This document shows positions 1 to 64,000 of a stretch of 64,000 nt of DNA, piece by piece. The translations under genes were made by a program, and so were the position numbers. Positions within the stretch are counted from its first letter, which is position 1. Every line of letters begins with the position of its first letter. This DNA is from Cryobacterium lactosi (GTDB taxonomy: Bacteria > Actinomycetota > Actinomycetes > Actinomycetales > Microbacteriaceae): positions 341 to 64,340 of the forward strand of contig NZ_SOHM01000006.1 in assembly GCF_004403945.1 (NCBI RefSeq). The letters are read 5' to 3'. The notes beneath the pieces are model-generated. The model did not search any database, had not been told where the DNA came from, and worked only from the letters and a program-made list of their open reading frames with translations.

Positions 1-1
1 A

Positions 2-1585
2 CTAGTCGAGCCGCGGGGTGACGCCGGCCTGCAGGGCGTCGAGCTCGTGCCGCACGTCATCGGCGCTGCCCGGGAAGATCCGCCTGGCCATGACCGCCTC
101 GGTGAGGGCGGCGCGCTGCCGGTCGAAGTACTCGCCGCTGGTGCTGTCGGTGCGGCCGGTGACGGCGGCAGCGGCAACCGCGCGGGCATCGGCCCGGCCC
201 TGGTCGATCTCGGCGTCTTCGGCGGTGGTATCGATCTTCAACCGCTTGGCCAGCAGCGGCAGGGTGGAGCCCTGCAAAAGCAGGGTGCCGACCGCCACGA
301 TGAACGCCACCGTCTGGATGATGGTGCGGCCGGGGAACGGCGCCCCGGACGCGATGGTGAGCGGGATGCCACCGGCCGCGGCGAGGGTGATGATGCCGCG
401 CATGCCGGTCCAGGACACCAGCAGGTTCTCGGCGGGGGTGAGCACGGTGACGTGGCCTCGGTCCCTGCCGCCGTCCCGGCCGAGCGGCCCGGGGCGGCCG
501 GGTCCGCCGCGGCGACGCCGGCGACGCCGGGCGGTCGGGTCGAAGGAGGCAGCCATCCGTTTGGCGTAGATCAGCAGGGCTAGCTGGGCGCGGCCGTAGC
601 TGAAGTACACCCAGGCGAACCGGCACAGGATGACCGTGAGCAGCACGATGAGGCCCAACCCGATGGTGGACCAGGTGGGGGTGCTCGACTCGGCGAGGTC
701 CTCCAGCACGAACCGGAACTGCAGCCCCATGTAAGCGAAGACGAACGCCTCCAGGATGAGGTCGACGACCGGCCAGAGCGCGGCCTCCTGCAACCGGGTG
801 CGGTAGGCCGTGGAGGGCAGGGCCGACTTCTTGCTGCCGAAGCGGGACATGCTCACGGTGAAGCCGGCCGCGACCACGGCGATGATGCCGGAGGCGTGCA
901 ACTGCTCTGAGGCGAAGTAGGCCAGGAACGGCACCAGCAGGTTCAGTCCGCTTTCGATGGTGGGGTTGCCCACCTTGCTGCGAACCATGACGACGACCCG
1001 GCCGATGACCGCACCGAGGATCAGGCCGACCGCGGCCTCCCAACCGAACAGCAGGAACGGGTTTTCGATGAACTCGCGATCTCCGGTCACGGCGGCAACC
1101 GCCACCGCGAACAGGGTGAGCGCGGCCGCGTCGTTGACCAGGCTCTCGCCGGTGAGGATCGACACCGTGCGTCGTGGCAGGCCGATTTCGCGGCCGTGAC
1201 TGACTGTGGTGACCGAGTCCGGCGGCGAGACCACGGCGGCTAACACAAAAGCCCCGGCCAGGCCGAGTTCCGGGGCGATCCACGAGGTGACGAAGCCCAC
1301 CACCACGGTGGTGAAGATCACCAGGACCACGCCGAGGCCGAGGATGCTGCGCAGGTTCTTGAGGAAGGCGAACAGGGAGAAGTTCAGCGTGGCCGAGTAC
1401 AGCAGCGGCGGGATCACGACCCCGAGGATCAGCTCGGGGTCGAGTTCCAGCCGGGGCAGGCCGGGGATGAACGAGATGGCCGCGGCCAGGGTGACCGTGA
1501 CGATGCCGGCCTGCAGCCCGCGCAGATGGGCGAACGCGGCGATGACCAGCGCGCCAGTCATCACAAGGAGCAGCTGGACGTCCAT
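2..1585 (-). CDS. Na+/H+ antiporter, CPA1 family
   Basis: A 527-residue inner-membrane cation/proton antiporter, expected to exchange Na+ (or K+) for H+ in pH and salt homeostasis. The first 450 residues form about a dozen hydrophobic helices. The family signatures are present: PPDSV at 121-125, GESLVNDAAALTLF at 146-159 with the ion-binding Asn151-Asp152 pair, and GMRGIITLAAA at 394-404. Residues 451-527 form a hydrophilic, acidic cytoplasmic tail. Odd: residues 353-377 form an Arg/Gly-rich loop with a run of seven Arg between two membrane helices, which looks like an insertion. The gene is complete; its TAG stop lies at the first bases of the window. It stands 67 nt downstream of the next minus-strand gene, so cotranscription is possible. 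The family is sure; ion preference cannot be read from sequence. Confidence 0.92.
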   Translation of the reverse strand: MDVQLLLVMTGALVIAAFAHLRGLQAGIVTVTLAAAISFIPGLPRLELDPELILGVVIPPLLYSATLNFSLFAFLKNLRSILGLGVVLVIFTTVVVGFVTSWIAPELGLAGAFVLAAVVSPPDSVTTVSHGREIGLPRRTVSILTGESLVNDAAALTLFAVAVAAVTGDREFIENPFLLFGWEAAVGLILGAVIGRVVVMVRSKVGNPTIESGLNLLVPFLAYFASEQLHASGIIAVVAAGFTVSMSRFGSKKSALPSTAYRTRLQEAALWPVVDLILEAFVFAYMGLQFRFVLEDLAESSTPTWSTIGLGLIVLLTVILCRFAWVYFSYGRAQLALLIYAKRMAASFDPTARRRRRRRGGPGRPGPLGRDGGRDRGHVTVLTPAENLLVSWTGMRGIITLAAAGGIPLTIASGAPFPGRTIIQTVAFIVAVGTLLLQGSTLPLLAKRLKIDTTAEDAEIDQGRADARAVAAAAVTGRTDSTSGEYFDRQRAALTEAVMARRIFPGSADDVRHELDALQAGVTPRLD

Positions 1586-1652
1586 GGTGCCTGTCTTTCT
1601 GTGGTGTCGTGCCAGTCTCCCCTATCGGACAGGCCCGAAATCTCCCCGCAGG

Positions 1653-2750
1653 TCAGGTATTCGCACCGCGCGCATCCACGGGCCATCGCCCGACGATGGC
1701 GCCGTCGCGCACGACCAGGTATTCGTCGGCCAGATTCACGGCGATGCAGACGTGATTGGGAACGACGCTGATCTGGCTGCCGGTGGGAAGATCGACCCCG
1801 GTGATGGTCGCGTGGTGTTCCGACACCGCGGTGATGCGCGCGTCGTGGTGATCGAGCAGTCGACCGAAGCCGGTCGAGAAGGATGCCCGATCGAAGCCGA
1901 GTACCTTGCTGCCCGCATCGGCGATGAGGTGGTTGTCCCGGTGGGACACCACCGTGGTGCGCACGGTGAGTGCGATGTCCTCCGGCGTCGACATCCCGAG
2001 CTCCCACTGTTGCGCGTCGCGAAACACGTACACGCCGGGGCGCAGCTCGGTGAGTACGGTGGCATCGGCGAACTCGGCAGATGGTGTGGAGCCGCCGCTG
2101 ACGATCCGGGCGCTCACGCCCACGGCGGCCAACGCGGCGACGGCGTCGGCCAGCTCGCGAGCTTCGTCGACCGCGGCCGCCCGCCGGCCCGCCGGGGAGT
2201 AGCTGTGCCCGGGGAAGGTGAACACCCCGGCGACGTCGAGGCCGGCCTGCACTGCGGCGGACGCGACGGATGCCGCGTGGGCGGCCACAACTCCGCTGCG
2301 ATGGTGCCCGGAGTCGATCTCGACCAGCACCGCGAGCCGATCGAAAAGCCCGGCGGCGGCCTGGGCGGCACGCTCGGCACCCTCGGTCGAGTCGATGCCG
2401 ATGAGGAGGGGCCCGGTCCCTGCCGGGCTCGCTTCGAGCAGGCGCCGAAGGCGGGCGGTCTTGTCGGCGTCGAGCCAGAGCGGATAGGCGATGAAGATGT
2501 CGGTGAAGCCGGCGGCGGCGAAGACCTCGGCCTCGGCGAGCGTGGCGACGGTGATGCCCGCGGCGCCGGCGTCGACCTGGCGGCGGGCGATCTCGACGGA
2601 CTTGTGCGTCTTCACGTGCGGACGCAGCGTGAGCCCGCGCTCGGACGCGAAGGCGGCCATCGCTGCGATGTTGCGGTCCAGCCGCGCCTCGTCGAGCACG
2701 AGCGACGGAGTGGGCAGGTCGGCGAGGCGGTCCGGTTCGCGAGCGGTCAT
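1653..2750 (-). CDS. D-threonine aldolase / D-serine dehydratase-like PLP enzyme
   Basis: A 365-residue fold-type III PLP enzyme (alanine racemase-like N-terminal barrel plus the small C-terminal domain of the DSD1/D-threonine aldolase family). The RPHVKTHK motif at 43-50 carries the probable PLP lysine (Lys47). Near the C-terminus, NHVC gives His333 and Cys335, the pair that binds the divalent metal in D-serine dehydratase and related enzymes. The likely role is cleavage or deamination of a beta-hydroxy D-amino acid in the cytoplasm. Aldolase and dehydratase cannot be separated from sequence alone. ATG start; the next upstream gene ends 30 nt away on the same strand. Confidence 0.82.
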   Translation of the reverse strand: MTAREPDRLADLPTPSLVLDEARLDRNIAAMAAFASERGLTLRPHVKTHKSVEIARRQVDAGAAGITVATLAEAEVFAAAGFTDIFIAYPLWLDADKTARLRRLLEASPAGTGPLLIGIDSTEGAERAAQAAAGLFDRLAVLVEIDSGHHRSGVVAAHAASVASAAVQAGLDVAGVFTFPGHSYSPAGRRAAAVDEARELADAVAALAAVGVSARIVSGGSTPSAEFADATVLTELRPGVYVFRDAQQWELGMSTPEDIALTVRTTVVSHRDNHLIADAGSKVLGFDRASFSTGFGRLLDHHDARITAVSEHHATITGVDLPTGSQISVVPNHVCIAVNLADEYLVVRDGAIVGRWPVDARGANT

Positions 2751-2780
2751 ACCCCAGTCTGGCAGTCGACCGGTGTGCGC

Positions 2781-3137
2781 CTACAGGAGGTCCGCCTGCA
2801 CTCGCGCGAGCTTCTGACCGGCGAAGGTGATGTCGAACGTTCCGCCTGTCCGTCCGCCGGGAAAGTCGCCGGTGAAGTCCACCTCGACGTGCAGGGAGTT
2901 CTCCCTGGCCTCGGTGCTCACCAGCCGGGTCTGGGTGTTGTAGCCGTCGAAGTAGCTCTGGAAGTAGCGGGCGATACCCGGCTTACCGGTGAAGGCTTCG
3001 CCGACTGACGGGTCGTCGAGCACGGCGTCGTCGGCGAAGAAGGCGAGGTACTGATCGACATCGTGGGTGTTGGTGGCGGTGATCCACGCGTCGACGAGGG
3101 CGGTCTGGGCGGTGCTGGTCTGGTTGGTGTTGGGCAT
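2781..3137 (-). CDS. NTF2/SnoaL-like protein
   Basis: A 118-residue single-domain protein of the nuclear transport factor 2 (SnoaL-like) superfamily. It has the N-terminal helix pattern ALVDAWITATNTHDVDQY, a DDAVLDDPS strand motif and a short C-terminal sheet. The fold makes a conical pocket used for small-molecule isomerisation, hydrolysis or binding; the substrate is unknown here. It is divergent from the HTH regulator at 3278 across a 140-bp spacer holding two palindromes, the usual layout of a regulator and its target. No signal peptide is present, so it should be cytoplasmic. Confidence 0.72.
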   Translation of the reverse strand: MPNTNQTSTAQTALVDAWITATNTHDVDQYLAFFADDAVLDDPSVGEAFTGKPGIARYFQSYFDGYNTQTRLVSTEARENSLHVEVDFTGDFPGGRTGGTFDITFAGQKLARVQADLL

Positions 3138-3218
3138 GTCGAGTCGTCTTCCGGTCGGTTCGCCGCGGGCGGCGGGGGAGGTTGTGTAGTTCTTCGAGTC
3201 TCATGGTCACCGCCGCCG

Positions 3219-3248
3219 CCTGCCAGGGTGGGCTGCACCCTGCCAGGG
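3219..3248. promoter_or_regulatory. twin palindromic operators, MmyB-type regulator
   Basis: Two odd palindromes, CCTGCCAGG (3219-3227) and CCCTGCCAGGG (3238-3248), have centres exactly 20 bp apart, about two helical turns. They lie 30-59 bp upstream of the HTH gene start (3278), between it and the divergent NTF2-like gene. The phased spacing on one face of the DNA suggests two bound dimers of that regulator. The site is seen directly; the binding protein is inferred. Confidence 0.6.
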
Positions 3249-3277
3249 CGTGGGCGGGTGCAACTAACGTGGGCGGT

Positions 3278-4102
3278 ATGCCCGCCCAGACCAGTCCCCT
3301 CGGAGACTTCCTCCGCGCCCAGCGCGCCCGGATCTCTCCGGGTGACGTGGGGCTGCCCGACCTGGCCGGCCGTCGGGTCAGCGGACTCCGCCGGGAGGAG
3401 GTCGCCGTGCTGGCCGGGGTGAGCGTTGACTATTACACCCGGCTCGAGCAGGGCCGGGAGCGCACGCCATCCGCCCAGGTGGTCGAGTCGATCTGCGCGG
3501 CCCTCCGACTGAGCCGGGATGCCCGCGAGCACGCCTTCCGCCTGGCGCGGCTCGCGCCGCGCGACGAGGCTGCCCGTGGCGCGGTGAGTGCCGACCTCCG
3601 GCAGCTGATGGATGCGTTCCCCGACTCGGCCGCCTACGTCGTGGATGCGGCGTTCCGGGTGATCGCAGCCAATCCGACGGCCCAGGCGTTGCTCGGCGAA
3701 ACGCAAATCGACGACGCACTCGACTTCCTGTTCCGCAATCCCGCGGCCCGGGAGTACTTCGTGGAGTGGGACGTCGTCGCCCGCGCCACGGTGAGCGCAC
3801 TCCGCCTCGCCGTCGGTCACACGCCGCCGCATCCCGACCTGATTCCCACCATCGACGGGCTGCTTCGGGAGAGCTCCGCCTTCGCCGCGCTGTGGGCCGA
3901 TCACGCCGTGGCCGGGCTGAACATCACCCATAAGATCATCAACCACCCCGACGTCGGTCGGCTGGAGCTGACCTACCAGACCCTGGACGTGCGAGATGCG
4001 CCCGGCCAGCAGCTGACCGTCGCGACCGCACCCGCCGGTTCGCCGAGCGCGGACGCCCTCGCGCTGCTCGGTACCGTGCGGGCCACCCGAGCCAGGAACT
4101 GA
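3278..4102 (+). CDS. HTH regulator, MmyB-like ligand-binding domain
   Basis: A 274-residue XRE-type regulator. Residues 1-70 form the helix-turn-helix domain (LGDFLRAQRARISP, VSGLRREEVAVLAGVS, YYTRLEQGRE). Residues from about 105 to 265 match the MmyB-like (MLTR) ligand-binding domain, with the typical VDAAFRVIAANPTAQALLG and YQTLDVRDAPGQQLTVATA strands. ATG 3278 is chosen because the family motif starts right after it; an upstream in-frame ATG at 3182 would put the operator palindromes inside the gene. These proteins usually control a divergent enzyme gene, here the NTF2-like gene. The ligand is unknown. Confidence 0.85.
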   Translation: MPAQTSPLGDFLRAQRARISPGDVGLPDLAGRRVSGLRREEVAVLAGVSVDYYTRLEQGRERTPSAQVVESICAALRLSRDAREHAFRLARLAPRDEAARGAVSADLRQLMDAFPDSAAYVVDAAFRVIAANPTAQALLGETQIDDALDFLFRNPAAREYFVEWDVVARATVSALRLAVGHTPPHPDLIPTIDGLLRESSAFAALWADHAVAGLNITHKIINHPDVGRLELTYQTLDVRDAPGQQLTVATAPAGSPSADALALLGTVRATRARN

Positions 4103-4106
4103 CCGG

Positions 4107-5342
4107 TCAGAGCGCAGCGGCTTTGGCGAGCAAGACACCCCGCTCGCGCTCATTCCCGGTGAGCGCTGCCGCGGTCACGAACTCCGAACGCGCCTCCTCG
4201 GCCCGGCCGAGCCGGGCCAGCAGTTCGCCGCGCACGCTCGGCAACAGCGACGAGCCGCGCAGCGCGCCGGCGTCGGCCAGGCCGTCCACGATGCGCAGGG
4301 CGGATGCCGGACCGGTCGCCATCGATACCGCCACCGCCCGGTTGAGGTCCACCACCGGGTTCGGCGCGATACGGCCGAGGGCCTCGTAAAGCAGCACGAT
4401 CCGGGCCCAATCGGTCTCGTCGATACTCGGCGCGGTGGCATGGCACTCCGCGATCGCGGCCTGCAGGGCGTAGCTGCCCCGGCCACGGCCCAGCGTATCC
4501 GCCCGGGCCAGCGCCGCCTGGCCGCGGCCGATCTGGGCGCGGTCCCAACGGGCCCGGTCCTGGTCGGCCAGCAGGACGGGGGTGCCGTCCGGGCGCACCC
4601 TGGCGCCGAACCTGGACGCCTGCAGCTCCATCAGCGCCACGAGCGCGTTCACCTCCGGCTCCCGCGGGGTGAGGCCGGCCAGCACCCGGCCGAGGCGCAG
4701 CGCCTCGTTGGCCAGGTCGGTACGCATCCACTGCTCGCCCGCGGTGGCGGCGTAGCCCTCGGTGAAGATCAGGTAGACCACGCCGAGCACCGAGCCGAGC
4801 CGGGCCCGCCACTCGCTCGGGTCGGGTGCCTCAAACGGCACCTTCGCGGCGGCCAGGGTCTTCTTGGCGCGCACGATGCGCTGCTGGATGGTGGCGACCG
4901 GCAACAGGAACAGGCGGGCGATCTCCTCGGTGCTGAGCCCGCCGATCAACCGCAGCGTCAACGCCACCTGGGCTTCGCGGGCGATGACGGGGTGGCAGGC
5001 GATGAACACCAGGCGCAACACGTCGTCATCGATCGGCTGCCAGGCATCCGGGCCCTCGTGGGGCCCGGTCGCCAGGTCGTGGGCGATCGCCTGGTAACGC
5101 TCGTCCAGGCGCTCGCGCCGCCGCCAGGTGTCGATGGCCTTGCGCTTGGCCACCGCGGTGAGCCAGGCCCCCGGGTTGTGCGGGATGCCCGTCTCCGGCC
5201 ACTGCCGGAGCGCGTCGACGACGGCCTCCTGGGCGAGGTCCTCGGCCAGCACCACGTCGTTGGTCACCCTGGCGAGGGTGGCGACGATCCGGGCGCCCTC
5301 GATACGCCAGACCGCCGCCACTGTGCGCCCGGTGTCGACCAT
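4107..5342 (-). CDS. ECF42-group RNA polymerase sigma factor
   Basis: A 411-residue extracytoplasmic-function sigma factor with the long C-terminal extension typical of group ECF42. Sigma region 2 (about 15-80) includes AEDLAQEAVVDALRQWPE and WLTAVAKRKAIDTWRRR. Region 4 (about 125-175) includes LSTEEIARLFLLPVATIQQRI. The remaining ~230 residues are helical and carry the conserved YALQAAIAECHA, TDWARIVLLYEAL and NPVVDLNRAVAV patches. It follows the DGPF-domain gene by 21 nt, the hallmark gene pair of this group, and no anti-sigma factor is encoded nearby. In this group the extension itself is thought to control activity. The regulon is unknown. Confidence 0.9.
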   Translation of the reverse strand: MVDTGRTVAAVWRIEGARIVATLARVTNDVVLAEDLAQEAVVDALRQWPETGIPHNPGAWLTAVAKRKAIDTWRRRERLDERYQAIAHDLATGPHEGPDAWQPIDDDVLRLVFIACHPVIAREAQVALTLRLIGGLSTEEIARLFLLPVATIQQRIVRAKKTLAAAKVPFEAPDPSEWRARLGSVLGVVYLIFTEGYAATAGEQWMRTDLANEALRLGRVLAGLTPREPEVNALVALMELQASRFGARVRPDGTPVLLADQDRARWDRAQIGRGQAALARADTLGRGRGSYALQAAIAECHATAPSIDETDWARIVLLYEALGRIAPNPVVDLNRAVAVSMATGPASALRIVDGLADAGALRGSSLLPSVRGELLARLGRAEEARSEFVTAAALTGNERERGVLLAKAAAL

Positions 5343-5363
5343 GGTGCCCGCCTGCCGTTCCGG

Positions 5364-5789
5364 CTAGACCTGGCCGCTCTCCACGCGCCAGGTCTCCTGC
5401 TGCATGAGCCGCGGGTTGTCGGCGAATTCGCCGAAGTCGCTCATCTCGGTCACCCGGCGAACCTCGAGCTTCGACCCGGGGCCGAGCGGGCACCGGCTCG
5501 CCCACTCGATGGCCTCCTCCTTGGAGGCGACCTGGATCATCCAGAAGCCGCTGAACAGCTCATGGGTCTCGCCGTAGGGGCCGTCCGTCACGAGGGGCGG
5601 GTCGGCGGTGAAGTCGACCACGAAGTTGTCGGCCATCGAGTCGGCCAGGCCGTCGCCGGCGAGCATCACGCCGGCCTTGAGCAGCGCCTCGTTGTACGCG
5701 CCCATCTTCTCGATGATTTCGTTGAAGTCGGCCTTCTCGTAGTCCTGGCGGGCGGCGTCGGTTGCTCGCATGATCAGCATGTACTTCAT
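5364..5789 (-). CDS. DGPF/YciI-like protein, partner of ECF42 sigma
   Basis: A 141-residue protein of the YCII-related DGPF family. The name-giving motif is TDGPYGETHELFSGFW; the N-terminal strand MKYMLIMRA and the helix SKEEAIEWASRCP are also typical. DGPF proteins are nearly always encoded beside ECF42 sigma factors and are presumed targets or signalling partners; their reaction is not known. The start is ATG 5789, preceded by AAGGAGAATCCG, an excellent ribosome binding site. An ECF42-like promoter lies about 50-75 nt upstream. Confidence 0.88.
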   Translation of the reverse strand: MKYMLIMRATDAARQDYEKADFNEIIEKMGAYNEALLKAGVMLAGDGLADSMADNFVVDFTADPPLVTDGPYGETHELFSGFWMIQVASKEEAIEWASRCPLGPGSKLEVRRVTEMSDFGEFADNPRLMQQETWRVESGQV

Positions 5790-5836
5790 CGGATTCTCCT
5801 TGGTTTCCGGGGCGCCGAATGCGTCCCTCTACAAAG

Positions 5837-5865
5837 TCGTCGAACAGCATCCACCCCGATCGACA
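5837..5865 (-). promoter_or_regulatory. ECF42-type promoter of the DGPF-sigma operon
   Basis: On the minus strand, TGTCGA (5865-5860) is followed after exactly 17 nt by CGACGA (5842-5837). This fits the TGTCGA (-35) and CGA-type (-10) elements recognised by ECF42 sigma factors. It lies in the 131-bp gap before the DGPF gene and gives a leader of roughly 40 nt, so the sigma factor probably drives its own operon. Confidence 0.68.
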
Positions 5866-5920
5866 TGGCGGTGAAAGAAATTCAAGCAGTTCCGAGAGCC
5901 CGGCTCAATCGAATTCAGCG

Positions 5921-6301
5921 CTACTGGACGCCCAGGCCCAGCCAGAGCCCGAGGAAGGCCGAGGACACGGCGAGCACGAGCATGCCGAGCGCGTTGACCA
6001 GGGCTGAGAGCGACCGGCGGTCCTGCGCCAGACGCGCGGTCTCCACGCTGGCGGTGCTGAAGGTGGTGAAGCCGCCCATCAGGCCGCCGCCGAGTACCAG
6101 GTGCCAGGCCTCCGGCAGCCATGCCGCGAGGGCGAGCCCCGTGATCAGGCCGAGCAGCAGCGAACCGATCACGTTGATCAGCAGGGTGCCCACCGGCAGG
6201 GCGGTCTTCACCCGGGCGCGCACGACGCCGTCCAGGAAGAGCCGCAGGGCCGCACCGGCGCCGCCGGCCAGGGCCACGGCCACGAACAACAGGGGAGTCA
6301 T
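5921..6301 (-). CDS. crcB: fluoride channel subunit CrcB/Fluc (second copy)
   Basis: A 126-residue four-helix membrane protein of the Fluc/CrcB family, which exports fluoride passively as a dual-topology dimer. It shows GGAGAALRLFLDG near the N-terminus, the GTLLINVIGSLLLG helix with the conserved Asn, and the GGFTTFSTASVE motif that forms the central Na+ and Phe-box region. The start is set at ATG 6301 because it overlaps the stop of the other crcB gene as ATGA; a longer start at 6340 would add a hydrophilic stretch inside its neighbour. Paired crcB genes usually encode the two opposite-orientation halves of a heterodimer. Confidence 0.93.
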   Translation of the reverse strand: MTPLLFVAVALAGGAGAALRLFLDGVVRARVKTALPVGTLLINVIGSLLLGLITGLALAAWLPEAWHLVLGGGLMGGFTTFSTASVETARLAQDRRSLSALVNALGMLVLAVSSAFLGLWLGLGVQ

Positions 6302-6756
6302 GAGGCCGCCGGTCTGGTCCGGCCGGCCCGATGCCGGCACAGGGCCCCGCCGGCGCCGATGCCGGCCCAGGAAGCCAGGGCGCCGACCAGGACTGTGCCC
6401 AGCGCGTAGAGCAGCGCCGTGCCGATCCGGTTGTCGGCCAGCAGCAGACTGGTGTCGGTGGCCAGGGCGCTGTAGGTGGTGAAGCCGCCGAGCACCCCGG
6501 TGCCCAGCAGCAACCGCAGCTGTCGGCGCCGGCCCTCATCGGGGCCGCGGCGGGTCAGGGTCTCCAACAGCAGCCCGAGCAGGAACGCGCCGACGATGTT
6601 GATCCCCACGATCACCACCGCCACCCCGGCCACCGGCGGGACCGAGATCGCCAGGAGCTCCCGCAGCGCGGTCCCCATGGTGCCGCCGGCGAACACGAGT
6701 GCGAGGTACTGCCAGCGCAGGTGCACCGGACGCGGCGCGGCATCCGGATCCATCAT
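6298..6756 (-). CDS. crcB: fluoride channel subunit CrcB/Fluc (first copy)
   Basis: A 152-residue CrcB/Fluc protein with a slightly longer, charged N-terminus (MMDPDAAPRPVHLRW). Family signatures are GGTMGTALRELL, VGINIVGAFLLG and GGFTTYSALATDT. It starts within the stop codon of the phosphoglycerate mutase (TGATG) and its own stop overlaps the second crcB start, so the three genes are almost surely translated as a coupled unit. It is expected to sit in the cytoplasmic membrane opposite in orientation to the downstream subunit. Confidence 0.93.
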   Translation of the reverse strand: MMDPDAAPRPVHLRWQYLALVFAGGTMGTALRELLAISVPPVAGVAVVIVGINIVGAFLLGLLLETLTRRGPDEGRRRQLRLLLGTGVLGGFTTYSALATDTSLLLADNRIGTALLYALGTVLVGALASWAGIGAGGALCRHRAGRTRPAAS

Positions 6757-7496
6757 CAGGTGCCGCCGTCGAGGGTGAGGGCGAGGGCCGCAGCCTCGGC
6801 ACGCGGGGCGTCGAGGTACCGCCGGCCGCCGGCCTGATAGACGAGCGGATGCCCGGTGGGCAGATTGAGCCGGTGGATGGCGGACTTGTCGAGGTGCTCG
6901 AGCACGGCGCAGTAGGCGCGCAGCGAGTTGCCGTGAGCCACGACCAGCACGGTGCGATCCGCCGCCAGCAGCGGCACGATCCGTTCGGCATGGAAGTCGC
7001 CGATGCGGGCCATCACGTTCCGCAGGGATTCGGTGCGGGTAAGGGCCAGGGCGGGCAGGCCGCGGAACAGGGCGGTGCGCTGGAAGGCCGCGAACTGTTC
7101 GTCGGACAGGGGTGGGGGAGCGGTGTCGACCGAACGCCGCCAGGCCAGGAACTGCTCCTCGCCGGCCTCGGCGCGCACGTCGTCCTTGTGCCGGCCGGTC
7201 AAGGCGCCGTAGTTGCGTTCGTTCAGCCGCCAGTCGGTGCCGACCGTGGTCGCCGGCAGGTTCAGCGCGGCGGCGACGATCGCGGCTGTCTGCGCGGCGC
7301 GCTGCAGGGGAGACACGAAGACCGCATCCGGCACCAGGTCGTGCGTCAGCAACAGGCCCGCTGCGGTGCCGGCCTCATCGGCGCCCGACGGCGACAGCCC
7401 GGGGTCGAGGATGCCGGTGAACAGGCCGGCGGCATTCGCGGTGCTTTGGCCGTGGCGGAGCAGTACGAGGGATCCACCGCTCGGTCTCGCCGCCAC
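6756..7496 (-). CDS. gpmA: 2,3-bisphosphoglycerate-dependent phosphoglycerate mutase
   Basis: A 246-residue histidine-phosphatase-superfamily mutase interconverting 3- and 2-phosphoglycerate. The phosphohistidine motif LRHGQS places the catalytic His at 15; LNERNYGALTGRHK at 91-104 contains the general acid Glu93 and the mutase-specific loop; VVAHGNSLRA gives the second His at 188. The length is close to the usual ~250. The start is GTG 7496 with a GGTGGGTGAG sequence just upstream. It is the first gene after a fluoride riboswitch and is coupled to two crcB genes. Fluoride blocks enolase, the next enzyme in glycolysis, so fluoride-induced extra mutase could help keep flux going (inference). 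Whether this is the only gpm of the cell cannot be told here. Confidence 0.92.
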   Translation of the reverse strand: MAARPSGGSLVLLRHGQSTANAAGLFTGILDPGLSPSGADEAGTAAGLLLTHDLVPDAVFVSPLQRAAQTAAIVAAALNLPATTVGTDWRLNERNYGALTGRHKDDVRAEAGEEQFLAWRRSVDTAPPPLSDEQFAAFQRTALFRGLPALALTRTESLRNVMARIGDFHAERIVPLLAADRTVLVVAHGNSLRAYCAVLEHLDKSAIHRLNLPTGHPLVYQAGGRRYLDAPRAEAAALALTLDGGT

Positions 7497-7514
7497 CGCT
7501 CACCCACCAGTCTC

Positions 7515-7545
7515 GTCGGCCGGTGTCGGCACGACTAAGAAGTCG
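7515..7545 (-). promoter_or_regulatory. putative riboswitch expression platform (two exclusive hairpins)
   Basis: Just 3' of the riboswitch core on the minus strand are two hairpins that share four bases and cannot form together. The first is CGACT-TCTT-AGTCG (7545-7532). The second is GTCG-T-GCCG-ACAC-CGGC-CGAC (7535-7515). The second ends about 20 nt before the GTG start of gpmA. No U-tract follows, so control may act on translation or on pausing rather than on intrinsic termination. Pairing is seen; the mechanism is inferred. Confidence 0.5.
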
Positions 7546-7603
7546 GTAGGAACCATCAGCGCAATCGGCGGTTCGAGCGGGCGCTCAGGTGGGATCCATC
7601 ACC
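7546..7603 (-). promoter_or_regulatory. fluoride riboswitch (crcB RNA motif)
   Basis: The minus strand from 7603 reads GGTGATGGATCCCACC, then a small hairpin GAGC-GCCC-GCTC, then GAACCGCCGATTGCG, then CTGATGGTTCCTAC (ending 7546). These are the conserved blocks of the crcB-motif RNA in the right order: GGnGATGG with its closing CC, AACCGC forming a short stem with GCG, and CTGATGRYNCCTAC, which makes the pseudoknot and Mg2+/F- pocket. It lies 50 nt upstream of gpmA, followed by two crcB genes, which fits exactly. No clear -10/-35 precedes it, so transcription may also come from the usp gene that ends at 7623. Confidence 0.88.
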
Positions 7604-7622
7604 ACGCAAAAGGGTACACCGC

Positions 7623-8159
7623 TCAATCGGACTCCCAGGGCAGGTCATCGTCGAACGACACCGGTGACAGGGGGATGACCACGACGGGCCGGTTCTGCCG
7701 GTGGGCGAGGTGCATCGCTATCGAACCGGCGAAGAACTCCTGCAGGCTGCCGCGTACAGTGCCGTCCCGGGTGCCGACCACGATCATCACCGCCCGCAGC
7801 GACTCGGCGAGCTGCCCGAGCGCCCTGGCCGGGTCGCCGGAGAGTTGCCTTGTGCTCCAGGTGATGGCATGAACGCCCAGGATCCGGTCCAGATGTGCAG
7901 CGAGGTAAGGGCTGAACCCATCGGAATGGGGCGGTGCAGCGGCCGCCGAGCCGGTTCCCGAGGCATCGGCGAGGGCGTCGATGGCCGGCCCCGCCGGCGG
8001 GGTGGTGTCGGCATGGTCGGGCCGTGGGTGGCGCCCCGGATCCACCCAGGCGCACACGAGTTCGGCGTCGAAGCGCGCCGCGAATACCGCGGCCTGCAGC
8101 ACGACTCCGTCGGCCTGACCGGGATAGACGCCCACAACCACACGGCTTCGGATGCTCAT
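7623..8159 (-). CDS. universal stress protein, UspA family
   Basis: A 178-residue single-domain Usp. It begins with the hydrophobic strand RVVVGVYPG, has the late strand AVMIVVGTRDG, and near the end has a GSIAMHLAHRQNRPVVVIPL segment matching the nucleotide-binding G-x9-G-S/T region of ATP-binding Usps in part. It is cytoplasmic, and the exact function is unknown. It ends 20 nt before the fluoride riboswitch on the same strand, so readthrough could make it the first gene of the fluoride operon. Confidence 0.8.
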   Translation of the reverse strand: MSIRSRVVVGVYPGQADGVVLQAAVFAARFDAELVCAWVDPGRHPRPDHADTTPPAGPAIDALADASGTGSAAAAPPHSDGFSPYLAAHLDRILGVHAITWSTRQLSGDPARALGQLAESLRAVMIVVGTRDGTVRGSLQEFFAGSIAMHLAHRQNRPVVVIPLSPVSFDDDLPWESD

Positions 8160-8323
8160 GGCGCCCAGAGTGACAGAAGAGTCCCCCTAGCGGTAGGCCC
8201 CGTTCAGGATCTGTGGACACCGATAACTTTGTTTCCTGGTTGAAAATAGTCAGGCCCAGATCATCGAACATTTCGACAGCTTCCGAGTGATTTTGACCAA
8301 TTATCACGATTTGAACAGAGCTG

Positions 8324-8353
8324 TTGACGCAGTTCCTTGCAACATGCAAGGAT
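8324..8353 (+). promoter_or_regulatory. promoter with palindromic operator, sugar cluster 1
   Basis: TTGACG (8324-8329) is a good -35; AAGGAT (8348-8353, 18-nt spacer) is a weak -10. Between them is a perfect inverted repeat CCTTGC-AACAT-GCAAGG (8335-8351), placed to block RNA polymerase. The ribosome binding site GGAGG (8375-8379) and ATG 8387 follow. No regulator gene is adjacent, so the protein that binds it must be encoded elsewhere, or could be the ROK protein at 21556. Confidence 0.6.
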
Positions 8354-8386
8354 CTCTCTCAACAACGAAGTTATGGAGGCCGTCCC

Positions 8387-9328
8387 ATGGTGGTGACCGC
8401 ACTGAAGGAACCCGCGTCGCTTGCGACCCGGAGAACACCCAGAGTGAAGACCGGACGCAGGGACTCGCAAACGCGGGCCGCGATCCTCTTCCTCGTCCCG
8501 GCGAGTATCGGCTTCCTGGTCTTCTTCGCCTGGCCCACGCTGCGCGGCCTGTACCTCAGCTTCACTGACTACAACCTGCTGCGGCCGCCGACCTTCATCG
8601 GCCTGGACAACTACATCGCGATCGCCGCCGACCCGGTGTTCTGGAACTCGCTCAAGGTGACCCTCGAGTACGTGGTCATCAATGTGGGCGTGCAGACCGT
8701 CGCGGCGCTGGCGCTGGCCGTGCTGATGCAACGCTTCACCCGCTCGATGGTGGTGCGCGGCGTGATCATGCTGCCCTACCTGATCGCCAACGTGATCGTG
8801 GCGCTGGTCTGGTTCTGGCTGGCCGACTACAACCTGGGCCTGATCAACGCGGCCCTGGACGCTGTGGGCCTGGGCAAGATCGGGTTCTTCGGCAACGAGG
8901 ACCTCGCCATGGGCACGATCGCCATGGTGAACGTCTGGCGGCACCTCGGCTACACGGCCCTGCTGCTCTTCGCCGGACTTCAGGCGATCCCGCGCGACGT
9001 CTACGAGGCCGCCGAGGTCGACGGTGCCGGCGAGTGGCGGGTGTTCCGCAGCGTCACCCTGCCGCTCCTGCGTCCGGTGCTCGCGTTCGTGCTCGTCGTC
9101 ACGGTCGTCGGCTCGTTCCAGATCTTCGACACCATCGCCGTCACCACCGGCGGAGGCCCCGTCGATGCGACCAGGGCCATCAACTACTACATCTACCAAC
9201 GAGCCTTCGAGCGACTGGACTTCGGCTACGCCTCGGCCCTGGCCGTGATCCTGATGATCCTCCTCGCCGCCATCGCCCTGGTGCAGAACAAGCTGCTGCG
9301 GGCCAACGAGTCAGACCTGGAGAGATAG
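8387..9328 (+). CDS. sugar ABC transporter permease (MalF/MsmF-like)
   Basis: A 313-residue binding-protein-dependent permease with about six membrane helices. The first is RAAILFLVPASIGFLVFFAW. The EAA loop EAAEVDGAGEWRVFRSVTLP begins near residue 207 and contacts the ATPase. ATG 8387 is chosen for its GGAGG site 7 nt upstream; an in-frame ATG at 8324 would lie inside the promoter. It is the first gene of a four-gene cluster (permease, permease, binding protein, GH36 alpha-galactosidase), so alpha-galactosides such as melibiose or raffinose are the likely cargo. No ATPase gene is present; a shared MsmK-type ATPase encoded elsewhere is expected. Confidence 0.9.
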   Translation: MVVTALKEPASLATRRTPRVKTGRRDSQTRAAILFLVPASIGFLVFFAWPTLRGLYLSFTDYNLLRPPTFIGLDNYIAIAADPVFWNSLKVTLEYVVINVGVQTVAALALAVLMQRFTRSMVVRGVIMLPYLIANVIVALVWFWLADYNLGLINAALDAVGLGKIGFFGNEDLAMGTIAMVNVWRHLGYTALLLFAGLQAIPRDVYEAAEVDGAGEWRVFRSVTLPLLRPVLAFVLVVTVVGSFQIFDTIAVTTGGGPVDATRAINYYIYQRAFERLDFGYASALAVILMILLAAIALVQNKLLRANESDLER

Positions 9329-9332
9329 CACC

Positions 9333-10289
9333 ATGGCCATCATCGCCTTCAAGACGCCCAAGCGTCCGTCCCTCTCCGCCAAGCGTGCGGCCAACGCCGA
9401 GGATGCCGCCCTGGCCAAGTCCAAGGTCTCGCTGTTCTTCGGTCGGCTGGCCCTGGTCGTCGTGATCCTGATCACGTTGTTCCCCATCTACTGGATGTTC
9501 CGCACTGCCTTCAGCAACAACCGGGCCATGTTCTCCGAACCGCTCAGCCTGTTGCCCGTGGACTTCACCTTCGGCCCCCTGCAGCGGGTGCTCGGCCTGG
9601 CCACGACCGAGGAAGCGCTGGCGGAGGGCGGCTCCGGCGCATCCATCAACTTCGGCCAGTACATGCTCAACTCGGTGCTGGCCTGCACCCTGATCACGGT
9701 GCTTCAGGTCACCTTCAGCTCGATGGCCGCCTACGCGTTCGCGTTGCTGAACTGGAAGGGCCGGGACAAGGTCTTCGCGATCTTCCTGATCGCCCTGATG
9801 GTGCCCGGTATCTTCACCCTGCTGCCCAACTTCATCCTGGTGAAAGACCTCGGCCTGCTCAACACCATCCTCGGCATCGCCCTTCCGGCGATGTTCATGA
9901 CCCCGTTCGCGATCTTCTTCCTGCGGCAATTCTTTCTGGGCGTGAACCGCAGCATCATCGAGGCGGCCGTGATCGACGGCGCCAATCACTGGCGCATCTT
10001 CAGCCGGATCGTCGTGCCACTGGCGTGGCCGCAGATCATCACCCTGGGCATCCTGCAGTTCATCCAATACTGGAACGACTATCTCTGGCCATTCCTGGTC
10101 GGCCAGAGCGAAACCTCCAAGCTGCTCACCGTGGGCCTGGGCATCTTCAAATCCCAGACCCCGCAGGGCAACCCCGACTGGGCCGGCCTGATGGCCGGAG
10201 CCCTCGTCGCGGCCGTGCCGATCTTCATCCTGATGCTCGTCTTCGGTCGCAAGATCGTGGGCTCCATCCAGTCTTCCGGCGTCAAGTAA
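9333..10289 (+). CDS. sugar ABC transporter permease (MalG/MsmG-like)
   Basis: A 318-residue second permease subunit, starting 4 nt after the first with GGAGAG as ribosome binding site. The N-terminal 30 residues are basic and cytoplasmic. The first helix is LALVVVILITLFPIYWMF, and the EAA loop EAAVIDGANHWRIFSRIVVP starts near 210. The sequence ends IVGSIQSSGVK, a typical CUT1 MalG-like C-terminus (…G-x-x-KG/K). It forms a heterodimer with the upstream gene product. Confidence 0.91.
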   Translation: MAIIAFKTPKRPSLSAKRAANAEDAALAKSKVSLFFGRLALVVVILITLFPIYWMFRTAFSNNRAMFSEPLSLLPVDFTFGPLQRVLGLATTEEALAEGGSGASINFGQYMLNSVLACTLITVLQVTFSSMAAYAFALLNWKGRDKVFAIFLIALMVPGIFTLLPNFILVKDLGLLNTILGIALPAMFMTPFAIFFLRQFFLGVNRSIIEAAVIDGANHWRIFSRIVVPLAWPQIITLGILQFIQYWNDYLWPFLVGQSETSKLLTVGLGIFKSQTPQGNPDWAGLMAGALVAAVPIFILMLVFGRKIVGSIQSSGVK

Positions 10290-10341
10290 CCGCGCCCCTC
10301 CCCATCCCGCACCAGAACCCCAAGAGAAAGAGAACACGACC

Positions 10342-11685
10342 ATGAAGAAGAACCGACTGGCGATCCTGACCCTCGCCGCGATTCCTCTCGCCCTCACCGG
10401 ATGCTCCGCGTCAGCGGGATCCGATTCGGCCGAAGGAGTCACCCTGTCCTACGGCCTGTGGGACGCGAACCAGCTGCCCGCCTATGAGCAGTGCGCAGCG
10501 GACTTCCACGACGCCAACCCCACCATCACCGTCGATGTGGAGCAGCTGGGCTGGGACGACTACTGGAACAAGATCAACACCGGCTTCGTCTCCGGCGAGA
10601 ACTACGACGTCTTCACCGGCCACCTGGCCAACTTTCCCGAGTTCATGCTCAACGAGCAGATCCTGCCGCTTGACGACTACATCAAGGCCGACGGGGTCGA
10701 CCTCTCTGTCTACCAGGCCGGTCTCGCCGACCTCTGGAAGGGGTCCGACGATAAGCAGTACGGCCTGCCCAAGGACTTCGACACCGTGGCCCTGTTCTAC
10801 AACAAGCAGTTCACCGACGCCGCCGGCCTCACCGCCGAGCAGCTGGGCGCCCTGGACTGGAACCCCGAAGACGGCGGTAGCTACGAGGCCACCATCGCGC
10901 ACCTCACCGTGGACACCAACGGCGTGCGCGGCGACGAGGCCGGCTTCGACAAGTCGAACGTGGAAACCTACGGCCTGTGGATGGAGAACTCCGGTGGCGC
11001 CGACGGCCAGACTCAGTGGGCCTACCTGACCGAGACCAACGGCTGGACGCAGACCAACGGCGCCTGGGGCGACGAGTACAACTTCGACGACCCGGCCTTC
11101 CAGGACACCATCGACTGGTGGTACTCCCTGGTGGAGAAGGGCTACATGCCCACCTTCGAGGCGCAGACGGGCATCGGTTGGGCCGATCAGCTCGCCGCAG
11201 GCAAGGCCGCACTGGTCGGCAACGGATCGTGGATGACCGGCGCCGTATTCGGTTCGGCCAGCGACACCTTCACGCCGGCCATCGCTCCCACCCCGGTGGG
11301 CCCGAGCGGCGAGCGCGCCTCGATGCTCAACGGCCTCGCCGACAACATCTGGGCCGGCACCGACCACGCTGACGAGTCCTGGGAATGGGTGAAGTACCTG
11401 GGCTCGAGCGCCTGCCAGGACGTCGTCGCCGACGCGGCCGTCGTGTTCCCCGCGATCACCACGGCGACGGACAAGGCAGTGGAGGCCTTCGCGGCCAAGG
11501 ACATCGACGTCAGCCCGTTCATCGTTCAGGTGGACGACGACACGACGTTCCTCTACTCGATCACCGACCACCGCTCCGATGTGCTCGCCCTCGTCACCCC
11601 GGCGATGGAATCGATCATGTCGGGCAAGTCAACGGCCAGCTCGATGACGGCCGTGAACGAGCAGGTCAACGCGCTGTTCAAGTAA
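10342..11685 (+). CDS. extracellular sugar-binding lipoprotein
   Basis: A 447-residue solute-binding protein of the CUT1 (family 1) type. It has a lipoprotein signal peptide with lipobox LTGC, so Cys21 is lipidated and the protein is anchored outside the membrane. The body has many aromatic and acidic residues suited to sugar binding (LSYGLWDANQLPAYEQC, GNGSWMTGAVFG). The gene lies 52 nt after the permeases, with AAGAGAAAG as a purine-rich ribosome site. A large stem-loop follows its stop, as is common after binding-protein genes that need more copies than the permeases. Confidence 0.92.
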   Translation: MKKNRLAILTLAAIPLALTGCSASAGSDSAEGVTLSYGLWDANQLPAYEQCAADFHDANPTITVDVEQLGWDDYWNKINTGFVSGENYDVFTGHLANFPEFMLNEQILPLDDYIKADGVDLSVYQAGLADLWKGSDDKQYGLPKDFDTVALFYNKQFTDAAGLTAEQLGALDWNPEDGGSYEATIAHLTVDTNGVRGDEAGFDKSNVETYGLWMENSGGADGQTQWAYLTETNGWTQTNGAWGDEYNFDDPAFQDTIDWWYSLVEKGYMPTFEAQTGIGWADQLAAGKAALVGNGSWMTGAVFGSASDTFTPAIAPTPVGPSGERASMLNGLADNIWAGTDHADESWEWVKYLGSSACQDVVADAAVVFPAITTATDKAVEAFAAKDIDVSPFIVQVDDDTTFLYSITDHRSDVLALVTPAMESIMSGKSTASSMTAVNEQVNALFK

Positions 11686-11692
11686 CACCGCT

Positions 11693-11768
11693 CGCCCAAC
11701 CGTTGCCGATGCGGACATCTGCGGCCGGTACGCCGGACGCAGATGTCCGCTCGGGGAACAGTTGGGCG
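11693..11768 (+). promoter_or_regulatory. two-tier stem-loop between binding protein and alpha-galactosidase genes
   Basis: A nested inverted repeat fills most of the 122-bp gap. The outer arms are CGCCCAAC (11693-11700) and GTTGGGCG (11761-11768). The inner arms, 13 bp and perfect, are GCGGACATCTGCG (11711-11723) and CGCAGATGTCCGC (11738-11750). There is no T-run, so it is more likely an mRNA-stabilising or partial-attenuation hairpin than a full terminator; the GTG of the next gene is 39 nt downstream. Confidence 0.75.
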
Positions 11769-11807
11769 CGCATCCCCCCTTCACTCTCTCGACCACAAGG
11801 ACCTGCC

Positions 11808-13928
11808 GTGCCCCAGTTCGCAACCACCGCCAGCCCCGACACCGTGATCGACCTGGTCGCCGACGGAGTGTGCGTCCGTGTCGACCTGTCGTCCGGGACC
11901 CCGGTGATCCAGCATTGGGGCGCCGAACTCGGTGCCGGTGATCTCGCCGACCTGCTGCACGACGGAGTGCCGCAGTCGAACATCGACGAACCTGTGCTGC
12001 CCGGTCTCTGGCGGGAGAACGCCCGTGGCTTCCTCGGCCGTCCGGCGGTTCTCGGGCACCGGGGCGGCGCCGACTGGTCGCAGCTGTTCAGCATCAGCCG
12101 GGTCGAGTCGACGGCGCAGACGCTCACTGTCGAGTCGACGGATGCCGTGGCCGGCCTCACGGTCTGCGTCACCTTCGACCTGCAGCCGTCCGGTGTGCTC
12201 CTGATCAGCCAGGCCGTCACCAACGACGCCGGCACCCCCTTCGACCTGGCCGAACTCACCACCTGGCTGCCACTGCCCGACGCCGCGGCCGAGACCCTCG
12301 ACTTCACCGGGCGTTGGCTCAAGGAACGCCAGCCGCAGCGCCGCCCGATCCAGGTGGGCACCTGGGCCCGGGAGATCCGGGAGGGCCGTTCCGGCCACGA
12401 CTACACCATCGTGCAACTCGCACTCAGCTCAGGTGCGGACTACCAGGCCGGGTCGGTGTGGAGCACCGGCCTGCTCTGGAGCGGCAACACCAGGCACCTG
12501 GTGGAACGGCTGCCGAACGGGCAGACCGCCGTCGGCGCCGGCGAGCTCCTGCTGCCCGGCGAGTCGATCCTGGCCCCCGGCGCGAGCTACGCTGCGCCCA
12601 CCGTGGCGGCCACATTCTCGGCCACGGGTATCGACGGCATGACCGACCGGCTCTACCGCTGGCTCCGGGCCCGGCCGCAGCATCCGGCCCGGCCGCGCCC
12701 GTTGACGCTGAACGTGTGGGAAGCCGTGTACTTCGACCACGACCTGGCCAAGCTCGGTGCCCTCGTCGATGCGGCGGCCGAGGTGGGGGTGGAGCGTTTT
12801 GTGCTTGACGACGGTTGGTTCCTCGGCCGCCGCAACGACTTCGCCGGTCTCGGCGACTGGGTCGTGGACCGGTCCGTGTGGCCAGACGGGCTGACGCCCC
12901 TGGCCGAGAGGGTGGCTGCGGCCGGGATGGAATTCGGGCTCTGGTTCGAGGGCGAGATGGTCAACGTCGACTCCGAGGTGTACCGGGCGCATCCCGAATG
13001 GATCTTCCAGGCCGGCGGGCGCATCCCCCCGGAGGCCCGGCACCAGCAGGTGCTCGACCTGGGCCACCCCGGTGCCTACGCACACGTGCTCGGGCAGGTC
13101 GACGCGATCCTCACCGAATACGGGATCAGCTACATCAAGTGGGACCACAACCGGGTGCTCACCGAACCGGCCCACCTCGGCGTGGCCGGGGTGCGCCGCC
13201 AGACCGAGGCGATCTACCGGCTCTTCGACGAGCTCAAGCGCCGGCACCCGCGTCTGGAGATCGAATCCTGTTCCTCCGGCGGCGGCCGGGTTGACCTGGG
13301 CATGGCCCAGCACGCCGACAGGTTCTGGACCTCCGACTGCAATGACGCTCTCGAGCGCCAACACATCCAGCGGTACACCCAGTTCGCCATCCCGCCCGAG
13401 CTGCTCGGCACCCACATCGGTCCCACCCACTCGCACACCACCGGGCGCACCCATGCCCTGTCGTTCCGGGCGATCACGGCCTTGTTCGGGCACGCCGGCA
13501 TCGAGTGGGACATCACCGAGGCCAGCCCTGCCGAGCGGGCCGCGCTGGTCACCTGGGCCGCGTACTACAAGCAGAAGCGCGCCCTGCTGCACACCGGCCG
13601 GGTGGTGCGCGCCGACCCGGCCGGCGACACCGCGCTGGTGCACGGAGTCGTGGCGCAGGACGGCGGCGAGGCCCTGTTCGCCTACGTGCAACTCGCGGCC
13701 GCCGGCGCCAGCATCCCGCCGCGCATCCTGCTGCCCGGGCTCGACACCACCGCGCGCTACCGGGTGCGGATGGTGGAACCGGCCGGTCCGGCCGGCACCA
13801 CCCAGGCCCAGCAGCCGCGCTGGCTGGCCGGGCTGGAGAGCGATGGCGCGGCGCTGGCCCAGGTGGGGCTGCGGCCGCCGATCCTCTACCCGGAGACGGC
13901 CATCCTCATCGAGGTGACCCGGCTCTGA
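11808..13928 (+). CDS. alpha-galactosidase, GH36 (cluster 1)
   Basis: A 706-residue retaining alpha-galactosidase expected to release galactose from melibiose- or raffinose-type sugars in the cytoplasm (no signal peptide). The N-terminal beta-sandwich is followed by the catalytic barrel. Landmarks are LDDGWFLGRR, WFEGEMVN, YIKWDHNR with the nucleophile Asp446, ESCSSGGGRVD, and FWTSDCND with the acid/base Asp510. One oddity: the usual WFEPEMV has Gly in place of Pro. The start is GTG 11808 with AAGGA upstream; the open frame reaches farther back but overlaps the binding-protein gene in another frame. It converges on the siderophore-interacting gene with a gap of only 4 nt and no terminator. 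Confidence 0.93.
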   Translation: MPQFATTASPDTVIDLVADGVCVRVDLSSGTPVIQHWGAELGAGDLADLLHDGVPQSNIDEPVLPGLWRENARGFLGRPAVLGHRGGADWSQLFSISRVESTAQTLTVESTDAVAGLTVCVTFDLQPSGVLLISQAVTNDAGTPFDLAELTTWLPLPDAAAETLDFTGRWLKERQPQRRPIQVGTWAREIREGRSGHDYTIVQLALSSGADYQAGSVWSTGLLWSGNTRHLVERLPNGQTAVGAGELLLPGESILAPGASYAAPTVAATFSATGIDGMTDRLYRWLRARPQHPARPRPLTLNVWEAVYFDHDLAKLGALVDAAAEVGVERFVLDDGWFLGRRNDFAGLGDWVVDRSVWPDGLTPLAERVAAAGMEFGLWFEGEMVNVDSEVYRAHPEWIFQAGGRIPPEARHQQVLDLGHPGAYAHVLGQVDAILTEYGISYIKWDHNRVLTEPAHLGVAGVRRQTEAIYRLFDELKRRHPRLEIESCSSGGGRVDLGMAQHADRFWTSDCNDALERQHIQRYTQFAIPPELLGTHIGPTHSHTTGRTHALSFRAITALFGHAGIEWDITEASPAERAALVTWAAYYKQKRALLHTGRVVRADPAGDTALVHGVVAQDGGEALFAYVQLAAAGASIPPRILLPGLDTTARYRVRMVEPAGPAGTTQAQQPRWLAGLESDGAALAQVGLRPPILYPETAILIEVTRL

Positions 13929-13932
13929 CGCC

Positions 13933-14784
13933 TCATCGGGCCGGCGGTGACGGCCGCTCGGCGACGGGGAGGATCTGGCCGACCGGTTCACGCTTCTCGG
14001 CCTGGAACCGGTCCTCGGTGCGGCCCTGGGCCCAGTAGCCCGACAGGGAGAGTTCGGATCGCAGCACACCGCGGGCGGAGAAGATCTCGCGGAGCCCCTT
14101 CATCGCCGTGCGCTCCCCGTGCGCGAACACCTGCGGCCGGCCGGGCAGCCAGGCCGCCGCATCCACGGCCTCGGCCAGCACAGACGGACCGGACTCGAAC
14201 AGCCACTGGATCTGCACCGCATCAGGAGCGACGAGGTCGAGCATCTCGGTCGAATCCGCCGCCTGGAGGAAGGCCAGGCCCTGTGCTGTCGCCGGCAACG
14301 CCGCCAGGGCGGAGGCGATCGCCGGCAGCGCGGACTGGTCGCCGGCGAACAGGTGCCATGCCGCGGCCGGATCCGGCGCATACGCGCCGCTGGGCCCGGA
14401 GAAGGTGAGCGGGTCGCCCGGCCGGGCCGCGTTGGCCCAGGGGCCGGCCAGCCCCTCGTCGCCGTGCACGACGAAGTCGATGGACAGGGTGCGCGCCTCG
14501 AGGTCGACCTGGCGCACCGTGTACGTGCGGGTCACCGGTAGGTCCTCGGGAGCCAGTCGTTCCCGCAGCGCCGGCACGTCGAACGGTGGGGTGAGCCCGA
14601 GCTCCGGCTTCGCGAAGTAGATCTTCACGTATTTGTCGGTGGAGTCGTTCGTCACGAAGTTGTCGAACTGGTCGCCGCCGAGCACGATCCGCACCAGGTG
14701 GGGGCTCAGCTGTTCGCGGCGTTCGACGTGGAGGGTGATCTGCGGCCGGACGGGGCGGGCCGGTGCCAGGGTGGAAGTAGTCAT
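13933..14784 (-). CDS. siderophore-interacting FAD protein (ferric-siderophore reductase)
   Basis: A 283-residue member of the SIP/ViuB family, which reduces imported ferric siderophore to release Fe2+ in the cytoplasm. The flavin motif RTYTVR is at 86-91; the NAD(P)H-binding turn FAGDQSALPAI is at 146-156; the conserved SGYWAQGRTEDR stands near the C-terminus. A DtxR/IdeR-like box lies just upstream of the ATG, so iron repression is likely. No siderophore transporter gene is adjacent in this window. Confidence 0.92.
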   Translation of the reverse strand: MTTSTLAPARPVRPQITLHVERREQLSPHLVRIVLGGDQFDNFVTNDSTDKYVKIYFAKPELGLTPPFDVPALRERLAPEDLPVTRTYTVRQVDLEARTLSIDFVVHGDEGLAGPWANAARPGDPLTFSGPSGAYAPDPAAAWHLFAGDQSALPAIASALAALPATAQGLAFLQAADSTEMLDLVAPDAVQIQWLFESGPSVLAEAVDAAAWLPGRPQVFAHGERTAMKGLREIFSARGVLRSELSLSGYWAQGRTEDRFQAEKREPVGQILPVAERPSPPAR

Positions 14785-14792
14785 CCAGACCT

Positions 14793-14816
14793 ACCCTAAG
14801 TTAGGTAACCCTCACC
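14793..14816. promoter_or_regulatory. degenerate DtxR/IdeR iron box before SIP gene
   Basis: The sequence TTAGGTAACCCTCACC (plus strand, 14801-14816) matches 12 of the first 16 bases of the iron-box consensus TTAGGTTAGSCTAACC, and overlaps a second symmetric element CCTAA-G-TTAGG (14795-14805). It begins 10 bp upstream of the SIP start, where a repressor would block transcription. The match is imperfect, hence moderate confidence. Confidence 0.55.
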
Positions 14817-14829
14817 ACGCAATGCGCGG

Positions 14830-15300
14830 CTAGCCGAAGCGCAGGATACGGAATCCTGCCGCGTCCAGCGTGGCGAGCCCGACCCGTTGCCGCAGGGTGC
14901 GCTCTTTCTGACCGGGTATGACGTTGGACAGCGCCAGAGCCACGTGGAACAGGACCTCGGCGGCGACCAGGCGCTGCAGCTTCGGCGGAGCGAGCTTGGT
15001 TCGGCGGCTCTGCACCACAACGATGCGCACGGCGTCCGGCGCGATGTGGTCGTCCAGCTCCCGCAGCATCGAGGCCGCCTTCACCAGGGAGGAGCGCCGG
15101 GCGTCTCGTTGGATGGCCAGCACGACCACGCGGGCCGGCTGCGTCGAGGACGCGTGGTCGGTTTCCGGGATTCCCGCCGAGCGGGCTCCCGTGCGCATCA
15201 CGGTGAGGAGTTGCTCGGCGTCCCCCTCCAGGAGGACCGGCGCAGTCAGGACATGGGCGGCGAGCGCCCGCAATCGTTCGGCCCGTCTCTTCCGTGTCAT
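14830..15300 (-). CDS. hypothetical protein
   Basis: A 156-residue soluble protein that I do not recognise. It starts with a strongly basic helix (TRKRRAERLRAL) and has an alternating strand/helix pattern (ARVVVLAIQRDARRSSL, AVRIVVVQSRRTK), which suggests an alpha/beta fold. The C-terminal half is predicted helical and there are no membrane segments. It lies between the iron box of the SIP gene and a divergent membrane protein, on the SIP strand, and need not be functionally linked. Confidence 0.6.
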   Translation of the reverse strand: MTRKRRAERLRALAAHVLTAPVLLEGDAEQLLTVMRTGARSAGIPETDHASSTQPARVVVLAIQRDARRSSLVKAASMLRELDDHIAPDAVRIVVVQSRRTKLAPPKLQRLVAAEVLFHVALALSNVIPGQKERTLRQRVGLATLDAAGFRILRFG

Positions 15301-15420
15301 GCGGCCCCCTCTGTCCGATGTGTTCCATTCTCCGGCAAACCGGTCCCGGGCGGCCTAGACAGCGTCGGCCGGTCGGGGCAAAGATCGTTCCAATGAGCGC
15401 CGACCGCCGGCGCGGAACGG

Positions 15421-15942
15421 ATGCCCGTGAACGCCCAGACAACGAAGCGCTGGTCCAGCGCGTGGCTGCGGCAGGAATTCGTGACCCAGGAACTGATCTC
15501 GGGCACCGTGTTGGTGAGTGTCGTGATCGCGGTGGCCGACGAAGCCGGCGGCATCCTGGATGTCTTCGCGATCACGCTGCTCAGCGTGCTGATCTTCTGG
15601 GCCACCGAGGTTTTCGCGCACACCGTTGCCGCGCAGCGGCGCCGACCCGACACCGAGACCGTGCGGCTGCGGGCGTCGATCCGGTCGGCGGTCAGGGACT
15701 CCCGCGGGCTCCTCCTGGCGGGGATCCCCCCGTTGATCTTCCTGTTGCTCGGCCTGGTCGGGATGGGTGGCGGTGAGGTGGCCTACTGGACGGCGCTCTG
15801 GGTCGAGGTCGCCATCCTGGCCGCGGCGGGCTGGATCGCCTTCGGCGGCCTGAGCGTGGCCTGGTACTGGCGGGTGTGCGGCGCCGCGGCCACGGCGGCC
15901 CTGGGCCTGCTCGCCATGCTGCTGAAGATCCTGGTGCACTGA
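15421..15942 (+). CDS. hypothetical membrane protein
   Basis: A 173-residue protein with about five hydrophobic helices (near 25-40, 46-62, 97-115, 121-143 and 150-171) and a short basic loop AAQRRRPDTETVRLR. The family is unknown to me. It ends 24 nt before the convergent permease gene of sugar cluster 2. The start at ATG 15421 has only a weak GGAACGG purine stretch upstream. Confidence 0.65.
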   Translation: MPVNAQTTKRWSSAWLRQEFVTQELISGTVLVSVVIAVADEAGGILDVFAITLLSVLIFWATEVFAHTVAAQRRRPDTETVRLRASIRSAVRDSRGLLLAGIPPLIFLLLGLVGMGGGEVAYWTALWVEVAILAAAGWIAFGGLSVAWYWRVCGAAATAALGLLAMLLKILVH

Positions 15943-15966
15943 CCGGCAGCACTACCTGCGGGGCGG

Positions 15967-16878
15967 CTACTTCACCGAACCGCGGGTGACCCCGCTCACG
16001 ACCCACTTCTGGGCGATCACGTAGACGATCAGCAGCGGCGCCAGGGCCATCAGGTAGGAGGCGAAGGCCACAGGGTAGTTGGTGTTGAACTGGCCCTGGA
16101 AGATGAACTGCGCCAGTGGCAGGGTCTGCGCCGACGGGTCGGAGAGCACCACCAGCGGCAGCAGGAAGTCGTTCCACGCCCACACGCAGGTGAGGATGCC
16201 GACCGTGGCGTTCATGGGGGAAAGCAGCGGGAAGATGACCTTCCAGAACACCGTCCAGGTGCTCGCGCCGTCGAGCCTGGCGGCCTCCTCCAGCTCCACC
16301 GGGATGGAGTTGATGTAGGCCACGAAGATGAAGATGTTGAACGAGAGCCCGTAGACCGTGTACAGCAGGATCAGGCCCACCGGGGTGTCGATGCCCAGGA
16401 GGGCTGTCTCCTTCACCACCGGCAGCATGATGATCGGGAACGGCACGAAGATCGCCGCGAGGAAGTAGAAGTACAGCCCCTTGAAGAACTTCTTGTGCAT
16501 GTTGCGGGCGATCGCGTACGCCACCAGCGAGTTGGTCAGCAGGGTGAGGAACACCGCGCCGACCGTGATCAGGGCCGTGTTCATCAGTGCCCGGGGAAAG
16601 TTCGTCAGCTGGTAGGCATCCGCGAAATTCTCCCAGCGGATGCTCGTGGGCAGCTCGAACCCGGTGCCGCCGAGCTGGTCTGGCGTCTTCAACGCGGTCA
16701 CGATGGTGAAGTACAGCGGGATCAGCACGGTGAGGGAGCACACTGCGATCAGGGCGGTGAGCCACCAGTTGGTGCCGCCGTTGCCGCCGTCCAGGCGCCG
16801 GCGGGTGCGTGGGGCGCGAGCGGCGGCCTCCGTGTCGGCGGGCAGCGGGGCGGTCGTGTTGGTGAGGGTGTCGGTCAT
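15967..16878 (-). CDS. sugar ABC transporter permease (MalG-like, cluster 2)
   Basis: A 303-residue CUT1 permease with six predicted helices, the first being ALIAVCSLTVLIPLYFTIV. The EAA loop reads EEAARLDGASTWTVFWKVIF, and the C-terminus is the typical WVVSGVTRGSVK. Its start overlaps the stop of the partner permease as ATGA, so the two are translationally coupled. It is the last gene of the operon alpha-galactosidase, binding protein, permease, permease. Confidence 0.91.
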   Translation of the reverse strand: MTDTLTNTTAPLPADTEAAARAPRTRRRLDGGNGGTNWWLTALIAVCSLTVLIPLYFTIVTALKTPDQLGGTGFELPTSIRWENFADAYQLTNFPRALMNTALITVGAVFLTLLTNSLVAYAIARNMHKKFFKGLYFYFLAAIFVPFPIIMLPVVKETALLGIDTPVGLILLYTVYGLSFNIFIFVAYINSIPVELEEAARLDGASTWTVFWKVIFPLLSPMNATVGILTCVWAWNDFLLPLVVLSDPSAQTLPLAQFIFQGQFNTNYPVAFASYLMALAPLLIVYVIAQKWVVSGVTRGSVK

Positions 16879-17813
16879 GAGAAGCTCGCCTCCCGGCGCT
16901 GCAGGATGCGCAGCTGGAGAAATGAAACGATGATGATGACGAACAGGTAGACCACGGCGTTGGCCATCTGGTACCCGTACTCACCGCCTTGGAAGCCGCC
17001 GCGGAAGATCACGAGGGCGATGGATTCGGTGGACGTGCCTGGCCCGCCGGCGGTGAGGGCCACGATCTGGTCGAAGACCTGCAGGAACGACTTGAACGAG
17101 AGCACCATGTTGATGGTGAAGTACGCGCCGATGAGCGGGAACGTGATCGAGCGGAACCGGCGCCAGCCGCTCGCGCCGTCGATGGCCGCTGCCTCGTAGA
17201 GGTCGGCTGAGATGGTCTGCAACCCGGCCAGGTAGAGGATGACGTTGAACGCCGCCGCCTGCCAGACCGTGGTGATGACGATGCCGACCCAGGCGAAGTC
17301 CGGGCTCGCCAGCAGGTTGGAGGAGAGTCCCGGCAGGCCCAGGGCGGTGAAGATGGCCGGGAACGAGTTGGCGAACAGGTAGTTGAACACGTAACCGATG
17401 ATCAGGATCGCGAGCACGTAGGGAATGAAGAACACCCCGCGGAACGCGGCCTGGAACTTGATCTTCGAGTTCAGGCCCAGCGCGATGGCCAGCGCGATCA
17501 CGTTCACCAGGAGAGTGGACACGATGGCGAAACCGAAGGTGAACCCGTAGGAGTTCAGCACCCGGTCGTCCTGGAACAGGTTGATGTAGTTGGAGAAGCC
17601 GACCAGGTCCCAGGTGCCGTAGCCGGCGTAGTTGGTCAGGCTGAAGAACATGCCGGAGAGCACCGGGATGGTGTGCAGGCCGAAGAAGATCACGACGGCC
17701 GGCACCACCATCCAGTAGAAGGTGCGGGGTGTGCGGGCGATCGACGACCTCACCCGTGCCGGCGTGCCGGGTGACGCGGCGGGCGTCTTCGCCCGCGTGG
17801 CAGTGGCGGTCAT
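16875..17813 (-). CDS. sugar ABC transporter permease (MalF-like, cluster 2)
   Basis: A 312-residue permease subunit. The EAA loop is EAAAIDGASGWRRFRSITFP, and the first helix FYWMVVPAVVIFFGLH follows a ~35-residue basic N-terminus. ATG 17813 is used because GGGGAAG lies 7-13 nt upstream and the binding-protein stop is 3 nt before it; an in-frame start at 17864 would overlap that gene. It pairs with the next gene to form the channel. Confidence 0.9.
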   Translation of the reverse strand: MTATATRAKTPAASPGTPARVRSSIARTPRTFYWMVVPAVVIFFGLHTIPVLSGMFFSLTNYAGYGTWDLVGFSNYINLFQDDRVLNSYGFTFGFAIVSTLLVNVIALAIALGLNSKIKFQAAFRGVFFIPYVLAILIIGYVFNYLFANSFPAIFTALGLPGLSSNLLASPDFAWVGIVITTVWQAAAFNVILYLAGLQTISADLYEAAAIDGASGWRRFRSITFPLIGAYFTINMVLSFKSFLQVFDQIVALTAGGPGTSTESIALVIFRGGFQGGEYGYQMANAVVYLFVIIIVSFLQLRILQRREASFS

Positions 17814-17815
17814 GC

Positions 17816-19129
17816 TCACTTCCCCTGTCTCTGTGTGGTGGTGCGGGCGGCGACCTTGTCCCATTCGGAATCGAGGTCGGCCAGGAAGGTCTCGGTGTCG
17901 CCGGTGATCACCAGCGTCTGCAGCAGGTTCACCAGCGGAACGGCCGCCGGAATCTGGTGGTCGATGAAGCCGATGATGGTGCCCGCGGTGAAGTACGGTT
18001 CGAGTCCGGCCAGAGCGGGGTCGTTGTTCGGTTCGGCATCCTTGAGCGGCGAGAAGGTGCTCTGCGCTTCGGAGTACGCGGACACGACGTCGGGCGACAT
18101 CAGGTAGTCGACGAACTTCTGCGCCTCCGCTGCGTGCGGGGTGTTCCGGCCCACCATGATGCCCACGTCCACGCCGGAGACCACGACGCGCGCGTCGGCG
18201 TCGTCGGTGACCGGGTACGGGAAGGAGCCGATGGCGGCGTCGGGGTTGTTGGCGCGGATGGCCGGGATCGCGTAGGAGCCCTGCAGGTACATCGCCGATT
18301 CACCGTCGGCGAAGGCCTTGTTGCCGGCGTTGTAGTCGCGGCTGGCGAAGTTGTCCTGGCAGTAGTCGAACAGCGTCACCTCTTTGTCGGCGGCGTCGGC
18401 GAAGTCCTCGGCGAACGACACCGTGCCGGCGCCGCTGGTGCTCTCCTCGCGGAGAGTGTCGAAGAAGCCGTCGGGCATCAGCGTGCCGCCGAGGTTGACG
18501 AACGCGGGCACGGCTGTCCAGGAGTCTTTCACCGTGCAGAAGAACGGCGAGACCCCGTTGGCCTGGAAGGTGTCGGCGGCGGCGACGAGTTCGGTCCAGG
18601 TGGTGGGCACCTCGACGCCGTTGGCGGCGAAGATGTCGGGGTTGTAGAGGATGCCGCTGGCGTTGGAGGCGAACGGCAGCGCGTTGACCTCGGCGGCGCC
18701 GTCTGCGCCGCAGGTGCCCAGCGACTGCACGATGTCCTGCACGGCCGGGTTCACGGTCTCGGCGGCCGGGTCGGAGCCGAGGTCGGCGAAAATGCAGGCC
18801 CTGGCCAGTTCGCCGTAGTTGCCGTTCACGTTCAGGGTGAGCACATCGGGCACCTTGTCCTTCACCAGCAGGGTGCGGATGGCGGTGTCCGGGTCGGGCA
18901 CTGAGTTCTGGATGACCCTGATGCCCGGGTTCTCGGCCTCGAAGTCGTCGATGATCGCGGCGAAGTCGCTCACGGCCTCCGGTTTGAACTGGAAGAAGTT
19001 GAGGGTGACCTGCCCGTCGTCGCCGGCGGTGCATCCGCTCAGCGCGGCGAGGGTGGCCGCGGCGACCAGCACGGCGGTGGCGCGCCGGACCCGACGATGC
19101 CTCGGACGGGTGGAACTGGGGGACTGCAT
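17816..19129 (-). CDS. extracellular sugar-binding lipoprotein (cluster 2)
   Basis: A 437-residue CUT1 solute-binding lipoprotein. The N-terminus is basic (RPRHRRVRR), followed by a hydrophobic stretch and the lipobox LSGC with Cys33. It has little resemblance to the binding protein of cluster 1 in the parts compared by eye, so the two systems probably bind different alpha-galactosides. The gene starts 33 nt after the alpha-galactosidase with AAGGAGG as ribosome site. Confidence 0.91.
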   Translation of the reverse strand: MQSPSSTRPRHRRVRRATAVLVAAATLAALSGCTAGDDGQVTLNFFQFKPEAVSDFAAIIDDFEAENPGIRVIQNSVPDPDTAIRTLLVKDKVPDVLTLNVNGNYGELARACIFADLGSDPAAETVNPAVQDIVQSLGTCGADGAAEVNALPFASNASGILYNPDIFAANGVEVPTTWTELVAAADTFQANGVSPFFCTVKDSWTAVPAFVNLGGTLMPDGFFDTLREESTSGAGTVSFAEDFADAADKEVTLFDYCQDNFASRDYNAGNKAFADGESAMYLQGSYAIPAIRANNPDAAIGSFPYPVTDDADARVVVSGVDVGIMVGRNTPHAAEAQKFVDYLMSPDVVSAYSEAQSTFSPLKDAEPNNDPALAGLEPYFTAGTIIGFIDHQIPAAVPLVNLLQTLVITGDTETFLADLDSEWDKVAARTTTQRQGK

Positions 19130-19162
19130 GGCGCCTCCTTGCGCTTGATCCGCTAAAAGACT

Positions 19163-21343
19163 TTAGGCGGACGTGATCTCAAAGACAGCGAGATGTTCGG
19201 GAAAAAGTACCGGGCCTTGCAGGCCGATGGTGCGAAGCGCCCGGCCGGAGAGGGTGAGCGGGCGCTGGCTCCAGGGCAGCGGCGACTGGCCGTTGCCGGT
19301 GCCGGTGGACTCCAGGAAGACCGGCCGCACTGTGTAGTCGCGGTCGTCATCCAGGCCGGGGAAGCGCAACGCGCCGACCGGGTAGAACTGGCTCGCGGCC
19401 ACCTGGGTGAACACGAACAGCGCCCGGCTCCGGTCGGCCGCGACGACGCCGCGGAGGTCGACGGCCGGGTCGGGGTGGTCGGCGTGCACGCTGGTGCCGG
19501 TGTGCAGCAGGGCGCGGTTGGCTTTGTACAGGGCGATCCAGCCGCTCAGCTCGGTGCACTCGTCCTCGGTGAGCGATGCGATGTCCCACTCGATGCCGAG
19601 GTGGCCGAACAGGGCGACGCCCGCGCGCAGTGACAGCTCGTGGCGGCGGCCGGTGGAGTGGGAGACGGGGCCGCTGATGTGGGCGCCCATCAGCTCGTAC
19701 GGCACCAGCAGGCCGGTGTACTTCTGGATGGTGAGACGCTCGATCGGGTCGATGCAGTCGCTGGTCCAGATGCGATCGGTGTGGTCGAGGATGCCGAGGT
19801 CGACCCGGGCGCCGCCCGACGCGCAGCTCTCGATCTCCAGGCCGGGGTGCCGGGCCTTGAGCTCATCGAGCAGCGCGTACAGCGCCAGCACGTTGTCGTG
19901 CACCGCGGCGGTGCCGGTGAGGGTGCTGCCCGCGTCGACGAGGTCGCGGTTGTGGTCCCACTTGAGGTAGCCGATCGGGTACTCCACCAGCAGCGCGTCG
20001 AGCTTCTCGAGCAGGTAGGCGTAGGCGGCGGGGTGGGAGAGGTCGAGCACCTGCTGCTGGCGGCCCAGGGCGGGCAGCCGGCCGGCGGCCTGCAGCATCC
20101 AGTCGGGGTGAGCGCGGGCCAGGTCGGAGTCGGGGTTGACCATCTCGGGTTCGACCCAGAGACCGAACTGCATGCCGAGGCCGGTGACCGTGTCGATGAG
20201 CGGGCCGAGGCCGTCCGGCCAGACTCCGGCATCGACCACCCAGTCGCCCAGGCCCGCGGTGTCGTCGCGGCGGCCGTGGAACCAGCCGTCGTCGAGGACA
20301 TAACGTTCGACGCCCACCCGCGCAGCGGCATCCGCAAGGGCGGTGAGCCGGTCGAGGTCGTGGTCGAAATACACGGCCTCCCAGGTGTTGAGGGTGACCG
20401 GGCGCGGGCCGGACGGGTGCGTGGGCCGCGCTCGCAGACGGGTATGGATGCGCGCGGAGAGCTCGGTGAGCCCGTCGCCCCAGGACGCGATGACCGTCGG
20501 GGTGCTGTACTCGGCGCCCGGCGCGAGCCGGATCTCGCCCGCGGCCAGGAGTTCGCCGGCCTGCAGGAAGCTCGAGCCGGTGATGAGCTTCTCGGCGGCG
20601 AGGCGGTGGTTGCCGCTGGAGGCCAAGTGCAGCGCGTGCACCTGTCCGCGCTCGAAGCCGAAGCCGGGGGTGCCGGCGGCGAGCAGCAGCGTCGCGTCCG
20701 CGCCGGGGCGGCCCTTGCGGCTGTCGCGCTGGTGCCGGCCGATGGTGAAGTCGTGTCGCTGCGGTGTGCGCTCGCGCAGGTGCCGGCCGGTGGTGTCGAG
20801 GATCTCGGTGGCCGTGGTCGGCAGCGGCAGGGTGACGCAGAGGTCGGCGAGGTCGTAGTGGTCGTCGCCGGTGTTGGTGAGAGTGAGGACCGAACTGAGC
20901 ACCCCGGCGGCGTCGACGGCCAGGTCGATGCGGAGGGCGAGTGCGCTGGTGGTGTCGGCGGCGTGCACGGTGAGGGTGCTGTCGGTGTGTTCGATGGCGG
21001 CAACGCTCAGCGCCGGGGAGAAGAAGCGGCCGGAGCGGCTGCCGGTCAGGCCCGGCGTGCCCTGCCAGCCGGTGGCCTCCAGGGGCAGCAGGCTGAGCCG
21101 GGCCGGAACATCCAGGCCGCCGGAGACCCGCTGGGGCAGGGTGGCCAGGACCATGGCGGCCAGGCCGGCGGAGTCGGGCGAACCCAGGTCGGCGCCCCAA
21201 TGCACGATCACGGGGAGGCCGGGTCCGCTCGTGTCGACGAGAACGCTCGTGCCGCCGTTCCGGAGGTGCATCACGGCCGGTTTGTCAGTGCCGCCGGCTT
21301 CGACGGCGGTGCGGAGATCAACGACGGCACTGTGCTGGGACAT
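19163..21343 (-). CDS. alpha-galactosidase, GH36 (cluster 2)
   Basis: A 726-residue GH36 enzyme without signal peptide. Landmarks are LDDGWFHGRRDD, WVEPEMVNPD, YLKWDHNRD with nucleophile Asp463, ESCASGGARVDLG, and IWTSDCIDPIER with acid/base Asp529. It keeps the usual EPEM motif, unlike the cluster-1 enzyme. Start choice: ATG 21343 has no Shine-Dalgarno but a -10-like TAGAAA ends 7 nt before it, which fits a leaderless mRNA; the ATG at 21379 lies in the -35 region. It leads the operon for the binding protein and permeases and is divergent from the ROK regulator. Confidence 0.93.
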   Translation of the reverse strand: MSQHSAVVDLRTAVEAGGTDKPAVMHLRNGGTSVLVDTSGPGLPVIVHWGADLGSPDSAGLAAMVLATLPQRVSGGLDVPARLSLLPLEATGWQGTPGLTGSRSGRFFSPALSVAAIEHTDSTLTVHAADTTSALALRIDLAVDAAGVLSSVLTLTNTGDDHYDLADLCVTLPLPTTATEILDTTGRHLRERTPQRHDFTIGRHQRDSRKGRPGADATLLLAAGTPGFGFERGQVHALHLASSGNHRLAAEKLITGSSFLQAGELLAAGEIRLAPGAEYSTPTVIASWGDGLTELSARIHTRLRARPTHPSGPRPVTLNTWEAVYFDHDLDRLTALADAAARVGVERYVLDDGWFHGRRDDTAGLGDWVVDAGVWPDGLGPLIDTVTGLGMQFGLWVEPEMVNPDSDLARAHPDWMLQAAGRLPALGRQQQVLDLSHPAAYAYLLEKLDALLVEYPIGYLKWDHNRDLVDAGSTLTGTAAVHDNVLALYALLDELKARHPGLEIESCASGGARVDLGILDHTDRIWTSDCIDPIERLTIQKYTGLLVPYELMGAHISGPVSHSTGRRHELSLRAGVALFGHLGIEWDIASLTEDECTELSGWIALYKANRALLHTGTSVHADHPDPAVDLRGVVAADRSRALFVFTQVAASQFYPVGALRFPGLDDDRDYTVRPVFLESTGTGNGQSPLPWSQRPLTLSGRALRTIGLQGPVLFPEHLAVFEITSA

Positions 21344-21350
21344 GCATATA

Positions 21351-21379
21351 TTTCTATATTGCAAGTAAAGCAAAGTCAA
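21351..21379 (-). promoter_or_regulatory. promoter of alpha-galactosidase operon 2 (leaderless)
   Basis: On the minus strand, TTGACT (21379-21374) is followed after 17 nt by TAGAAA (21356-21351). The A of ATG 21343 lies 8 nt past the -10, at the expected transcription start. Together with the missing ribosome binding site, this points to a leaderless transcript. The region is markedly A+T-rich for this genome. Confidence 0.65.
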
Positions 21380-21391
21380 GCTGGGCGCCCG

Positions 21392-21408
21392 CGGCTCAAA
21401 TTGAGCCG
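21392..21408. promoter_or_regulatory. inverted repeat, candidate operator
   Basis: A perfect 8-bp inverted repeat CGGCTCAA-A-TTGAGCCG lies 13 bp upstream of the -35 of the alpha-galactosidase promoter, between the two divergent genes. Its position suits an activator or a looping repressor site. The ROK protein at 21556 is the first candidate. Confidence 0.6.
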
Positions 21409-21438
21409 TTTCGTGGTTTTCACGGCCTCATTTTGTTG

Positions 21439-21456
21439 CGTTTTGAATATAAAACG
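21439..21456. promoter_or_regulatory. inverted repeat, candidate ROK operator
   Basis: CGTTTT-GAATAT-AAAACG is an A+T-rich perfect inverted repeat that contains a TATAAA -10-like hexamer for the ROK gene (21448-21453). ROK/NagC-family operators are typically A+T-rich palindromes of this size with TTT/AAA arms, so this may be its autoregulatory site. Confidence 0.6.
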
Positions 21457-21555
21457 ACCAGCCGGGACCGGTATCCTGATCGTACTCACCAGCTTCTGTG
21501 TCCACGACGCAGGGGTGTTATGTGCCGGCGCTGTCCGATCGAAAGTTGCCCACCC

Positions 21556-22707
21556 ATGTCTTCCGTCGAGGCCGCCGAGCGCCGTTACCGCTCACCGTCC
21601 AGCGAGCTGGCCCGGGAGGTTCTCATCCACGGCCCGATCCTGCGCAGCGTGCTCGCGCAACGGCTGGGCCTGTCGCTGGCCACCCTCACCCGGTTGGCCC
21701 GCCCGCTGCTCGACGGCGGCCTGTTCGTGGAAGTCACCGAACAGCTCGACGGGGCGATGGGCCGCCCGGCCAAGCCTCTTGATGTGCGTGCGGACGCCCG
21801 ACAGTTCCTGGGCGTCAAGCTCACCGGCGACACCGCGGTGGCGGTGACCACCGATCTGCGGGCGGCCGAGCGCCGCCAGGCCGTGCGCCCGCTGCCCAGC
21901 CACGATCTCGCCGATGTGGTGGCGGTGATCGTGGAGTTGGCCGGCGAGCTGGCCAACGAGCAGGAATTCTCCGCCATCGGCATCAGCGTCGGCGGTCAGG
22001 TGTCCGACAACCGGGTCATCGACCGCGCTCCGTTCCTCGGCTGGCGTGGAGTGCCGCTGGCTGAGGCCGTGGAGGCGCACCTCGCCGTGCCCGTCATCGT
22101 GGAGAACGACGTGGTGGCGCTGGCGGCGGCCGAGCACTGGTTCGGCCTCGGCCGGGGGTTCTCCAACTTCGCCGTGCTCACCGTCGGCGCCGGGGTGGGC
22201 TACGGCCTCGTCATGCACGACCAGGTCGTCAGCACGTCAGAGGCCGGTCTCGGTCTCGGCGGGCACTTCCCGCTCGACCCGACCGGGCCGTTGTGCTTCC
22301 TGGGTCACCGCGGCTGCTCCACAGCGATGCTCACGATCCCCAGCATCCGGGCGCAGGTGGAGGTTGCCCTGGGCGAGCCGGTGACGTATGCCCAGGTGCT
22401 GGAGCTGGCTTCGGCCGGCCACCCGGTGGCGCTGGCCGTGCTGCGGGCCGCCGGAACGGCGCTGGGCCGGCTCATCGCGGCCGTGGCCAACCTCGCCATG
22501 GTGGAGCACGTGGTGCTGGCCGGCGAGGGGCTGGGCTTCCTCGACATCGTCCGCGCCGAGATGGATGCAGCCATCCTGGCCGACCGCGACCCGGAGGCCG
22601 CCGTGGTCGACGTGCTCCTGGACGCCAGCGGCTTCATCTCCTGGGCGCAGGGCGCCGCGGCCATCGCCATCCAGGCGACCATGGACACCCTCGCCGCCGG
22701 CGGCTGA
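21556..22707 (+). CDS. ROK-family transcriptional regulator
   Basis: A 383-residue NagC/XylR-type regulator. A winged-helix domain at about 15-75 (LRSVLAQRLGLSLATLTRLARPLLDGG) is followed by an actin-like sugar-binding ROK domain (FLGVKLTGDTAVAV, VIVENDVVALAAAEHWFG, VGAGVGYGLV). The zinc-binding Cys cluster of many ROK proteins is only partly kept (LCFLGHRGCST). It is divergent from the alpha-galactosidase operon and most likely controls it in response to a galactoside or galactose. ATG 21556 is preferred over 21433 because the latter falls in the operator. Confidence 0.88.
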   Translation: MSSVEAAERRYRSPSSELAREVLIHGPILRSVLAQRLGLSLATLTRLARPLLDGGLFVEVTEQLDGAMGRPAKPLDVRADARQFLGVKLTGDTAVAVTTDLRAAERRQAVRPLPSHDLADVVAVIVELAGELANEQEFSAIGISVGGQVSDNRVIDRAPFLGWRGVPLAEAVEAHLAVPVIVENDVVALAAAEHWFGLGRGFSNFAVLTVGAGVGYGLVMHDQVVSTSEAGLGLGGHFPLDPTGPLCFLGHRGCSTAMLTIPSIRAQVEVALGEPVTYAQVLELASAGHPVALAVLRAAGTALGRLIAAVANLAMVEHVVLAGEGLGFLDIVRAEMDAAILADRDPEAAVVDVLLDASGFISWAQGAAAIAIQATMDTLAAGG

Positions 22708-22748
22708 CTCAGCCCCGTGGCCGTCGGCCGTGGGGCCGTGTTTCGCGG

Positions 22749-22946
22749 TCAGCGCTTGCGGGCGCCCCGGCCGGAGGAGCTCCGCGACGGGCGGGCCGGG
22801 GTGTTGCGGGCCCGGGCCCGGCGGGCATCCGCCGCGCGCAGCCGGTCGGGATCGCCGTTGCCACCGCCCAGCCAGTAGACGATGAGCTGGGCGACCTCGG
22901 TGAGTGCCACGGCGCCGCGCTGAGTGAGTCGCACAAGGAGGTTCAT
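22749..22946 (-). CDS. small hypothetical protein
   Basis: A possible 65-residue protein. Residues 1-26 are amphipathic to hydrophobic (LLVRLTQRGAVALTEVAQLIVYWLGG), and the rest is very basic (RLRAADARRARARNTPARPSR). AGGGTGGGCGG lies just before the ATG. No homologue comes to mind. A competing frame on the same strand (22709-22936) looks like a compositional artefact. It fills part of the 339-bp gap between the ROK gene and the dehydrogenase gene. Confidence 0.45.
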   Translation of the reverse strand: MNLLVRLTQRGAVALTEVAQLIVYWLGGGNGDPDRLRAADARRARARNTPARPSRSSSGRGARKR

Positions 22947-22973
22947 CCGCCCACCCTAGCGACCCAACCTTCC

Positions 22974-23034
22974 CGCGAACCGTGAGAAAAGCCCCATAAA
23001 ACGCGATTCTTCGGGGCTTTTCTCACAGGTCGCG
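22974..23034. repeat. 61-bp palindrome, copy A
   Basis: The element runs from CGCGAAC to the final GTCGCG. Arms GTGAGAAAAGCCCC (22982-22995) and GGGGCTTTTCTCAC (23013-23026) match perfectly, and the outer CGCGA/TCGCG also pair. It shares its length and most bases with three other elements in this window (28322, 28973, 37494). Here it lies upstream of the small gene at 22946 and downstream of the dehydrogenase stop at 23047, where it could end transcription. Confidence 0.85.
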
Positions 23035-23046
23035 GGAGGGGGAGGG

Positions 23047-24129
23047 CTAGTAGAACTCGACGGTGTCGACCGTGTTGCGCAGGGGACGGCCGTCGAGGAA
23101 GCGGGTGGCGTTCTCGGCGAACAGCTCGGCGATGCGGCGTTCCTCGCCGGCGTCGAGGGCTGCCGTGTGCGGGCTGACGAGCACGTTCGGCAGGTCCCAC
23201 AACGGGCTGCTTGTGGGCAGCGGTTCGCTGGCGAACACATCGAGCGCGGCGAAGCCGACTTGCCCGTTCTGCAGGGCCACCGTGAGGGCGGCCTCGTCGA
23301 TGACCGTGCCGCGGCCCACGTTCACGATGGTGACGCCGGGAGTGGCGGCGGCGAAGACCGCCGCGCCCACGAGTCCGTCGGTGGCCGCGGTGCCCGGCAA
23401 TGAGACCACGATGGCGTCGGCCCGGCCGGCATGCTCGGCGAGGTCGTCGATCGAGACGTACTCATCGACGTGCTCCACGGTGCTGCTGCTGCCGGGGCGG
23501 CGGGTGCCGATCACGTGCATGCCGAGGGCCTGGCTGAGGCGGGCGATTTCCTTACCGATGCCGCCCAGCCCCACCAGGAGCACGGTCTGGTCGCGCACCT
23601 GGCCGAGCGGCCGGCGGGCCGGCCAGTCGTGCTGCCGTTGCTGTTGCTGCAGCTGTGGCAGCCGCTTGGCGCCGGCGAGGATGCCGAACAGGGCGAACTC
23701 CGCCAGCGGGCCGCCGTGCACACCGGCGGAGGTGGTGAAGGCCACCCGGGTGAGGTCATCGTCGGCGAGGTCGGCCGACTTCACCTGGGCGCCGCCGCCG
23801 GCGGCCATCAACTGCACCCAGCGCAGCTTCGGGTTGGCCGTCACGGTGCGCCGGAGTGCGGCCGGGTCCACGTCGGGGATGCCGTAGAGCACGTCCGCGG
23901 AGTCGACGAGGGCCTCGAACTCCGCCTGCTGCGCCGGGGTGCGCACAAACGCCGGGTCGCCGCGGTAGTCGGCCGGATGCCGCATGGGCGGCAACAGGCT
24001 CTGGTCGCGCACGAGGTCGATGCGCGGTTCCGCCCGCTCGATCAGCCGGCAGAGCTCCTCCGAGAGCGGCGAGGCGACGACGACACGGAGGGCAGGGGAG
24101 GCCGTGGGTGCGGGGGTGGTGGCGGTCAT
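23047..24129 (-). CDS. D-isomer-specific 2-hydroxyacid dehydrogenase
   Basis: A 360-residue NAD(P)-dependent dehydrogenase. The Rossmann motif GLGGIG is at 187-192, and the catalytic triad is Arg273 (NVGRGTVIDE), Glu302 (FASEPLP) and His321 (SPHTAA). It reduces a 2-keto acid or oxidises the hydroxy acid. It shares an ATGA overlap with the kinase gene upstream. Kinase plus this type of dehydrogenase resembles the KguK/KguD pair of 2-ketogluconate use, where the dehydrogenase makes 6-phosphogluconate; this link is an inference. Confidence 0.88.
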   Translation of the reverse strand: MTATTPAPTASPALRVVVASPLSEELCRLIERAEPRIDLVRDQSLLPPMRHPADYRGDPAFVRTPAQQAEFEALVDSADVLYGIPDVDPAALRRTVTANPKLRWVQLMAAGGGAQVKSADLADDDLTRVAFTTSAGVHGGPLAEFALFGILAGAKRLPQLQQQQRQHDWPARRPLGQVRDQTVLLVGLGGIGKEIARLSQALGMHVIGTRRPGSSSTVEHVDEYVSIDDLAEHAGRADAIVVSLPGTAATDGLVGAAVFAAATPGVTIVNVGRGTVIDEAALTVALQNGQVGFAALDVFASEPLPTSSPLWDLPNVLVSPHTAALDAGEERRIAELFAENATRFLDGRPLRNTVDTVEFY

Positions 24130-25148
24130 GCTGAGACCCTTTCTGCAGGGGTGTGGTCGTGGTTACGAGTCTGGCCGGTGGCGGCGAGGAAGGCGTCGAG
24201 GCCGGCGCGGTCGGGCAGGCCCTCCTGGTCGCCGTGGCTGGTCGTGGCGATGGCGCCCACCGCGGCGGCGCGGCGGAGCCACTCCGGTGCGGGGCGGCCA
24301 TCGAGGGCGGCGCTGATGAACCCGGCCGCGAAGCCGTCGCCGGCTCCGACGGTGTCCACCGGACGGACCGGGAACGGCGGGCAGAGAACGTGCAGGCCGT
24401 CGCGGGTGAATAGCTCGGCGCCGGCCGCTCCGGTTTTCACCGCCACGGTCTGCACGCCGCGATCGAGGTACCAGCGGGCGACGCCGGCCGGGGTGGTCGC
24501 TCCGGTGAGGATCCGTCCCTCGGGCAGGCCCGGCAGCACCCAGTCGGCCTGCAGCGCCAGGTCGTTCACGGTGCGCACCATGGTGGCGGTGTCCGGCCAG
24601 AGTGCCGGGCGCAGGTTGGGGTCCACGCTCACGGTGGCGCCGGATCGCCGCGCGGCGGCCACGGCCTGCGCGGCCAGCGCCCGCGGCCCCTCGCCGAGCG
24701 CGAGCGGGATGCCGGTGAGGTGCAGGTGCCTGGCACGCCGCAGGTAGGCATCCGTTGTTGTCGTGGGGCCCATGCCGCGGGCGGCGGAATGCGCCCGGAA
24801 GTACACCACGGTGGGATCGTCGCCGGCGCCGGCGCGGTTCTTGAGCTGGAAACCGGTGGGCGCGGCGGCATCAACGCTGACCTGGTCGGCATCGATGCCG
24901 AGCTGGCGCAGACTGGCCTGCGCGAACTCGCCGAACGGGTCGGCGCCGAGGCGGGTGAGGAAGCCCACCCGGTGGCCGAGCCGGGTCAGGCCCACCGCCA
25001 CGTTGAACTCGGCCCCGGCCAACCGGCGGGTGAAATGCCGGGCATCGGCGAGGGCGCCCGGCTCGTCGGCCACGAACATGGCCATGATCTCGCCGAACGT
25101 GACGACATCCAGTGCGAGGGCGGGCGGGTGAAGCGGTGCGGCGTTCAT
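24126..25148 (-). CDS. PfkB-family sugar kinase (KDG kinase-like)
   Basis: A 340-residue ribokinase-fold kinase. The anion hole and catalytic base are in GAGDGF (268-273, Asp271). Features of 2-keto-3-deoxygluconate and ketogluconate kinases are present: VTFGEIM near the N-terminus, YFRAHSAARGM (116-126) and DPNLRPALW (176-184). It overlaps the FAH-family gene upstream and the dehydrogenase downstream by 4 nt each, so all three form one coupled operon. The substrate is probably a keto sugar acid. Confidence 0.88.
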   Translation of the reverse strand: MNAAPLHPPALALDVVTFGEIMAMFVADEPGALADARHFTRRLAGAEFNVAVGLTRLGHRVGFLTRLGADPFGEFAQASLRQLGIDADQVSVDAAAPTGFQLKNRAGAGDDPTVVYFRAHSAARGMGPTTTTDAYLRRARHLHLTGIPLALGEGPRALAAQAVAAARRSGATVSVDPNLRPALWPDTATMVRTVNDLALQADWVLPGLPEGRILTGATTPAGVARWYLDRGVQTVAVKTGAAGAELFTRDGLHVLCPPFPVRPVDTVGAGDGFAAGFISAALDGRPAPEWLRRAAAVGAIATTSHGDQEGLPDRAGLDAFLAATGQTRNHDHTPAERVSA

Positions 25149-25918
25149 GCGAGGACCTTCCGGTAGTGCTCGAGCAGGCCGACGGGTTCGCTGGCGGCGA
25201 TGACCGGGTTCTGCAGTGAGAGCCCGGCCACGCTGACCGACACCTGGCCGCCCGGGCGGAGTTCGGCATCGGCTCCGGGGGCGCCGGTGAGGATGACGTC
25301 GCCGGGCTGCAGGGTGGTGATGCTGCTCAGGTAGACGATGATCTCGGCGAAACCGCGGGCCAGCGCCGTGGTCGTGCTGCGGGAGACCGGCGTGCCGTCG
25401 AGGTCAAGGCGGATGTCGGCCTCGACCGGCAGCTCGGTGTCGATCACGGGGCCGAGCGGTGTGAAGCCGTCGAAGCCCTTGCCCGCGAGCCACAGGGAAT
25501 CCTGGGCCTGCATGGCCCGCGCGGTGACGTCGTTGGCGGCGGTGTAGCCCAGCACCACATCGAGGGCGTCGTCGAGGGTGCGGTGGCGTGCCGCCGTGCC
25601 GATCACGAGCGCCAACTCGGCCTCGGCCACGACCGGGCCGATTCCCCGCGGCACCGGGATGGGATCGCCGGGGCCGATGGCACCGTGCCCCGGCTTGAGG
25701 AACGCCTGCGGCGGCAGCATCCGATCGGCCGGCCCGGTGTTGTGCGCCATGCCGTAGATGGTGCCCGGCCGCACCGGGGCGAGCAGGGTGTTCGGGCTGA
25801 AGGGCACCCGCGCTCCCGTGGGCCGCAGGTCGGTCAGGCCGTGCACCAGTAGCACCAGGTCGCCGCGCACGATGCCGTGCCGGGGTCCGTCTCCGGTGGC
25901 CACCCGCGCGATCAGCAC
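25145..25918 (-). CDS. fumarylacetoacetate hydrolase-family protein
   Basis: A 257-residue FAH-fold enzyme. The Mg2+/Mn2+ ligands are Glu99 and Glu101 (VVAEAELALVIG) and Asp130 (AANDVTARAMQ). The family includes acylpyruvate hydrolases, diketo-deoxy sugar-acid hydrolases and isomerases. Next to a keto-acid kinase and a dehydrogenase, a role on a (di)keto sugar acid is plausible, but the reaction is not certain. The start is GTG 25918, only 38 bp from the divergent IclR gene. It is the first gene of a three-gene operon. Confidence 0.85.
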   Translation of the reverse strand: MLIARVATGDGPRHGIVRGDLVLLVHGLTDLRPTGARVPFSPNTLLAPVRPGTIYGMAHNTGPADRMLPPQAFLKPGHGAIGPGDPIPVPRGIGPVVAEAELALVIGTAARHRTLDDALDVVLGYTAANDVTARAMQAQDSLWLAGKGFDGFTPLGPVIDTELPVEADIRLDLDGTPVSRSTTTALARGFAEIIVYLSSITTLQPGDVILTGAPGADAELRPGGQVSVSVAGLSLQNPVIAASEPVGLLEHYRKVLA

Positions 25919-25956
25919 GGTGCGCCCGCCCTGACGGATGCCGGTACGATCGACGC

Positions 25957-26733
25957 GTGACGACCGGGGACACCGAAGCGGTGGGCAAAGACATGGTGGG
26001 CAAGGCCCTGAGCCTGCTGACCGTGCTCGGCCCGCACCCCGACGGGGCCACCCTGTCGGACCTCGCGCGCTGGACCGGTTACCCGGTGACCACGACGCAC
26101 CGGCTGCTCGGCTCGCTGGTGCGCGACGACTTCGTGAGTTTCAACCCGGAGACCAAGCTCTACAGCCTGGGGCTGCGCCTGTTCCAACTCGGCGCCGCGG
26201 TGTCCAGCGCCCACGGCTTCCAGGGGGTGGCCCTGCCCGTGCTGCGCACGCTGTCCCGCGCCACCGGGGAGGCCAGCCTGATGTCGGTTCTGGACGGTGA
26301 GCACCAGCTCTACATCCACCACATCGAGGCTCGCCACCACGTGGGCGTGCGCGGCGAGACGGGCAAGCTCGGCCCGTTGCACTGCACCTCGATGGGCAAG
26401 GTGCTCATAGCCTTCGCCGAGTGGGAGACCCGCGACCACCTGGTCACGTCGCTCCCGCTGGAGCGATTCACCAGCCGCACCATCATCGACAGGGCGGCGT
26501 TCGCGGCCGAGATCGCCCGGGTGCGCTCGCAGGGCTTCGCGGTCTCCAATGAGGAGCACGAGGAGGGCATCGTGACCGTGGGAGTTCCGGTGCTGGACGC
26601 CATGGGCATCGCCGTGGCCGCCCTGTCGGTGCCGTCGCCGGCCTACCGCACCACGGTGGAGCAGGCCCTGCAGTTCCTCGGCCCGCTGCGCGAAGCCGCG
26701 GCCGAGCTGGCCGTGCTGCTGCCCCGGCGCTGA
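25957..26733 (+). CDS. IclR-family transcriptional regulator
   Basis: A 258-residue IclR regulator. The winged helix is at about 10-70 (LSDLARWTGYPVTTTHRLLGSL), and the effector domain includes LHCTSMGKVLIA and the late VGVPVLDAMGIAVAALSV. The start is GTG 25957 without a Shine-Dalgarno; a TACGAT -10-like hexamer ends 6 nt before, which may mean leaderless translation. It is divergent from the FAH-kinase-dehydrogenase operon and convergent with the MHS transporter, so it most likely controls both in response to the pathway substrate. Confidence 0.9.
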   Translation: MTTGDTEAVGKDMVGKALSLLTVLGPHPDGATLSDLARWTGYPVTTTHRLLGSLVRDDFVSFNPETKLYSLGLRLFQLGAAVSSAHGFQGVALPVLRTLSRATGEASLMSVLDGEHQLYIHHIEARHHVGVRGETGKLGPLHCTSMGKVLIAFAEWETRDHLVTSLPLERFTSRTIIDRAAFAAEIARVRSQGFAVSNEEHEEGIVTVGVPVLDAMGIAVAALSVPSPAYRTTVEQALQFLGPLREAAAELAVLLPRR

Positions 26734-26758
26734 GCGCACCGGGCCGATCGTGTCACCG

Positions 26759-28183
26759 TCAGGCACGAGGGGATCCGACGGGCACGGAAACGGTGGCGAC
26801 GGCCGCGGGGGTGAGAGGTGCGTCGTCGACGGCATCCGCCTCAAGGTCGAGGTCACGGCCCCTGGTCTCTGGCGTGATGAAGGTGACGGCGATGGTCACG
26901 CCGGTCAGCAGGAGCAGGTAGACCGCGAGGGGAACCCAGCTGTCGGCGAACCAGGCCAGCAGCAGCGCGCCCACCAGCGGCACCAGGCCGCCGGCGATGA
27001 CAGCGGAGAACTCACGGGCCACCGAGACGCCGGTGTAACGGTGCCGGGAGCCGAACAGTTCGGGCATCAGGGCGCCCTGGGCACCGAACATGCCCCAGGT
27101 TCCGATGCCGAGCGCCACCGAGATGGCCGCCACGGTGGCGACGACGTTGCCGGTGGAGAGGATCCACCACACCGGCACCGCGATCACGAACTGGAAGATC
27201 GCGAACCCGCGGTACACCCGGACCCGACCGAACCTGTCACTGAGCAGCCCGGCCACGGGCACGGTGATTGCACCGACGGCGGCGGCGAAGACCAGTGAAA
27301 TCGCGCCGATCGGCCCGGCGGTGACCGACGAACCCAGGGCGACGGTGACGACGTAGCTGATGGCGAGCACCTGGTAGATCGAGGAGCCGCCGTTTTCGGC
27401 CATGCGCAGACCCATGCCGATCAGCACGGTCTTCCGTGAGGTGCGCAGCAGGTTGCGCAGGGGCTTCTCCTGAACCTGCTCGTGGGCCTCGAGCTTCACG
27501 AACGAGGGCGATTCCTTGAGCTTGAGCCGGATGTACACGGCCACACCGATGAGGATCGCGCTGGCCAGGAACGGAATGCGCCACAGGCCGTCCAGGACGA
27601 CCTGCTGGCTGGGGATGAGCAGCAGGAAGAAGACCAGGGCCGCGATCACGGTGCCGATCTGGATGCCCATGAACGGCAGCGAGGCGAAGAAGCCGCGGCG
27701 GTGCCGGGGCGCGTATTCGGTCATCAGGGTGGCCGCGCCCGCCTGTTCGGCGCCGGCCCCGAAGCCCTGCAGGATGCGCAGCACGATGAGCAGGATCGGC
27801 GCCAGGATGCCGACCTGGTCGTAGGTGGGCAGCAGGCCCATCGCGGTGCTGGCCCCGCCCATCAGCAGCACGGTGAGCAGCAGCACCGACTTGCGGCCGA
27901 TGCGGTCGCCGAGCGACCCGAAGAACAGGCCGCCGAGGGGCCGCACTGCGAAGCCGATGAAGTAGGTGGCGAAGGCCAGGATGCGTCCGGTGGTGGGGTC
28001 GCTGTCGGTGAAGAACAGTTCGCTGAAGATCAGCGCCGACGCCAGGCTGTAGAGCGCGAAGTCGTAGTACTCCAGAGCGCTGCCCAGCGAACTGGCCCAG
28101 CCGGCCCGGCGCAGGTCCGCCTCGGAGATGCTCGCGTCTGCCGTGCGGGGTGGCGCAGCCGGAGCGGGGGTTGACGATGACAT
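26759..28183 (-). CDS. MFS transporter, metabolite:H+ symporter (MHS) type
   Basis: A 474-residue permease with 12 predicted helices. The N-terminus AGWASSLGSALEYYDFALY and the loop GSLGDRIGRKSVLLL are characteristic of the MHS subfamily (citrate, shikimate, proline/betaine and keto-acid proton symporters); RILQGFGAGAEQAGA and ETRGRDLDLE further along also fit. It likely imports the acidic substrate handled by the neighbouring operon. An IclR-type palindrome lies upstream of its start, in the gap shared with the TetR gene. Confidence 0.9.
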   Translation of the reverse strand: MSSSTPAPAAPPRTADASISEADLRRAGWASSLGSALEYYDFALYSLASALIFSELFFTDSDPTTGRILAFATYFIGFAVRPLGGLFFGSLGDRIGRKSVLLLTVLLMGGASTAMGLLPTYDQVGILAPILLIVLRILQGFGAGAEQAGAATLMTEYAPRHRRGFFASLPFMGIQIGTVIAALVFFLLLIPSQQVVLDGLWRIPFLASAILIGVAVYIRLKLKESPSFVKLEAHEQVQEKPLRNLLRTSRKTVLIGMGLRMAENGGSSIYQVLAISYVVTVALGSSVTAGPIGAISLVFAAAVGAITVPVAGLLSDRFGRVRVYRGFAIFQFVIAVPVWWILSTGNVVATVAAISVALGIGTWGMFGAQGALMPELFGSRHRYTGVSVAREFSAVIAGGLVPLVGALLLAWFADSWVPLAVYLLLLTGVTIAVTFITPETRGRDLDLEADAVDDAPLTPAAVATVSVPVGSPRA

Positions 28184-28296
28184 GGAGACCTCTCTGTCTG
28201 TTGTCTGAAACCAGTGTGCGGAATCTGCTCGTTGAGCGTGCGACCGGTGACCGGCGCGGGATCAGAATCACACATTGTTTCCACCATGTGGGTGCC

Positions 28297-28315
28297 CTTT
28301 CCGCGATACGGAAAG
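28297..28315. promoter_or_regulatory. IclR-type palindrome upstream of MHS transporter
   Basis: A perfect inverted repeat CTTTCCG-CGATA-CGGAAAG. TTTCCG/CGGAAA arms with a short spacer resemble operators of many IclR-family proteins. It lies 114 bp upstream of the transporter start and 91 bp from the TetR start. The nearby IclR protein (25957) is the natural candidate; no equal copy is found in the 38-bp gap at its own promoter. Confidence 0.6.
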
Positions 28316-28321
28316 CCACAT

Positions 28322-28382
28322 CGCGTGAACCATGAGATAAGCCCCCTGAATCTCGGGTTTTCGGTGCTGTGCTCACGGTTCG
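28322..28382. repeat. 61-bp palindrome, copy B (diverged)
   Basis: This is the weakest copy: arms GAACCATGAGATAAGCCCC and GGTGCTGTGCTCACGGTTCG pair with several mismatches, around the shared core CTCGGGTTTTC. It lies in the divergent promoter region between the MHS transporter and TetR genes and ends 24 bp before the TetR start, so a terminator role is unlikely for this copy. Confidence 0.7.
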
Positions 28383-28405
28383 CCCAAGCTCGGTAGCCTT
28401 GGGAA

Positions 28406-28984
28406 ATGGCGAGCGTGGGCAGGTACCCGAAGGGCGTTGCGAAGCGCGCCGAGATCCTCGAGACCGCGTTGGCGCTTGTGGCGCAGCGGGGCTTCCGGCA
28501 GACGTCGGTGCGGGACATCGCCGCCGCGGTGGGACTCACGCAGGCGGGACTGCTGCACTACTTCGAGTCCAAGGACGACCTGTGGGTGGCCATTCTGCGC
28601 ACCAGGGACAAGATTGACGAGGCAAAGGACCCGGACGACCCCGACCCGGCGGCGACCTTCGCGGCACTGATCCGGCACAACGCCGAGGTGCCGGGGCTCG
28701 TGCAGATGTTCGCCAACCTGTCGGCGGCGGCGGCGACCGACCCCGAGCATCCGGCCCACGAGTATTTTCGGCAGCGCTATGCGCGGTCGCGGGCCACGAT
28801 CGCGGCGGGGCTGCGCCGCATGCAGGCCTCGGGGCGGCTCGACACCGCGGTCGACCCTGAGGTGTTCGCCTCGATCCTGATGGCGGTCAGCGACGGCATG
28901 CAGGTGCAGTGGATGTTCGATGAGACTCGTGACATGGGCGCCCATGTCGAGGCCGTGATCGCGCTGGCCCGCCGCGAACTGTGA
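28406..28984 (+). CDS. TetR-family transcriptional regulator
   Basis: A 192-residue TetR regulator. The helix-turn-helix is TSVRDIAAAVGLTQAGLLHYF at about 31-51, preceded by the usual AEILETALALVAQRGF. The C-terminal ligand domain ends in VEAVIALARREL. Its last codons and TGA form the left arm of palindrome copy C. It is convergent with an isomerase-dehydrogenase operon and divergent from the MHS transporter; its target is unknown. Confidence 0.9.
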   Translation: MASVGRYPKGVAKRAEILETALALVAQRGFRQTSVRDIAAAVGLTQAGLLHYFESKDDLWVAILRTRDKIDEAKDPDDPDPAATFAALIRHNAEVPGLVQMFANLSAAAATDPEHPAHEYFRQRYARSRATIAAGLRRMQASGRLDTAVDPEVFASILMAVSDGMQVQWMFDETRDMGAHVEAVIALARREL

Positions 28985-29033
28985 GCTAAGCACCTAAAAA
29001 CCCGGGTTTTTGGGGCTTAAGTCACAGTTCGCG
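28973..29033. repeat. 61-bp palindrome, copy C
   Basis: Arms GCGAACTGTGAGCTAAGCACC and GGGGCTTAAGTCACAGTTCGC pair with few mismatches, and the loop is itself a perfect palindrome, AAAAACCCGGGTTTTT (28996-29011). The left arm encodes the last residues and stop codon of the TetR gene. It sits between convergent genes and, with A-runs and T-runs flanking a G+C core, can serve as a two-way terminator. Confidence 0.88.
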
Positions 29034-29047
29034 GGTGGTGGAGAGCC

Positions 29048-30154
29048 CTAGAGGGTGGCCGCGGCGGGATCCCAGGTCTCGGCCAGCGGTGTCGGCTTCG
29101 TGATCCTCGAGCGCACGTCGACCATGCTGCCGGTCTCGGCCGCCTCGGAGACGGCCAGCAGCACGTCGAGCACGTGGGCCGCAATCGCACCGCTGGCACG
29201 CTCGGGGATGCCGGCACGGATGGACCGGGCCAGATCGAGTACCCCGGAGCCGCGGCCGTAGGTGGAGCCGACCGGGGCGATGGTGCTGGGCCCCTCCTGG
29301 CCGAACCGCCACAGGGTGGACTCGCCCTCGAAGGTGTTCGGGTCGGGCAGCACGATCGTGCCGTCGGTGCCGCTGATCTCGACGAAGCCCATCCGGGGCA
29401 GGGCGTTCTGGAAGCTGAACGTGGACTGCGCGGACTGACCGCTCTCGAACGAGAGCACGGCGGCGTGGTGGGTGGGCACCTCGACGGGGAACTCGGTGCC
29501 GGCCCGTGGACCACTGCCGATGGTGCGGGTGGCGCTGGAGCGCGACGACACCGCGCCGACCCGGCTCGCGGAGCCGAAGGCGTGCACCAGGGTCGTGACG
29601 TAGTACGGCCCCATGTCGAAGAGCGGGCCGGCTCCGTAGGCGAAGAGGAACTCGGGGTTCGGGTGCCAGGCGTCTGGGCCGGGCACGTGGAACATCGTGG
29701 TCGCCGTGAGGGGCTCGCCGATGTCGCCGCGAGCGATCGCCCGCATGGCCGTCTGGATGCCCGCACCCAGCACGGTGTCCGGCGCACAGGCAACCCGGAG
29801 GCCGGCGGCGTCGGCCGCGGCGAGGAGCGCCGCGCCGGACTCGTGGTCAAGGGCCAGGGGCTTTTCGCTCCAGACGTGTTTGCCGGCGGCGATGATCTGC
29901 TGCCCCACCTCGGTGTGCACGGCGGGGATGGTGAGGTTCACCACGATCTCGATGTCGTCCCTGGCCAGCAGCTCGTCGACCGAGCCGTGGCCGGGCACCC
30001 CGTAGGCCTCTGCCTGCGCCTGGGCGCGGGCAAGGTCGAGGTCCGCGACGAAGAGCACGTCGAGGTCGGCGAACGCCGTCATGTTCTCCAGGTAGGTGCC
30101 GCTGATGACGCCGGCGCCGATGACGCCGACGCCGACGCGTCCCGTGCGGCTCAC
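29048..30154 (-). CDS. Gfo/Idh/MocA-family oxidoreductase
   Basis: A 368-residue NAD(P)-dependent dehydrogenase of sugars, inositols or amino sugars. The N-terminal Rossmann motif is VGVIGAGVISG. The family signature EKPLAL with the catalytic Lys follows HVWS. The C-terminal sheet includes FDMGPYYVTTLVHAFG. The start is GTG 30154, overlapping the upstream isomerase stop as GTGA; the open frame extends farther only in the shadow of that gene. With a xylose-isomerase-like partner it probably acts on an oxidised or epimerised sugar. Confidence 0.88.
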   Translation of the reverse strand: MSRTGRVGVGVIGAGVISGTYLENMTAFADLDVLFVADLDLARAQAQAEAYGVPGHGSVDELLARDDIEIVVNLTIPAVHTEVGQQIIAAGKHVWSEKPLALDHESGAALLAAADAAGLRVACAPDTVLGAGIQTAMRAIARGDIGEPLTATTMFHVPGPDAWHPNPEFLFAYGAGPLFDMGPYYVTTLVHAFGSASRVGAVSSRSSATRTIGSGPRAGTEFPVEVPTHHAAVLSFESGQSAQSTFSFQNALPRMGFVEISGTDGTIVLPDPNTFEGESTLWRFGQEGPSTIAPVGSTYGRGSGVLDLARSIRAGIPERASGAIAAHVLDVLLAVSEAAETGSMVDVRSRITKPTPLAETWDPAAATL

Positions 30155-30954
30155 TTGTCGTTCTCCGCGAGCCAGGCGAAGGACGCCGCGATGCCGTCGA
30201 AGACGTCGCCGGTGTAGCCGTCGAACTCCACGACCCGCAGGGCGTTCGGGGCGGCGGCGAGGATGGCCGCGACGCCGACATCGCCGCTGCCGGCGGGCAG
30301 CTGGTTGGCGAAGGCTGCGACGAGGGCCTCCGGCACGCTGAGGGCGCTCTCGCTGCTGGGCAGGGCTGTGGCGATGTCGCCGCGCACCGGGCCGTCCTTG
30401 ACGTGGATGAATTTCACCCGGTCGCCGAGCCGGCGAAGCAGCTCGGGGGTGTCGGCGCCGCCGACGGTGGACCAGTAGGTGTCGACCTCGAGGGCCACCT
30501 CGGGCGAGAGGGCCTCGACGAACAGCTCGTAGATGGGCCGGCCATTGACGAGGTTCGCGAACTCCCACTGGTGGTTGTGGTAGCCGAAGCCCAGCCCCGA
30601 CTCGGCGGCGAGCGTCTGCAGGACGTTGACCCGCTCGGCGAGTCGGGCCGCGTCATCCGCGCTCTGCCAGCGATCGCTCGGGATGAACGGGTCGATGACC
30701 GTGCCGATGCCCAGCTGCGCTGCGGCAGCGAAGGTGCGGGCCGGGTCCTCGGAATCTATGACCGGAGCGTGGCCGGACGGCGCCGTGATGCCCGCGGCGG
30801 CGAAGGCCTTCTCGAACTCGTCGACGCGCTCGACGAACGCGTAGGGCTCGACCTGGGTGAACCCGATCTCGGCGACCCGGGCGACAGCGCCCTGCAGGTC
30901 GGCGGAGATCGCATCCCGCACCGTGTACAGCTGGACAGAGGGGGTGCTTGACAT
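30151..30954 (-). CDS. sugar phosphate isomerase/epimerase (AP endonuclease 2-like TIM barrel)
   Basis: A 267-residue xylose-isomerase-like TIM barrel. Probable metal ligands are in VALEVDTYW, YHNHQWEF, KFIHVKDG and LRVVEFDG. Such proteins isomerise or epimerise sugars and inositols next to Gfo/Idh dehydrogenases, as here. ATG 30954 has AAAGGAGC 5 nt upstream, much better than an in-frame start at 31014. It is the first gene of a two-gene operon. Confidence 0.86.
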   Translation of the reverse strand: MSSTPSVQLYTVRDAISADLQGAVARVAEIGFTQVEPYAFVERVDEFEKAFAAAGITAPSGHAPVIDSEDPARTFAAAAQLGIGTVIDPFIPSDRWQSADDAARLAERVNVLQTLAAESGLGFGYHNHQWEFANLVNGRPIYELFVEALSPEVALEVDTYWSTVGGADTPELLRRLGDRVKFIHVKDGPVRGDIATALPSSESALSVPEALVAAFANQLPAGSGDVGVAAILAAAPNALRVVEFDGYTGDVFDGIAASFAWLAENDK

Positions 30955-31059
30955 GCTTGCTCCTTTGAAAGTGTGGGGAGGGACCGGCGCCCGTCCCCAT
31001 ATCTGCAGGAACAAACCTAACGTTGCTCGGTTTTAAATGCCAGCATTGTTGCCAAATGT

Positions 31060-31425
31060 TCAGACTCCGTCGTGCAGGGTGATCTGGTATCCGTCGGGGT
31101 CGGCGAAGGTGAAGGTGCGGCCGAACGGGCCATCGACGGGTGCCGCGGTGATCCGGATGCCGTCGGCCACGAGGGTGTCGTGAATCGCCTGCGCATCCGG
31201 GGCGTGCAGCCACAGGCCGACACCGAAACCGAGCTGGCCCACGGCATCCAGGTCGACCCCCGGAAGTGCCGCGCGCACCGCGAATGCTGCCGGTGCGGTA
31301 TTGAAGACGATGGCATGAGGCGGACCGGCCTGCCGGGTGAGGCCCAGGTAGTGCTCGTAGAACGCCGCCGCGCGATCGATGTCGCGCACCTGCAGGGAAA
31401 TGAAGCCGGGACCGGATGCAGTCAT
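31060..31425 (-). CDS. VOC-family protein (glyoxalase/dioxygenase superfamily)
   Basis: A 121-residue vicinal-oxygen-chelate protein with two beta-alpha-beta-beta-beta modules: FISLQVRDIDRAAAFYEHYLG opens the first, and FGRTFTFADPDGYQITLHDG closes the second. Metal-binding His/Glu are incomplete at the usual sites, so it may bind a small toxic compound or act as a dioxygenase-like enzyme. AAGGAGAA precedes the ATG. It is divergent from a MarR gene across 61 bp with twin operators, so MarR control is very likely. Confidence 0.83.
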   Translation of the reverse strand: MTASGPGFISLQVRDIDRAAAFYEHYLGLTRQAGPPHAIVFNTAPAAFAVRAALPGVDLDAVGQLGFGVGLWLHAPDAQAIHDTLVADGIRITAAPVDGPFGRTFTFADPDGYQITLHDGV

Positions 31426-31444
31426 GTTGGTTCTCCTTCGTGAG

Positions 31445-31487
31445 TGTCAGTGAATTGACATAGAACCAGTATGTCAGAATATTGACA
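31445..31487. promoter_or_regulatory. twin MarR operators
   Basis: TGTCA-GTGAAT-TGACA (31445-31460) and TGTCA-GAATAT-TGACA (31472-31487) have the same arms and the same 6-bp spacer, with centres 27 bp apart. The second overlaps the ATG of the MarR gene and its -10. TTGACA (31455-31460) and AATATT (31478-31483) form a consensus-like promoter with 17-bp spacing for the MarR gene, so bound repressor would cover both promoter elements. Confidence 0.78.
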
Positions 31488-31927
31488 TGAGTCACAAGGA
31501 TGCGCGCATCGAGTTGGACACGTCCGTCGGCTACCTGCTCAAGGAGGCCGCGAGCGCCCTCAGGGCGGCCATGGAAGCCGTGCTGCGACCGCTCGGCATG
31601 AGCATCACGCACTATGCCTGCCTCGAACTGCTCGCCCAACGGCCCGGACTGTCCAACTCCGACCTGGCCCGCGGAGCCTTCGTCTCCCGCCAATCGATGA
31701 ACGTGCTGCTGCAGTCCCTGGAGCGGGACGGCTACGTGACCCGACCCGAGCACGCACCCGAAGGGCGGGTGCTGCCCACCCGGCTGACCGAGCTGGGCAG
31801 GAGCCGCCTGGACGTGGCCAGTGCGGCCGTCAGAGGGGTCGAGGACCGGATGCGTTCGGACCTCGATGCCGCCGAGCGCGAGCAGCTGCGTCTGCTGCTC
31901 GGGAAGTGCGTCGCGGCCCTGAGCTGA
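31487..31927 (+). CDS. MarR-family transcriptional regulator
   Basis: A 146-residue MarR regulator: winged helix with LSNSDLARGAFVSRQSMNVLLQSL, wing near TRPEHAPEGRVLPTRL, and N- and C-terminal dimer helices. There is no Shine-Dalgarno; the promoter -10 ends 3 nt before ATG 31487, which fits leaderless or nearly leaderless mRNA. It is likely an autorepressor that also represses the divergent VOC gene. Confidence 0.88.
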   Translation: MSHKDARIELDTSVGYLLKEAASALRAAMEAVLRPLGMSITHYACLELLAQRPGLSNSDLARGAFVSRQSMNVLLQSLERDGYVTRPEHAPEGRVLPTRLTELGRSRLDVASAAVRGVEDRMRSDLDAAEREQLRLLLGKCVAALS

Positions 31928-31936
31928 GGCCCAGGC

Positions 31937-31958
31937 ATCCTGTGCTTTTGTACAGGAT
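31937..31958 (+). terminator. stem-loop after MarR gene
   Basis: ATCCTGT (31937-31943) and ACAGGAT (31952-31958) form a 7-bp stem with an 8-nt loop, 10 nt after the MarR stop. There is no T-run, so termination strength is uncertain. Confidence 0.45.
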
Positions 31959-32009
31959 CCGCCGGTAAGCTCGATCCACTATGGATGACCCTCCCACGCA
32001 TATACCCAT

Positions 32010-32048
32010 GCTCCCTGCCCGCCCCGAATGCTTCCGGGCGCAGGGAGC
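32010..32048 (+). promoter_or_regulatory. hairpin that can hide the ribosome binding site of the CNNM gene
   Basis: GCTCCCTGC (32010-32018) pairs perfectly with GCAGGGAGC (32040-32048). The right arm contains AGGGAG (32042-32047), the Shine-Dalgarno of the GTG at 32055. GCCC/GGGC inside can extend the stem. In the folded form the ribosome site is buried. Whether an ion, temperature or translation opens it is unknown. Confidence 0.6.
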
Positions 32049-32054
32049 CACCTC

Positions 32055-33404
32055 GTGAACGAATGGATCATGGTGGGCCTCGGGCTCATTCTGACCTTCG
32101 GTACCGGCGTGTTCGTCGCCGCCGAGTTCGCCCTCGTCACGCTCGACCGCAATGAGCTCGAGGCCCGCCGCGATCGCGGCGAGAAACGCCTCGGCCCCAC
32201 CATCAAGGCGCTGCGGATCACCTCCACGCACCTGTCCAGCGCGCAGCTGGGCATCACGCTGACCACCTTGCTCACCGGGTACACCTTCGAGCCGGCCATC
32301 AGTTCGCTGCTGCGCGGCCCGATGCTCGACCTCGGCGTGCCCGACGGCGTCGTGCCGGTGCTCGGCACCGTGATCGGTATCTCGCTGGCGACCCTGTTCT
32401 CCATGGTGATCGGCGAGCTGGTGCCCAAGAACTTCGCGCTGGCCGTGCCTCTGGCCACCGCCAAGTTCGTCGTGCCCATGCAGGCCGCGTTCACGGCCGT
32501 GTTCAAACCCGTGATCCTGCTGTTCAACAACACCGCCAACGCCCTCATCCGCCTCGTCGGCATCGAGCCCAAGGAAGAACTGTCCGGCGCGCGCAGCGCC
32601 GAGGAGCTCGGCTTCCTGGTGCGCCGCTCCGCCCTGGAGGGCCTGCTGGACGCCGACCACGCCGAGATGCTCAACCGCACCCTGCGGTTCTCCGACCACT
32701 CGGCCGCCGACGTGATGACCCCGCGGGTGCAGATGGCCTCGGTGCACGCCGGTGACACCGCCGAGAGCATCGTGACCCTGGCCAGCGCCACCGGCTACTC
32801 GCGGTTCCCGGTGATCGGCCGCGACACCGACGACATCCTGGGAGTGCTGCACGTCAAGCAGGCCTTCGCCGTGGCGCTCGGCCGCCGCACCCTGGTGCGG
32901 GCCGACGAACTGATGCTGCCCGCCCTGCGGGTGCCGGAGTCGATGGGCGTGGACAGGCTCCTCGGCGCGCTCCGCCAGCAGGGGCTGCAGATCGCCGTGG
33001 TCTCCGATGAATACGGCGGCACGGCCGGCATCGTCACCCTCGAGGACCTCGTGGAGGAACTCGTCGGCGAACTGGAGGACGAGCACGACCGCGCCAAGGC
33101 AGGCATCGTGCGCAGCGGCCGGTCGATAGTGTTCGACGCGGGCCTCCGCCCCGACGAACTGCTCGAGCGGATCGGTGTCACCGTGCCCGACGACGGCGAC
33201 TACGAGACCATCGCCGGTTTTGTGACCGACCGGCTCGACCGAATGCCCGAGCTGGGCGACACGGTGCCCATCGACGTGGGCACCCTGCGGATCGAGCGGA
33301 TGGACGGCTCACGCGTGTCGCGCATCCGGCTCACCCCCACCGAAACCACGGCCGACCATGACCCGGTCACCGCCATCATGGAAGGGAGGCTGACCCATGA
33401 GTGA
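32055..33404 (+). CDS. CNNM/CorC-type membrane protein, full-length
   Basis: A 449-residue protein of the hemolysin C/CNNM group, linked to Mg2+ or Co2+ transport. DUF21 (about 1-195) has four membrane segments and contains [16 protein letters not shown] and [17 protein letters not shown] pair follows (about 205-330, starting [10 protein letters not shown] and ending [15 protein letters not shown]), then a CorC_HlyC domain (about 350-430). GTG 32055 is preferred because AGGGAG lies 7 nt upstream. The next gene overlaps by 8 nt and encodes a shorter paralogue. Confidence 0.87.
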
Positions 33405-34437
33405 GTACCTCCCCGGGCTGCTGTGGCTTGTTGTTCTGTTGGCGGTCAACGCCTTCTTCGTCGGCGCGGAGTTCGCCGTGATCTCGGCACGCCGCTCGCA
33501 GATCGAACCTCTCGCCGCGCAGGGCAACAAGGCGGCCAAGACCACCCTGTGGGCCATGGAGCACGCCACGCTGATGCTCGCCACCTCGCAGCTGGGTATC
33601 ACGGTATGTTCACTGGTGATCCTGAACGTCTCCGAGCCGGCGATCCACCACCTGCTCGAGATCCCGCTGGGCTACACCGACCTGTCGCCAGCGGCCATCA
33701 GCGGAATCGCGTTCGCGGTGGCGCTGGGCCTGGTCACCTTCCTGCACGTGGTGCTGGGCGAGATGGTGCCCAAGAACATCTCGTTCTCGGTGCCCGATCG
33801 CGCCGCGCTGATCCTCGCGCCGCCGCTGGTGTTCGTGGCCCGGGTGTTCAAGCCGGTGATCTTCAGCCTCAACTGGCTGGCCAACGGGGTGCTGCGGCTG
33901 TTCAGGGTGACGCCCAAGGACGAGGCGACGAGCGCCTTCACCCTCGACGAGGTGGCCGGCATCGTGCGCCAGTCCACCCGCGAGGGCATGCTGATGGATG
34001 CCTCCGGCACGCTGTCGGCGGCGTTCGAGTTCACCACCAAACGGGTGTCCGACGTGGAGGTGCCGTTGTCCGGCATCGTATTCCTGCCGGAGCATGCATC
34101 ACCCGCCGACCTGCAGCGGGCCGTGGCCGAGCACGGGTTCTCCAGGTACATCCTCACCGATGCGGCCGGGGCGCCCGGCGGGTACCTGCACCTCAAGGAC
34201 GTGATGGACCTCACCGGACCCGAGGTCTTCGCGCAGCCGGTGCCGGCCAAACGGGTGCGGAAGCTCGCGACCGTGCTGCGTGACAGCGACCTTGAGGACG
34301 CCCTGGCGGCCATGCGCCGCACGGGCTCGCACGTGGCGAGTTCGTTCGACGCGAACGGTGTGGCCACCGGGGTGCTGTTCCTGGAGGACATCATCGAGGA
34401 GCTCGTCGGCGAGGTGGAAGACGTGACGAGCGTGTAG
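33397..34437 (+). CDS. CNNM/CorC-type membrane protein, short paralogue
   Basis: A 346-residue DUF21-CBS protein. DUF21 contains AFFVGAEFAVISARRSQIE and GEMVPKNISFSVP. The CBS region ends in FLEDIIEELVGEVEDVTSV, so the C-terminal CorC_HlyC domain of its partner is missing. It overlaps the upstream gene by 8 nt, and the two probably form a hetero-oligomer. It carries no sign of a frameshift; such short-long pairs are common in actinobacteria. Confidence 0.87.
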   Translation: MSEYLPGLLWLVVLLAVNAFFVGAEFAVISARRSQIEPLAAQGNKAAKTTLWAMEHATLMLATSQLGITVCSLVILNVSEPAIHHLLEIPLGYTDLSPAAISGIAFAVALGLVTFLHVVLGEMVPKNISFSVPDRAALILAPPLVFVARVFKPVIFSLNWLANGVLRLFRVTPKDEATSAFTLDEVAGIVRQSTREGMLMDASGTLSAAFEFTTKRVSDVEVPLSGIVFLPEHASPADLQRAVAEHGFSRYILTDAAGAPGGYLHLKDVMDLTGPEVFAQPVPAKRVRKLATVLRDSDLEDALAAMRRTGSHVASSFDANGVATGVLFLEDIIEELVGEVEDVTSV

Positions 34438-34506
34438 CCGCGACCGCCGCCGCGGGTGGACACACACGCTTCGTTGTGAGGAAGAAGCGAGTTTGAAAGG
34501 ACGGAA

Positions 34507-34545
34507 ATCGGCAGAACGTCCTGATAATCGGCCGTTTTCCTGATA
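34507..34545. repeat. imperfect tandem repeat
   Basis: Two adjacent units, ATCGGCAGAACGTCCTGATA (34507-34526) and ATCGGCCGTTTTCCTGATA (34527-34545), share ATCGGC and CCTGATA at their ends. They lie in the convergent gap between the short CNNM gene and an MFS gene. No function is apparent. Confidence 0.5.
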
Positions 34546-34575
34546 AACGTGCGGTGCTCGGCCTCCGCCTCCGCC

Positions 34576-35841
34576 TCAGCTGAGGGCGGGGGCGGCCGGG
34601 CGGCGGAGCAGCGACCAGGCCACGATCACGGCCACCAGGGACATCGTGGCGAGACCGAGGCCCGAGTAGCCCACCAGGATCAGCACCGGGCCGGCCAGGG
34701 CGCCGCCGAGGGCGCCCGCGGCGTTCATCGAGAGGTCGGAGAACCCCTGCAGCGCCGATCTGTCGTGCACGCCGACGGCCTCGGCGATGAGGGCAGAGCC
34801 GGCCACGACGGATGCCGACCAGCCCAACCCCAGCAGGATCAGCCCGGTGGTCATCGCCGCCGCATTCTCGCCGGCGAGCCAGAACAGCACGAGAGAGGCC
34901 AACAGCAGTGCCTGGCCGGTCAGGATCACCGGCATCCGCCCCACCCTGTCGGCCAAGGCGCCGAACACCGGCGACAGGGCATACATGCCGGCCACGTGCA
35001 GGCTGATGGTGAGGCCCACGATGGTGAGGGATGCGCCGTGTTCGGTGAGGTGGACCGGTGCCATCGACATGAGCGCCACCATGGTGGCGTGGCTGAGGGC
35101 GACGACCATGACGGCGTAGCGCGCCAGCGGGTTGCCGCGCACGATGGCCAGGCCGCCGTGCTGCCGGGTGCTGGCCGGCCGCGCCTCCCGGGCCGACAAC
35201 GCGGTGAGCAGCGGGTCGGGCCGCAACCCCACCGTGTAGACTAGGGCGGCACCCACCTGTGCCGCCAGCGAGAAGGCGAACGCCCCGGTGAGCGGCGGCA
35301 GGCCGAGCTGCGCGCCGACGACCTCACCCGGACCGAACAGGTTGGGGCCGAGCACCGCACCGATGGTGGTGGACCAGACCACGATCGAGAGGTCCCGGGC
35401 GCGGGAGGTGGAGCCGGCCAGGTCGGTTGCGGCGAACCGGGCCTGCAGGTTGGTGGCCGACCCGGCGCCCAGCAGCATCAGGGCGAGCAGCAGCAGCGGG
35501 AAAACGTCGATCGCGACCGACGTGATGGCCAGAATCGCGCCGATCCCGGCGATGCCCGCGCCGGTGGCCAGAGAGCGCCGGCGCCCCCTGGCCTGGGCCA
35601 GGCGGGCCAGCGGCACGGCCACCAGGGCGGCACCCAGGGTGCTCATCGTGGCGGCCATGCCCGACCACGCGTTCGAGCCGGAGAGCTGGGCGGCCAGCAG
35701 TGCGCCGAGGGAGAGCGTGGCGCCCATGCCGATGCCGCCCAGGACCTGGCCGAGGATGAGCACCCGCACCACCTTCCGCTGAAGGTGAGCGTGCGCCGGC
35801 ACGGTCGACTCCGCCGCGGCGGGCGGGCGGTGTTCGGTCAT
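34576..35841 (-). CDS. MFS transporter (drug efflux-like)
   Basis: A 421-residue permease with 12 predicted helices. It has an ARLAQARGRRRSLATGAG loop between helices 2 and 3, a long hydrophilic linker after helix 6 (SAREARPASTRQHGG) and FGALADRVGRMPVILTGQ in the second half. No substrate-specific motif is seen; a multidrug or metabolite exporter is likely. It is divergent from the CsoR-type operator region at 35910. Confidence 0.85.
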   Translation of the reverse strand: MTEHRPPAAAESTVPAHAHLQRKVVRVLILGQVLGGIGMGATLSLGALLAAQLSGSNAWSGMAATMSTLGAALVAVPLARLAQARGRRRSLATGAGIAGIGAILAITSVAIDVFPLLLLALMLLGAGSATNLQARFAATDLAGSTSRARDLSIVVWSTTIGAVLGPNLFGPGEVVGAQLGLPPLTGAFAFSLAAQVGAALVYTVGLRPDPLLTALSAREARPASTRQHGGLAIVRGNPLARYAVMVVALSHATMVALMSMAPVHLTEHGASLTIVGLTISLHVAGMYALSPVFGALADRVGRMPVILTGQALLLASLVLFWLAGENAAAMTTGLILLGLGWSASVVAGSALIAEAVGVHDRSALQGFSDLSMNAAGALGGALAGPVLILVGYSGLGLATMSLVAVIVAWSLLRRPAAPALS

Positions 35842-35909
35842 GGTCTGGTCCCTGTCAAACGAGTGTGCCTAAGTGGCCGACGTCGATCAGCCTACGGTAC
35901 TGTGGCCTG

Positions 35910-35925
35910 ATACCCCTAGGGGTAT
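35910..35925. promoter_or_regulatory. CsoR/CstR-type operator
   Basis: A perfect 16-bp palindrome ATACCCCTAGGGGTAT. CsoR-family repressors (copper-sensing CsoR/RicR, persulfide-sensing CstR) bind such G-tract palindromes. It lies 25 bp before the ATG of a three-gene operon that ends with a rhodanese lipoprotein. No csoR-like gene is within the window. Confidence 0.78.
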
Positions 35926-35949
35926 GAATTCTCGTTGGGAGGGACCCCC

Positions 35950-36519
35950 ATGCAGACCGAATCGAACTCGGGGCCGCAGCAGCCGGCCGGCGGGCGCCTG
36001 CGCCTGCTCGGCGCCGAGCTGCTCCGCTGGCCGGCCCGGCGCTGGTGGGTCGCCCTGGCCACGGCCGTGGGGACGTATCTCGTCATCGCCATCCCTACCG
36101 ACCTGGTCGACACGCCGTTCTTCGGCCGGGAGGTGCCACCCACGTCGTGGTCGTGGCCGGTGCTCGCCGTCAGCGCCGTGCTGGCCGGCCTGGTCACGGC
36201 CACCTACGTGGCCTACCCGGATGGCGCGGCGCCGAAACCGGCCGAGTCGCGGGTGGGGATGGCCGGCTGGTTCGTCACCTTCTTCGCCGTCGGCTGTCCG
36301 GTGTGCAACAAGATCGTGCTGCTGGCGCTCGGCTCCTCCGGGGCGATGCAGTTCTTCGAGCCGGTGCAGCCCTATCTGGCCGCCGCGTCGATCGGGCTGC
36401 TCGGTTGGGCGTTCTATGCCCGGGTGACCCGGGAGAACAGCTGCCGGCTGCCGCGGGGCGCCTCGCGCGCCACCGGGGACGTATCTCGCACCGTCGTGGA
36501 GGCCGATCGTGCTCGCTGA
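35950..36519 (+). CDS. membrane protein with CPVCNK motif
   Basis: A 189-residue protein with four predicted membrane helices (about 33-52, 67-88, 104-129 and 142-157). A CxxC motif, GCPVCNK (Cys116, Cys119), lies inside the third helix; Cys165 is in the tail. I recognise no named family. A membrane-embedded thiol pair under a CsoR/CstR-like operator suggests handling of Cu(I), persulfide or sulfur. The start is ATG 35950 with GGGAGG 8 nt upstream. Confidence 0.75.
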   Translation: MQTESNSGPQQPAGGRLRLLGAELLRWPARRWWVALATAVGTYLVIAIPTDLVDTPFFGREVPPTSWSWPVLAVSAVLAGLVTATYVAYPDGAAPKPAESRVGMAGWFVTFFAVGCPVCNKIVLLALGSSGAMQFFEPVQPYLAAASIGLLGWAFYARVTRENSCRLPRGASRATGDVSRTVVEADRAR

Positions 36520-37066
36520 CTTGCGCCTGTGGTCGCGGCGGCGCTGGCTGGTCGCCACGGCGGTGGCGGTGTGCGCGAGCGTGGGGCTGATCCTGGCGGC
36601 ATCGATGGTGTCGAGTGCGCCAGGATTGGGGGCGCCGTGGTGGGCGTTCGTGGGCGTCGCCGGTGGTGGCATCCTGGTCGGGCTCATCGTGGCCGGCTAC
36701 CTCGAGGCGCCGATCGGCGCCGAGGCCACCGTGTGCGACCTGCGTTGGCCGCTGCTCGGGCTGCTCGGCCTCTATCTGGCCAGCGACGCCAGGGCGCTCG
36801 TGCCCACCCTGTCCGCCGAGGTGCGCCCGGTGGTGGCCCTGGCCTCGGTGGCCGTGCTGGTCTGGGCGCTGGCCGAGCGGATGCGTGGGGAGCGGCACGC
36901 CCTCGCCGCCGGCCGGCGCCGCGACGCGGTGCTGCACGGTGACGCCGATGCCGGCCACCACGCTCTCAGCACCAGCCACGCACTCAGCACCGACGGCGAG
37001 TCCTGCAGCACCTGTCGACCCCTGTTCCCCGCCCGCCCCCATTCCCTTGGAGGACCCACCCCATGA
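36509..37066 (+). CDS. membrane protein with His/Cys-rich tail
   Basis: A 185-residue protein with about four helices (13-31, 43-63, 80-92 and 107-121) and a hydrophilic C-terminal tail containing His143, His150, His151, His157 and the CxxC pair Cys166/Cys169. The tail resembles a metal- or sulfur-binding segment. The family is not recognised. The start is GTG 36509, GGAGG upstream, overlapping the previous gene by 11 nt; its stop overlaps the rhodanese start as ATGA, so the operon is tightly coupled. Confidence 0.68.
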   Translation: MLADLRLWSRRRWLVATAVAVCASVGLILAASMVSSAPGLGAPWWAFVGVAGGGILVGLIVAGYLEAPIGAEATVCDLRWPLLGLLGLYLASDARALVPTLSAEVRPVVALASVAVLVWALAERMRGERHALAAGRRRDAVLHGDADAGHHALSTSHALSTDGESCSTCRPLFPARPHSLGGPTP

Positions 37067-37485
37067 AGACCCCCCACCTCGCCCTCGTGCTGACCCTGGC
37101 CACTGCCCTCGGCCTCGCCGGCTGCTCGGCCGGCACGTCGTCGCCGGCCACCTCGCCGGGCACCGAGACGATCGGCCCGCAGTCAACGCCGGACTCCACC
37201 ACCGCTCCGTTGGCCCTGAGCACGATCATCGACGTGCGCACCCCCGCTGAGTACGCCGAGGGCCACCTCGACGGCGCCATGAACATCGACGTGCAGGCCG
37301 CTGACTTCGCCGAACGCATCGCCGAACTGCCCACCGATGCCGAGTACATCGTGTACTGCCGCACCGGCGCCCGGGCCGCGGCGGCCGTGGCGCAGATGAC
37401 CACGCTGGGTTTCACCGACGTGACCAACGCGGGCAGCCTGGCCGACGCATCCGCCAGCACCGGAATCGCGGTCGTGAGCGACTAG
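37063..37485 (+). CDS. rhodanese-domain lipoprotein
   Basis: A 140-residue lipoprotein with lipobox LAGC (Cys21), a Ser/Thr/Pro-rich linker and a compact rhodanese domain (IIDVRTPAEYAEGHLDGAMNI, active loop YCRTGARA with Cys99). It should accept and carry sulfane sulfur on the outside of the membrane. With the two upstream membrane proteins and the CsoR/CstR-like operator it makes a probable thiol or persulfide stress operon. Confidence 0.87.
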   Translation: MKTPHLALVLTLATALGLAGCSAGTSSPATSPGTETIGPQSTPDSTTAPLALSTIIDVRTPAEYAEGHLDGAMNIDVQAADFAERIAELPTDAEYIVYCRTGARAAAAVAQMTTLGFTDVTNAGSLADASASTGIAVVSD

Positions 37486-37493
37486 CGTCGCCC

Positions 37494-37554
37494 CGCGAAC
37501 TGTGAGAAAAGCCCCAAAACTCGCGGGTTTTCGGGGCTTAAGTCACAGTTCGCG
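37494..37554. repeat. 61-bp palindrome, copy D
   Basis: The best-preserved copy: GCGAACTGTGAGAAAAGCCCC pairs with GGGGCTTAAGTCACAGTTCGC, and the loop AAAAC-TCGCG-GGTTTT can fold further. It starts 9 nt after the rhodanese stop and ends 50 bp before the next gene start, a suitable site for a terminator of the thiol operon. Confidence 0.87.
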
Positions 37555-37603
37555 AGCTGGAGAGCGGGTGGGGGAGTATCTTCGCGCCAGAGAGGGGGCG
37601 CGG

Positions 37604-37969
37604 ATGACGTTCGAGGCAGTGGTCGAAGCGGCCGTACGGGTGGTCGAGGTGGTCGGTGCGGCCATCATGGTGTTCGGCGGGCTGGCGGCCCTGCTGGCCG
37701 GCGTCCCGCGGATGCTCAAGGCCGACACCCGGCCCACGGCCTACCAGGCCATGCGGCGGGAGCTCGGCCGGGCCATCCTGCTGGGCCTTGAGGTGCTGAT
37801 CGTGGCCGACATCATCCGCACCATCGTGGTGGAACCCACGGTGGAGAGCGTGTTGGTGCTCGGCGCGATCGTGATCATCCGGGTGCTGCTGAGCTTCTCG
37901 CTCGAGGTGGAGATGGACGGCGTGTGGCCGTGGGCCCGCTGGCGCACGGCGGGCAAGCCCGAGGCCTGA
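37604..37969 (+). CDS. DUF1622-family membrane protein
   Basis: A 121-residue protein with three predicted helices (VVGAAIMVFGGLAALLAGV, ILLGLEVLIVADIIRTIVV, LVLGAIVIIRVLLSFSLEVE). It matches the DUF1622 pattern, including YQAMRRELGRAILLGLE. The function is unknown. ATG 37604 has AGGGGG upstream; an in-frame start at 37502 would fall within palindrome D. Confidence 0.8.
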   Translation: MTFEAVVEAAVRVVEVVGAAIMVFGGLAALLAGVPRMLKADTRPTAYQAMRRELGRAILLGLEVLIVADIIRTIVVEPTVESVLVLGAIVIIRVLLSFSLEVEMDGVWPWARWRTAGKPEA

Positions 37970-37979
37970 GTGTGCGGCG

Positions 37980-39125
37980 CTAGGACCGGCGCAACCGCCA
38001 GAGCGAGGTGACCTCAGCGGCGCGCGCCGCGTGCAGCGGGTCGGAGGCGTCGGCCACCTTGCGATGGGTGGGGCGGATGTCCAGGCGTGCGACCACGGCC
38101 AGGCCTGCCTCGTCGATCAGGTCGAGCAGTGCGCCGCGGGAGCGCAACCCGAGCAGCTCGGCCAGGTCGGAGAGGATCAGCCAGCCCTCGCCGTTGTCGG
38201 TGAGGTGCTCGGCGAGCCCGGCCAGGAAGCCACGCAGCATGCGGCTGTCCGGGTCGTAGACGGCGGCGTCGGTGCTGGTGGCGGCCGAGGCCGGCAACCA
38301 GGGCGGGTTGCACACCACGAGGTCCGCGCGTCCCGCCGGGAACAGGTCGGCCTCCACGACGTCGACCTGGCCGGCGAAGCCCAGCCGCTCGAGGTTCTCC
38401 CTCGCGCAGGCCAGGGCGCGGGGCTCCATGTCGGTGGCCACCACCCGCTCGATGCCGCGATGGGCCAGGAGCGCGGCGATCACACCGGTGCCGGTGCCGA
38501 TGTCGAAGGCCACGCCGCGCGCGGCGAGCGGGGCGGTCGCCACGAGGTCGAGGTACTCGCCGCGTACCGGCGAGAACACGCCGTAGTGCGGGTGGATGCT
38601 CGCGCCGAGCGCCGGCACGGGCACGCCCCTGGTGCGCCACTCGTGCGCGCCGATCACACCGAGCAGCTCGCGCAGGGCGAGCACCGACGGCCCGGTGCCG
38701 GGGCCATAGGCCTCGTCGCAGGCCTGCCGCACGTCGGGCGCCCGGCGCAGGTTCAGGCCGTGCTCGGCGTCGAGCGGCACGAGCAGCAGCCCGAGCAGCC
38801 GGGCGCGGCGCAGGGCCTCGGTGCGATGCAGCTCGAACGCGGCCTTGAGCGTATCGGTAGGAGTGCGCCGGTGCCGGTCCACCCGGCGGGCCATCGCGGT
38901 GAGCAACTGCCGGGCGTTCTGGAAGTCGCCCTGCCAGAGCATGCCGGTACCGGACTTGGCCATCCGGTACGCCGCATCCGCGGTGAGGGTGTCGTCCACA
39001 ACGACCACGCGGCGCGGCGCCGGCCAGCCGCCCTCCGAGTGCCAGCGGGCGGTGTGCTCGGTCTTGCCGGTCTGCCAGCGGATGTCGGCCGTCGCCGTGC
39101 TGCCGCGGGTGTTCGTGGTGGACAT
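37980..39125 (-). CDS. SAM-dependent methyltransferase (N5-Gln/RNA MTase-like)
   Basis: A 381-residue class I methyltransferase. SAM motif I is FDIGTGTGVIAALL (DIGTGTG at 208-214), and the catalytic NPPW is at 273-276, as in enzymes that methylate amide or exocyclic amino nitrogens (HemK, RsmC/RlmG types). The N-terminal ~180 residues form an extra domain with a basic helix. The target is not certain. The gene is monocistronic, convergent with DUF1622. Confidence 0.83.
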   Translation of the reverse strand: MSTTNTRGSTATADIRWQTGKTEHTARWHSEGGWPAPRRVVVVDDTLTADAAYRMAKSGTGMLWQGDFQNARQLLTAMARRVDRHRRTPTDTLKAAFELHRTEALRRARLLGLLLVPLDAEHGLNLRRAPDVRQACDEAYGPGTGPSVLALRELLGVIGAHEWRTRGVPVPALGASIHPHYGVFSPVRGEYLDLVATAPLAARGVAFDIGTGTGVIAALLAHRGIERVVATDMEPRALACARENLERLGFAGQVDVVEADLFPAGRADLVVCNPPWLPASAATSTDAAVYDPDSRMLRGFLAGLAEHLTDNGEGWLILSDLAELLGLRSRGALLDLIDEAGLAVVARLDIRPTHRKVADASDPLHAARAAEVTSLWRLRRS

Positions 39126-39280
39126 GGCGTCCGATCTGTGCCGCTAGGTGTCGTATCCGCCCGGGTTCGTGCGCCGGGATTCTCGGTCGGCTCTGCGGGG
39201 CAGAAGGCTCTCGCGACCTGTTCGATTATCGCATCCGCCGCCGCCACTGGTTCCGCACGGGGGAACAGTTGGGGTGGGGA

Positions 39281-40273
39281 CTACAGGAGCGCCGGCATGA
39301 CCTCACGTTCGAACAACTCCAGGCCGGACCGGTCGTAGGCCGCCTCGGGGAAGTAGTGGATCGCGTAGCCGAGGCCGCGGTTCTTCATGCCGTTCAGGCG
39401 CTCCACGATCTGCTCGGGTGTGCCGACGCCCTGCGCCTGGCCGCTGCGGTACTCGGCCATGAAGTCGGCCGCGCCGTCCACGCCGAGGTGCGGGGTGACC
39501 CGGGCCTGGATCGCGTCCAGCCGCTCGGCGACCTCGGCCTCGTCCCGGCCGATCACCGTGTTGTAGTTGGCCGAGCGCACGATGGCGTCGAAGTCGGTGC
39601 CGACCGTGGCGCAATGCTCGCGCAGCAGGTCACTCTTGTGGGTGAAGCCCTCAGGGGAGCCGTCGAAGTTGGTGTAGTTCGCGTACTGGGCGGCGATCCG
39701 CAGCGTGACCTTCTCGCCGCCGCCGGCGATCCAGATCGGGATGCCGCCCTCCTGCAGCGGCAGCGGCCGCACGATCGCGCCGTCCACCTGGTAGTGCTCG
39801 CCGTCCAGGGTGGCGGTTCCGGTGGTCCAGGCCTGCTGCATGATCTGCACGCCCTCGTCGAGGCGGGCGAGACGCTCGCCGGCGCGCGGGAAGCCGTAGC
39901 CGTATGCCCGCCACTCGTGCTCGTACCAGCCGGCGCCGATGCCCATCTCGACGCGGCCGCCGGAGACGATGTCGATCGTGGACGCGACCTTGGCCAGGTA
40001 GGCCGGATTGCGGTAGCTCATGCAGGTGCACATCTGGCCGAGCCGCACCCGGCTGGTGGTCGCCGCGAAGGCGCTCATCAGGGTCCACGCTTCGTGGGTG
40101 GCCTGCTCGCTGGGCACCGGCACGGTGTGGAAGTGGTCGTACACCCAGATCGATTCCCAGGCGCCGGCATCCGCGTGCGCGGCCAGGCCGCTCATGGTGG
40201 CCCACTGCTGGGCCGGGTCGATGCCGACGAGGTCGTGACGCCAGCCCTGGGGAATGAAGAGTCCGAATCGCAT
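39281..40273 (-). CDS. LLM-class F420-dependent oxidoreductase
   Basis: A 330-residue luciferase-like TIM barrel (MRFGLFIPQGWRHDL start, SYRNPAYLAKVASTIDIVSGGRVEMGIGAGWYEHEW, IPIWIAGGGEKVTLRIAAQYA). The IGAGW and GGGE motifs are typical of actinobacterial F420-dependent members rather than FMN luciferases. The substrate is unknown. Its start is 39 nt from the lspA-like stop upstream on the same strand. Confidence 0.88.
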   Translation of the reverse strand: MRFGLFIPQGWRHDLVGIDPAQQWATMSGLAAHADAGAWESIWVYDHFHTVPVPSEQATHEAWTLMSAFAATTSRVRLGQMCTCMSYRNPAYLAKVASTIDIVSGGRVEMGIGAGWYEHEWRAYGYGFPRAGERLARLDEGVQIMQQAWTTGTATLDGEHYQVDGAIVRPLPLQEGGIPIWIAGGGEKVTLRIAAQYANYTNFDGSPEGFTHKSDLLREHCATVGTDFDAIVRSANYNTVIGRDEAEVAERLDAIQARVTPHLGVDGAADFMAEYRSGQAQGVGTPEQIVERLNGMKNRGLGYAIHYFPEAAYDRSGLELFEREVMPALL

Positions 40274-40312
40274 GCTGCCCAGCCTAGGGGTGGCGGTGGA
40301 CGTCTGGTCGGT

Positions 40313-40924
40313 TCAGGCCCTGGTGTCGGGATGCTCCGGTGCGGGTTCCTCGGCGGCGGGGCCGGTTTCGGGTGGAGCCGGCTCGGCCGACGGGCCGGCC
40401 TCGGGGCGGCGCAGGTGCACGCCCATCACGGTGAGGATCGCGAGCATGATGGCCCCGGCGAAGATGGCGATGTCGGCGACGTTGCCGATGAACAGGTTGC
40501 CGTAGCCGATGAAGTCCACCACGTGGCCGCGGGCGAAGCCGGGATCGCGGAAGAGCCGGTCGCCGAGGTGCGTGGTGGCGCCGCCGAGCAGCAGGCCGAG
40601 GGCCACCATCCAGCCGCGGGACTCGACCCGCCAGGTGAGCATGGTGATCCACACCACGGCGGCGGCGGCGACCACCGCGAACACCCAGGTGAAGTCGGAG
40701 CCGATCGAGAACGCGGCCCCCGGGTTGTACACGAGCACGAACCGGATCACGTCGCCGATCACGGGAATGGTCTGCCCGTCGCCGAGCGCCGCCTCCGCCC
40801 ACCACTTGCTGGCCTGGTCGATGAGGATCACGACCAGGGCAATGGCGAAGGCCGGCCAGGCCAGCCTGGATGCCCGGAAGGACCGGGTCGGAGTCGGCGA
40901 GGGGGTCGGGATGGCAGAGGTCAC
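40313..40924 (-). CDS. lspA: signal peptidase II (prolipoprotein signal peptidase), atypical
   Basis: A 203-residue aspartic membrane protease expected to cleave lipoprotein signal peptides below the lipidated Cys. It has four helices, DQASKWW (36-42), NPGAAFS (67-73) and the catalytic dyad Asp137 (HVVDF) and Asp151 (NVADIA). Odd: the conserved GGAxGNxxDR motif reads GGATTHLGDR, with His119 where Asn is expected; the loop before the dyad is also long. The C-terminal 30 residues are Pro/Glu-rich. It starts at GTG with no Shine-Dalgarno. It may be a second, specialised LspA. Confidence 0.85.
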   Translation of the reverse strand: MTSAIPTPSPTPTRSFRASRLAWPAFAIALVVILIDQASKWWAEAALGDGQTIPVIGDVIRFVLVYNPGAAFSIGSDFTWVFAVVAAAAVVWITMLTWRVESRGWMVALGLLLGGATTHLGDRLFRDPGFARGHVVDFIGYGNLFIGNVADIAIFAGAIMLAILTVMGVHLRRPEAGPSAEPAPPETGPAAEEPAPEHPDTRA

Positions 40925-41185
40925 CTGAATATCGTCTCAGGCTTTGGGCGGCTGCCGCGCAGGAATCCGCCCCGTTCGCTGTCAATCCGCCTGAAGAGGC
41001 GCCGCCAGGTCGGGCCGCGCGTGCGCCTGACCAATCCACGGTGCGGGTGGCTGCGAACAGAGTGTGCCTGTGTCCCTCGCTGCCGGGTGGATGGGCCGTG
41101 TAGCGTAGGTGCACCCGTACGCTGCCGGCCGCAGCGGGACCGACCAGAGCGTGATCATCCGCTCACCTGCCTGAGGAGACCGCGC

Positions 41186-42190
41186 ATGTCGTCACCGACA
41201 GACGTCGACGCCACCACGAGCAACACCGACGCCGACACCGGCGTCGCCGCCGTGGTCTACAACCCGATCAAGGTGGACCTCGACGCGATCAAGCGCGTCG
41301 TGGCCGCAGAACAGGCCCAGGCCGGCTGGGGCGAGACGCTGTGGTTCGAGACCTCGAAGGAGGACCCGGGCCAGGGTGCCGCCCAGCGGGCCATCGATGC
41401 CGGCGCCACCGTCGTGATCGCCGCCGGCGGCGACGGCACCGTTCGTGCCGTGGCAGAGGTCGTGCACGGCAGCAGCGCGGCGCTGGCCCTGCTGCCGTCC
41501 GGCACCGGAAACCTGCTCGCCCGCAACCTCAACCTCGCCCTCGACAACCTCGAGCACTCGATCCACACCGCGTTCACCGGGGTCGACCGTTCGATCGACA
41601 TCGCCCGGATCGACATCCGGCACGAAGACAACAGCGTGAGCAAACACGCGTTCCTGGTGATGGCCGGGCTGGGCCTGGACGCCAAGATGCTCGCGAGCAC
41701 CAACGACGAACTCAAGGCCAAGATCGGCTGGCTCGCCTATGTGGGCGCGATCCTCACGGCCCTGCGTGACAAGAACCAGCTGCGGATGCGCTACAGCCTC
41801 GACGGCGGCAGCACCAAGTCGGTGCGCGCACACACCATGATCGTGGGCAACACCGGCCTGCTCACCGCGAACGTGCTGCTGCTGCCCGAAGCCGTGATCG
41901 ACGACGGCCAGTTCGAGATCGTGATGCTACGCCCGGAGGGGTTCCTCAGCTGGGTGCAGATCCTGGTGAAGGTGCTCTGGGAGAACGGGGTGCTGCGCCG
42001 CACCCCGATCGGCCGCCGGATGATGTCCAAGGAGGTCGACGCCCTCAACTACGTGAAGGGCACCGAGGTGGTCGTGAAGCTCAACCACCCGGAGGAGATC
42101 GAGCTCGACGGCGACGGCTTCGGCACCGCAACGGCGTTCAAGGCCCGGGTGGATGCCGGCGGTCTGCGCGTGCGGGTTCCGAAGGCGTGA
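41186..42190 (+). CDS. diacylglycerol/lipid kinase-family protein
   Basis: A 334-residue DAGK-catalytic-domain protein (YegS/LCB5 type). The nucleotide motif is AAGGDGTVRAVAEV, followed by LPSGTGNLLARNL, and the C-terminal half is a beta-sandwich (EIELDGDGFG). It likely phosphorylates a membrane lipid such as diacylglycerol. ATG 41186 has GAGGAGAC 7 nt upstream. Open frames that cover this gene from 39269 are compositional only. Confidence 0.88.
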   Translation: MSSPTDVDATTSNTDADTGVAAVVYNPIKVDLDAIKRVVAAEQAQAGWGETLWFETSKEDPGQGAAQRAIDAGATVVIAAGGDGTVRAVAEVVHGSSAALALLPSGTGNLLARNLNLALDNLEHSIHTAFTGVDRSIDIARIDIRHEDNSVSKHAFLVMAGLGLDAKMLASTNDELKAKIGWLAYVGAILTALRDKNQLRMRYSLDGGSTKSVRAHTMIVGNTGLLTANVLLLPEAVIDDGQFEIVMLRPEGFLSWVQILVKVLWENGVLRRTPIGRRMMSKEVDALNYVKGTEVVVKLNHPEEIELDGDGFGTATAFKARVDAGGLRVRVPKA

Positions 42191-42252
42191 CCCTCCCACC
42201 CCAACCTCGTATTCCCTCACCGCCATATACCCGGTCGAGCTGAGGGGACCGC

Positions 42253-43041
42253 GTGCGTGAGCTGAACCTGCCGGTGACCGGCGCAACCGTCAACGTGCTC
42301 TCCACGGCCGGCCCCGAGGGCGCGGACGGGCCGGTGTTCGTGCTGGTGCACGGCATCGGGATGTCGCACCGCTATCTCACCCGGCTGCACGGCGAACTGG
42401 CGCAGGCGGGCGAGGTGCACTCCGTGGACCTGCCCGGCTTCGGGCGCTCGCCGAAGCCGCGCGACGGTGTGACGATCGAGCAGTACGCCGAGTACCTCGG
42501 GGAACTGCTGCCGATGCTGAGCCCGGGCCCCGTGGTGCTCGTCGGGCATTCGATGGGCGCGCAGTTCGTGACCGAGACCGCTGTGCGGCATCCGACTCTG
42601 GTGGCGCACCTGGTCTTGATCGGCGCGGTCACCGACCCGACCCGCAGCTCGGTGCTGCGCCAGGGCCTGGACCTGGGCAGGGACACCCTGAAGGAACCCC
42701 TCGACGGTTCCCGGATCGTGCTCGCCGACTACCTGCGCTGTGGCCCGCGCTGGTACCTGGCGACCCTGCGTCCGATGCTGGCCTACCGCACCGACCTGCG
42801 GCTGCGCGAGGTCCTGGCACCCACCCTGGTGATCCGGGGGAAGGACGACCCGGTGTCTCGGCACGACTGGGGTGTGCACCTCGCAGCCCAGGCGCCGCGG
42901 GGCCGGCTGCTCGAGCTGCCCGGCCGGCACCTCGTGCAGTTCAGCGCCGCCACCGCCACGGCGGCTGCCATCCGCGCGCACGTGCACACGCCGCCGGCCC
43001 CGATCGGCGAGCACGCTGCGACCGGAGCGGCCGCGACGTGA
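42253..43041 (+). CDS. alpha/beta hydrolase
   Basis: A 262-residue alpha/beta hydrolase: oxyanion-hole VHGIGMSHR, nucleophile elbow VGHSMGAQ (Ser100), late acid in VIRGKDDPVSRHDW and His in PGRHLVQFS. The substrate is unknown. The start is GTG with GAGGGGACC. Its stop overlaps the next hydrolase gene as GTGA, so the two act together; the lipid-kinase gene 62 nt upstream suggests lipid metabolism. Confidence 0.85.
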   Translation: MRELNLPVTGATVNVLSTAGPEGADGPVFVLVHGIGMSHRYLTRLHGELAQAGEVHSVDLPGFGRSPKPRDGVTIEQYAEYLGELLPMLSPGPVVLVGHSMGAQFVTETAVRHPTLVAHLVLIGAVTDPTRSSVLRQGLDLGRDTLKEPLDGSRIVLADYLRCGPRWYLATLRPMLAYRTDLRLREVLAPTLVIRGKDDPVSRHDWGVHLAAQAPRGRLLELPGRHLVQFSAATATAAAIRAHVHTPPAPIGEHAATGAAAT

Positions 43042-43748
43042 CCGGCTTGCCGGGAAGCGCGGACCGGGGTCGGCTGCGGGAGGGCCTGTGGAAGGCCGGC
43101 TCCTGGCTGCTGGACTACAGGTACGCGGTGAGCGCTCAGCTGCGTGGCGCCGTCTCGCGCACATCACCCGAGAGGTACACCTCTGGCGATCTGGCGCCGG
43201 TGCTGATCATCCCGGGGATCTACGAAAGCTGGCACTTCATGCGGCCGCTCATCGAGGCGCTGCACGAGGCGGGGCATCCGGTGCACATGGTGACACCGTT
43301 GAACACCAACCGTCGGCCGGTTGTGCCGTCGGCCGAGATCGTGGCCGAGTACCTGCGTGGTCGCCACCTGCACGGCCTGGTGATCGTCGCGCACAGCAAG
43401 GGCGGTCTGATCGGCAAATATCTGATGTCTCAGCTCGACCCCGACCACCGCGTCGAGCGGATGGTGGCCGTCAGCACCCCATTCTCCGGTTCGCGCTACG
43501 CCCGATACATGGTCACCCCGAGCCTTCGCGATTTCAGGGTGAAGCATCCGGCACTGCTGGCCCTGTCGGGCGATGAGCGCGTGAACGGGCGCGTCGTGTC
43601 GCTGTTCGGCCGGTTCGATCCGCATATCCCCGGGGGCAGCATCCTGCCCGGCGCCGAGAACGTGCGGATCGACACCGGCGGCCACTTTCGCATCCTCTCG
43701 CACCCCGACACCATCCGCCGCGTGCTGGCCGTCGCAGGCCGCCCCTAG
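43038..43748 (+). CDS. alpha/beta hydrolase, lipase-like
   Basis: A 236-residue alpha/beta hydrolase with IIPGIYESWHFM, nucleophile elbow VAHSKGGLIGKY (Ser120) and STPFSGSRYAR, a pattern seen in triacylglycerol-lipase and acyltransferase-like proteins. The start is GTG 43038, coupled to the previous gene. It ends just before the YtrA-type operator. Confidence 0.83.
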   Translation: MTGLPGSADRGRLREGLWKAGSWLLDYRYAVSAQLRGAVSRTSPERYTSGDLAPVLIIPGIYESWHFMRPLIEALHEAGHPVHMVTPLNTNRRPVVPSAEIVAEYLRGRHLHGLVIVAHSKGGLIGKYLMSQLDPDHRVERMVAVSTPFSGSRYARYMVTPSLRDFRVKHPALLALSGDERVNGRVVSLFGRFDPHIPGGSILPGAENVRIDTGGHFRILSHPDTIRRVLAVAGRP

Positions 43749-43756
43749 CCAGCCGG

Positions 43757-43798
43757 CCCCAACTGATGTACTGTTGCTAATCACATAAACAGTTGGGG
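43757..43798. promoter_or_regulatory. inverted repeat at the GntR (YtrA) gene start
   Basis: CCCCAACTG (43757-43765) and CAGTTGGGG (43790-43798) are perfect 9-bp arms 24 bp apart. The right arm contains the GGGG that serves as ribosome site for ATG 43803. It may be a repressor site spanning the promoter or an mRNA hairpin that masks the start. Confidence 0.6.
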
Positions 43799-43802
43799 TG
43801 AT

Positions 43803-44180
43803 ATGCGACTAGTGGTGTCGACAAGTTCGACCACACCCATTTACGAACAGATCAAGGTGCAGGTCCGATCAGCGATCCTGTCGGGTGATGTGCAGCCCGG
43901 GCAGACTTTGCCCTCGCTGCGGCAGCTCGCCGCCGACCTGCGGGTGAGCGTGATCACCATCACCCGCGCCTACAACGATCTTGCCGCCGAGGGACTCGTG
44001 CACAGCGAGCACGGACGCGGCTTCGTTGTTCTGGAGGTCGAGCCGGATGTCGCAGCCGCGGCGCTGCAGACGCGGGTCGATGAGGTGCTCCGCGAGCTTC
44101 GCGGTGCCGCCCGGCATGCCCGACTGAGCCTGACTGACATGCACACCCTTCTTGATGAGACTTGGAGTAAAGATGACTGA
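43803..44180 (+). CDS. GntR-family regulator, YtrA subfamily
   Basis: A 125-residue short GntR protein: winged helix (PIYEQIKVQVRSAILSGDVQPGQTLPSLRQLAADLRVS) and a two-helix tail, as in YtrA regulators. These proteins repress the ABC transporter genes that follow them, usually answering to cell-envelope stress. The ATPase gene overlaps its end by 8 nt. Confidence 0.9.
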   Translation: MRLVVSTSSTTPIYEQIKVQVRSAILSGDVQPGQTLPSLRQLAADLRVSVITITRAYNDLAAEGLVHSEHGRGFVVLEVEPDVAAAALQTRVDEVLRELRGAARHARLSLTDMHTLLDETWSKDD

Positions 44181-45024
44181 GCACGTGGTGAAGATCGCCG
44201 ATTTGAACGTCCGACGGCCCGCATTCGAGATCGACGGGATCTCCCTGAACCTCTCCCGCGGGTCCGTCGTGGGTTTTGTCGGCCCCAATGGCGCGGGCAA
44301 GACCACGGTCATCCGCACGTTGCTCGGTCTCATCACCCCGGACTCCGGTGACATCGAGGTCCTCGGGCATCCTGCCGGTGCCCCCGAGGCCCTGGCCCGG
44401 ATCGGGATCGTGCTGGACGAGCCCACGGCTGCGCCGGAGTGGCGTGTGGGATCGCTCGGCCGGCATCTCGCCCCGTTCTATCCCGAGTGGGACGAGAGGC
44501 GCTTCGGGCAGCTGCTCGAGCGACTCTCCGTTCCCCGCGGGCAGCGGGTGAAGCAGCTCTCACGGGGACAGGGGGTGAAGCTCTCGCTCGCAATGGCGCT
44601 GGCCCAGACTCCGGAGCTGCTGATCCTCGACGAACCGTCGAGCGGTCTCGACCCGGCCAGTCGGCGCGAGATCGGGGATCTCATCCGGGAGTTCATGGTC
44701 GACCCCGAGCACGCCGTGCTGTTCTCCACGCACATCACGACGGATCTGGATGCCCTCGCCGATGAACTCATCGTGATCGTCGGCGGCCGCATCGAGTATC
44801 ACGGCGCACTGCCCGACATCACTGAGGAGTTTGCGATGGCACGGGGCTCCGGCGCCGTCCCGACCGCGTCAGTACTCGGACTACAGCGTTCTGGAGCGCA
44901 GTGGTCCGCGCTGATCCGAATGGTGGACTCTTCAGAGTTCGGCGCGGATGTGGTCGTGGATGCCGCGACGATCGACGATGTTGTCGTTCATCTTGCCGTC
45001 GAGCAGAAGGAGGTCGCCGCATGA
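44173..45024 (+). CDS. ABC transporter ATPase (YtrB/CcmA-like)
   Basis: A 283-residue ATPase: Walker A GPNGAGKTT (37-45), signature LSRGQGVKLSLAMALA (a variant of LSGGQ), Walker B LLILDEPSSGLDP and the His switch FSTHITTD. ATG 44173 with GGAG just upstream is favoured over 44152. The context (YtrA regulator upstream, ABC-2 permease downstream) suggests peptide or envelope-stress export. Confidence 0.9.
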   Translation: MTEHVVKIADLNVRRPAFEIDGISLNLSRGSVVGFVGPNGAGKTTVIRTLLGLITPDSGDIEVLGHPAGAPEALARIGIVLDEPTAAPEWRVGSLGRHLAPFYPEWDERRFGQLLERLSVPRGQRVKQLSRGQGVKLSLAMALAQTPELLILDEPSSGLDPASRREIGDLIREFMVDPEHAVLFSTHITTDLDALADELIVIVGGRIEYHGALPDITEEFAMARGSGAVPTASVLGLQRSGAQWSALIRMVDSSEFGADVVVDAATIDDVVVHLAVEQKEVAA

Positions 45025-45662
45025 TCGCCGCATTCACCCGCTTGGACCTCTCGTCCTGGTTCCCCCGGACACAGACGCTCCTGACGCTCGCCTTCGTGGC
45101 CGCGGTCGGGGTGCTCCTCCCGGTGCCGGGGATGGCCATCGCCGCCGCCGCCACGGTCACCTCGCTGATGGTGTCGGCGCCGTTCCTCGGGGACGAGCGT
45201 GGGCGCCTGGACACGTTGTATGGAGTGCTGCCGATCTCCCGGCGCACCGTCGTGATCGGCCGCGCCCTGGCCGTGTTGACGTATTACGCTGCCGCCTCCC
45301 TGCTGGCGACGGCCGTGACGGTCGCGGTCGCCCTTGTGCGCGGGAGCGATCTCTCGATCGGACTTCTGCTGATCGCCCACGCCGCTGCCCTGGCATTCGT
45401 CGGCCTCTCGATGGCCTTGCAGCTCCCGGTCTTCTTCCGGATCGGGTATTCGCGAGGCCGATTGATCGCCTACGCGCCTGTATTCGTGATCGCCGGCGCC
45501 GGTTGGCTTCTGCAGGAGACGGGTGGGCTCAGCGCTGTGCAGGATGCGTTGGCCGGTGTGCCGGTCGTGACTCTCGCGAGCGTCAGCGCTGCCGTCGGCG
45601 TTGCAGGCATCGGCGTCGCGATTGTCACGGCGGTGAGGATGTATCGCACCCGAGAGGTGTGA
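45021..45662 (+). CDS. ABC-2 type permease subunit
   Basis: A 213-residue membrane protein with six predicted helices and the DERGRLDTLYGVLPISRRTVVIGR loop typical of ABC-2 permeases of YtrA operons. It starts at ATG 45021 with AAGGAGG 9 nt upstream and overlaps the ATPase stop as ATGA. Confidence 0.87.
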   Translation: MIAAFTRLDLSSWFPRTQTLLTLAFVAAVGVLLPVPGMAIAAAATVTSLMVSAPFLGDERGRLDTLYGVLPISRRTVVIGRALAVLTYYAAASLLATAVTVAVALVRGSDLSIGLLLIAHAAALAFVGLSMALQLPVFFRIGYSRGRLIAYAPVFVIAGAGWLLQETGGLSAVQDALAGVPVVTLASVSAAVGVAGIGVAIVTAVRMYRTREV

Positions 45663-45704
45663 CCCGAGGGCCCTGCTCGCCTGGCTCGCCGCGAACGTGG
45701 TGGT

Positions 45705-47828
45705 CTAGGCGCGGGCGGCCTTGACGATGGCCTGGATGCGGCCGGGCACCGTGTCGTCCTGCAACGAGGTGACGTCGCCGAGGGGGCGGTCGTCCACGAT
45801 GTCTCCGAGCAGCCGGCGCATGATCTTGCCCGAGCGGGTCTTGGGCAGGTCGGGCACCAGGAACACGTCACGGGGTTTGGCCACCGCGCCGATCTCGTGG
45901 GTGATGTGCGCGCGCAGGTGCGGGGCCAGCTCGGCGGCCAGCGCCAACCAGGCGGTCGGGTCATCCGTGGCCGGTGCCACCGCGGGGATCACGAACGCGG
46001 CGATGCCTTCGCCGGTCGTGGCGTCGGCGACGCCGACCACGCCGGATTCGCCCACGGCCGGGTGCGAGACCAACGCCGACTCGATCTCGATGGTGGACAG
46101 CCGGTGCCCGGAGACGTTGATCACGTCGTCGACCCGGCCGAGCAGCCAGATGTCGCCATCGTCGTCGTACTTGGCGCCGTCGCCCGAGAAGAAGTAACCC
46201 TGCTCACTGAACCGGGCCCAGTAGGAGTCGCGGTAACGCTCGGGATTGCCCCACACCGTGCGGGCCATGCCGGGCCAGGTGCCGGCCAGCACCAGGTAAC
46301 CGCCGGTGCCGTGCGGAACCGGCTGGCCCGCGTCATCCACCACCAGGGTGGTCAGCCCGGGCAGGGCGCGCAGAGCCGAGCCGGGCTTGAGGGTGCTCAC
46401 CCCGGGCAGCGGCGCCATCACGGCCGCGCCCGTCTCGGACTGCCACCAGGTGTCCACAATCGGAGCGCGCCCTGCGCCGATGTTCTCCCGGAACCACACC
46501 CAGGCCTCGGGGTTGATCGCCTCACCGACCGAGCCGAGCAGGCGGATGCTGGACAGGTCGTGCTCTGCCGGCAGGCCATCCGGGAACCAGGTCATGAACG
46601 TGCGGATGAGCGTGGGCGCCGTGTAATACGTGGTCACACCGTAGCGTTCGATGATCTCGAAGTGCCGGGCCGCGTGAGGGGTGTTCGGGGTTCCCTCGTA
46701 GATCACCGAGGTGGTGCCGTTGGAGAGCGGGCCGTAGTGCACGTAGCTGTGCGCGGTGACCCACGCGAGGTCGGCGGTGCACCAGTGCACGTCGTCGTCC
46801 TTGGCGTCGAAGACGGCCCAGTGGCTCCAGGACGCGTGGGTGAGGTAGCCGCCGCTCGTGTGCACGAGGCCCTTGGGCTTGCCGGTGGTGCCCGAGGTGT
46901 AGATGATGAACAGCGGCGTCTCGGCGTCGAAGAACTCCGGCTCGTGGGTGTCGGATGCCGTGCCGACGGTGTCGTGCCACCACACGTCGCGCCCGGTCGT
47001 CCAGGGGATGCCCGGGGTCAGGTCGCCCGTGCGGCGCACCACGAGAACGTGCTCGATCGAGTCCACACCCGCCACGGCCTCGTCGGCGGCCTCCTTCACC
47101 GGCACGGCCTTGCCGCGGCGGAACTGGCCGTCGGTGGTCACGAGCAGCTTCGCGCCGGTGTCCTCCACCCGGAAGCGCAGCGCCTCGGCGGAGAAGCCGC
47201 CGAACACGAGCGAGTGGATGGCGCCGATGCGGGCGACGGCGAGGGTGATGATGACGGTCTCGGGGATCACCGGCAGGTAGATGACGACCCGGTCGCCCTT
47301 CTCGATGCCGAGGTCGGTGAGCGCGTTCGCGGCGCGGGCGACCTCCTTCTCGAGGTCGGCGTAGGTGAGGGTGCGCCGGTCGCCGGGTTCGCCCTCGAAG
47401 TGGAACGCGACCTTGTCGCCGCGGCCGGCGGCCACGTGCCGGTCGACGCAGTTCACGGCTACGTTGAGCGTGCCGCCGGCGAACCACTCCGCGCGCGGCA
47501 CGCTCAGCACGCCGTCGGCATCCGGTTCGGTGGGCTGCCAGCTGTGGTCGGTGTGCCAGGGTTCGGCCCAGTCGAGCCGGTTGGCCTGCTCGGTCCAGAA
47601 GGCGACCGGGTCGGCCGCGGCCTTCTCGTACCAGGAGGCGTCGACGTTGGCCTGGGCGGCGAAGGCGGTCGGGGCCGGGTAGCGGCGGTGCTCTGTGGAG
47701 AGGTTGCGGATCGTGGCGCTGGTGTCGGTCCAGTCGGCGGTGGCGGCGCGGCTGGCCGGGGTATGCGTGGTGCCGGTGTCGATGCGGGCGCCGATGCTGG
47801 CACCGGTACTGGTGTCGGGGTTCGGCAT
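45705..47828 (-). CDS. acs: acetyl-CoA synthetase (AMP-forming)
   Basis: A 707-residue adenylate-forming enzyme: acetate + ATP + CoA to acetyl-CoA + AMP + PPi. It has the P-loop YTSGTTGKPKGLVH, the acetyl-pocket WWQSETGA, YFFSGDGAKYDDDGDIWLLGR and the acetylation-sensitive lysine in PKTRSGKIMRR near the end. The length is slightly above the usual ~650, because of an N-terminal Thr/Ala-rich extension of about 45 residues. ATG 47828 fits best; an in-frame start at 47939 adds an unlikely Cys-rich leader. Confidence 0.94.
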   Translation of the reverse strand: MPNPDTSTGASIGARIDTGTTHTPASRAATADWTDTSATIRNLSTEHRRYPAPTAFAAQANVDASWYEKAAADPVAFWTEQANRLDWAEPWHTDHSWQPTEPDADGVLSVPRAEWFAGGTLNVAVNCVDRHVAAGRGDKVAFHFEGEPGDRRTLTYADLEKEVARAANALTDLGIEKGDRVVIYLPVIPETVIITLAVARIGAIHSLVFGGFSAEALRFRVEDTGAKLLVTTDGQFRRGKAVPVKEAADEAVAGVDSIEHVLVVRRTGDLTPGIPWTTGRDVWWHDTVGTASDTHEPEFFDAETPLFIIYTSGTTGKPKGLVHTSGGYLTHASWSHWAVFDAKDDDVHWCTADLAWVTAHSYVHYGPLSNGTTSVIYEGTPNTPHAARHFEIIERYGVTTYYTAPTLIRTFMTWFPDGLPAEHDLSSIRLLGSVGEAINPEAWVWFRENIGAGRAPIVDTWWQSETGAAVMAPLPGVSTLKPGSALRALPGLTTLVVDDAGQPVPHGTGGYLVLAGTWPGMARTVWGNPERYRDSYWARFSEQGYFFSGDGAKYDDDGDIWLLGRVDDVINVSGHRLSTIEIESALVSHPAVGESGVVGVADATTGEGIAAFVIPAVAPATDDPTAWLALAAELAPHLRAHITHEIGAVAKPRDVFLVPDLPKTRSGKIMRRLLGDIVDDRPLGDVTSLQDDTVPGRIQAIVKAARA

Positions 47829-47973
47829 GGGCACACTCCGGCGGTCGGTTCTGGGGGCGGAACTAGCGGGCACCTTCGACGCTACGCAGGGCGGGCATCC
47901 GTCGCACAGGGTGACGCAACGCGGCGTAACCTGCGCCACGACGTAACTGTGAGCCCCCGTGCCAGTGGCCGGG

Positions 47974-48780
47974 TCAGGCCCACTTCGTGATGGCGTACTT
48001 CTCGAACACGCCCAGGATGGCGTCGGTGAGTTTGCCGAGCAGGGCGAGCAGGATGATGGCGACCAGGATGCGGTCGATCCGGCCGTTGGTGCCCGAGATC
48101 GAGAGCAGATAGCCCAGCCCCATCGAGGCGCCGAGCAACTCCGCGGCCACCAGGAACAGCCAGGCCTGCGCGAGCGCGAGGCGCAGCCCTGAGATGACCG
48201 AGGGGACCACGGCGGGCAACTGCACGGCGGTGAAGAGTTTCACGCCTCGCAGCCCGAAGGCGCGGCCGGCTTCGACGAGGTGGCGGTCCACGTGCCTTAG
48301 CGCCAGGGCCACGGTCGTGTAGACGGGGAAGAAGGCGCCGATGGCGACGAGGACGATCTTGGATTCCTCGCCGTACTTGAGCCAGATGATCAACAGGGGA
48401 ACCCAGGCCAACGACGGCACGGCGCGGATGGCGCCGAGGGTGGGGGCGAAGAGCACGTCGGCGGCGCGGGAGAGCCCCACCAGCGCACCCGCGATGAGGC
48501 CGAGCACGGCGCCGGCGACGAAGCCGATGAGCACCCGCTGGGTGGAGATCGCCACGTACAGGGTGAGTTCGCCGCGGTCGAACAGGTCGACGGTGGCGAT
48601 CCAGACCATGGCCGGTGACGGCAGCTGGGACACGCTGACCAGGCCGAGGACGCTGCTGAGCTGCCACGCGATGAGGATCAGCACCGGCAGCAGCAGCCCG
48701 CCGAGGATGCGCACGCCGCGCCGCGAGGTCAGCGGCCGGCGCACGGCAGGTGCCGTGCTCGGGGCGAGGGTCTCGGTCAT
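47974..48780 (-). CDS. ABC permease, nitrate/taurine/sulfonate type (SsuC-like)
   Basis: A 268-residue permease with six helices. The characteristic loop HLVEAGRAFGLRGVKLFTAVQLP (EAA region), LPSPAMVWIATVDLF and the C-terminal FEKYAITKWA all fit the SsuC/TauC type. It is the last gene of the ATPase, binding-protein, permease set. Confidence 0.9.
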   Translation of the reverse strand: MTETLAPSTAPAVRRPLTSRRGVRILGGLLLPVLILIAWQLSSVLGLVSVSQLPSPAMVWIATVDLFDRGELTLYVAISTQRVLIGFVAGAVLGLIAGALVGLSRAADVLFAPTLGAIRAVPSLAWVPLLIIWLKYGEESKIVLVAIGAFFPVYTTVALALRHVDRHLVEAGRAFGLRGVKLFTAVQLPAVVPSVISGLRLALAQAWLFLVAAELLGASMGLGYLLSISGTNGRIDRILVAIILLALLGKLTDAILGVFEKYAITKWA

Positions 48781-48860
48781 CGGGGGCCTTCCGTGCTGGG
48801 TGAATGTGATGAAACGGATGCCGGGGCGGCCGGTGTGCGGCCGCCCCGGCATCCGCGCGG

Positions 48861-49907
48861 CTACTCGACGATCGTCGGGTCGGCCCTCGTGGCGAAGGTG
48901 TCGTTGACGATCGTGTCGAGAGCGTCGTCGACCTTGCCCTGGTCGAGCACGTCGCCGGTCTCGACGAAGATCGGGCCGATGGTGGTGAGCACCTTCACCT
49001 GTGCGGCGCCGGGAACGTTGTCGACACCGAGGTTGGAGCGCTCGGTGATGACCTTGGTGGCGACCGCGAGGTCGAGGCCGGCCACATCGGCGAGGATCTG
49101 GGCGGTCTCCTCTTCGTTCTCGAGGGCCCAGGCGCGGGCGTGCTCGTAGACGTCGACGACGGTCTGGGCCACATCCGGCTTCTCGGTGATGAAGGACTCG
49201 GTGGCGTTGAGGAAGCCGTAGCTGTTGAAGTCGACGTTGCGGTAGGCGAGCTCGGCTCCGGCGGCTTCGGCGCCGGCCATGATCGGGTCGAGTCCGGCCC
49301 AGGCGTCGACGGAGCCGTTCTGCAGGGCGGCCCACCCGTCGGCGTGCTGCAGGTTCTGCACGGTGACGTCGTCCAGGCTGAGGCCGGCCTCTTCGAGGGA
49401 CTGCAGCAGGAAGAAGTAGGGGTCGGTGCCCTGGGTGGCAGCGATCTGCTTGCCCTTGAGGTCGTCGACCGAGCCGATGTCGGAGCCGGCCGGAACGACG
49501 AGGGCGGCCCACTCGGGCTGCGAGTAAATGTCGATCACCTGGATGGGCGAACCGTTCGAGCGGGCCAGCAACGCGGCGGAACCGGCCGTTGATCCCACGT
49601 CGATGGCGTTGGCGCGGAGGGCCTCGTTGGCCTTGTTCGAGCCGGCGGACTGCACCCAGTTGACGGTGATGTCCTGGTCAGCGAGGGCTTCTTCGAGCCA
49701 GCCCTTCTCCTTGATCACGAGGCTGAGCGGGTTGTAGGTGGCGAAGTCGATGTTGAGGGTGCCGCCCTGGGTGACGATGCCGGCGGCGTCGGCGCTGGAG
49801 GCCGGCTCGGCGGCAGGCTGGTTCTCGCCGGCGACGCAGCCGGTGAGCAGGAGGGCGGCGGCCGCGGCTGACGCGATCAGGGCGGTGGCGGTGAAGCGAT
49901 TCTTCAT
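48861..49907 (-). CDS. aliphatic sulfonate/taurine-type binding lipoprotein (SsuA-like)
   Basis: A 348-residue lipoprotein with lipobox LTGC (Cys24). The ligand domain has the features of SsuA/NMT1-like proteins: NIDFATYNPLSLVIKEKGWL, AIDVGSTAGSAALLARSNG, DLKGKQIAATQGTDPYFFL and VDAWAGLDP. The ligand is probably a sulfonate or another small organosulfur or nitrogen compound; the exact one is uncertain. Confidence 0.88.
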   Translation of the reverse strand: MKNRFTATALIASAAAAALLLTGCVAGENQPAAEPASSADAAGIVTQGGTLNIDFATYNPLSLVIKEKGWLEEALADQDITVNWVQSAGSNKANEALRANAIDVGSTAGSAALLARSNGSPIQVIDIYSQPEWAALVVPAGSDIGSVDDLKGKQIAATQGTDPYFFLLQSLEEAGLSLDDVTVQNLQHADGWAALQNGSVDAWAGLDPIMAGAEAAGAELAYRNVDFNSYGFLNATESFITEKPDVAQTVVDVYEHARAWALENEEETAQILADVAGLDLAVATKVITERSNLGVDNVPGAAQVKVLTTIGPIFVETGDVLDQGKVDDALDTIVNDTFATRADPTIVE

Positions 49908-50007
49908 GGCTGGTCTCTCGTTGGGTACGGGACGGGCATCCGTGCTGTGGATGTGGTGCAGGGGAACGTTGGGGAACCGGCGGGCCGGGTCGGGACGGGC
50001 GGAACTC

Positions 50008-50937
50008 TCAGTACGGGAAGTGCGGGATGCCGGTGCTCGAGGCCACGCCGCGGGCGTCGCCGTGCCGGTCGATGCCCAGGCCCGCGAGCAGGCGCCCGCG
50101 CAGCTCGGCGAGTTCTGCCGAGCCGCGGTCGCGGGGGCGGTTGCCGGGCACGGTGAGTTCCTGCACGATGGTGGCGCCGGGGGCAGCGGCATCCGGTGCG
50201 ACCTGCTCCTGACCGAGCAGGATGATGCGGTCGGCCAGTTGCAGCGCCTCGTCGACGTCGTGGGTGACGAGCAGCACCGTGGTGGGGGCGGCCGCGTGCA
50301 CGTCGAGCAGCAGGTCCTGCATCTTGAGCCGGGTGAGGGCATCCAGGGCGCCGAACGGTTCGTCGAGCAGGAGCACGCCGGGATTGCGGGCCAGTGCCCT
50401 GGCCAGCGAGGCGCGCTGGGCCATGCCGCCGGAGATCGCGGCGGGCCGGTGCCCGGCGAAGGCCGTCAGGCCCACCAGTTCGAGCAGCTCGGCGACGCAG
50501 GCACGGCCGGCGTGGCGGGTGGTGCCGCGCGGCAGGCCGAGCGCCACATTGGCGGCCACCGTGCGCCAGGGCAGCAGTCGGGGCTCTTGGAAACCCACGG
50601 CGCAGCGGGTGTCGAACTCGGTGACGGGGGAGTCGTCGATCTGCACCGAGCCGGCGCTGGGGGAGTCCAGCCCGCCGGCGATACGCAAGAGCGTGGACTT
50701 GCCGCAGCCGCTGGTGCCGAGGATCGCGAGCACCTCGCCGGGGTGCACGGTGAGCGACACGTCCCGCAGCACCGGCCGGGCGCTGGCCGGCGCGGTCGCG
50801 GCGAAGGTGCGGCCCAGTCTGGCGAACTCCACGGCGAACGCGGCGTCGGTTCCGGTTGCGGCCCGAGCGCGGCCCGGCGCGCCGCCGGCGGCCGCGGCGA
50901 GGCGGGCGGAGGTGGTCGTGGCGGTGCTGGCAGACAT
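50008..50937 (-). CDS. ABC ATPase, nitrate/taurine/sulfonate type (SsuB-like)
   Basis: A 309-residue ATPase with Walker A GTSGCGKST, Q-loop AVGFQEPRLLPWRT, signature ISGGMAQRASLARALARN and Walker B VLLLDEPFGALDALTR. The EPRLLPW segment is typical of SsuB/TauB. The N-terminal ~40 residues are an Ala/Thr-rich extension, and the C-terminal 60 residues form an extra tail. It is the first gene of the operon; starting at ATG 50937 avoids the region shared with the divergent SDR gene. Confidence 0.9.
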   Translation of the reverse strand: MSASTATTTSARLAAAAGGAPGRARAATGTDAAFAVEFARLGRTFAATAPASARPVLRDVSLTVHPGEVLAILGTSGCGKSTLLRIAGGLDSPSAGSVQIDDSPVTEFDTRCAVGFQEPRLLPWRTVAANVALGLPRGTTRHAGRACVAELLELVGLTAFAGHRPAAISGGMAQRASLARALARNPGVLLLDEPFGALDALTRLKMQDLLLDVHAAAPTTVLLVTHDVDEALQLADRIILLGQEQVAPDAAAPGATIVQELTVPGNRPRDRGSAELAELRGRLLAGLGIDRHGDARGVASSTGIPHFPY

Positions 50938-51131
50938 GGGCAGCCAATCGGATCGGGGGTGAGCGTGCCTCGACGCTACCCAGCCAGGCGGATGCGCGCA
51001 CGCCGCCGTGAAACGCAACGTAGCAATTGGGTCTGCGTAATTGGTGCGGCGCATTTGGGCCGGCGGTGCGCATCCGCTCGCGTGCGCGCCCCGTGTGTGT
51101 GCGCGACAGCCAAGAAGGGGATGATTGATCC

Positions 51132-51968
51132 ATGACTCGAACCGTTTCCGGAGCCCGCGTTCTGATCACCGGCGCCGCCATGGGCATGGGCCGCCTCTAC
51201 GCCGAGCGGGCCGTCGCCGAGGGCGCCAGGTCCGTGATCCTCTGGGACCGCGACGCCGCCGCGCTGTCGGCCACCGCCGCCGTCCTCACCGAACGGGCGA
51301 CCGGGGTCACCCAGATCGCGCCCTACGTCGTGGACATCGCCGATCTCGGCGCCATCGCGCAGACCGCCCAGCGGGTGCGCACCGAAGTGGGCAACCCCGA
51401 CATCGTGATCAACAACGCCGGTATCGTGCGGGGGTCGTTCTTCTGGGAGCACGACAACGGCGACGACACCCGCGCCACCATGCAGGTGAACGCCCTGGCG
51501 CCGATGTACATCACCCGGGAGTTCCTGCCCGCGATGATGCGCAACCCGTTCCGCGAATTCCGGATCGTCAACATCGCCTCGGCCGCAGGGATGCTCTCCA
51601 ACCCGCGGATGAGCGTGTACGCGGCTTCGAAGGCCGCCGTGATCACCTGGAGCGATTCGTTGCGCCTGGAGCTCGCCCAACAGGGCTTCGACAACGTGCG
51701 GGTGAGCACCATCGCGCCCAGCTACATCTCCACCGGCATGTTCGACGGTGCCCGCGGGCCCCTGTTCACACCCGTGATGACCCCGGAGTACGTGGTCAAC
51801 CGGGTCTGGCGGGCGATGCTCGCCGGCTCGCCGCAGCTGCTGATGCCGTGGACCGTCGGGCTCTCCAAGAAGCTGCGCGGGGTGCTGCCGTTGGCCGCCT
51901 GGGACGCCGTGGCCGGCCGGGTGTTCGGCGTGTACAGGTCGATGGACACCTTCGTCGGGCGCCGCTGA
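51132..51968 (+). CDS. short-chain dehydrogenase/reductase
   Basis: A 278-residue classical SDR: TGAAMGMGRLYA cofactor loop, NNAGIVRGSFFW, and active-site Tyr163 and Lys167 in SVYAASKAAV. A 3-oxoacyl or hydroxysteroid-type substrate is possible but not indicated. The purine-rich AAGAAGGGGA lies 11 nt before the ATG. It stands divergent from the sulfonate-type ABC operon. Confidence 0.89.
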   Translation: MTRTVSGARVLITGAAMGMGRLYAERAVAEGARSVILWDRDAAALSATAAVLTERATGVTQIAPYVVDIADLGAIAQTAQRVRTEVGNPDIVINNAGIVRGSFFWEHDNGDDTRATMQVNALAPMYITREFLPAMMRNPFREFRIVNIASAAGMLSNPRMSVYAASKAAVITWSDSLRLELAQQGFDNVRVSTIAPSYISTGMFDGARGPLFTPVMTPEYVVNRVWRAMLAGSPQLLMPWTVGLSKKLRGVLPLAAWDAVAGRVFGVYRSMDTFVGRR

Positions 51969-51981
51969 CCCCTTCCCCGAC

Positions 51982-52053
51982 GCCGAGTTGCCCCGTTGGG
52001 GACGAGATGCCCCGGTAGAGCGGAGCAACTCGTCCACAGGTGGGCAACTCGGC
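51982..52053. repeat. 72-bp nested palindrome
   Basis: Outer arms GCCGAGTTGCCC (51982-51993) and GGGCAACTCGGC (52042-52053) are a perfect 12-bp match; inner arms GGACGAG (52000-52006) and CTCGTCC (52029-52035) match too. GATGCCCC and GAGCAACTCG repeat parts of the arms in between. It begins 13 nt after the SDR stop, so it could terminate that gene, and lies just ahead of the lacI-type promoter. The sequence differs from the 61-bp family. Confidence 0.78.
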
Positions 52054-52082
52054 AGATGACGTAGCCCGATGAGCCGGGCCGG

Positions 52083-52112
52083 TTGACATCCTGGCGCTGC
52101 CCGACGTACGAT
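52083..52112 (+). promoter_or_regulatory. promoter of the ribose operon
   Basis: TTGACA (52083-52088) is a perfect -35; TACGAT (52107-52112) is a good -10 with an 18-bp spacer. The tandem LacI operators start at the last base of the -10. Confidence 0.8.
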
Positions 52113-52139
52113 GGAAACGATTCCATGGAAACGATTCCA
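52112..52139. promoter_or_regulatory. tandem LacI-family operators
   Basis: Two identical, directly adjacent copies of TGGAAACGATTCCA (52112-52125, 52126-52139), each with inverted TGGAA/TTCCA arms around ACGA. They cover the -10 end and the transcription start of the operon led by a LacI-type gene, so autorepression is very likely. Confidence 0.85.
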
Positions 52140-52169
52140 CGAGGATCGCGCACACACAAGGGAGTGGCT

Positions 52170-53216
52170 GTGGAAGCCGTAACGATCAAGGACGTCGCCG
52201 CCCTCGCCGGCGTGTCGGTGGGCACCGCCTCCCGCGTGCTGTCCGGCAACCCGGCCACCTCGGCCGACACCCGCGAACGGGTCGCCGCCGCGGCCGCCGA
52301 GCTGGACTACCAGCCCAACGCCCAGGCGCAGGCACTGCGGTCCACCCGGTCCACCTCCCTCGGCCTGTTGGTGCCGGATGTGCGCAACCCGTTCTTCGCC
52401 GACCTCGCGCACGCCGCGGAGCAGGCCGCCCTCTCGGCGGGCTACGTCACCCTGCTCGGCAACGCCAACGAGCAGGGCGACCAGCAGGACCGCTACCTCG
52501 ACACGCTCATCTCCCGCCGGGTCGACGGCGTGATCGTCGCCCCGGTCGGCGACGACGGCGGCCGGCTGCGCGCCCTGATCGAACGCAAGATTCCCACGGT
52601 GCTCGTGGACCGCACGGTTCCGGGCCTCGACCTACCCAGCGTCACCACCGACAGCGAATCCGGCATCCGCCAGGCGGTGCAGCACCTCGCCGAGCTGGGC
52701 CACACCCGCATCGGATACATCTCCGGCCCGCAGGCCACCTCCACCGGCCGGGACCGGTACGCCGCCTTCACCCGCGCCGTCGCCGAGGCCGGTCTCAGCC
52801 AGGACCCCGAGCTGGTCTACTTCGGCGACTACCAGGCCGCCAGCGGCTCGGCCGGCGTGCACGCCCTGATGCAGCTGGCCAGCCCGCCCACCGCCCTGCT
52901 CGCCGCCGACAGCCTGATGGCCGTCGGCGCCATCAGCATTCTGCACAAACTCGGGATGCGCATCGGCACCGACATCGCCCTCGTCGCCTTCGACGACATC
53001 GAGTGGTTCGCCCTGCTCAACCCGGCCCTCAGCGTGATCGCGCACAGCGTCGAAGACATGGGCCGGATCGCCATCGACCTGCTCCTGCAGGTGATCAACG
53101 GACAGACGCCCCAGTCCGTGGTGCTGCCGAGCGAACTAATCGTGCGAGCCTCCTCGGCCACCCCGATCACCCGCACCGAACCCACGACGCAGCCTCGGCA
53201 AAGGAGCCAGCAATGA
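52170..53216 (+). CDS. rbsR: LacI-family regulator of the ribose operon
   Basis: A 348-residue LacI/GalR protein. The helix-turn-helix is VTIKDVAALAGVSVGTASRVLSG at the very N-terminus, with hinge NAQALRS, then the ribose-binding-protein-like core (GLLVPDVRNPFFADLAHA, TALLAADSLMAVGAI). GTG 52170 is used because AAGGGAG ends about 6 nt upstream; GTG 52164 would overlap that site. It is the first gene of the rbs operon; its stop overlaps rbsA as ATGA. Confidence 0.87.
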   Translation: MEAVTIKDVAALAGVSVGTASRVLSGNPATSADTRERVAAAAAELDYQPNAQAQALRSTRSTSLGLLVPDVRNPFFADLAHAAEQAALSAGYVTLLGNANEQGDQQDRYLDTLISRRVDGVIVAPVGDDGGRLRALIERKIPTVLVDRTVPGLDLPSVTTDSESGIRQAVQHLAELGHTRIGYISGPQATSTGRDRYAAFTRAVAEAGLSQDPELVYFGDYQAASGSAGVHALMQLASPPTALLAADSLMAVGAISILHKLGMRIGTDIALVAFDDIEWFALLNPALSVIAHSVEDMGRIAIDLLLQVINGQTPQSVVLPSELIVRASSATPITRTEPTTQPRQRSQQ

Positions 53217-54718
53217 CCGTGAACCCCCTGATCACCCTGCGGAACGTAACCAAGACCTTTGGTCAGGTCACCGTCATCCAGGATGTCACCGTGAGTGTCT
53301 ACCCCGGCCAGGTGCAGGTGCTGCTCGGCGAGAACGGCGCCGGCAAGTCCACCCTGATCAAGATGGTCGCCGGCGTCTACCAGCCCGACGGCGGCCAGAT
53401 TCTCGTCGACGGCACCGTCACCACCCTGCCCACCACCAAGGCCGCCGAAGAACACGGCATCGCCACCATCCACCAGGAACTCAACCTCGTCGCCACCATG
53501 AGCGTGGCCGAGAACGTGATGCTCGGCCGGATGCCCACCAAGTTCGGCATGGTCGACCGCAAGGAACTCCGCCGGCAGGCCCGCGCCGCCCTGGCGCTGA
53601 TCGGTCTCGAGATCGACGTGGACACCCCGGTCGGCCGGCTCGGCATCGCCCGCCAGCAGCTGGTCGAAATCGCCAAGGCCCTGAGCATCAACGCCCGGGT
53701 GCTGATCCTGGACGAACCCACCGCCGCGCTCACCCGGCACGAAACCCAGGCCCTGTTCGCCGTGATGGCGGACCTCCGCCGACGCGGCGTGGGCATGCTC
53801 TTCATCAGCCACCACCTCGACGAGATCGCCGAGGTCGGCGACACCGTCACCGTCATCCGCGACGGCCACTTCATCGCCGAGGTTCCCGCCTCCACCCCCG
53901 AAGACGAACTCGTCAAGCTGATGGTCGGCCGCAGCATCGAGGACCAGTTCCCGCGCCGCGCCGACGAGACCCCCGCGGTCACCGAGGTGCTCGCCGTGTC
54001 GAACCTCACCAGCGCCGGCCGGTTCGACGACATCAGCTTCACCGTGCGCGCCGGCGAGGTGCTCGGCATCGCCGGGCTCGTCGGGGCGGGCCGCACCGAA
54101 CTGATCCGCGCCATCGCCGGCGCCGACAAGTACGACACCGGCTCCGTCGCCGTGCGCGGCACGAAGCTACCCAAGGGCGACATCCAGGCGGCGATCCGGG
54201 CTGGCATCGGCCACGTTCCCGAGGACCGCAAGGGCCAGGGCCTGGTGCTGGACGCCTCGGTCAACGACAACCTCGGTTATGCCACCCTGGCCTCCAGCGC
54301 CAAGCTCGGCCTGGCCGACTTCACCGGCCAGCGCACCCGCGCCGAGGCCGTCGCTGCGAAGCTCCGCATCCGGATGCACACCATCGACCAGCCGATCCGG
54401 TCGCTGTCCGGCGGCAACCAGCAGAAGGCGGTGTTCGGCCGGTGGATCATCGCCGCGTCGACAGTGCTGCTGCTGGACGAACCGACCCGCGGCGTCGACG
54501 TGGGCGCCAAGGTCGAGATCTACGAGCTGATGAACTCGATCACCGCCGCCGGCGGAGCCATCGTGATGGTCTCCAGCGAGCTGCCCGAGATCCTGGGCAT
54601 GAGCGACCGCATCCTCGTCATGCGCGACGGCCGCCTGGCCGGCGAACTGAGCGCAGCGGATGCCACCCAAGACACAGTCATGACCCTCGCCGCCCGCGAT
54701 GTCGCAGCGCAGCGCTGA
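53213..54718 (+). CDS. rbsA: ribose-type ABC transporter ATPase (two domains)
   Basis: A 501-residue double ATPase of the sugar CUT2 family. The first domain has GENGAGKST, LGIARQQLVEIAKAL and LILDEPTAALTRHE; the second has GLVGAGRTE and LSGGNQQKAVFGRWI, and LLLDEPTRGVDVGAK. The degenerate Walker A of the second half is normal for RbsA. AAGGAG precedes the ATG. It energises the RbsC channel from the cytoplasmic side. Confidence 0.94.
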   Translation: MTVNPLITLRNVTKTFGQVTVIQDVTVSVYPGQVQVLLGENGAGKSTLIKMVAGVYQPDGGQILVDGTVTTLPTTKAAEEHGIATIHQELNLVATMSVAENVMLGRMPTKFGMVDRKELRRQARAALALIGLEIDVDTPVGRLGIARQQLVEIAKALSINARVLILDEPTAALTRHETQALFAVMADLRRRGVGMLFISHHLDEIAEVGDTVTVIRDGHFIAEVPASTPEDELVKLMVGRSIEDQFPRRADETPAVTEVLAVSNLTSAGRFDDISFTVRAGEVLGIAGLVGAGRTELIRAIAGADKYDTGSVAVRGTKLPKGDIQAAIRAGIGHVPEDRKGQGLVLDASVNDNLGYATLASSAKLGLADFTGQRTRAEAVAAKLRIRMHTIDQPIRSLSGGNQQKAVFGRWIIAASTVLLLDEPTRGVDVGAKVEIYELMNSITAAGGAIVMVSSELPEILGMSDRILVMRDGRLAGELSAADATQDTVMTLAARDVAAQR

Positions 54719-54738
54719 ACCAGAAGGAACAAGAACTC

Positions 54739-55725
54739 ATGTCAACGACGACCACCACCCCGTCCACCGAGACGCCCACCCGACGATCCTTCGACTACAA
54801 GACCTTCCTGGCCAATAACGGCGCCCTGGTCGGCCTGGTGGTGCTCTGCATCGCGCTGGTCATCGCCACCCCGGACTTCCTCACCGGGCAGAACCTGCTC
54901 AACATCGGCATCCAGGTGTCGACGGTCGCCGTGCTCGCCTTCGGCATGACCTTCGTCATCGTCGCCGGGGGCATCGACCTCTCCGTCGGCGCCGTCGCCG
55001 CGCTCTCGGCCATGGCCTCCGGCTGGTTCTTCGTCAGCGCCGGCCTGCCCGGCTGGATGGCCCTGATCGGCGGCCTGGTCGTGGGCCTGGCGGCCGGCGT
55101 CATCAACGGCGCCGCCAACGCCTACGGCAAGCTGCCCTCCTTCATCGCCACCCTCGCGATGCTCAGCGTGGCCCGCGGCCTCACCCTGGTGATCTCGGAT
55201 GGCCGGCCGATCAAGACCGCCCCCGAGGTGTCGTTCCTCGGCGGCAACATCGGCCCGGTGCCGATGCCCATCGTGATCCTGGTCCTGGCCGCCGTGGTCG
55301 CCTCGTTCATCCTCAACCGCACCGTGCTCGGCCGCTCCATGTACGCCGTCGGCGGCAACGCCGAGGCCGCCCGGCTCTCCGGACTGCCGGTCAAGCGCAT
55401 CATCGTCACCGTGTTCGCCCTCGCCGGCCTCTTCGCGGCCCTGGCCGGACTGCTCCTGGCCGGCCGGCTCGACTCCGCCCAGCCGCAGGCTGCCGCCGGC
55501 TACGAACTGGATGCCATCGCCGCGGTCGTCATCGGCGGCGCGTCGCTCTCCGGCGGGCTCGGCAAGATCTCCGGCACCTTCATCGGCGCCCTGGTCCTCG
55601 TTGTCATCCGCAACGGCCTCAACCTGCTCAACGTGTCGTCGTTCTGGCAGCAGGTCGTCATCGGCCTGGTCATCGCCCTCGCCGTGGGCGCCGACGTGCT
55701 GCGCCGCAAGACCCGCAACAGCTGA
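54739..55725 (+). CDS. rbsC: ribose-type ABC transporter permease
   Basis: A 328-residue CUT2 permease with 8-10 helices and the family pattern IVAGGIDLSVGAVAALSAM, YAVGGNAEAARLSGLPV and IAAVVIGGASLSGGLG. It starts 20 nt after rbsA with AAGGAAC upstream. It forms the membrane channel for ribose or a similar pentose. Confidence 0.93.
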   Translation: MSTTTTTPSTETPTRRSFDYKTFLANNGALVGLVVLCIALVIATPDFLTGQNLLNIGIQVSTVAVLAFGMTFVIVAGGIDLSVGAVAALSAMASGWFFVSAGLPGWMALIGGLVVGLAAGVINGAANAYGKLPSFIATLAMLSVARGLTLVISDGRPIKTAPEVSFLGGNIGPVPMPIVILVLAAVVASFILNRTVLGRSMYAVGGNAEAARLSGLPVKRIIVTVFALAGLFAALAGLLLAGRLDSAQPQAAAGYELDAIAAVVIGGASLSGGLGKISGTFIGALVLVVIRNGLNLLNVSSFWQQVVIGLVIALAVGADVLRRKTRNS

Positions 55726-55777
55726 GCCCCTCTCTCCCTCTGTCCCTCTCCCCGCCCCACCCAACAAAGGAACCACA

Positions 55778-56722
55778 ATGAAGTCATCCTCCTTTCGCCG
55801 TATCGCCGCCGTCACCGCCACGGCCGCGCTGATCCTCGCCGGCACCACCGCCTGCGGCCGCGGCAGCGGCGACGAGGCCAGCGGGCCCAAGGTCGTGCTT
55901 GCGATCTCCACGCTGAACAACCCGTTCTTCGTCGAACTGCGCGACGGCGCCCAGGCCGCCGCCGACGAGGCCGGTGTCGACCTCTACATCGTCGACGCCC
56001 AGAACGACTCGGCCACCCAGGCCAACCAGCTGGCCACCGCCGCCGCGGGCAGCACCAAGGCCGTCATCGTCAACCCGGTCGACTCGGATGCCGCGAGCGC
56101 CTCGGTGGGTGAACTCACCGCCGCGAACATCCCGGTCATTGCCGTGGACCGCACGGTCAACGACGCGAAGCTCACCTCCCTGGTGGCCAGCGACAACGTG
56201 GCCGGCGGCAAGCAGGCGGCCGATGAGCTCGCCGCGGCGATGGGCGAGAAGGGCACCGTCATCTCCCTGCAGGGTGTGTCGGGCACCTCCGCCAGCCGCG
56301 ACCGCGGCGCGGGCTTCGACGAAGGCATCGCCGCGTACCCCGAGATCACCGTCGTCGCCGAGCAGACCGCGAACTTCGACCGCGCCTCAGCCCTCGACGT
56401 CACCACCAACCTGCTGCAGGCCAACCCCGGCGTGACCGGCATCTTCGCCGAGAACGACGAGATGGCCCTCGGCGCCATCCAGGCCCTCGGCGCCCGTGCA
56501 GGTTCTGAGGTCTCCGTCGTGGGCTTCGACGGCACCGCGGATGGCCTGACGGCCATCTCGGACGGCTCGCTCTACGCCACCGTCGCCCAGCAGCCCGCCG
56601 AGCTCGGTCGCCTCGCCATCGAACTGGCCGTCAAGGCCATCGCCGGTGACGACGTCGAAGCCACCGTTCCCGTCGAGGTCGTCGCCGTCACGAAGACGAA
56701 CGTGGGCGACTTCTCCAAGTGA
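55778..56722 (+). CDS. rbsB: ribose-type substrate-binding lipoprotein
   Basis: A 314-residue periplasmic-binding-protein-like lipoprotein. The signal peptide ends in a weak lipobox TTAC (Cys26), followed by the mature domain VVLAISTLNNPFFVELRDGAQ, VNPVDSDAASASVGEL and AIPVIAVDR-like strands, plus FAENDEMALGAIQAL. AAAGGAA precedes the ATG. Its stop overlaps rbsK as GTGA. Confidence 0.92.
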   Translation: MKSSSFRRIAAVTATAALILAGTTACGRGSGDEASGPKVVLAISTLNNPFFVELRDGAQAAADEAGVDLYIVDAQNDSATQANQLATAAAGSTKAVIVNPVDSDAASASVGELTAANIPVIAVDRTVNDAKLTSLVASDNVAGGKQAADELAAAMGEKGTVISLQGVSGTSASRDRGAGFDEGIAAYPEITVVAEQTANFDRASALDVTTNLLQANPGVTGIFAENDEMALGAIQALGARAGSEVSVVGFDGTADGLTAISDGSLYATVAQQPAELGRLAIELAVKAIAGDDVEATVPVEVVAVTKTNVGDFSK

Positions 56723-57717
56723 CTCCGTCAACCCACACCCCGGTCGCCCGGGCCACCCTGACCGGGGCGACCCTGGCCGGCGTCGTCGTGGTCGGCTCGA
56801 TCAACGCCGACCAGGTCACCACGGTCCTGCGCCATCCGCTGCCCGGCGAGACGCTGATCGGCACCTCGATCACCGTCTTGCCCGGCGGCAAGGGCGCCAA
56901 CCAGGCCGTCGCCGCGGCCCAACTCGGCGCCCGGGTGAGCATGGTCGGCGCCATCGGCCAGGACGCCTATGCCCACCCGGCCACCGCCATCCTCGAATCC
57001 GCGAACGTCGACCTGTCGGCCGTGGAGGCCGTGGCGGGACCCACCGGCCTGGCCGTGATCACCGTGGCCGCCGACGGCGAGAACACCATCATCGTCATTC
57101 CCGGGGCCAACGCCGCGGTGGATGCCGACGTCGTCGGCCGGAGCGCCGACCTCATCGGCGCGGCGGCCGTGCTGGTGCTGCAGGGCGAGATCCCCGCGGC
57201 CGCCAGCGCGGCGGCCGCCCGCCTGGCCCGCGGCCGGGTCGTGCTCAACCTCGCCCCCGTGATCGAGCTGGACCCCGCGACGATCGCCGCCGCCGACCCG
57301 CTGATCGTGAACGAACACGAAGCCGCGCTGCTCCTGGCGCAGCTCACGCCCGGCTCGCCGCCGCCCGCCTCCGATGCCGAAGCAGTGGCCCGGCTGCGCG
57401 ACTGGGGGGTGACGTCGGTCGTTCTGACCCGCGGCGCCCTCGGCGCGATCGTCTCCGACGGCGACGGCACGGACGACGTGGCCTCACCCGTGGTGACTGC
57501 GGTCGACAGCTCCGGCGCGGGCGACGCCTTCGTGGGCGCCATCAGCGCCCGGCTCGCCGCCGGCGACACCCTCAGGGACGCGGCCCGGCTGGCCGTGCGG
57601 GTCGGGGCGTTCGCGGTGCAGTCCCGCGGCACGCAGCCGTCCTATCCGCACGCGGGCGATGCCCTGCCCGAGGTCGGCACCGATCAATCAACCGAGACGA
57701 ACGAGGCACACCCGTGA
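56719..57717 (+). CDS. rbsK: ribokinase
   Basis: A 332-residue PfkB-family kinase: GSINADQVT, GGKGANQAVAAAQLGA (substrate loop) and the catalytic DSSGAGDAFVGAI (Asp of GAGD). It phosphorylates ribose to ribose-5-phosphate in the cytoplasm. About 20 extra residues before the first strand follow from the GTG start at 56719, which couples it to rbsB. Its stop overlaps rbsD (GTGA). Confidence 0.92.
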   Translation: MTPSTHTPVARATLTGATLAGVVVVGSINADQVTTVLRHPLPGETLIGTSITVLPGGKGANQAVAAAQLGARVSMVGAIGQDAYAHPATAILESANVDLSAVEAVAGPTGLAVITVAADGENTIIVIPGANAAVDADVVGRSADLIGAAAVLVLQGEIPAAASAAAARLARGRVVLNLAPVIELDPATIAAADPLIVNEHEAALLLAQLTPGSPPPASDAEAVARLRDWGVTSVVLTRGALGAIVSDGDGTDDVASPVVTAVDSSGAGDAFVGAISARLAAGDTLRDAARLAVRVGAFAVQSRGTQPSYPHAGDALPEVGTDQSTETNEAHP

Positions 57718-58097
57718 AACGCACCGGCATCCTGAACGCCGACCTGAACGCGGCACTCAGCCGTCTGGGCCACGGCGATATCGTGCTCGTCGCCGACTGC
57801 GGGATGCCGGCACCCGCCGGCGTACCGGTGATCGACCTCGCGCTGATGCACGGCGTGCCCCGGTTCGAGCAGGTGCTCGACGCGCTGCTGGGAGAACTCG
57901 TCATCGAGCGTTGCGTGGCCGCGACGGAGGCGCAGGGCACCGTGGCCGGGGACTGGCTGAGCGGGCGCTTCACCGACATCGAGTACATCGGACACGGCGA
58001 ACTCAAGGCGCTCTCCGCGTCGGCGCGGGTGTTCGTGCGCACCGGGGAGGCCACGGCCTTCGCCAACGCCGCGCTCGTGTGCGGGGTGCCGTTCTAG
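57714..58097 (+). CDS. rbsD: D-ribose pyranase
   Basis: A 127-residue RbsD: MKRTGILNADLNAALSRLGHGD with the conserved His20, DCGMPAPAGVPVIDLALMHGVP, and the C-terminal FVRTGEATAFANAALVCGVPF. It interconverts pyranose and furanose forms of ribose so that RbsK gets the furanose. It is the last gene of the rbs operon. The order A-C-B-K-D behind the regulator differs from the enterobacterial D-A-C-B-K-R. Confidence 0.93.
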   Translation: MKRTGILNADLNAALSRLGHGDIVLVADCGMPAPAGVPVIDLALMHGVPRFEQVLDALLGELVIERCVAATEAQGTVAGDWLSGRFTDIEYIGHGELKALSASARVFVRTGEATAFANAALVCGVPF

Positions 58098-58101
58098 CGG
58101 A

Positions 58102-58154
58102 TTAGGTTAGCCTTTCCATGCCCTGACCAGGGGGATTAGGCAAGGCTTTCCACG
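58102..58154. promoter_or_regulatory. tandem DtxR/IdeR iron boxes before the VIT1 gene
   Basis: Box 1, TTAGGTTAGCCTTTCCATG (58102-58120), matches the iron-box consensus TTAGGTTAGSCTAACCTAA at 14 of 19 bases; box 2, TTAGGCAAGGCTTTCCACG (58136-58154), at 12. The boxes share TTAGG..AGSCTTTCCAYG and are 34 bp apart, 37-89 bp before ATG 58191. Such tandem upstream boxes serve activation of iron-storage genes in relatives, which would suit an iron-excess transporter. Confidence 0.72.
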
Positions 58155-58190
58155 CTGGCGGTGCCGGCGCCAGGTGCCTATGGTGACTCT

Positions 58191-58958
58191 ATGGCCATCC
58201 TCTCGCCCTCACTCTTCAGGCCCTCGCACGCCACTCTGGATGCCGCACCACCGGCCGAGAAGCTCGGTGCGTCCACACGCGGCAGCCTGGCCACCCGGCT
58301 CAACTGGCTGCGCGCCGGCGTGCTCGGCGCCAACGACGGCATCGTCTCCGTCGCGGCCATCGTGGTCGGCGTCGCCGGTGCCGGCGGCAGCACCCCGGCG
58401 ATCGTCGCCGCCGGCGCGGCCGGCCTCGTCGGCGGCGCCATCTCGATGGCGCTGGGCGAATACGTCTCGGTGAGCAGCCAGAGCGACAGCCAGCGCGCGA
58501 TGATCGAGAAGCAGAAGCGCGAGCTGCGCGACGACCCGGCCGGGGAACTGGACGTGCTCGCCGGGCTGTACGAGGCACACGGCCTCGAGCCGGCCACCGC
58601 GCGTCAGGTGGCCATCGAACTCACCGCGAAGGATGCGCTCAAGGCGCATCTCTCCCTCGAACTCAACATCGTCGAAGAGGACGTTGCTAGCGCCTGGCAC
58701 GCCGCCGGAGCCTCGGCGCTCGCGTTCACCCTCGGGGCGATCCTGCCGCTGCTGGCGATTCTGCTGCCGCCGGAGGGCATCCGCGTGCCCGTGACCTTTG
58801 CGGCTGTGCTGGTGGCACTCGCGCTCACGGGCGCGCTCGGCGCCCGGCTGGGCGGCAGCCGACTCGCCCGTGCCACCGTGCGCGTGGTCACCGGCGGCGC
58901 TGCGGCGCTGTTCGTCACCTGGCTGGTGGGCACCCTGCTCGGTGTGACCGTCTTCTAG
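58191..58958 (+). CDS. VIT1/CCC1-family iron (Mn) transporter
   Basis: A 255-residue protein with five predicted helices: WLRAGVLGANDGIVSVAAIVVG, then AISMALGEYVSVSSQSDSQ and a long cytoplasmic helical hairpin rich in Glu/Lys (AMIEKQKRELRDDP, ELNIVEEDV), then three helices near the C-terminus. This is the VIT1/CCC1 arrangement, moving Fe2+ or Mn2+ out of the cytosol. ATG 58191 is favoured over GTG 58161; a -10-like TATGGT 6 nt upstream leaves a leaderless start possible. Iron boxes upstream support an iron role. Confidence 0.86.
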   Translation: MAILSPSLFRPSHATLDAAPPAEKLGASTRGSLATRLNWLRAGVLGANDGIVSVAAIVVGVAGAGGSTPAIVAAGAAGLVGGAISMALGEYVSVSSQSDSQRAMIEKQKRELRDDPAGELDVLAGLYEAHGLEPATARQVAIELTAKDALKAHLSLELNIVEEDVASAWHAAGASALAFTLGAILPLLAILLPPEGIRVPVTFAAVLVALALTGALGARLGGSRLARATVRVVTGGAAALFVTWLVGTLLGVTVF

Positions 58959-59021
58959 CCACCGGTCGCCGGCGCCTGCGCCGCCCTCTGACGGATGGAC
59001 CGGGCCGGAGAGACCGTGTGG

Positions 59022-59729
59022 CTAGTCCAGGGCGAGCAGCCGGGCCGCGCCTACCAGGCAGGCGCCGGCCACGGCGAAGAACACCAACACCCAGAACAGG
59101 CCGGGCAGATGGCTCAGCCGGGCCAGCTGGTCGGCGTCCGAGGCCTGCCCGCCCCGGCGCGACCGGGTGGCCTGCAGCTCGACCACGGTGCGCAGTGCCC
59201 CGATCAGCAGGAACGCGGTGACCAGCAGCGCGAAGATGCTCTGCACGGCGGGGGAGCCGAACCAGGTCACGCCGAAGACCAGCGCGCCGGTCACGGCCAC
59301 CGACCACAGCCCGAACCAGTTGCGGATCTGCACCAGCAGCAGCGCCAGTGCCGCGAGCAGCGCCCAGAGCAGGCCGACGTCATGGCCGCGGCCGAGCATC
59401 CAGGCCGCCCCGAGCCCGAGCAGCGCCGGCGCCGTGTAGCCGGCCAGCAGGGTGAACACCATGCCCAGCCCGCGCGGTTTGCCGCGGCTGACGGTGAGGC
59501 CCGACGTGTCCGAGTGCAGCCGGATGCCCTGCAGCCGGCGGCCGCCGAGCGCCGCCACGAGCCCGTGGCCGCCCTCGTGCACGATGGTGATGCCGTGCCG
59601 GGTCAGCTTCCAGGCCTGCGGCACCAGCACCAGCAGAATCGCCACGGCGACGGTCAGCCACACGGTCAGGGTCGGCAGCGGGGCGTTCCGGGCCGAGACG
59701 CGGGCCCAGAATTCGACGAGCAGGTCCAT
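59022..59729 (-). CDS. M50-like membrane metalloprotease
   Basis: A 235-residue protein with 6-7 predicted helices. The zinc motif HEGGH (HExxH) is in the segment TIVHEGGHGLVAALGG, as in site-2-type (M50B-like) proteases. The second zinc ligand is not obvious. Its start at ATG 59729 is 1 nt beyond the GNAT stop, so the two are cotranslated. The target is unknown. Confidence 0.78.
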   Translation of the reverse strand: MDLLVEFWARVSARNAPLPTLTVWLTVAVAILLVLVPQAWKLTRHGITIVHEGGHGLVAALGGRRLQGIRLHSDTSGLTVSRGKPRGLGMVFTLLAGYTAPALLGLGAAWMLGRGHDVGLLWALLAALALLLVQIRNWFGLWSVAVTGALVFGVTWFGSPAVQSIFALLVTAFLLIGALRTVVELQATRSRRGGQASDADQLARLSHLPGLFWVLVFFAVAGACLVGAARLLALD

Positions 59730-59730
59730 T

Positions 59731-60309
59731 TCAGCAGGCCGCGGCCATGACCATTTCCACATGCCGCTCCGAGGAACGGCGGGGGTCGGCGATGTACTCG
59801 CCGGTGGGCCGGGCGCCGTTCTTCTCGTAGAAGCGGATGGCGCGGTGATTGCTCTCGTGCACGTGCAGGTACACCAGGTCGAGGTGTTGCTCGTCGATGA
59901 CCCAGGTGCGTACCGCGCGCAGGAGTTGCGCGGCCACTCCGGTGCGACCGCGGTAGGTGGGGTCGACCCAGACGCCCACGAGATTGGCGCGGGCCGGGCC
60001 GCCGACGGGCAGCTCGCCCGGCTGATAGCTCGGTGCGCCGGAGGACACGAATGCGGCCATCGTGCCGACCCACTGCTCGCCCGGGGTGCGGGCGACGACC
60101 TGGAAACTGGTCGGTTCGGTGTTCCGGGCGCCGCGTGCGCGCCAGTCCGTTTCGGTGAGCGCCAGGGCTGCGGCGAACGATTCGAAGAAGCCCAGCGGAA
60201 AGTTTGCGATCGACCGGAGCCGGATGTCGCGGAGTCCGGCCCAGTCGTCGGCGACGGGACAGTAGAGCCCCACTTCGCGGGGCGCGGCGGGCGTGCGTAT
60301 TTCGGCCAT
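59731..60309 (-). CDS. GNAT-family N-acetyltransferase
   Basis: A 192-residue acetyltransferase: VGVWVDPTYRGRTGVAAQLLRAV is the acetyl-CoA-binding R/Q-x-x-G-x-A segment, and HESNHRAIRFYEKNGARPTGEY is the closing helix-strand. The substrate is unknown. It forms a two-gene unit with the M50-like protease. Confidence 0.87.
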   Translation of the reverse strand: MAEIRTPAAPREVGLYCPVADDWAGLRDIRLRSIANFPLGFFESFAAALALTETDWRARGARNTEPTSFQVVARTPGEQWVGTMAAFVSSGAPSYQPGELPVGGPARANLVGVWVDPTYRGRTGVAAQLLRAVRTWVIDEQHLDLVYLHVHESNHRAIRFYEKNGARPTGEYIADPRRSSERHVEMVMAAAC

Positions 60310-60446
60310 CCCTGGAGGCTAGTCGTGTTCGCTGACCGGCGGGTGGCTTTCCGAGGGGTGCGCGGGTTCGGGCGTCCCGGCGCACGAGAGGAACGGTCGA
60401 CCGGAGCACCACCGCGCGGCCGCCGGGCCGGATGCCGGCCGGTCGT

Positions 60447-61928
60447 CTACCGCGCCAGGATCGTCCCCATCATGCCGGCGTCCTCGTGGTCGAGGATATG
60501 GCAGTGGTACACGGTGCGCCCGGCGAAGTCGGTGAAGCCGATGCGCACGGTGACCTGCCCGCCGGCCGCCACGTTCACCACGTCCCGCCACACGACAGCC
60601 ATTTCGGGTGTGCCGCCCTGCGCCACGATCTGCATCGGCCAGACGTGTAGGTGAAACGGATGGTCCATGCCCGAGCTGTTGCGCAGCGTCCATTCCTCCA
60701 CGCTGCCCGCCAGCACCGTGGTGTCGAGGCGGTCGGGGTCGAACTCCTGCCCGTTGATGGTGAAGGCCATCATCGACCCACCGTCCATACCCATGCCCAT
60801 GGCGAAGTCGAGTTCGCGCCTGGCGGTCACGGTGGCGCCGCGCAGGTCGGCGGGGGCCGGCTGGCGTGGCACGGCCGCCGGCGCCGCGGCCGGGTCGCCG
60901 CCCACCGTGACCGTGGCGAGGATGACGTCAGAGTCGGTCGCGCGCTGGCGGGAGCCGCCCATCATGCCGCCGGAGGTGGCGGTGCCCCGGTCGTAGGCCA
61001 GGGTGCGCAGGACGGCGCTGCCTGAGCCGGCGGTGACGAGAACGTCGGCCCGGTTGCCGGGCACAAGCACGATCTCGTCCACCTCCGCCGGTTTCTCGAG
61101 CCGATCGGAGTCGAGGCCGAGCAACTGCAGCCGGTGCCCGTCCAGCCGCAGCCGGAGGTACCTGGACACGCAGGCGTTCACGACGCGCCAGCGTTCGCGC
61201 TCGCCGGGGCGGAGCGTCAGCGTGGGCGCCAGCTGCCCGTTCACCAGCACGAGGTCGCCCTCCCTGCCTTGCATCCGCTGGGCGGCGGATGCGCCGGCGA
61301 CCGTGCCGGCACCGTCGAGCGTGATATCGGAGATCACCATGACCCGCTCCCGGCCGGTCTCGATGGGCGTCGGATCGTCGACGACGATGGCGCCGTAGAG
61401 TCCGCCGAAGACCTGGTCGGCGACAGTGCCGTGGTGGTGCGGGTGGTACCAGTACACGCCGGGCGGATGGTTCGCCGGCAGCCGGTACTCGTAGTCGAAG
61501 GACTCGCCGGCGGCAACCATGACGGCCATATTGTCGCCGTTGCCCTCCGGGGAGACGTGCAGCCCGTGCACGTGCACGTTGGTCGGGCCGGCCAGGCCGT
61601 TTTTCAGGGCGACCCGCACCCGGTCGCCGGCGCGGAGCCGCAGGGTGGGCCCGGGCAGGCCGCCGTTGTAACCGAGCACGCTCGCGGCGCGCCCGCCGAT
61701 GGTGGCGGCGGCCGGCGCGGCGGACAGGGTCACCTCGAGCAGTCCGCCGGTGCTTCGCAGCTCGGCGGGCTGGCTCAGGTCGTCGCCCGAGGTGAAGCCC
61801 TCGGGGATGCCGGTGCGCGGGTCGGCCGGGTTCAGCCCGGCCCACAGGAGGGCGCCGCCGCCGGCCACGGCCACCACTCCCAGTCCGCCGAGCGCCAGCG
61901 CCGTGCGGCGGGTGATCCTGCCGGCCAT
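60447..61928 (-). CDS. multicopper oxidase (CueO/CopA-like)
   Basis: A 493-residue multicopper oxidase exported by the Tat pathway (RITRRTALALGG with the twin Arg). Copper ligands: NVHVHGLHV (His119, His121), YHPHHHG (His162-His166), and near the end HPFHLHVWPM and YHCHILDHEDAGMM with the type-1 Cys476. It oxidises Cu(I) to less toxic Cu(II), or phenols, outside the cell. Its start (ATG 61928; GTG 61937 is possible) lies 21 nt after the P-type ATPase stop, making a copper-resistance pair. Confidence 0.91.
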   Translation of the reverse strand: MAGRITRRTALALGGLGVVAVAGGGALLWAGLNPADPRTGIPEGFTSGDDLSQPAELRSTGGLLEVTLSAAPAAATIGGRAASVLGYNGGLPGPTLRLRAGDRVRVALKNGLAGPTNVHVHGLHVSPEGNGDNMAVMVAAGESFDYEYRLPANHPPGVYWYHPHHHGTVADQVFGGLYGAIVVDDPTPIETGRERVMVISDITLDGAGTVAGASAAQRMQGREGDLVLVNGQLAPTLTLRPGERERWRVVNACVSRYLRLRLDGHRLQLLGLDSDRLEKPAEVDEIVLVPGNRADVLVTAGSGSAVLRTLAYDRGTATSGGMMGGSRQRATDSDVILATVTVGGDPAAAPAAVPRQPAPADLRGATVTARRELDFAMGMGMDGGSMMAFTINGQEFDPDRLDTTVLAGSVEEWTLRNSSGMDHPFHLHVWPMQIVAQGGTPEMAVVWRDVVNVAAGGQVTVRIGFTDFAGRTVYHCHILDHEDAGMMGTILAR

Positions 61929-61949
61929 AGTTGTCACCGTGCGTTTCGC

Positions 61950-64000
61950 TCAGTGCCCGGTGCCGTGGGGCGCCGCGGCTGGGGGCGTGGCGGGCGCGGT
62001 GTCGGGGCGGCGCTCGCCGTGAGCCCTGGCCGTGCTCACCTCTGGCCGCAGGTCGAGGCGGCGCAGCAGCTGGGCGTTCACGGCCACCACCACCGTGGAG
62101 GCCGACATCAGCAGCGCGCCGACCTCCATGGGCAGCACGAAACCGATCGGGGCGAGTACCCCGGCGGCCAACGGCACGGCGAGCAGGTTGTAGCCGGCCG
62201 CCCACCACAGGTTCTGGGTCATCTTGCGATAACTGGCCCGGGAGAGCTCGATCACCGAGAGCACCGAGCGGGGGTCGTCGCTGGCCAGGATCACCCCGGC
62301 AGAGGCGATCGCGACATCCGTGCCGGCGCCGATGGCGATGCCCACATCGGCCTGGGTGAGGGCCGGGGCGTCGTTGACGCCGTCGCCCACCATCGCCACC
62401 CGGTGCCCCTCCTGTTGCAACTGCACCACGGTGGCGGCCTTACGGTCGGGGTGCACGCCGGCGAAGACCCTGTCGATGCCCAGCTCGGCGGCCACCGCGT
62501 GCGCCACCGCCTCGGCGTCGCCGGTGATCATCACCACGGCGATGCCCAGGGCGTGCAGGGCGTCGACGGCCTCCCTCGACTCCGGCCGCACCTCGTCGGC
62601 GAGGCCGATGGCGCCGATCGTTCGGCCGTCCCGCAGCACGTGCAGCACGATGGCGCCCTCGGCGGCCCAGGCTTCGGTGACGTGCAGCGGCTCGGCGTCG
62701 TGGCGGCTGAGCAGGCTCGGTCCGCCAACCGCGGTGACCCGGCCGTCCACGCTCGCCGTTACTCCCACGGCGGTGGATGCCTCGAACCCGGTGGCGGCCG
62801 GCACCGTCAGGGCGCGGGTGCGAGCCGCCGTGACGATGGCCTTGGCCAGCGGATGCTCGCTGTCGGCCTCGACCGCCGCCGCCAGCGCGAGAACCTCGTC
62901 GTCGGTGTGGCCGGCCACAGCGTGCACCCGGCTCACGACGGGCTCACCCCTGGTGAGCGTGCCGGTCTTGTCGAACAACACGGTGTCCACGGTGCGCATG
63001 CTCTCCAGCGCGAGCCGGTCGGTCACCAGAACGCCGCCGCGGGCCGCGCGCTCGGTGGCGATCGACACCACCAGCGGGATGGCCAGGCCCAGCGCGTGCG
63101 GGCAGGCGATCACGAGAACGGTGATGGTGCGCATCACGGCATCCTCCGGGCTGCCGAAAACGGTCCAGGCGATCGCCGTGAGCACTCCGACGCCGAGCGC
63201 GAACCAGAACAACCAGCCGGCCGCCCGGTCGGCCAGGCGCTGCGCGCGCGACGACGAGCCCTGCGCCTCGGCCACGAGCCGGCGGATGCCCGCGAGCGCT
63301 GTGTCGTCGCCGACCGCCGTCACCCGTAGTCGCAGGGCGGTGTCGGTGGCGACGGTTCCGGCCACCACCGGGGAGCCGGGGCCCCGGCGCACCGGCCGGG
63401 ACTCGCCGGTGATCATCGACTCATCCACATCGGCGGTGCCCTCGGTCACTTGGCCGTCGGCGGGAATCCGGCCGCCCGGCCGTACGATCACCAGGTCGCC
63501 CACCTCGAGGTCGGCGGGAGCGACGACGGTGACCTCGCCGGCATCCACCCGCTCGGCCGTATCGGGCAGCAGTGCCGCCAGGGACTCGAGCGCTGAAGAC
63601 GACTGCGCCAGGGAGCGCATCTCGATCCAGTGGCCGAGCAGCATGATCACGATCAGCAGGGCGAGCTCCCACCAGAAATCCAGCTCCATCGCGAGGAGGC
63701 CGAGGCTCGCGCCCCAGGAGGAGAGGAACGCCACGGTGATGGCCAGCGCGATCAGCAACATCATGCCGGGGGAGCGCTGCCTGAGCTCGGTCACGGCGCC
63801 GGTGAGGAACGGGCGGCCGCCCCAGAGGTACATCACGGTGCCCAGCACCGGGGAGATCCAGGCCGTCCAAGCGGCGTCGGGCAGGTCGTAGCCGAGCAGC
63901 ATGGCGAACATGCCGCTGAAGGCCACGACCGGCACGGCCAGCACGAGCATCACCCAGAACAGCCGCCGGAACTGGCCGACGTGGTCCCCGTGCCCGGCGT
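61950..64000 (-). CDS. copB: copper/silver P1B-type ATPase, CopB-like (partial)
   Basis: About 680 residues of a heavy-metal-exporting ATPase; the N-terminus lies beyond the right edge, since the open frame continues through HGDHVGQFRRLFWVM to base 63998. Motifs are TGES (actuator), VLVIACPHALG with the CPH metal site typical of CopB-type Cu/Ag pumps, VLFDKTGTLTRG (phosphorylated Asp), and MVGDGVNDAPALTQADVGIAIG. It exports copper or silver from the cytoplasm. The His-rich N-terminal segment common in CopB is outside the window. Confidence 0.9.
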   Translation of the reverse strand, partial: AGHGDHVGQFRRLFWVMLVLAVPVVAFSGMFAMLLGYDLPDAAWTAWISPVLGTVMYLWGGRPFLTGAVTELRQRSPGMMLLIALAITVAFLSSWGASLGLLAMELDFWWELALLIVIMLLGHWIEMRSLAQSSSALESLAALLPDTAERVDAGEVTVVAPADLEVGDLVIVRPGGRIPADGQVTEGTADVDESMITGESRPVRRGPGSPVVAGTVATDTALRLRVTAVGDDTALAGIRRLVAEAQGSSSRAQRLADRAAGWLFWFALGVGVLTAIAWTVFGSPEDAVMRTITVLVIACPHALGLAIPLVVSIATERAARGGVLVTDRLALESMRTVDTVLFDKTGTLTRGEPVVSRVHAVAGHTDDEVLALAAAVEADSEHPLAKAIVTAARTRALTVPAATGFEASTAVGVTASVDGRVTAVGGPSLLSRHDAEPLHVTEAWAAEGAIVLHVLRDGRTIGAIGLADEVRPESREAVDALHALGIAVVMITGDAEAVAHAVAAELGIDRVFAGVHPDRKAATVVQLQQEGHRVAMVGDGVNDAPALTQADVGIAIGAGTDVAIASAGVILASDDPRSVLSVIELSRASYRKMTQNLWWAAGYNLLAVPLAAGVLAPIGFVLPMEVGALLMSASTVVVAVNAQLLRRLDLRPEVSTARAHGERRPDTAPATPPAAAPHGTGH

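Follow-up and report, generated by a model that had tools for sequence, protein, structure and literature searches.

A candidate CstR-regulated operon pairing MerT-like membrane proteins with a predicted lipoprotein rhodanese in Cryobacterium lactosi

To our knowledge, the passage of reactive sulfur and of reducing power across actinobacterial membranes is poorly known. We asked what controls, and what might be the task of, a small operon in Cryobacterium lactosi that lies in a 64,000-nucleotide stretch of the 4.66-Mb genome (C50:341-64340, where C numbers are contig labels), here called the window. The operon begins with a 16-bp perfect palindrome of the form ATACC-N6-GGTAT, ATACCCCTAGGGGTAT (positions 35910 to 35925, without strand), followed after 24 bp by memA (35950 to 36519, plus strand), which encodes a 189-residue MerT-like protein with four predicted transmembrane segments (TM) and a CPxCN motif in the third. 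Next come memB (36509 to 37066, plus strand; GTG start, 185 residues), a paralogue of memA lacking CPxC, and a gene for a PspE-like rhodanese (37063 to 37485, plus strand), a predicted lipoprotein with the active-site loop CRTGAR. As originally predicted, the genes overlap, memA and memB by 11 bases and memB and the rhodanese gene by 4. A major facilitator superfamily (MFS) transporter gene on the minus strand (34576 to 35841), its start codon about 70 bp from the operator, diverges from this trio and perhaps belongs to the same regulon.

The palindrome stands as predicted and is the sole match in the window at three or fewer mismatches, where 0.04 were expected and 4 of 100 shuffled sequences held at least one. 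It has the form of the 16-bp site ATACCn6GGTAT bound by the sulfane-sulfur sensor ScCsoR of Streptomyces coelicolor, as given in the accessible part of PMC7533328. The same source derives this consensus with MEME from inputs that include copper-sensor sites, namely those of G. thermodenitrificans CsoR and M. tuberculosis RicR, so that an N6 spacing alone is no proof of persulfide control and the feature is not exclusive to it; this is also a point in favor of copper control. At a number of CsoR sites, S. lividans copper sites included, a 5'-TAC-N9-GTA-3' repeat (TACC-N7-GGTA) is described (PMC3902906, accessible part). This copper-type N7 feature is absent from the window operator, whose spacing is N6.

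A search of the whole genome for ATACC-N(5-8)-GGTAT returned seven sites, five N6, one N7 and one N5, versus none for the pattern read backwards. Besides the site ahead of memA-memB-rhodanese, N6 sites lie on C34, 40 bp before a rhodanese-CstR operon; at C48:337193, 14 bp before a CoA-disulfide-reductase/rhodanese gene; at C48:388541, about 46 bp upstream of a gene that fuses CoA-disulfide reductase to rhodanese and in which TusA- and DsrE-like parts can be made out by eye; and at C48:375822-375837 (locus L030, about 4823-4838), where the perfect palindrome ATACCCCATGGGGTAT precedes an NAD(P)H-hydrate epimerase gene by about 65 bp. The N7 site (C29:24379) is 26 bp before the copper csoR gene, and the N5 site is at C45:206059. 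Looser patterns did not rise above their controls: TACCC-N(2-7)-GGGTA gave 10 genome sites versus 8 and was thus not enriched as a whole, and the palindrome with two mismatches gave 9 versus 19. We therefore built the argument on the strict pattern (seven versus none). The looser pattern added an N7-type site between copZ and csoR (C29:24346), an N7 site, TACCCCCTAGGGGTA, before a Cu-type P-ATPase gene just beyond the end of the window (C50:64522, locus L033), a single longer site, and N6 sites at C34:51411 and C53:61121, neither of them with a known sulfur gene. The site at C50:64522 is likely a copper operator and shares its contig with the N6 site of the window. It appears that a single base of operator spacing, N6 versus N7, tells apart the persulfide and copper targets of sister repressors in one genome; should this hold, regulons elsewhere in the Actinobacteria might be predicted from it.

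Three further neighboring genes were named by eye. A phosphofructokinase-like gene diverges from the site at C48:375822, where no sulfur link was seen. The Cu-type P-ATPase at C50:64522 has a Met/His-rich N terminus and is followed by a multicopper-oxidase-like gene. Finally, a perfect palindrome, CACCCCTAGGGGTG, lies shortly before a response-regulator-like gene at C24:47359 (locus L004).

In the CsoR family, a particular His marks copper sensing, while two Cys without that His mark the CstR type. Two genes of the C. lactosi genome match the family. The product of the C29 gene, which sits beside copA, has the C..H..C arrangement and matches RicR at E 6.9e-44, a score below the RicR cut-off. 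The C34 gene, beside a rhodanese, encodes Ala at the His position, leaving two Cys and no copper-ligand His, as a CstR regulon would require. Its matches are both far below cut-off, with FrmR, a formaldehyde-responsive regulator, the best in NCBIfam (5e-10) and RicR at 1.4e-7.

We compared the locus with those of 16 relatives in Cryobacterium, in 15 of which the trio could be scored (locus L025 stops at a contig edge). An N6 site precedes memA in all 16, 1 to 83 bp ahead of the chosen start. All 55 occurrences of ATACC-N(2-10)-GGTAT in these loci are N6, and the reversed pattern does not occur in them. Behind the 55 sites lie genes for rhodanese fused to a metallo-beta-lactamase domain (MBL-rhodanese; 23 sites), memA (20), DsbA (2), a lipoprotein rhodanese (1, in L027) and a multicopper-oxidase-like match (1, in L016), while 8 have no typed gene within 600 bp. 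A CstR-type gene diverges from memA in 13 of the 16 loci, with Ala at the His position in all 13; MBL-rhodanese and TauE genes are nearby in 11 of 16, and DsbA-CcdA genes lie downstream in 5 of 16. Of the 15 scorable loci, 11 hold all three genes in the same order. Among the four others, memB is missing from L023 and the downstream rhodanese from L014 and L020, and L027 has its rhodanese about 4.8 kb upstream instead. The original prediction of a CsoR-family-type operator ahead of a conserved thiol and rhodanese operon is thus borne out. Its open choice between persulfide and copper can be narrowed, since the sites of the genome itself and the CstR-type neighbors of its relatives make persulfide control of the trio better supported than copper, and the proposed copper role is not supported.

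The gene order in L019 and L022 is MFS-cstR-memA-memB-rhodanese. The window has the same arrangement minus cstR, which suggests that cstR was lost here and that the C34 gene acts in trans. The MFS transporter beside cstR is 75% identical to that of the window in L019 and 78% in L022 (by tblastn), and the one behind an N6 site in L081 shares 76% identity with it over 285 residues; the window protein did not match the MFS transporter of L080 and had only 27% identity to that of L087. The distribution of memA in the genus is patchy, since it was found in two of six sampled genomes, that of the window included.

In wider samples, memA matches were recovered from 8 of 299 genomes of the family, one of which (G084) holds a memB-type protein, and from 47 of 394 sampled genomes of the class, four of them short, weak matches. 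A further 90 plasmid records hold relatives at E<=0.01; among the 30 plasmid matches listed, 27 are named "hypothetical protein" and 3 are unannotated. We typed neighboring genes by tblastn with sample proteins at 57 non-Cryobacterium loci (9 plasmid and 48 genome; the Cryobacterium locus L089 is not counted), 56 of which hold memA and one, L095, memB only. In 14 of the 56, an N6 site was located no more than about 125 bp upstream of the memA match itself (12 loci) or of a gene run containing it (2 loci): in L104 the site precedes a rhodanese gene with memA about 0.2 kb further on, and in L105 a thioredoxin-rhodanese-memA run. Counting L086, memA adjoins a predicted lipoprotein rhodanese in three actinobacterial loci beyond Cryobacterium, which supports the original prediction in kind. 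The 707 kb of non-Cryobacterium loci contain 48 sites (39 N6, 7 N7 and 2 N5), and four of the seven N7 sites are at copper-ATPase/CsoR units, L088 by annotation and L128 with a presumed CsoR, the other three being unassigned. No N7 site precedes memA in any of the 16 Cryobacterium or 56 other loci.

Sulfur is not the sole context of memA, since DsbA/CcdA-type genes occur in 25 and CopY/M56-type genes in 22 of the 57 non-Cryobacterium loci; some of these loci have no typed neighbor. We labeled a tree of the 56 memA sequences by hand (18 S, 22 D and 16 other), and the label "behind N6 site" needs seven changes on it, at least six of them forced by starred branches. A single origin of the sulfur link is thus unsupported, and gains and losses are indistinguishable. 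In three loci of small-genome actinobacteria (L107, L108 and L112), memA with an N6 site diverges from a gene named by eye as a TehA/SSU1-like transporter, possibly a sulfite exporter.

What kind of protein is MemA? Its CPVCNK motif, noted originally as lying inside a helix, occupies residues 116 to 121 and does fall within a hydrophobic segment and a predicted helix. Across the 56 memA sequences, C116, P117, C119, N120, G128, G131, A132, P138 and P141 show no variation, and C165, positioned after TM4, is nearly invariant. Charge distribution suggests an N-in/C-in topology with CPxC inside TM3. The MerT motif is a Cys pair in a transmembrane helix near Gly/Ala and Pro, and the resemblance of the MemA family to MerT is modest. 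The window protein has no Pfam match up to E 10, and its score against MerTP is 19.3 bits, below the curated cut-off of 180. At E<=0.1, Pfam MerT (PF02411) is matched by 23 of the 56 members (best 1.4e-6) and an NCBIfam MerT model by 30 (best 3e-6). Since other transmembrane families also match single members, one relative matching an unrelated channel family at 1.9e-5, the likeness rests on this recurrence. A PF02411 search of 118 class genomes gave no match, but neither did the control genomes, which makes it uninformative, and the memA profile matched only three receptors among PDB sequences (E 1.4 to 4.4). AlphaFold models built from a Cryobacterium-only alignment were of low confidence for both MemA (pLDDT 66.8, pTM 0.57) and MemB (pLDDT 65.2, pTM 0.39). 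With these models, Foldseek found no PDB match at E<=0.001, and VIA-align pointed to LTC4-synthase four-helix bundles at Z 6.9, within the range that the tool assigns to common arrangements. As a separate matter, "TGA inside" flags had raised the idea of selenocysteine in MemA; we rejected it for the sequences with a locus because the flagged plus-strand stops lie C-terminal, after the intact CPVC, and the invariant CPxCN of the 56 sequences also contradicts it.

MemB matches MemA by hhalign with a probability of 98.7 (E 3.2e-16) and is evidently its degenerate sister, having no CPxC and keeping, across 15 aligned sequences, Cys76 and a CxTC-PLFP tail. The residues of the predicted His/Cys tail are all present (His 143, 150, 151 and 157; Cys 166 and 169). 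The importance given to the histidines is not supported, as all four sit in a strain-specific insertion missing from the other 14 sequences. Hydropathy yields only three strong segments, leaving the membrane side of the CxTC tail uncertain. A memB-type protein with no memA typed nearby is encoded at L095:5851-6411 (G084, same family), 67 bp from an N6 site.

The rhodanese domain is secure (PF00581, 59.2 bits against a cut-off of 22.2, E 5.9e-16), with Cys99 of CRTGAR as the catalytic cysteine, and it is nearest to MoeZ- and PspE-type domains (NCBIfam PspE at E 5e-11, below the PspE cut-off; PDB 2jtq at 2.2e-9). A lipobox, LAGC, in MKTPHLALVLTLATALGLAGC, was recognized by eye, and lipobox-like endings occur in the orthologues too, in keeping with the original call of a lipoprotein; the protein is predicted to be lipid anchored and to face outward. 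An MBL-rhodanese dioxygenase was not seen in the genome, where rhodanese domains turned up together with a single weak MBL match that stands apart from them (E 9e-6). From this, and from the two CoA-disulfide-reductase/rhodanese genes with N6 sites, the cytosolic end of the system would probably be reductive.

Together, these comparisons of sequence support a regulon, a conserved trio, a MemA-MerT resemblance and MemA-MemB kinship. We propose, with somewhat better than even confidence, that the trio belongs to a CstR regulon derepressed by persulfide, in which an external rhodanese works with a MemA/MemB thiol relay. Cellular persulfide or polysulfide, the presumed signal, would modify CstR, the presumed repressor, encoded on C34; repression at the N6 operator would then be lifted, and memA, memB and the rhodanese gene, perhaps with the divergent MFS gene, would be expressed. 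On the outside of the membrane, the lipoprotein rhodanese would accept or donate sulfane sulfur, much as the original prediction proposed. MemA would work with it as a thiol relay, by means of the CPxC pair in its helix and another Cys, the third, at the edge of the membrane. MemB would be the partner subunit with a CxTC tail, and the two may form one complex. Under this proposal, MemA and MemB would most likely relay thiol chemistry through the membrane for the external rhodanese, whether sulfur or electrons are passed and in whichever direction. A widespread "hypothetical" membrane family would thereby be given a probable regulator, partner proteins, key cysteines and a function that can be tested.

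If the MemA/MemB cysteines carry sulfane sulfur (as Cys-SSH) and not electrons, it could move from Cys to Cys between the external rhodanese, the CPxC within the membrane and cytosolic sulfurtransferases, in this or the reverse direction. That persulfide sulfur crosses the cytoplasmic membrane along such a protein path is a tentative, rather doubtful idea. It is also unlikely, though deserving of serious thought, that MemA and MemB instead pass reducing equivalents outward in a CcdA-like manner from cytosolic thioredoxin/CoA pools, with the rhodanese persulfide or external polysulfide being reduced to H2S and no sulfur atom crossing the membrane. The DsbA/CcdA-type genes of the 25 non-Cryobacterium loci, which adjoin memA in several annotated plasmids, would fit such an electron relay, as would a TlpA gene beside memA in another plasmid, the thioredoxin gene in the L105 run and an NCBIfam model, TsoB, named as a rhodanese/DsbD fusion. 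However, because CcdA is often already beside memA, MemA should do something more, and its likeness is to MerT, a protein that passes on a soft ligand, not electrons.

Readings centered on metals fare worse. That this is a copper or copper-sulfur operon under a copper CsoR could be argued from plasmid copper-gene neighborhoods that contain memA relatives and from the multicopper-oxidase- and P-ATPase-like matches near memA in L016. We nevertheless think it very improbable, given that N6 sites, in this genome and in relatives, mostly precede sulfur genes, that N7 sites are found ahead of csoR or Cu-type ATPase units and never ahead of memA in the loci compared, and that the adjoining Cryobacterium regulators are of the CstR type. 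The MerT-like C-terminal half of MemA, with its in-membrane Cys pair, recalls uptake or efflux of a soft metal such as Hg2+ with the rhodanese as an accessory. No mercury gene appeared among typed or annotated neighbors (merA, merP and merR being outside the search), and the operator and the Cryobacterium neighbors belong with sulfur genes, making this reading very improbable.

By analogy, the regulation we favor, persulfide acting through CstR, resembles that of known CstR circuits. The ScCsoR (SCO0620) circuit has the same ATACCn6GGTAT operator and a CsoR-like regulator with two sensing Cys, and its rhodanese, persulfide dioxygenase (PDO) and TauE recur in the related Cryobacterium loci (PMC7533328, accessible part). 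The circuit as presented there comprises four genes (regulator, PDO, rhodanese and TauE), with no MerT-like membrane protein named, and, unlike it, the genome of the window shows no MBL-rhodanese PDO. MemA may share with MerT (PF02411) a Cys pair in a transmembrane helix with Gly/Ala and Pro residues after it; it differs in lacking a Pfam match and in its sulfur-gene context. It is also predicted to have two extra N-terminal helices and carries CPxC in place of the vicinal Cys pair of MerT. Like PspE, the rhodanese is single domain, but it is predicted to be lipid anchored and shares an operon with memA and memB.

The original prediction called the system undescribed. In the literature searched, we found no account of a CstR-controlled system that joins a lipoprotein rhodanese to two MerT-like membrane proteins and no paper on Cryobacterium and rhodanese together, so to that extent the claim stands. 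It must be qualified because a memA relative occurs in the Arthrobacter "CYT" clusters of PMC6305408. As described in its accessible part, the SUL and CYT modules of Arthrobacter plasmids contain genes for CsoR, sulfur dioxygenase, rhodaneses, TauE, MFS and DUF302, with DsbA, CcdA and DsrE near them. Plasmid pA40H2 carries the relative (L087) within a CYT cluster, where it was possibly counted as a second CcdA and apparently not recognized as a family of its own; that part of the source mentions neither memB nor a lipoprotein rhodanese and discusses neither the membrane family nor an operator.

Downstream of the trio, at 37604 to 37969, lies a gene for a DUF1622 protein (E 3.9e-23), which had no match across the 16 Cryobacterium loci. 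Between it and the rhodanese stop codon, at 37495 to 37560, an inverted repeat can be seen by eye, AACTGTGAG...AAGCCCC...GGGGCTT...TCACAGTT, possibly a terminator or a small repeat element.
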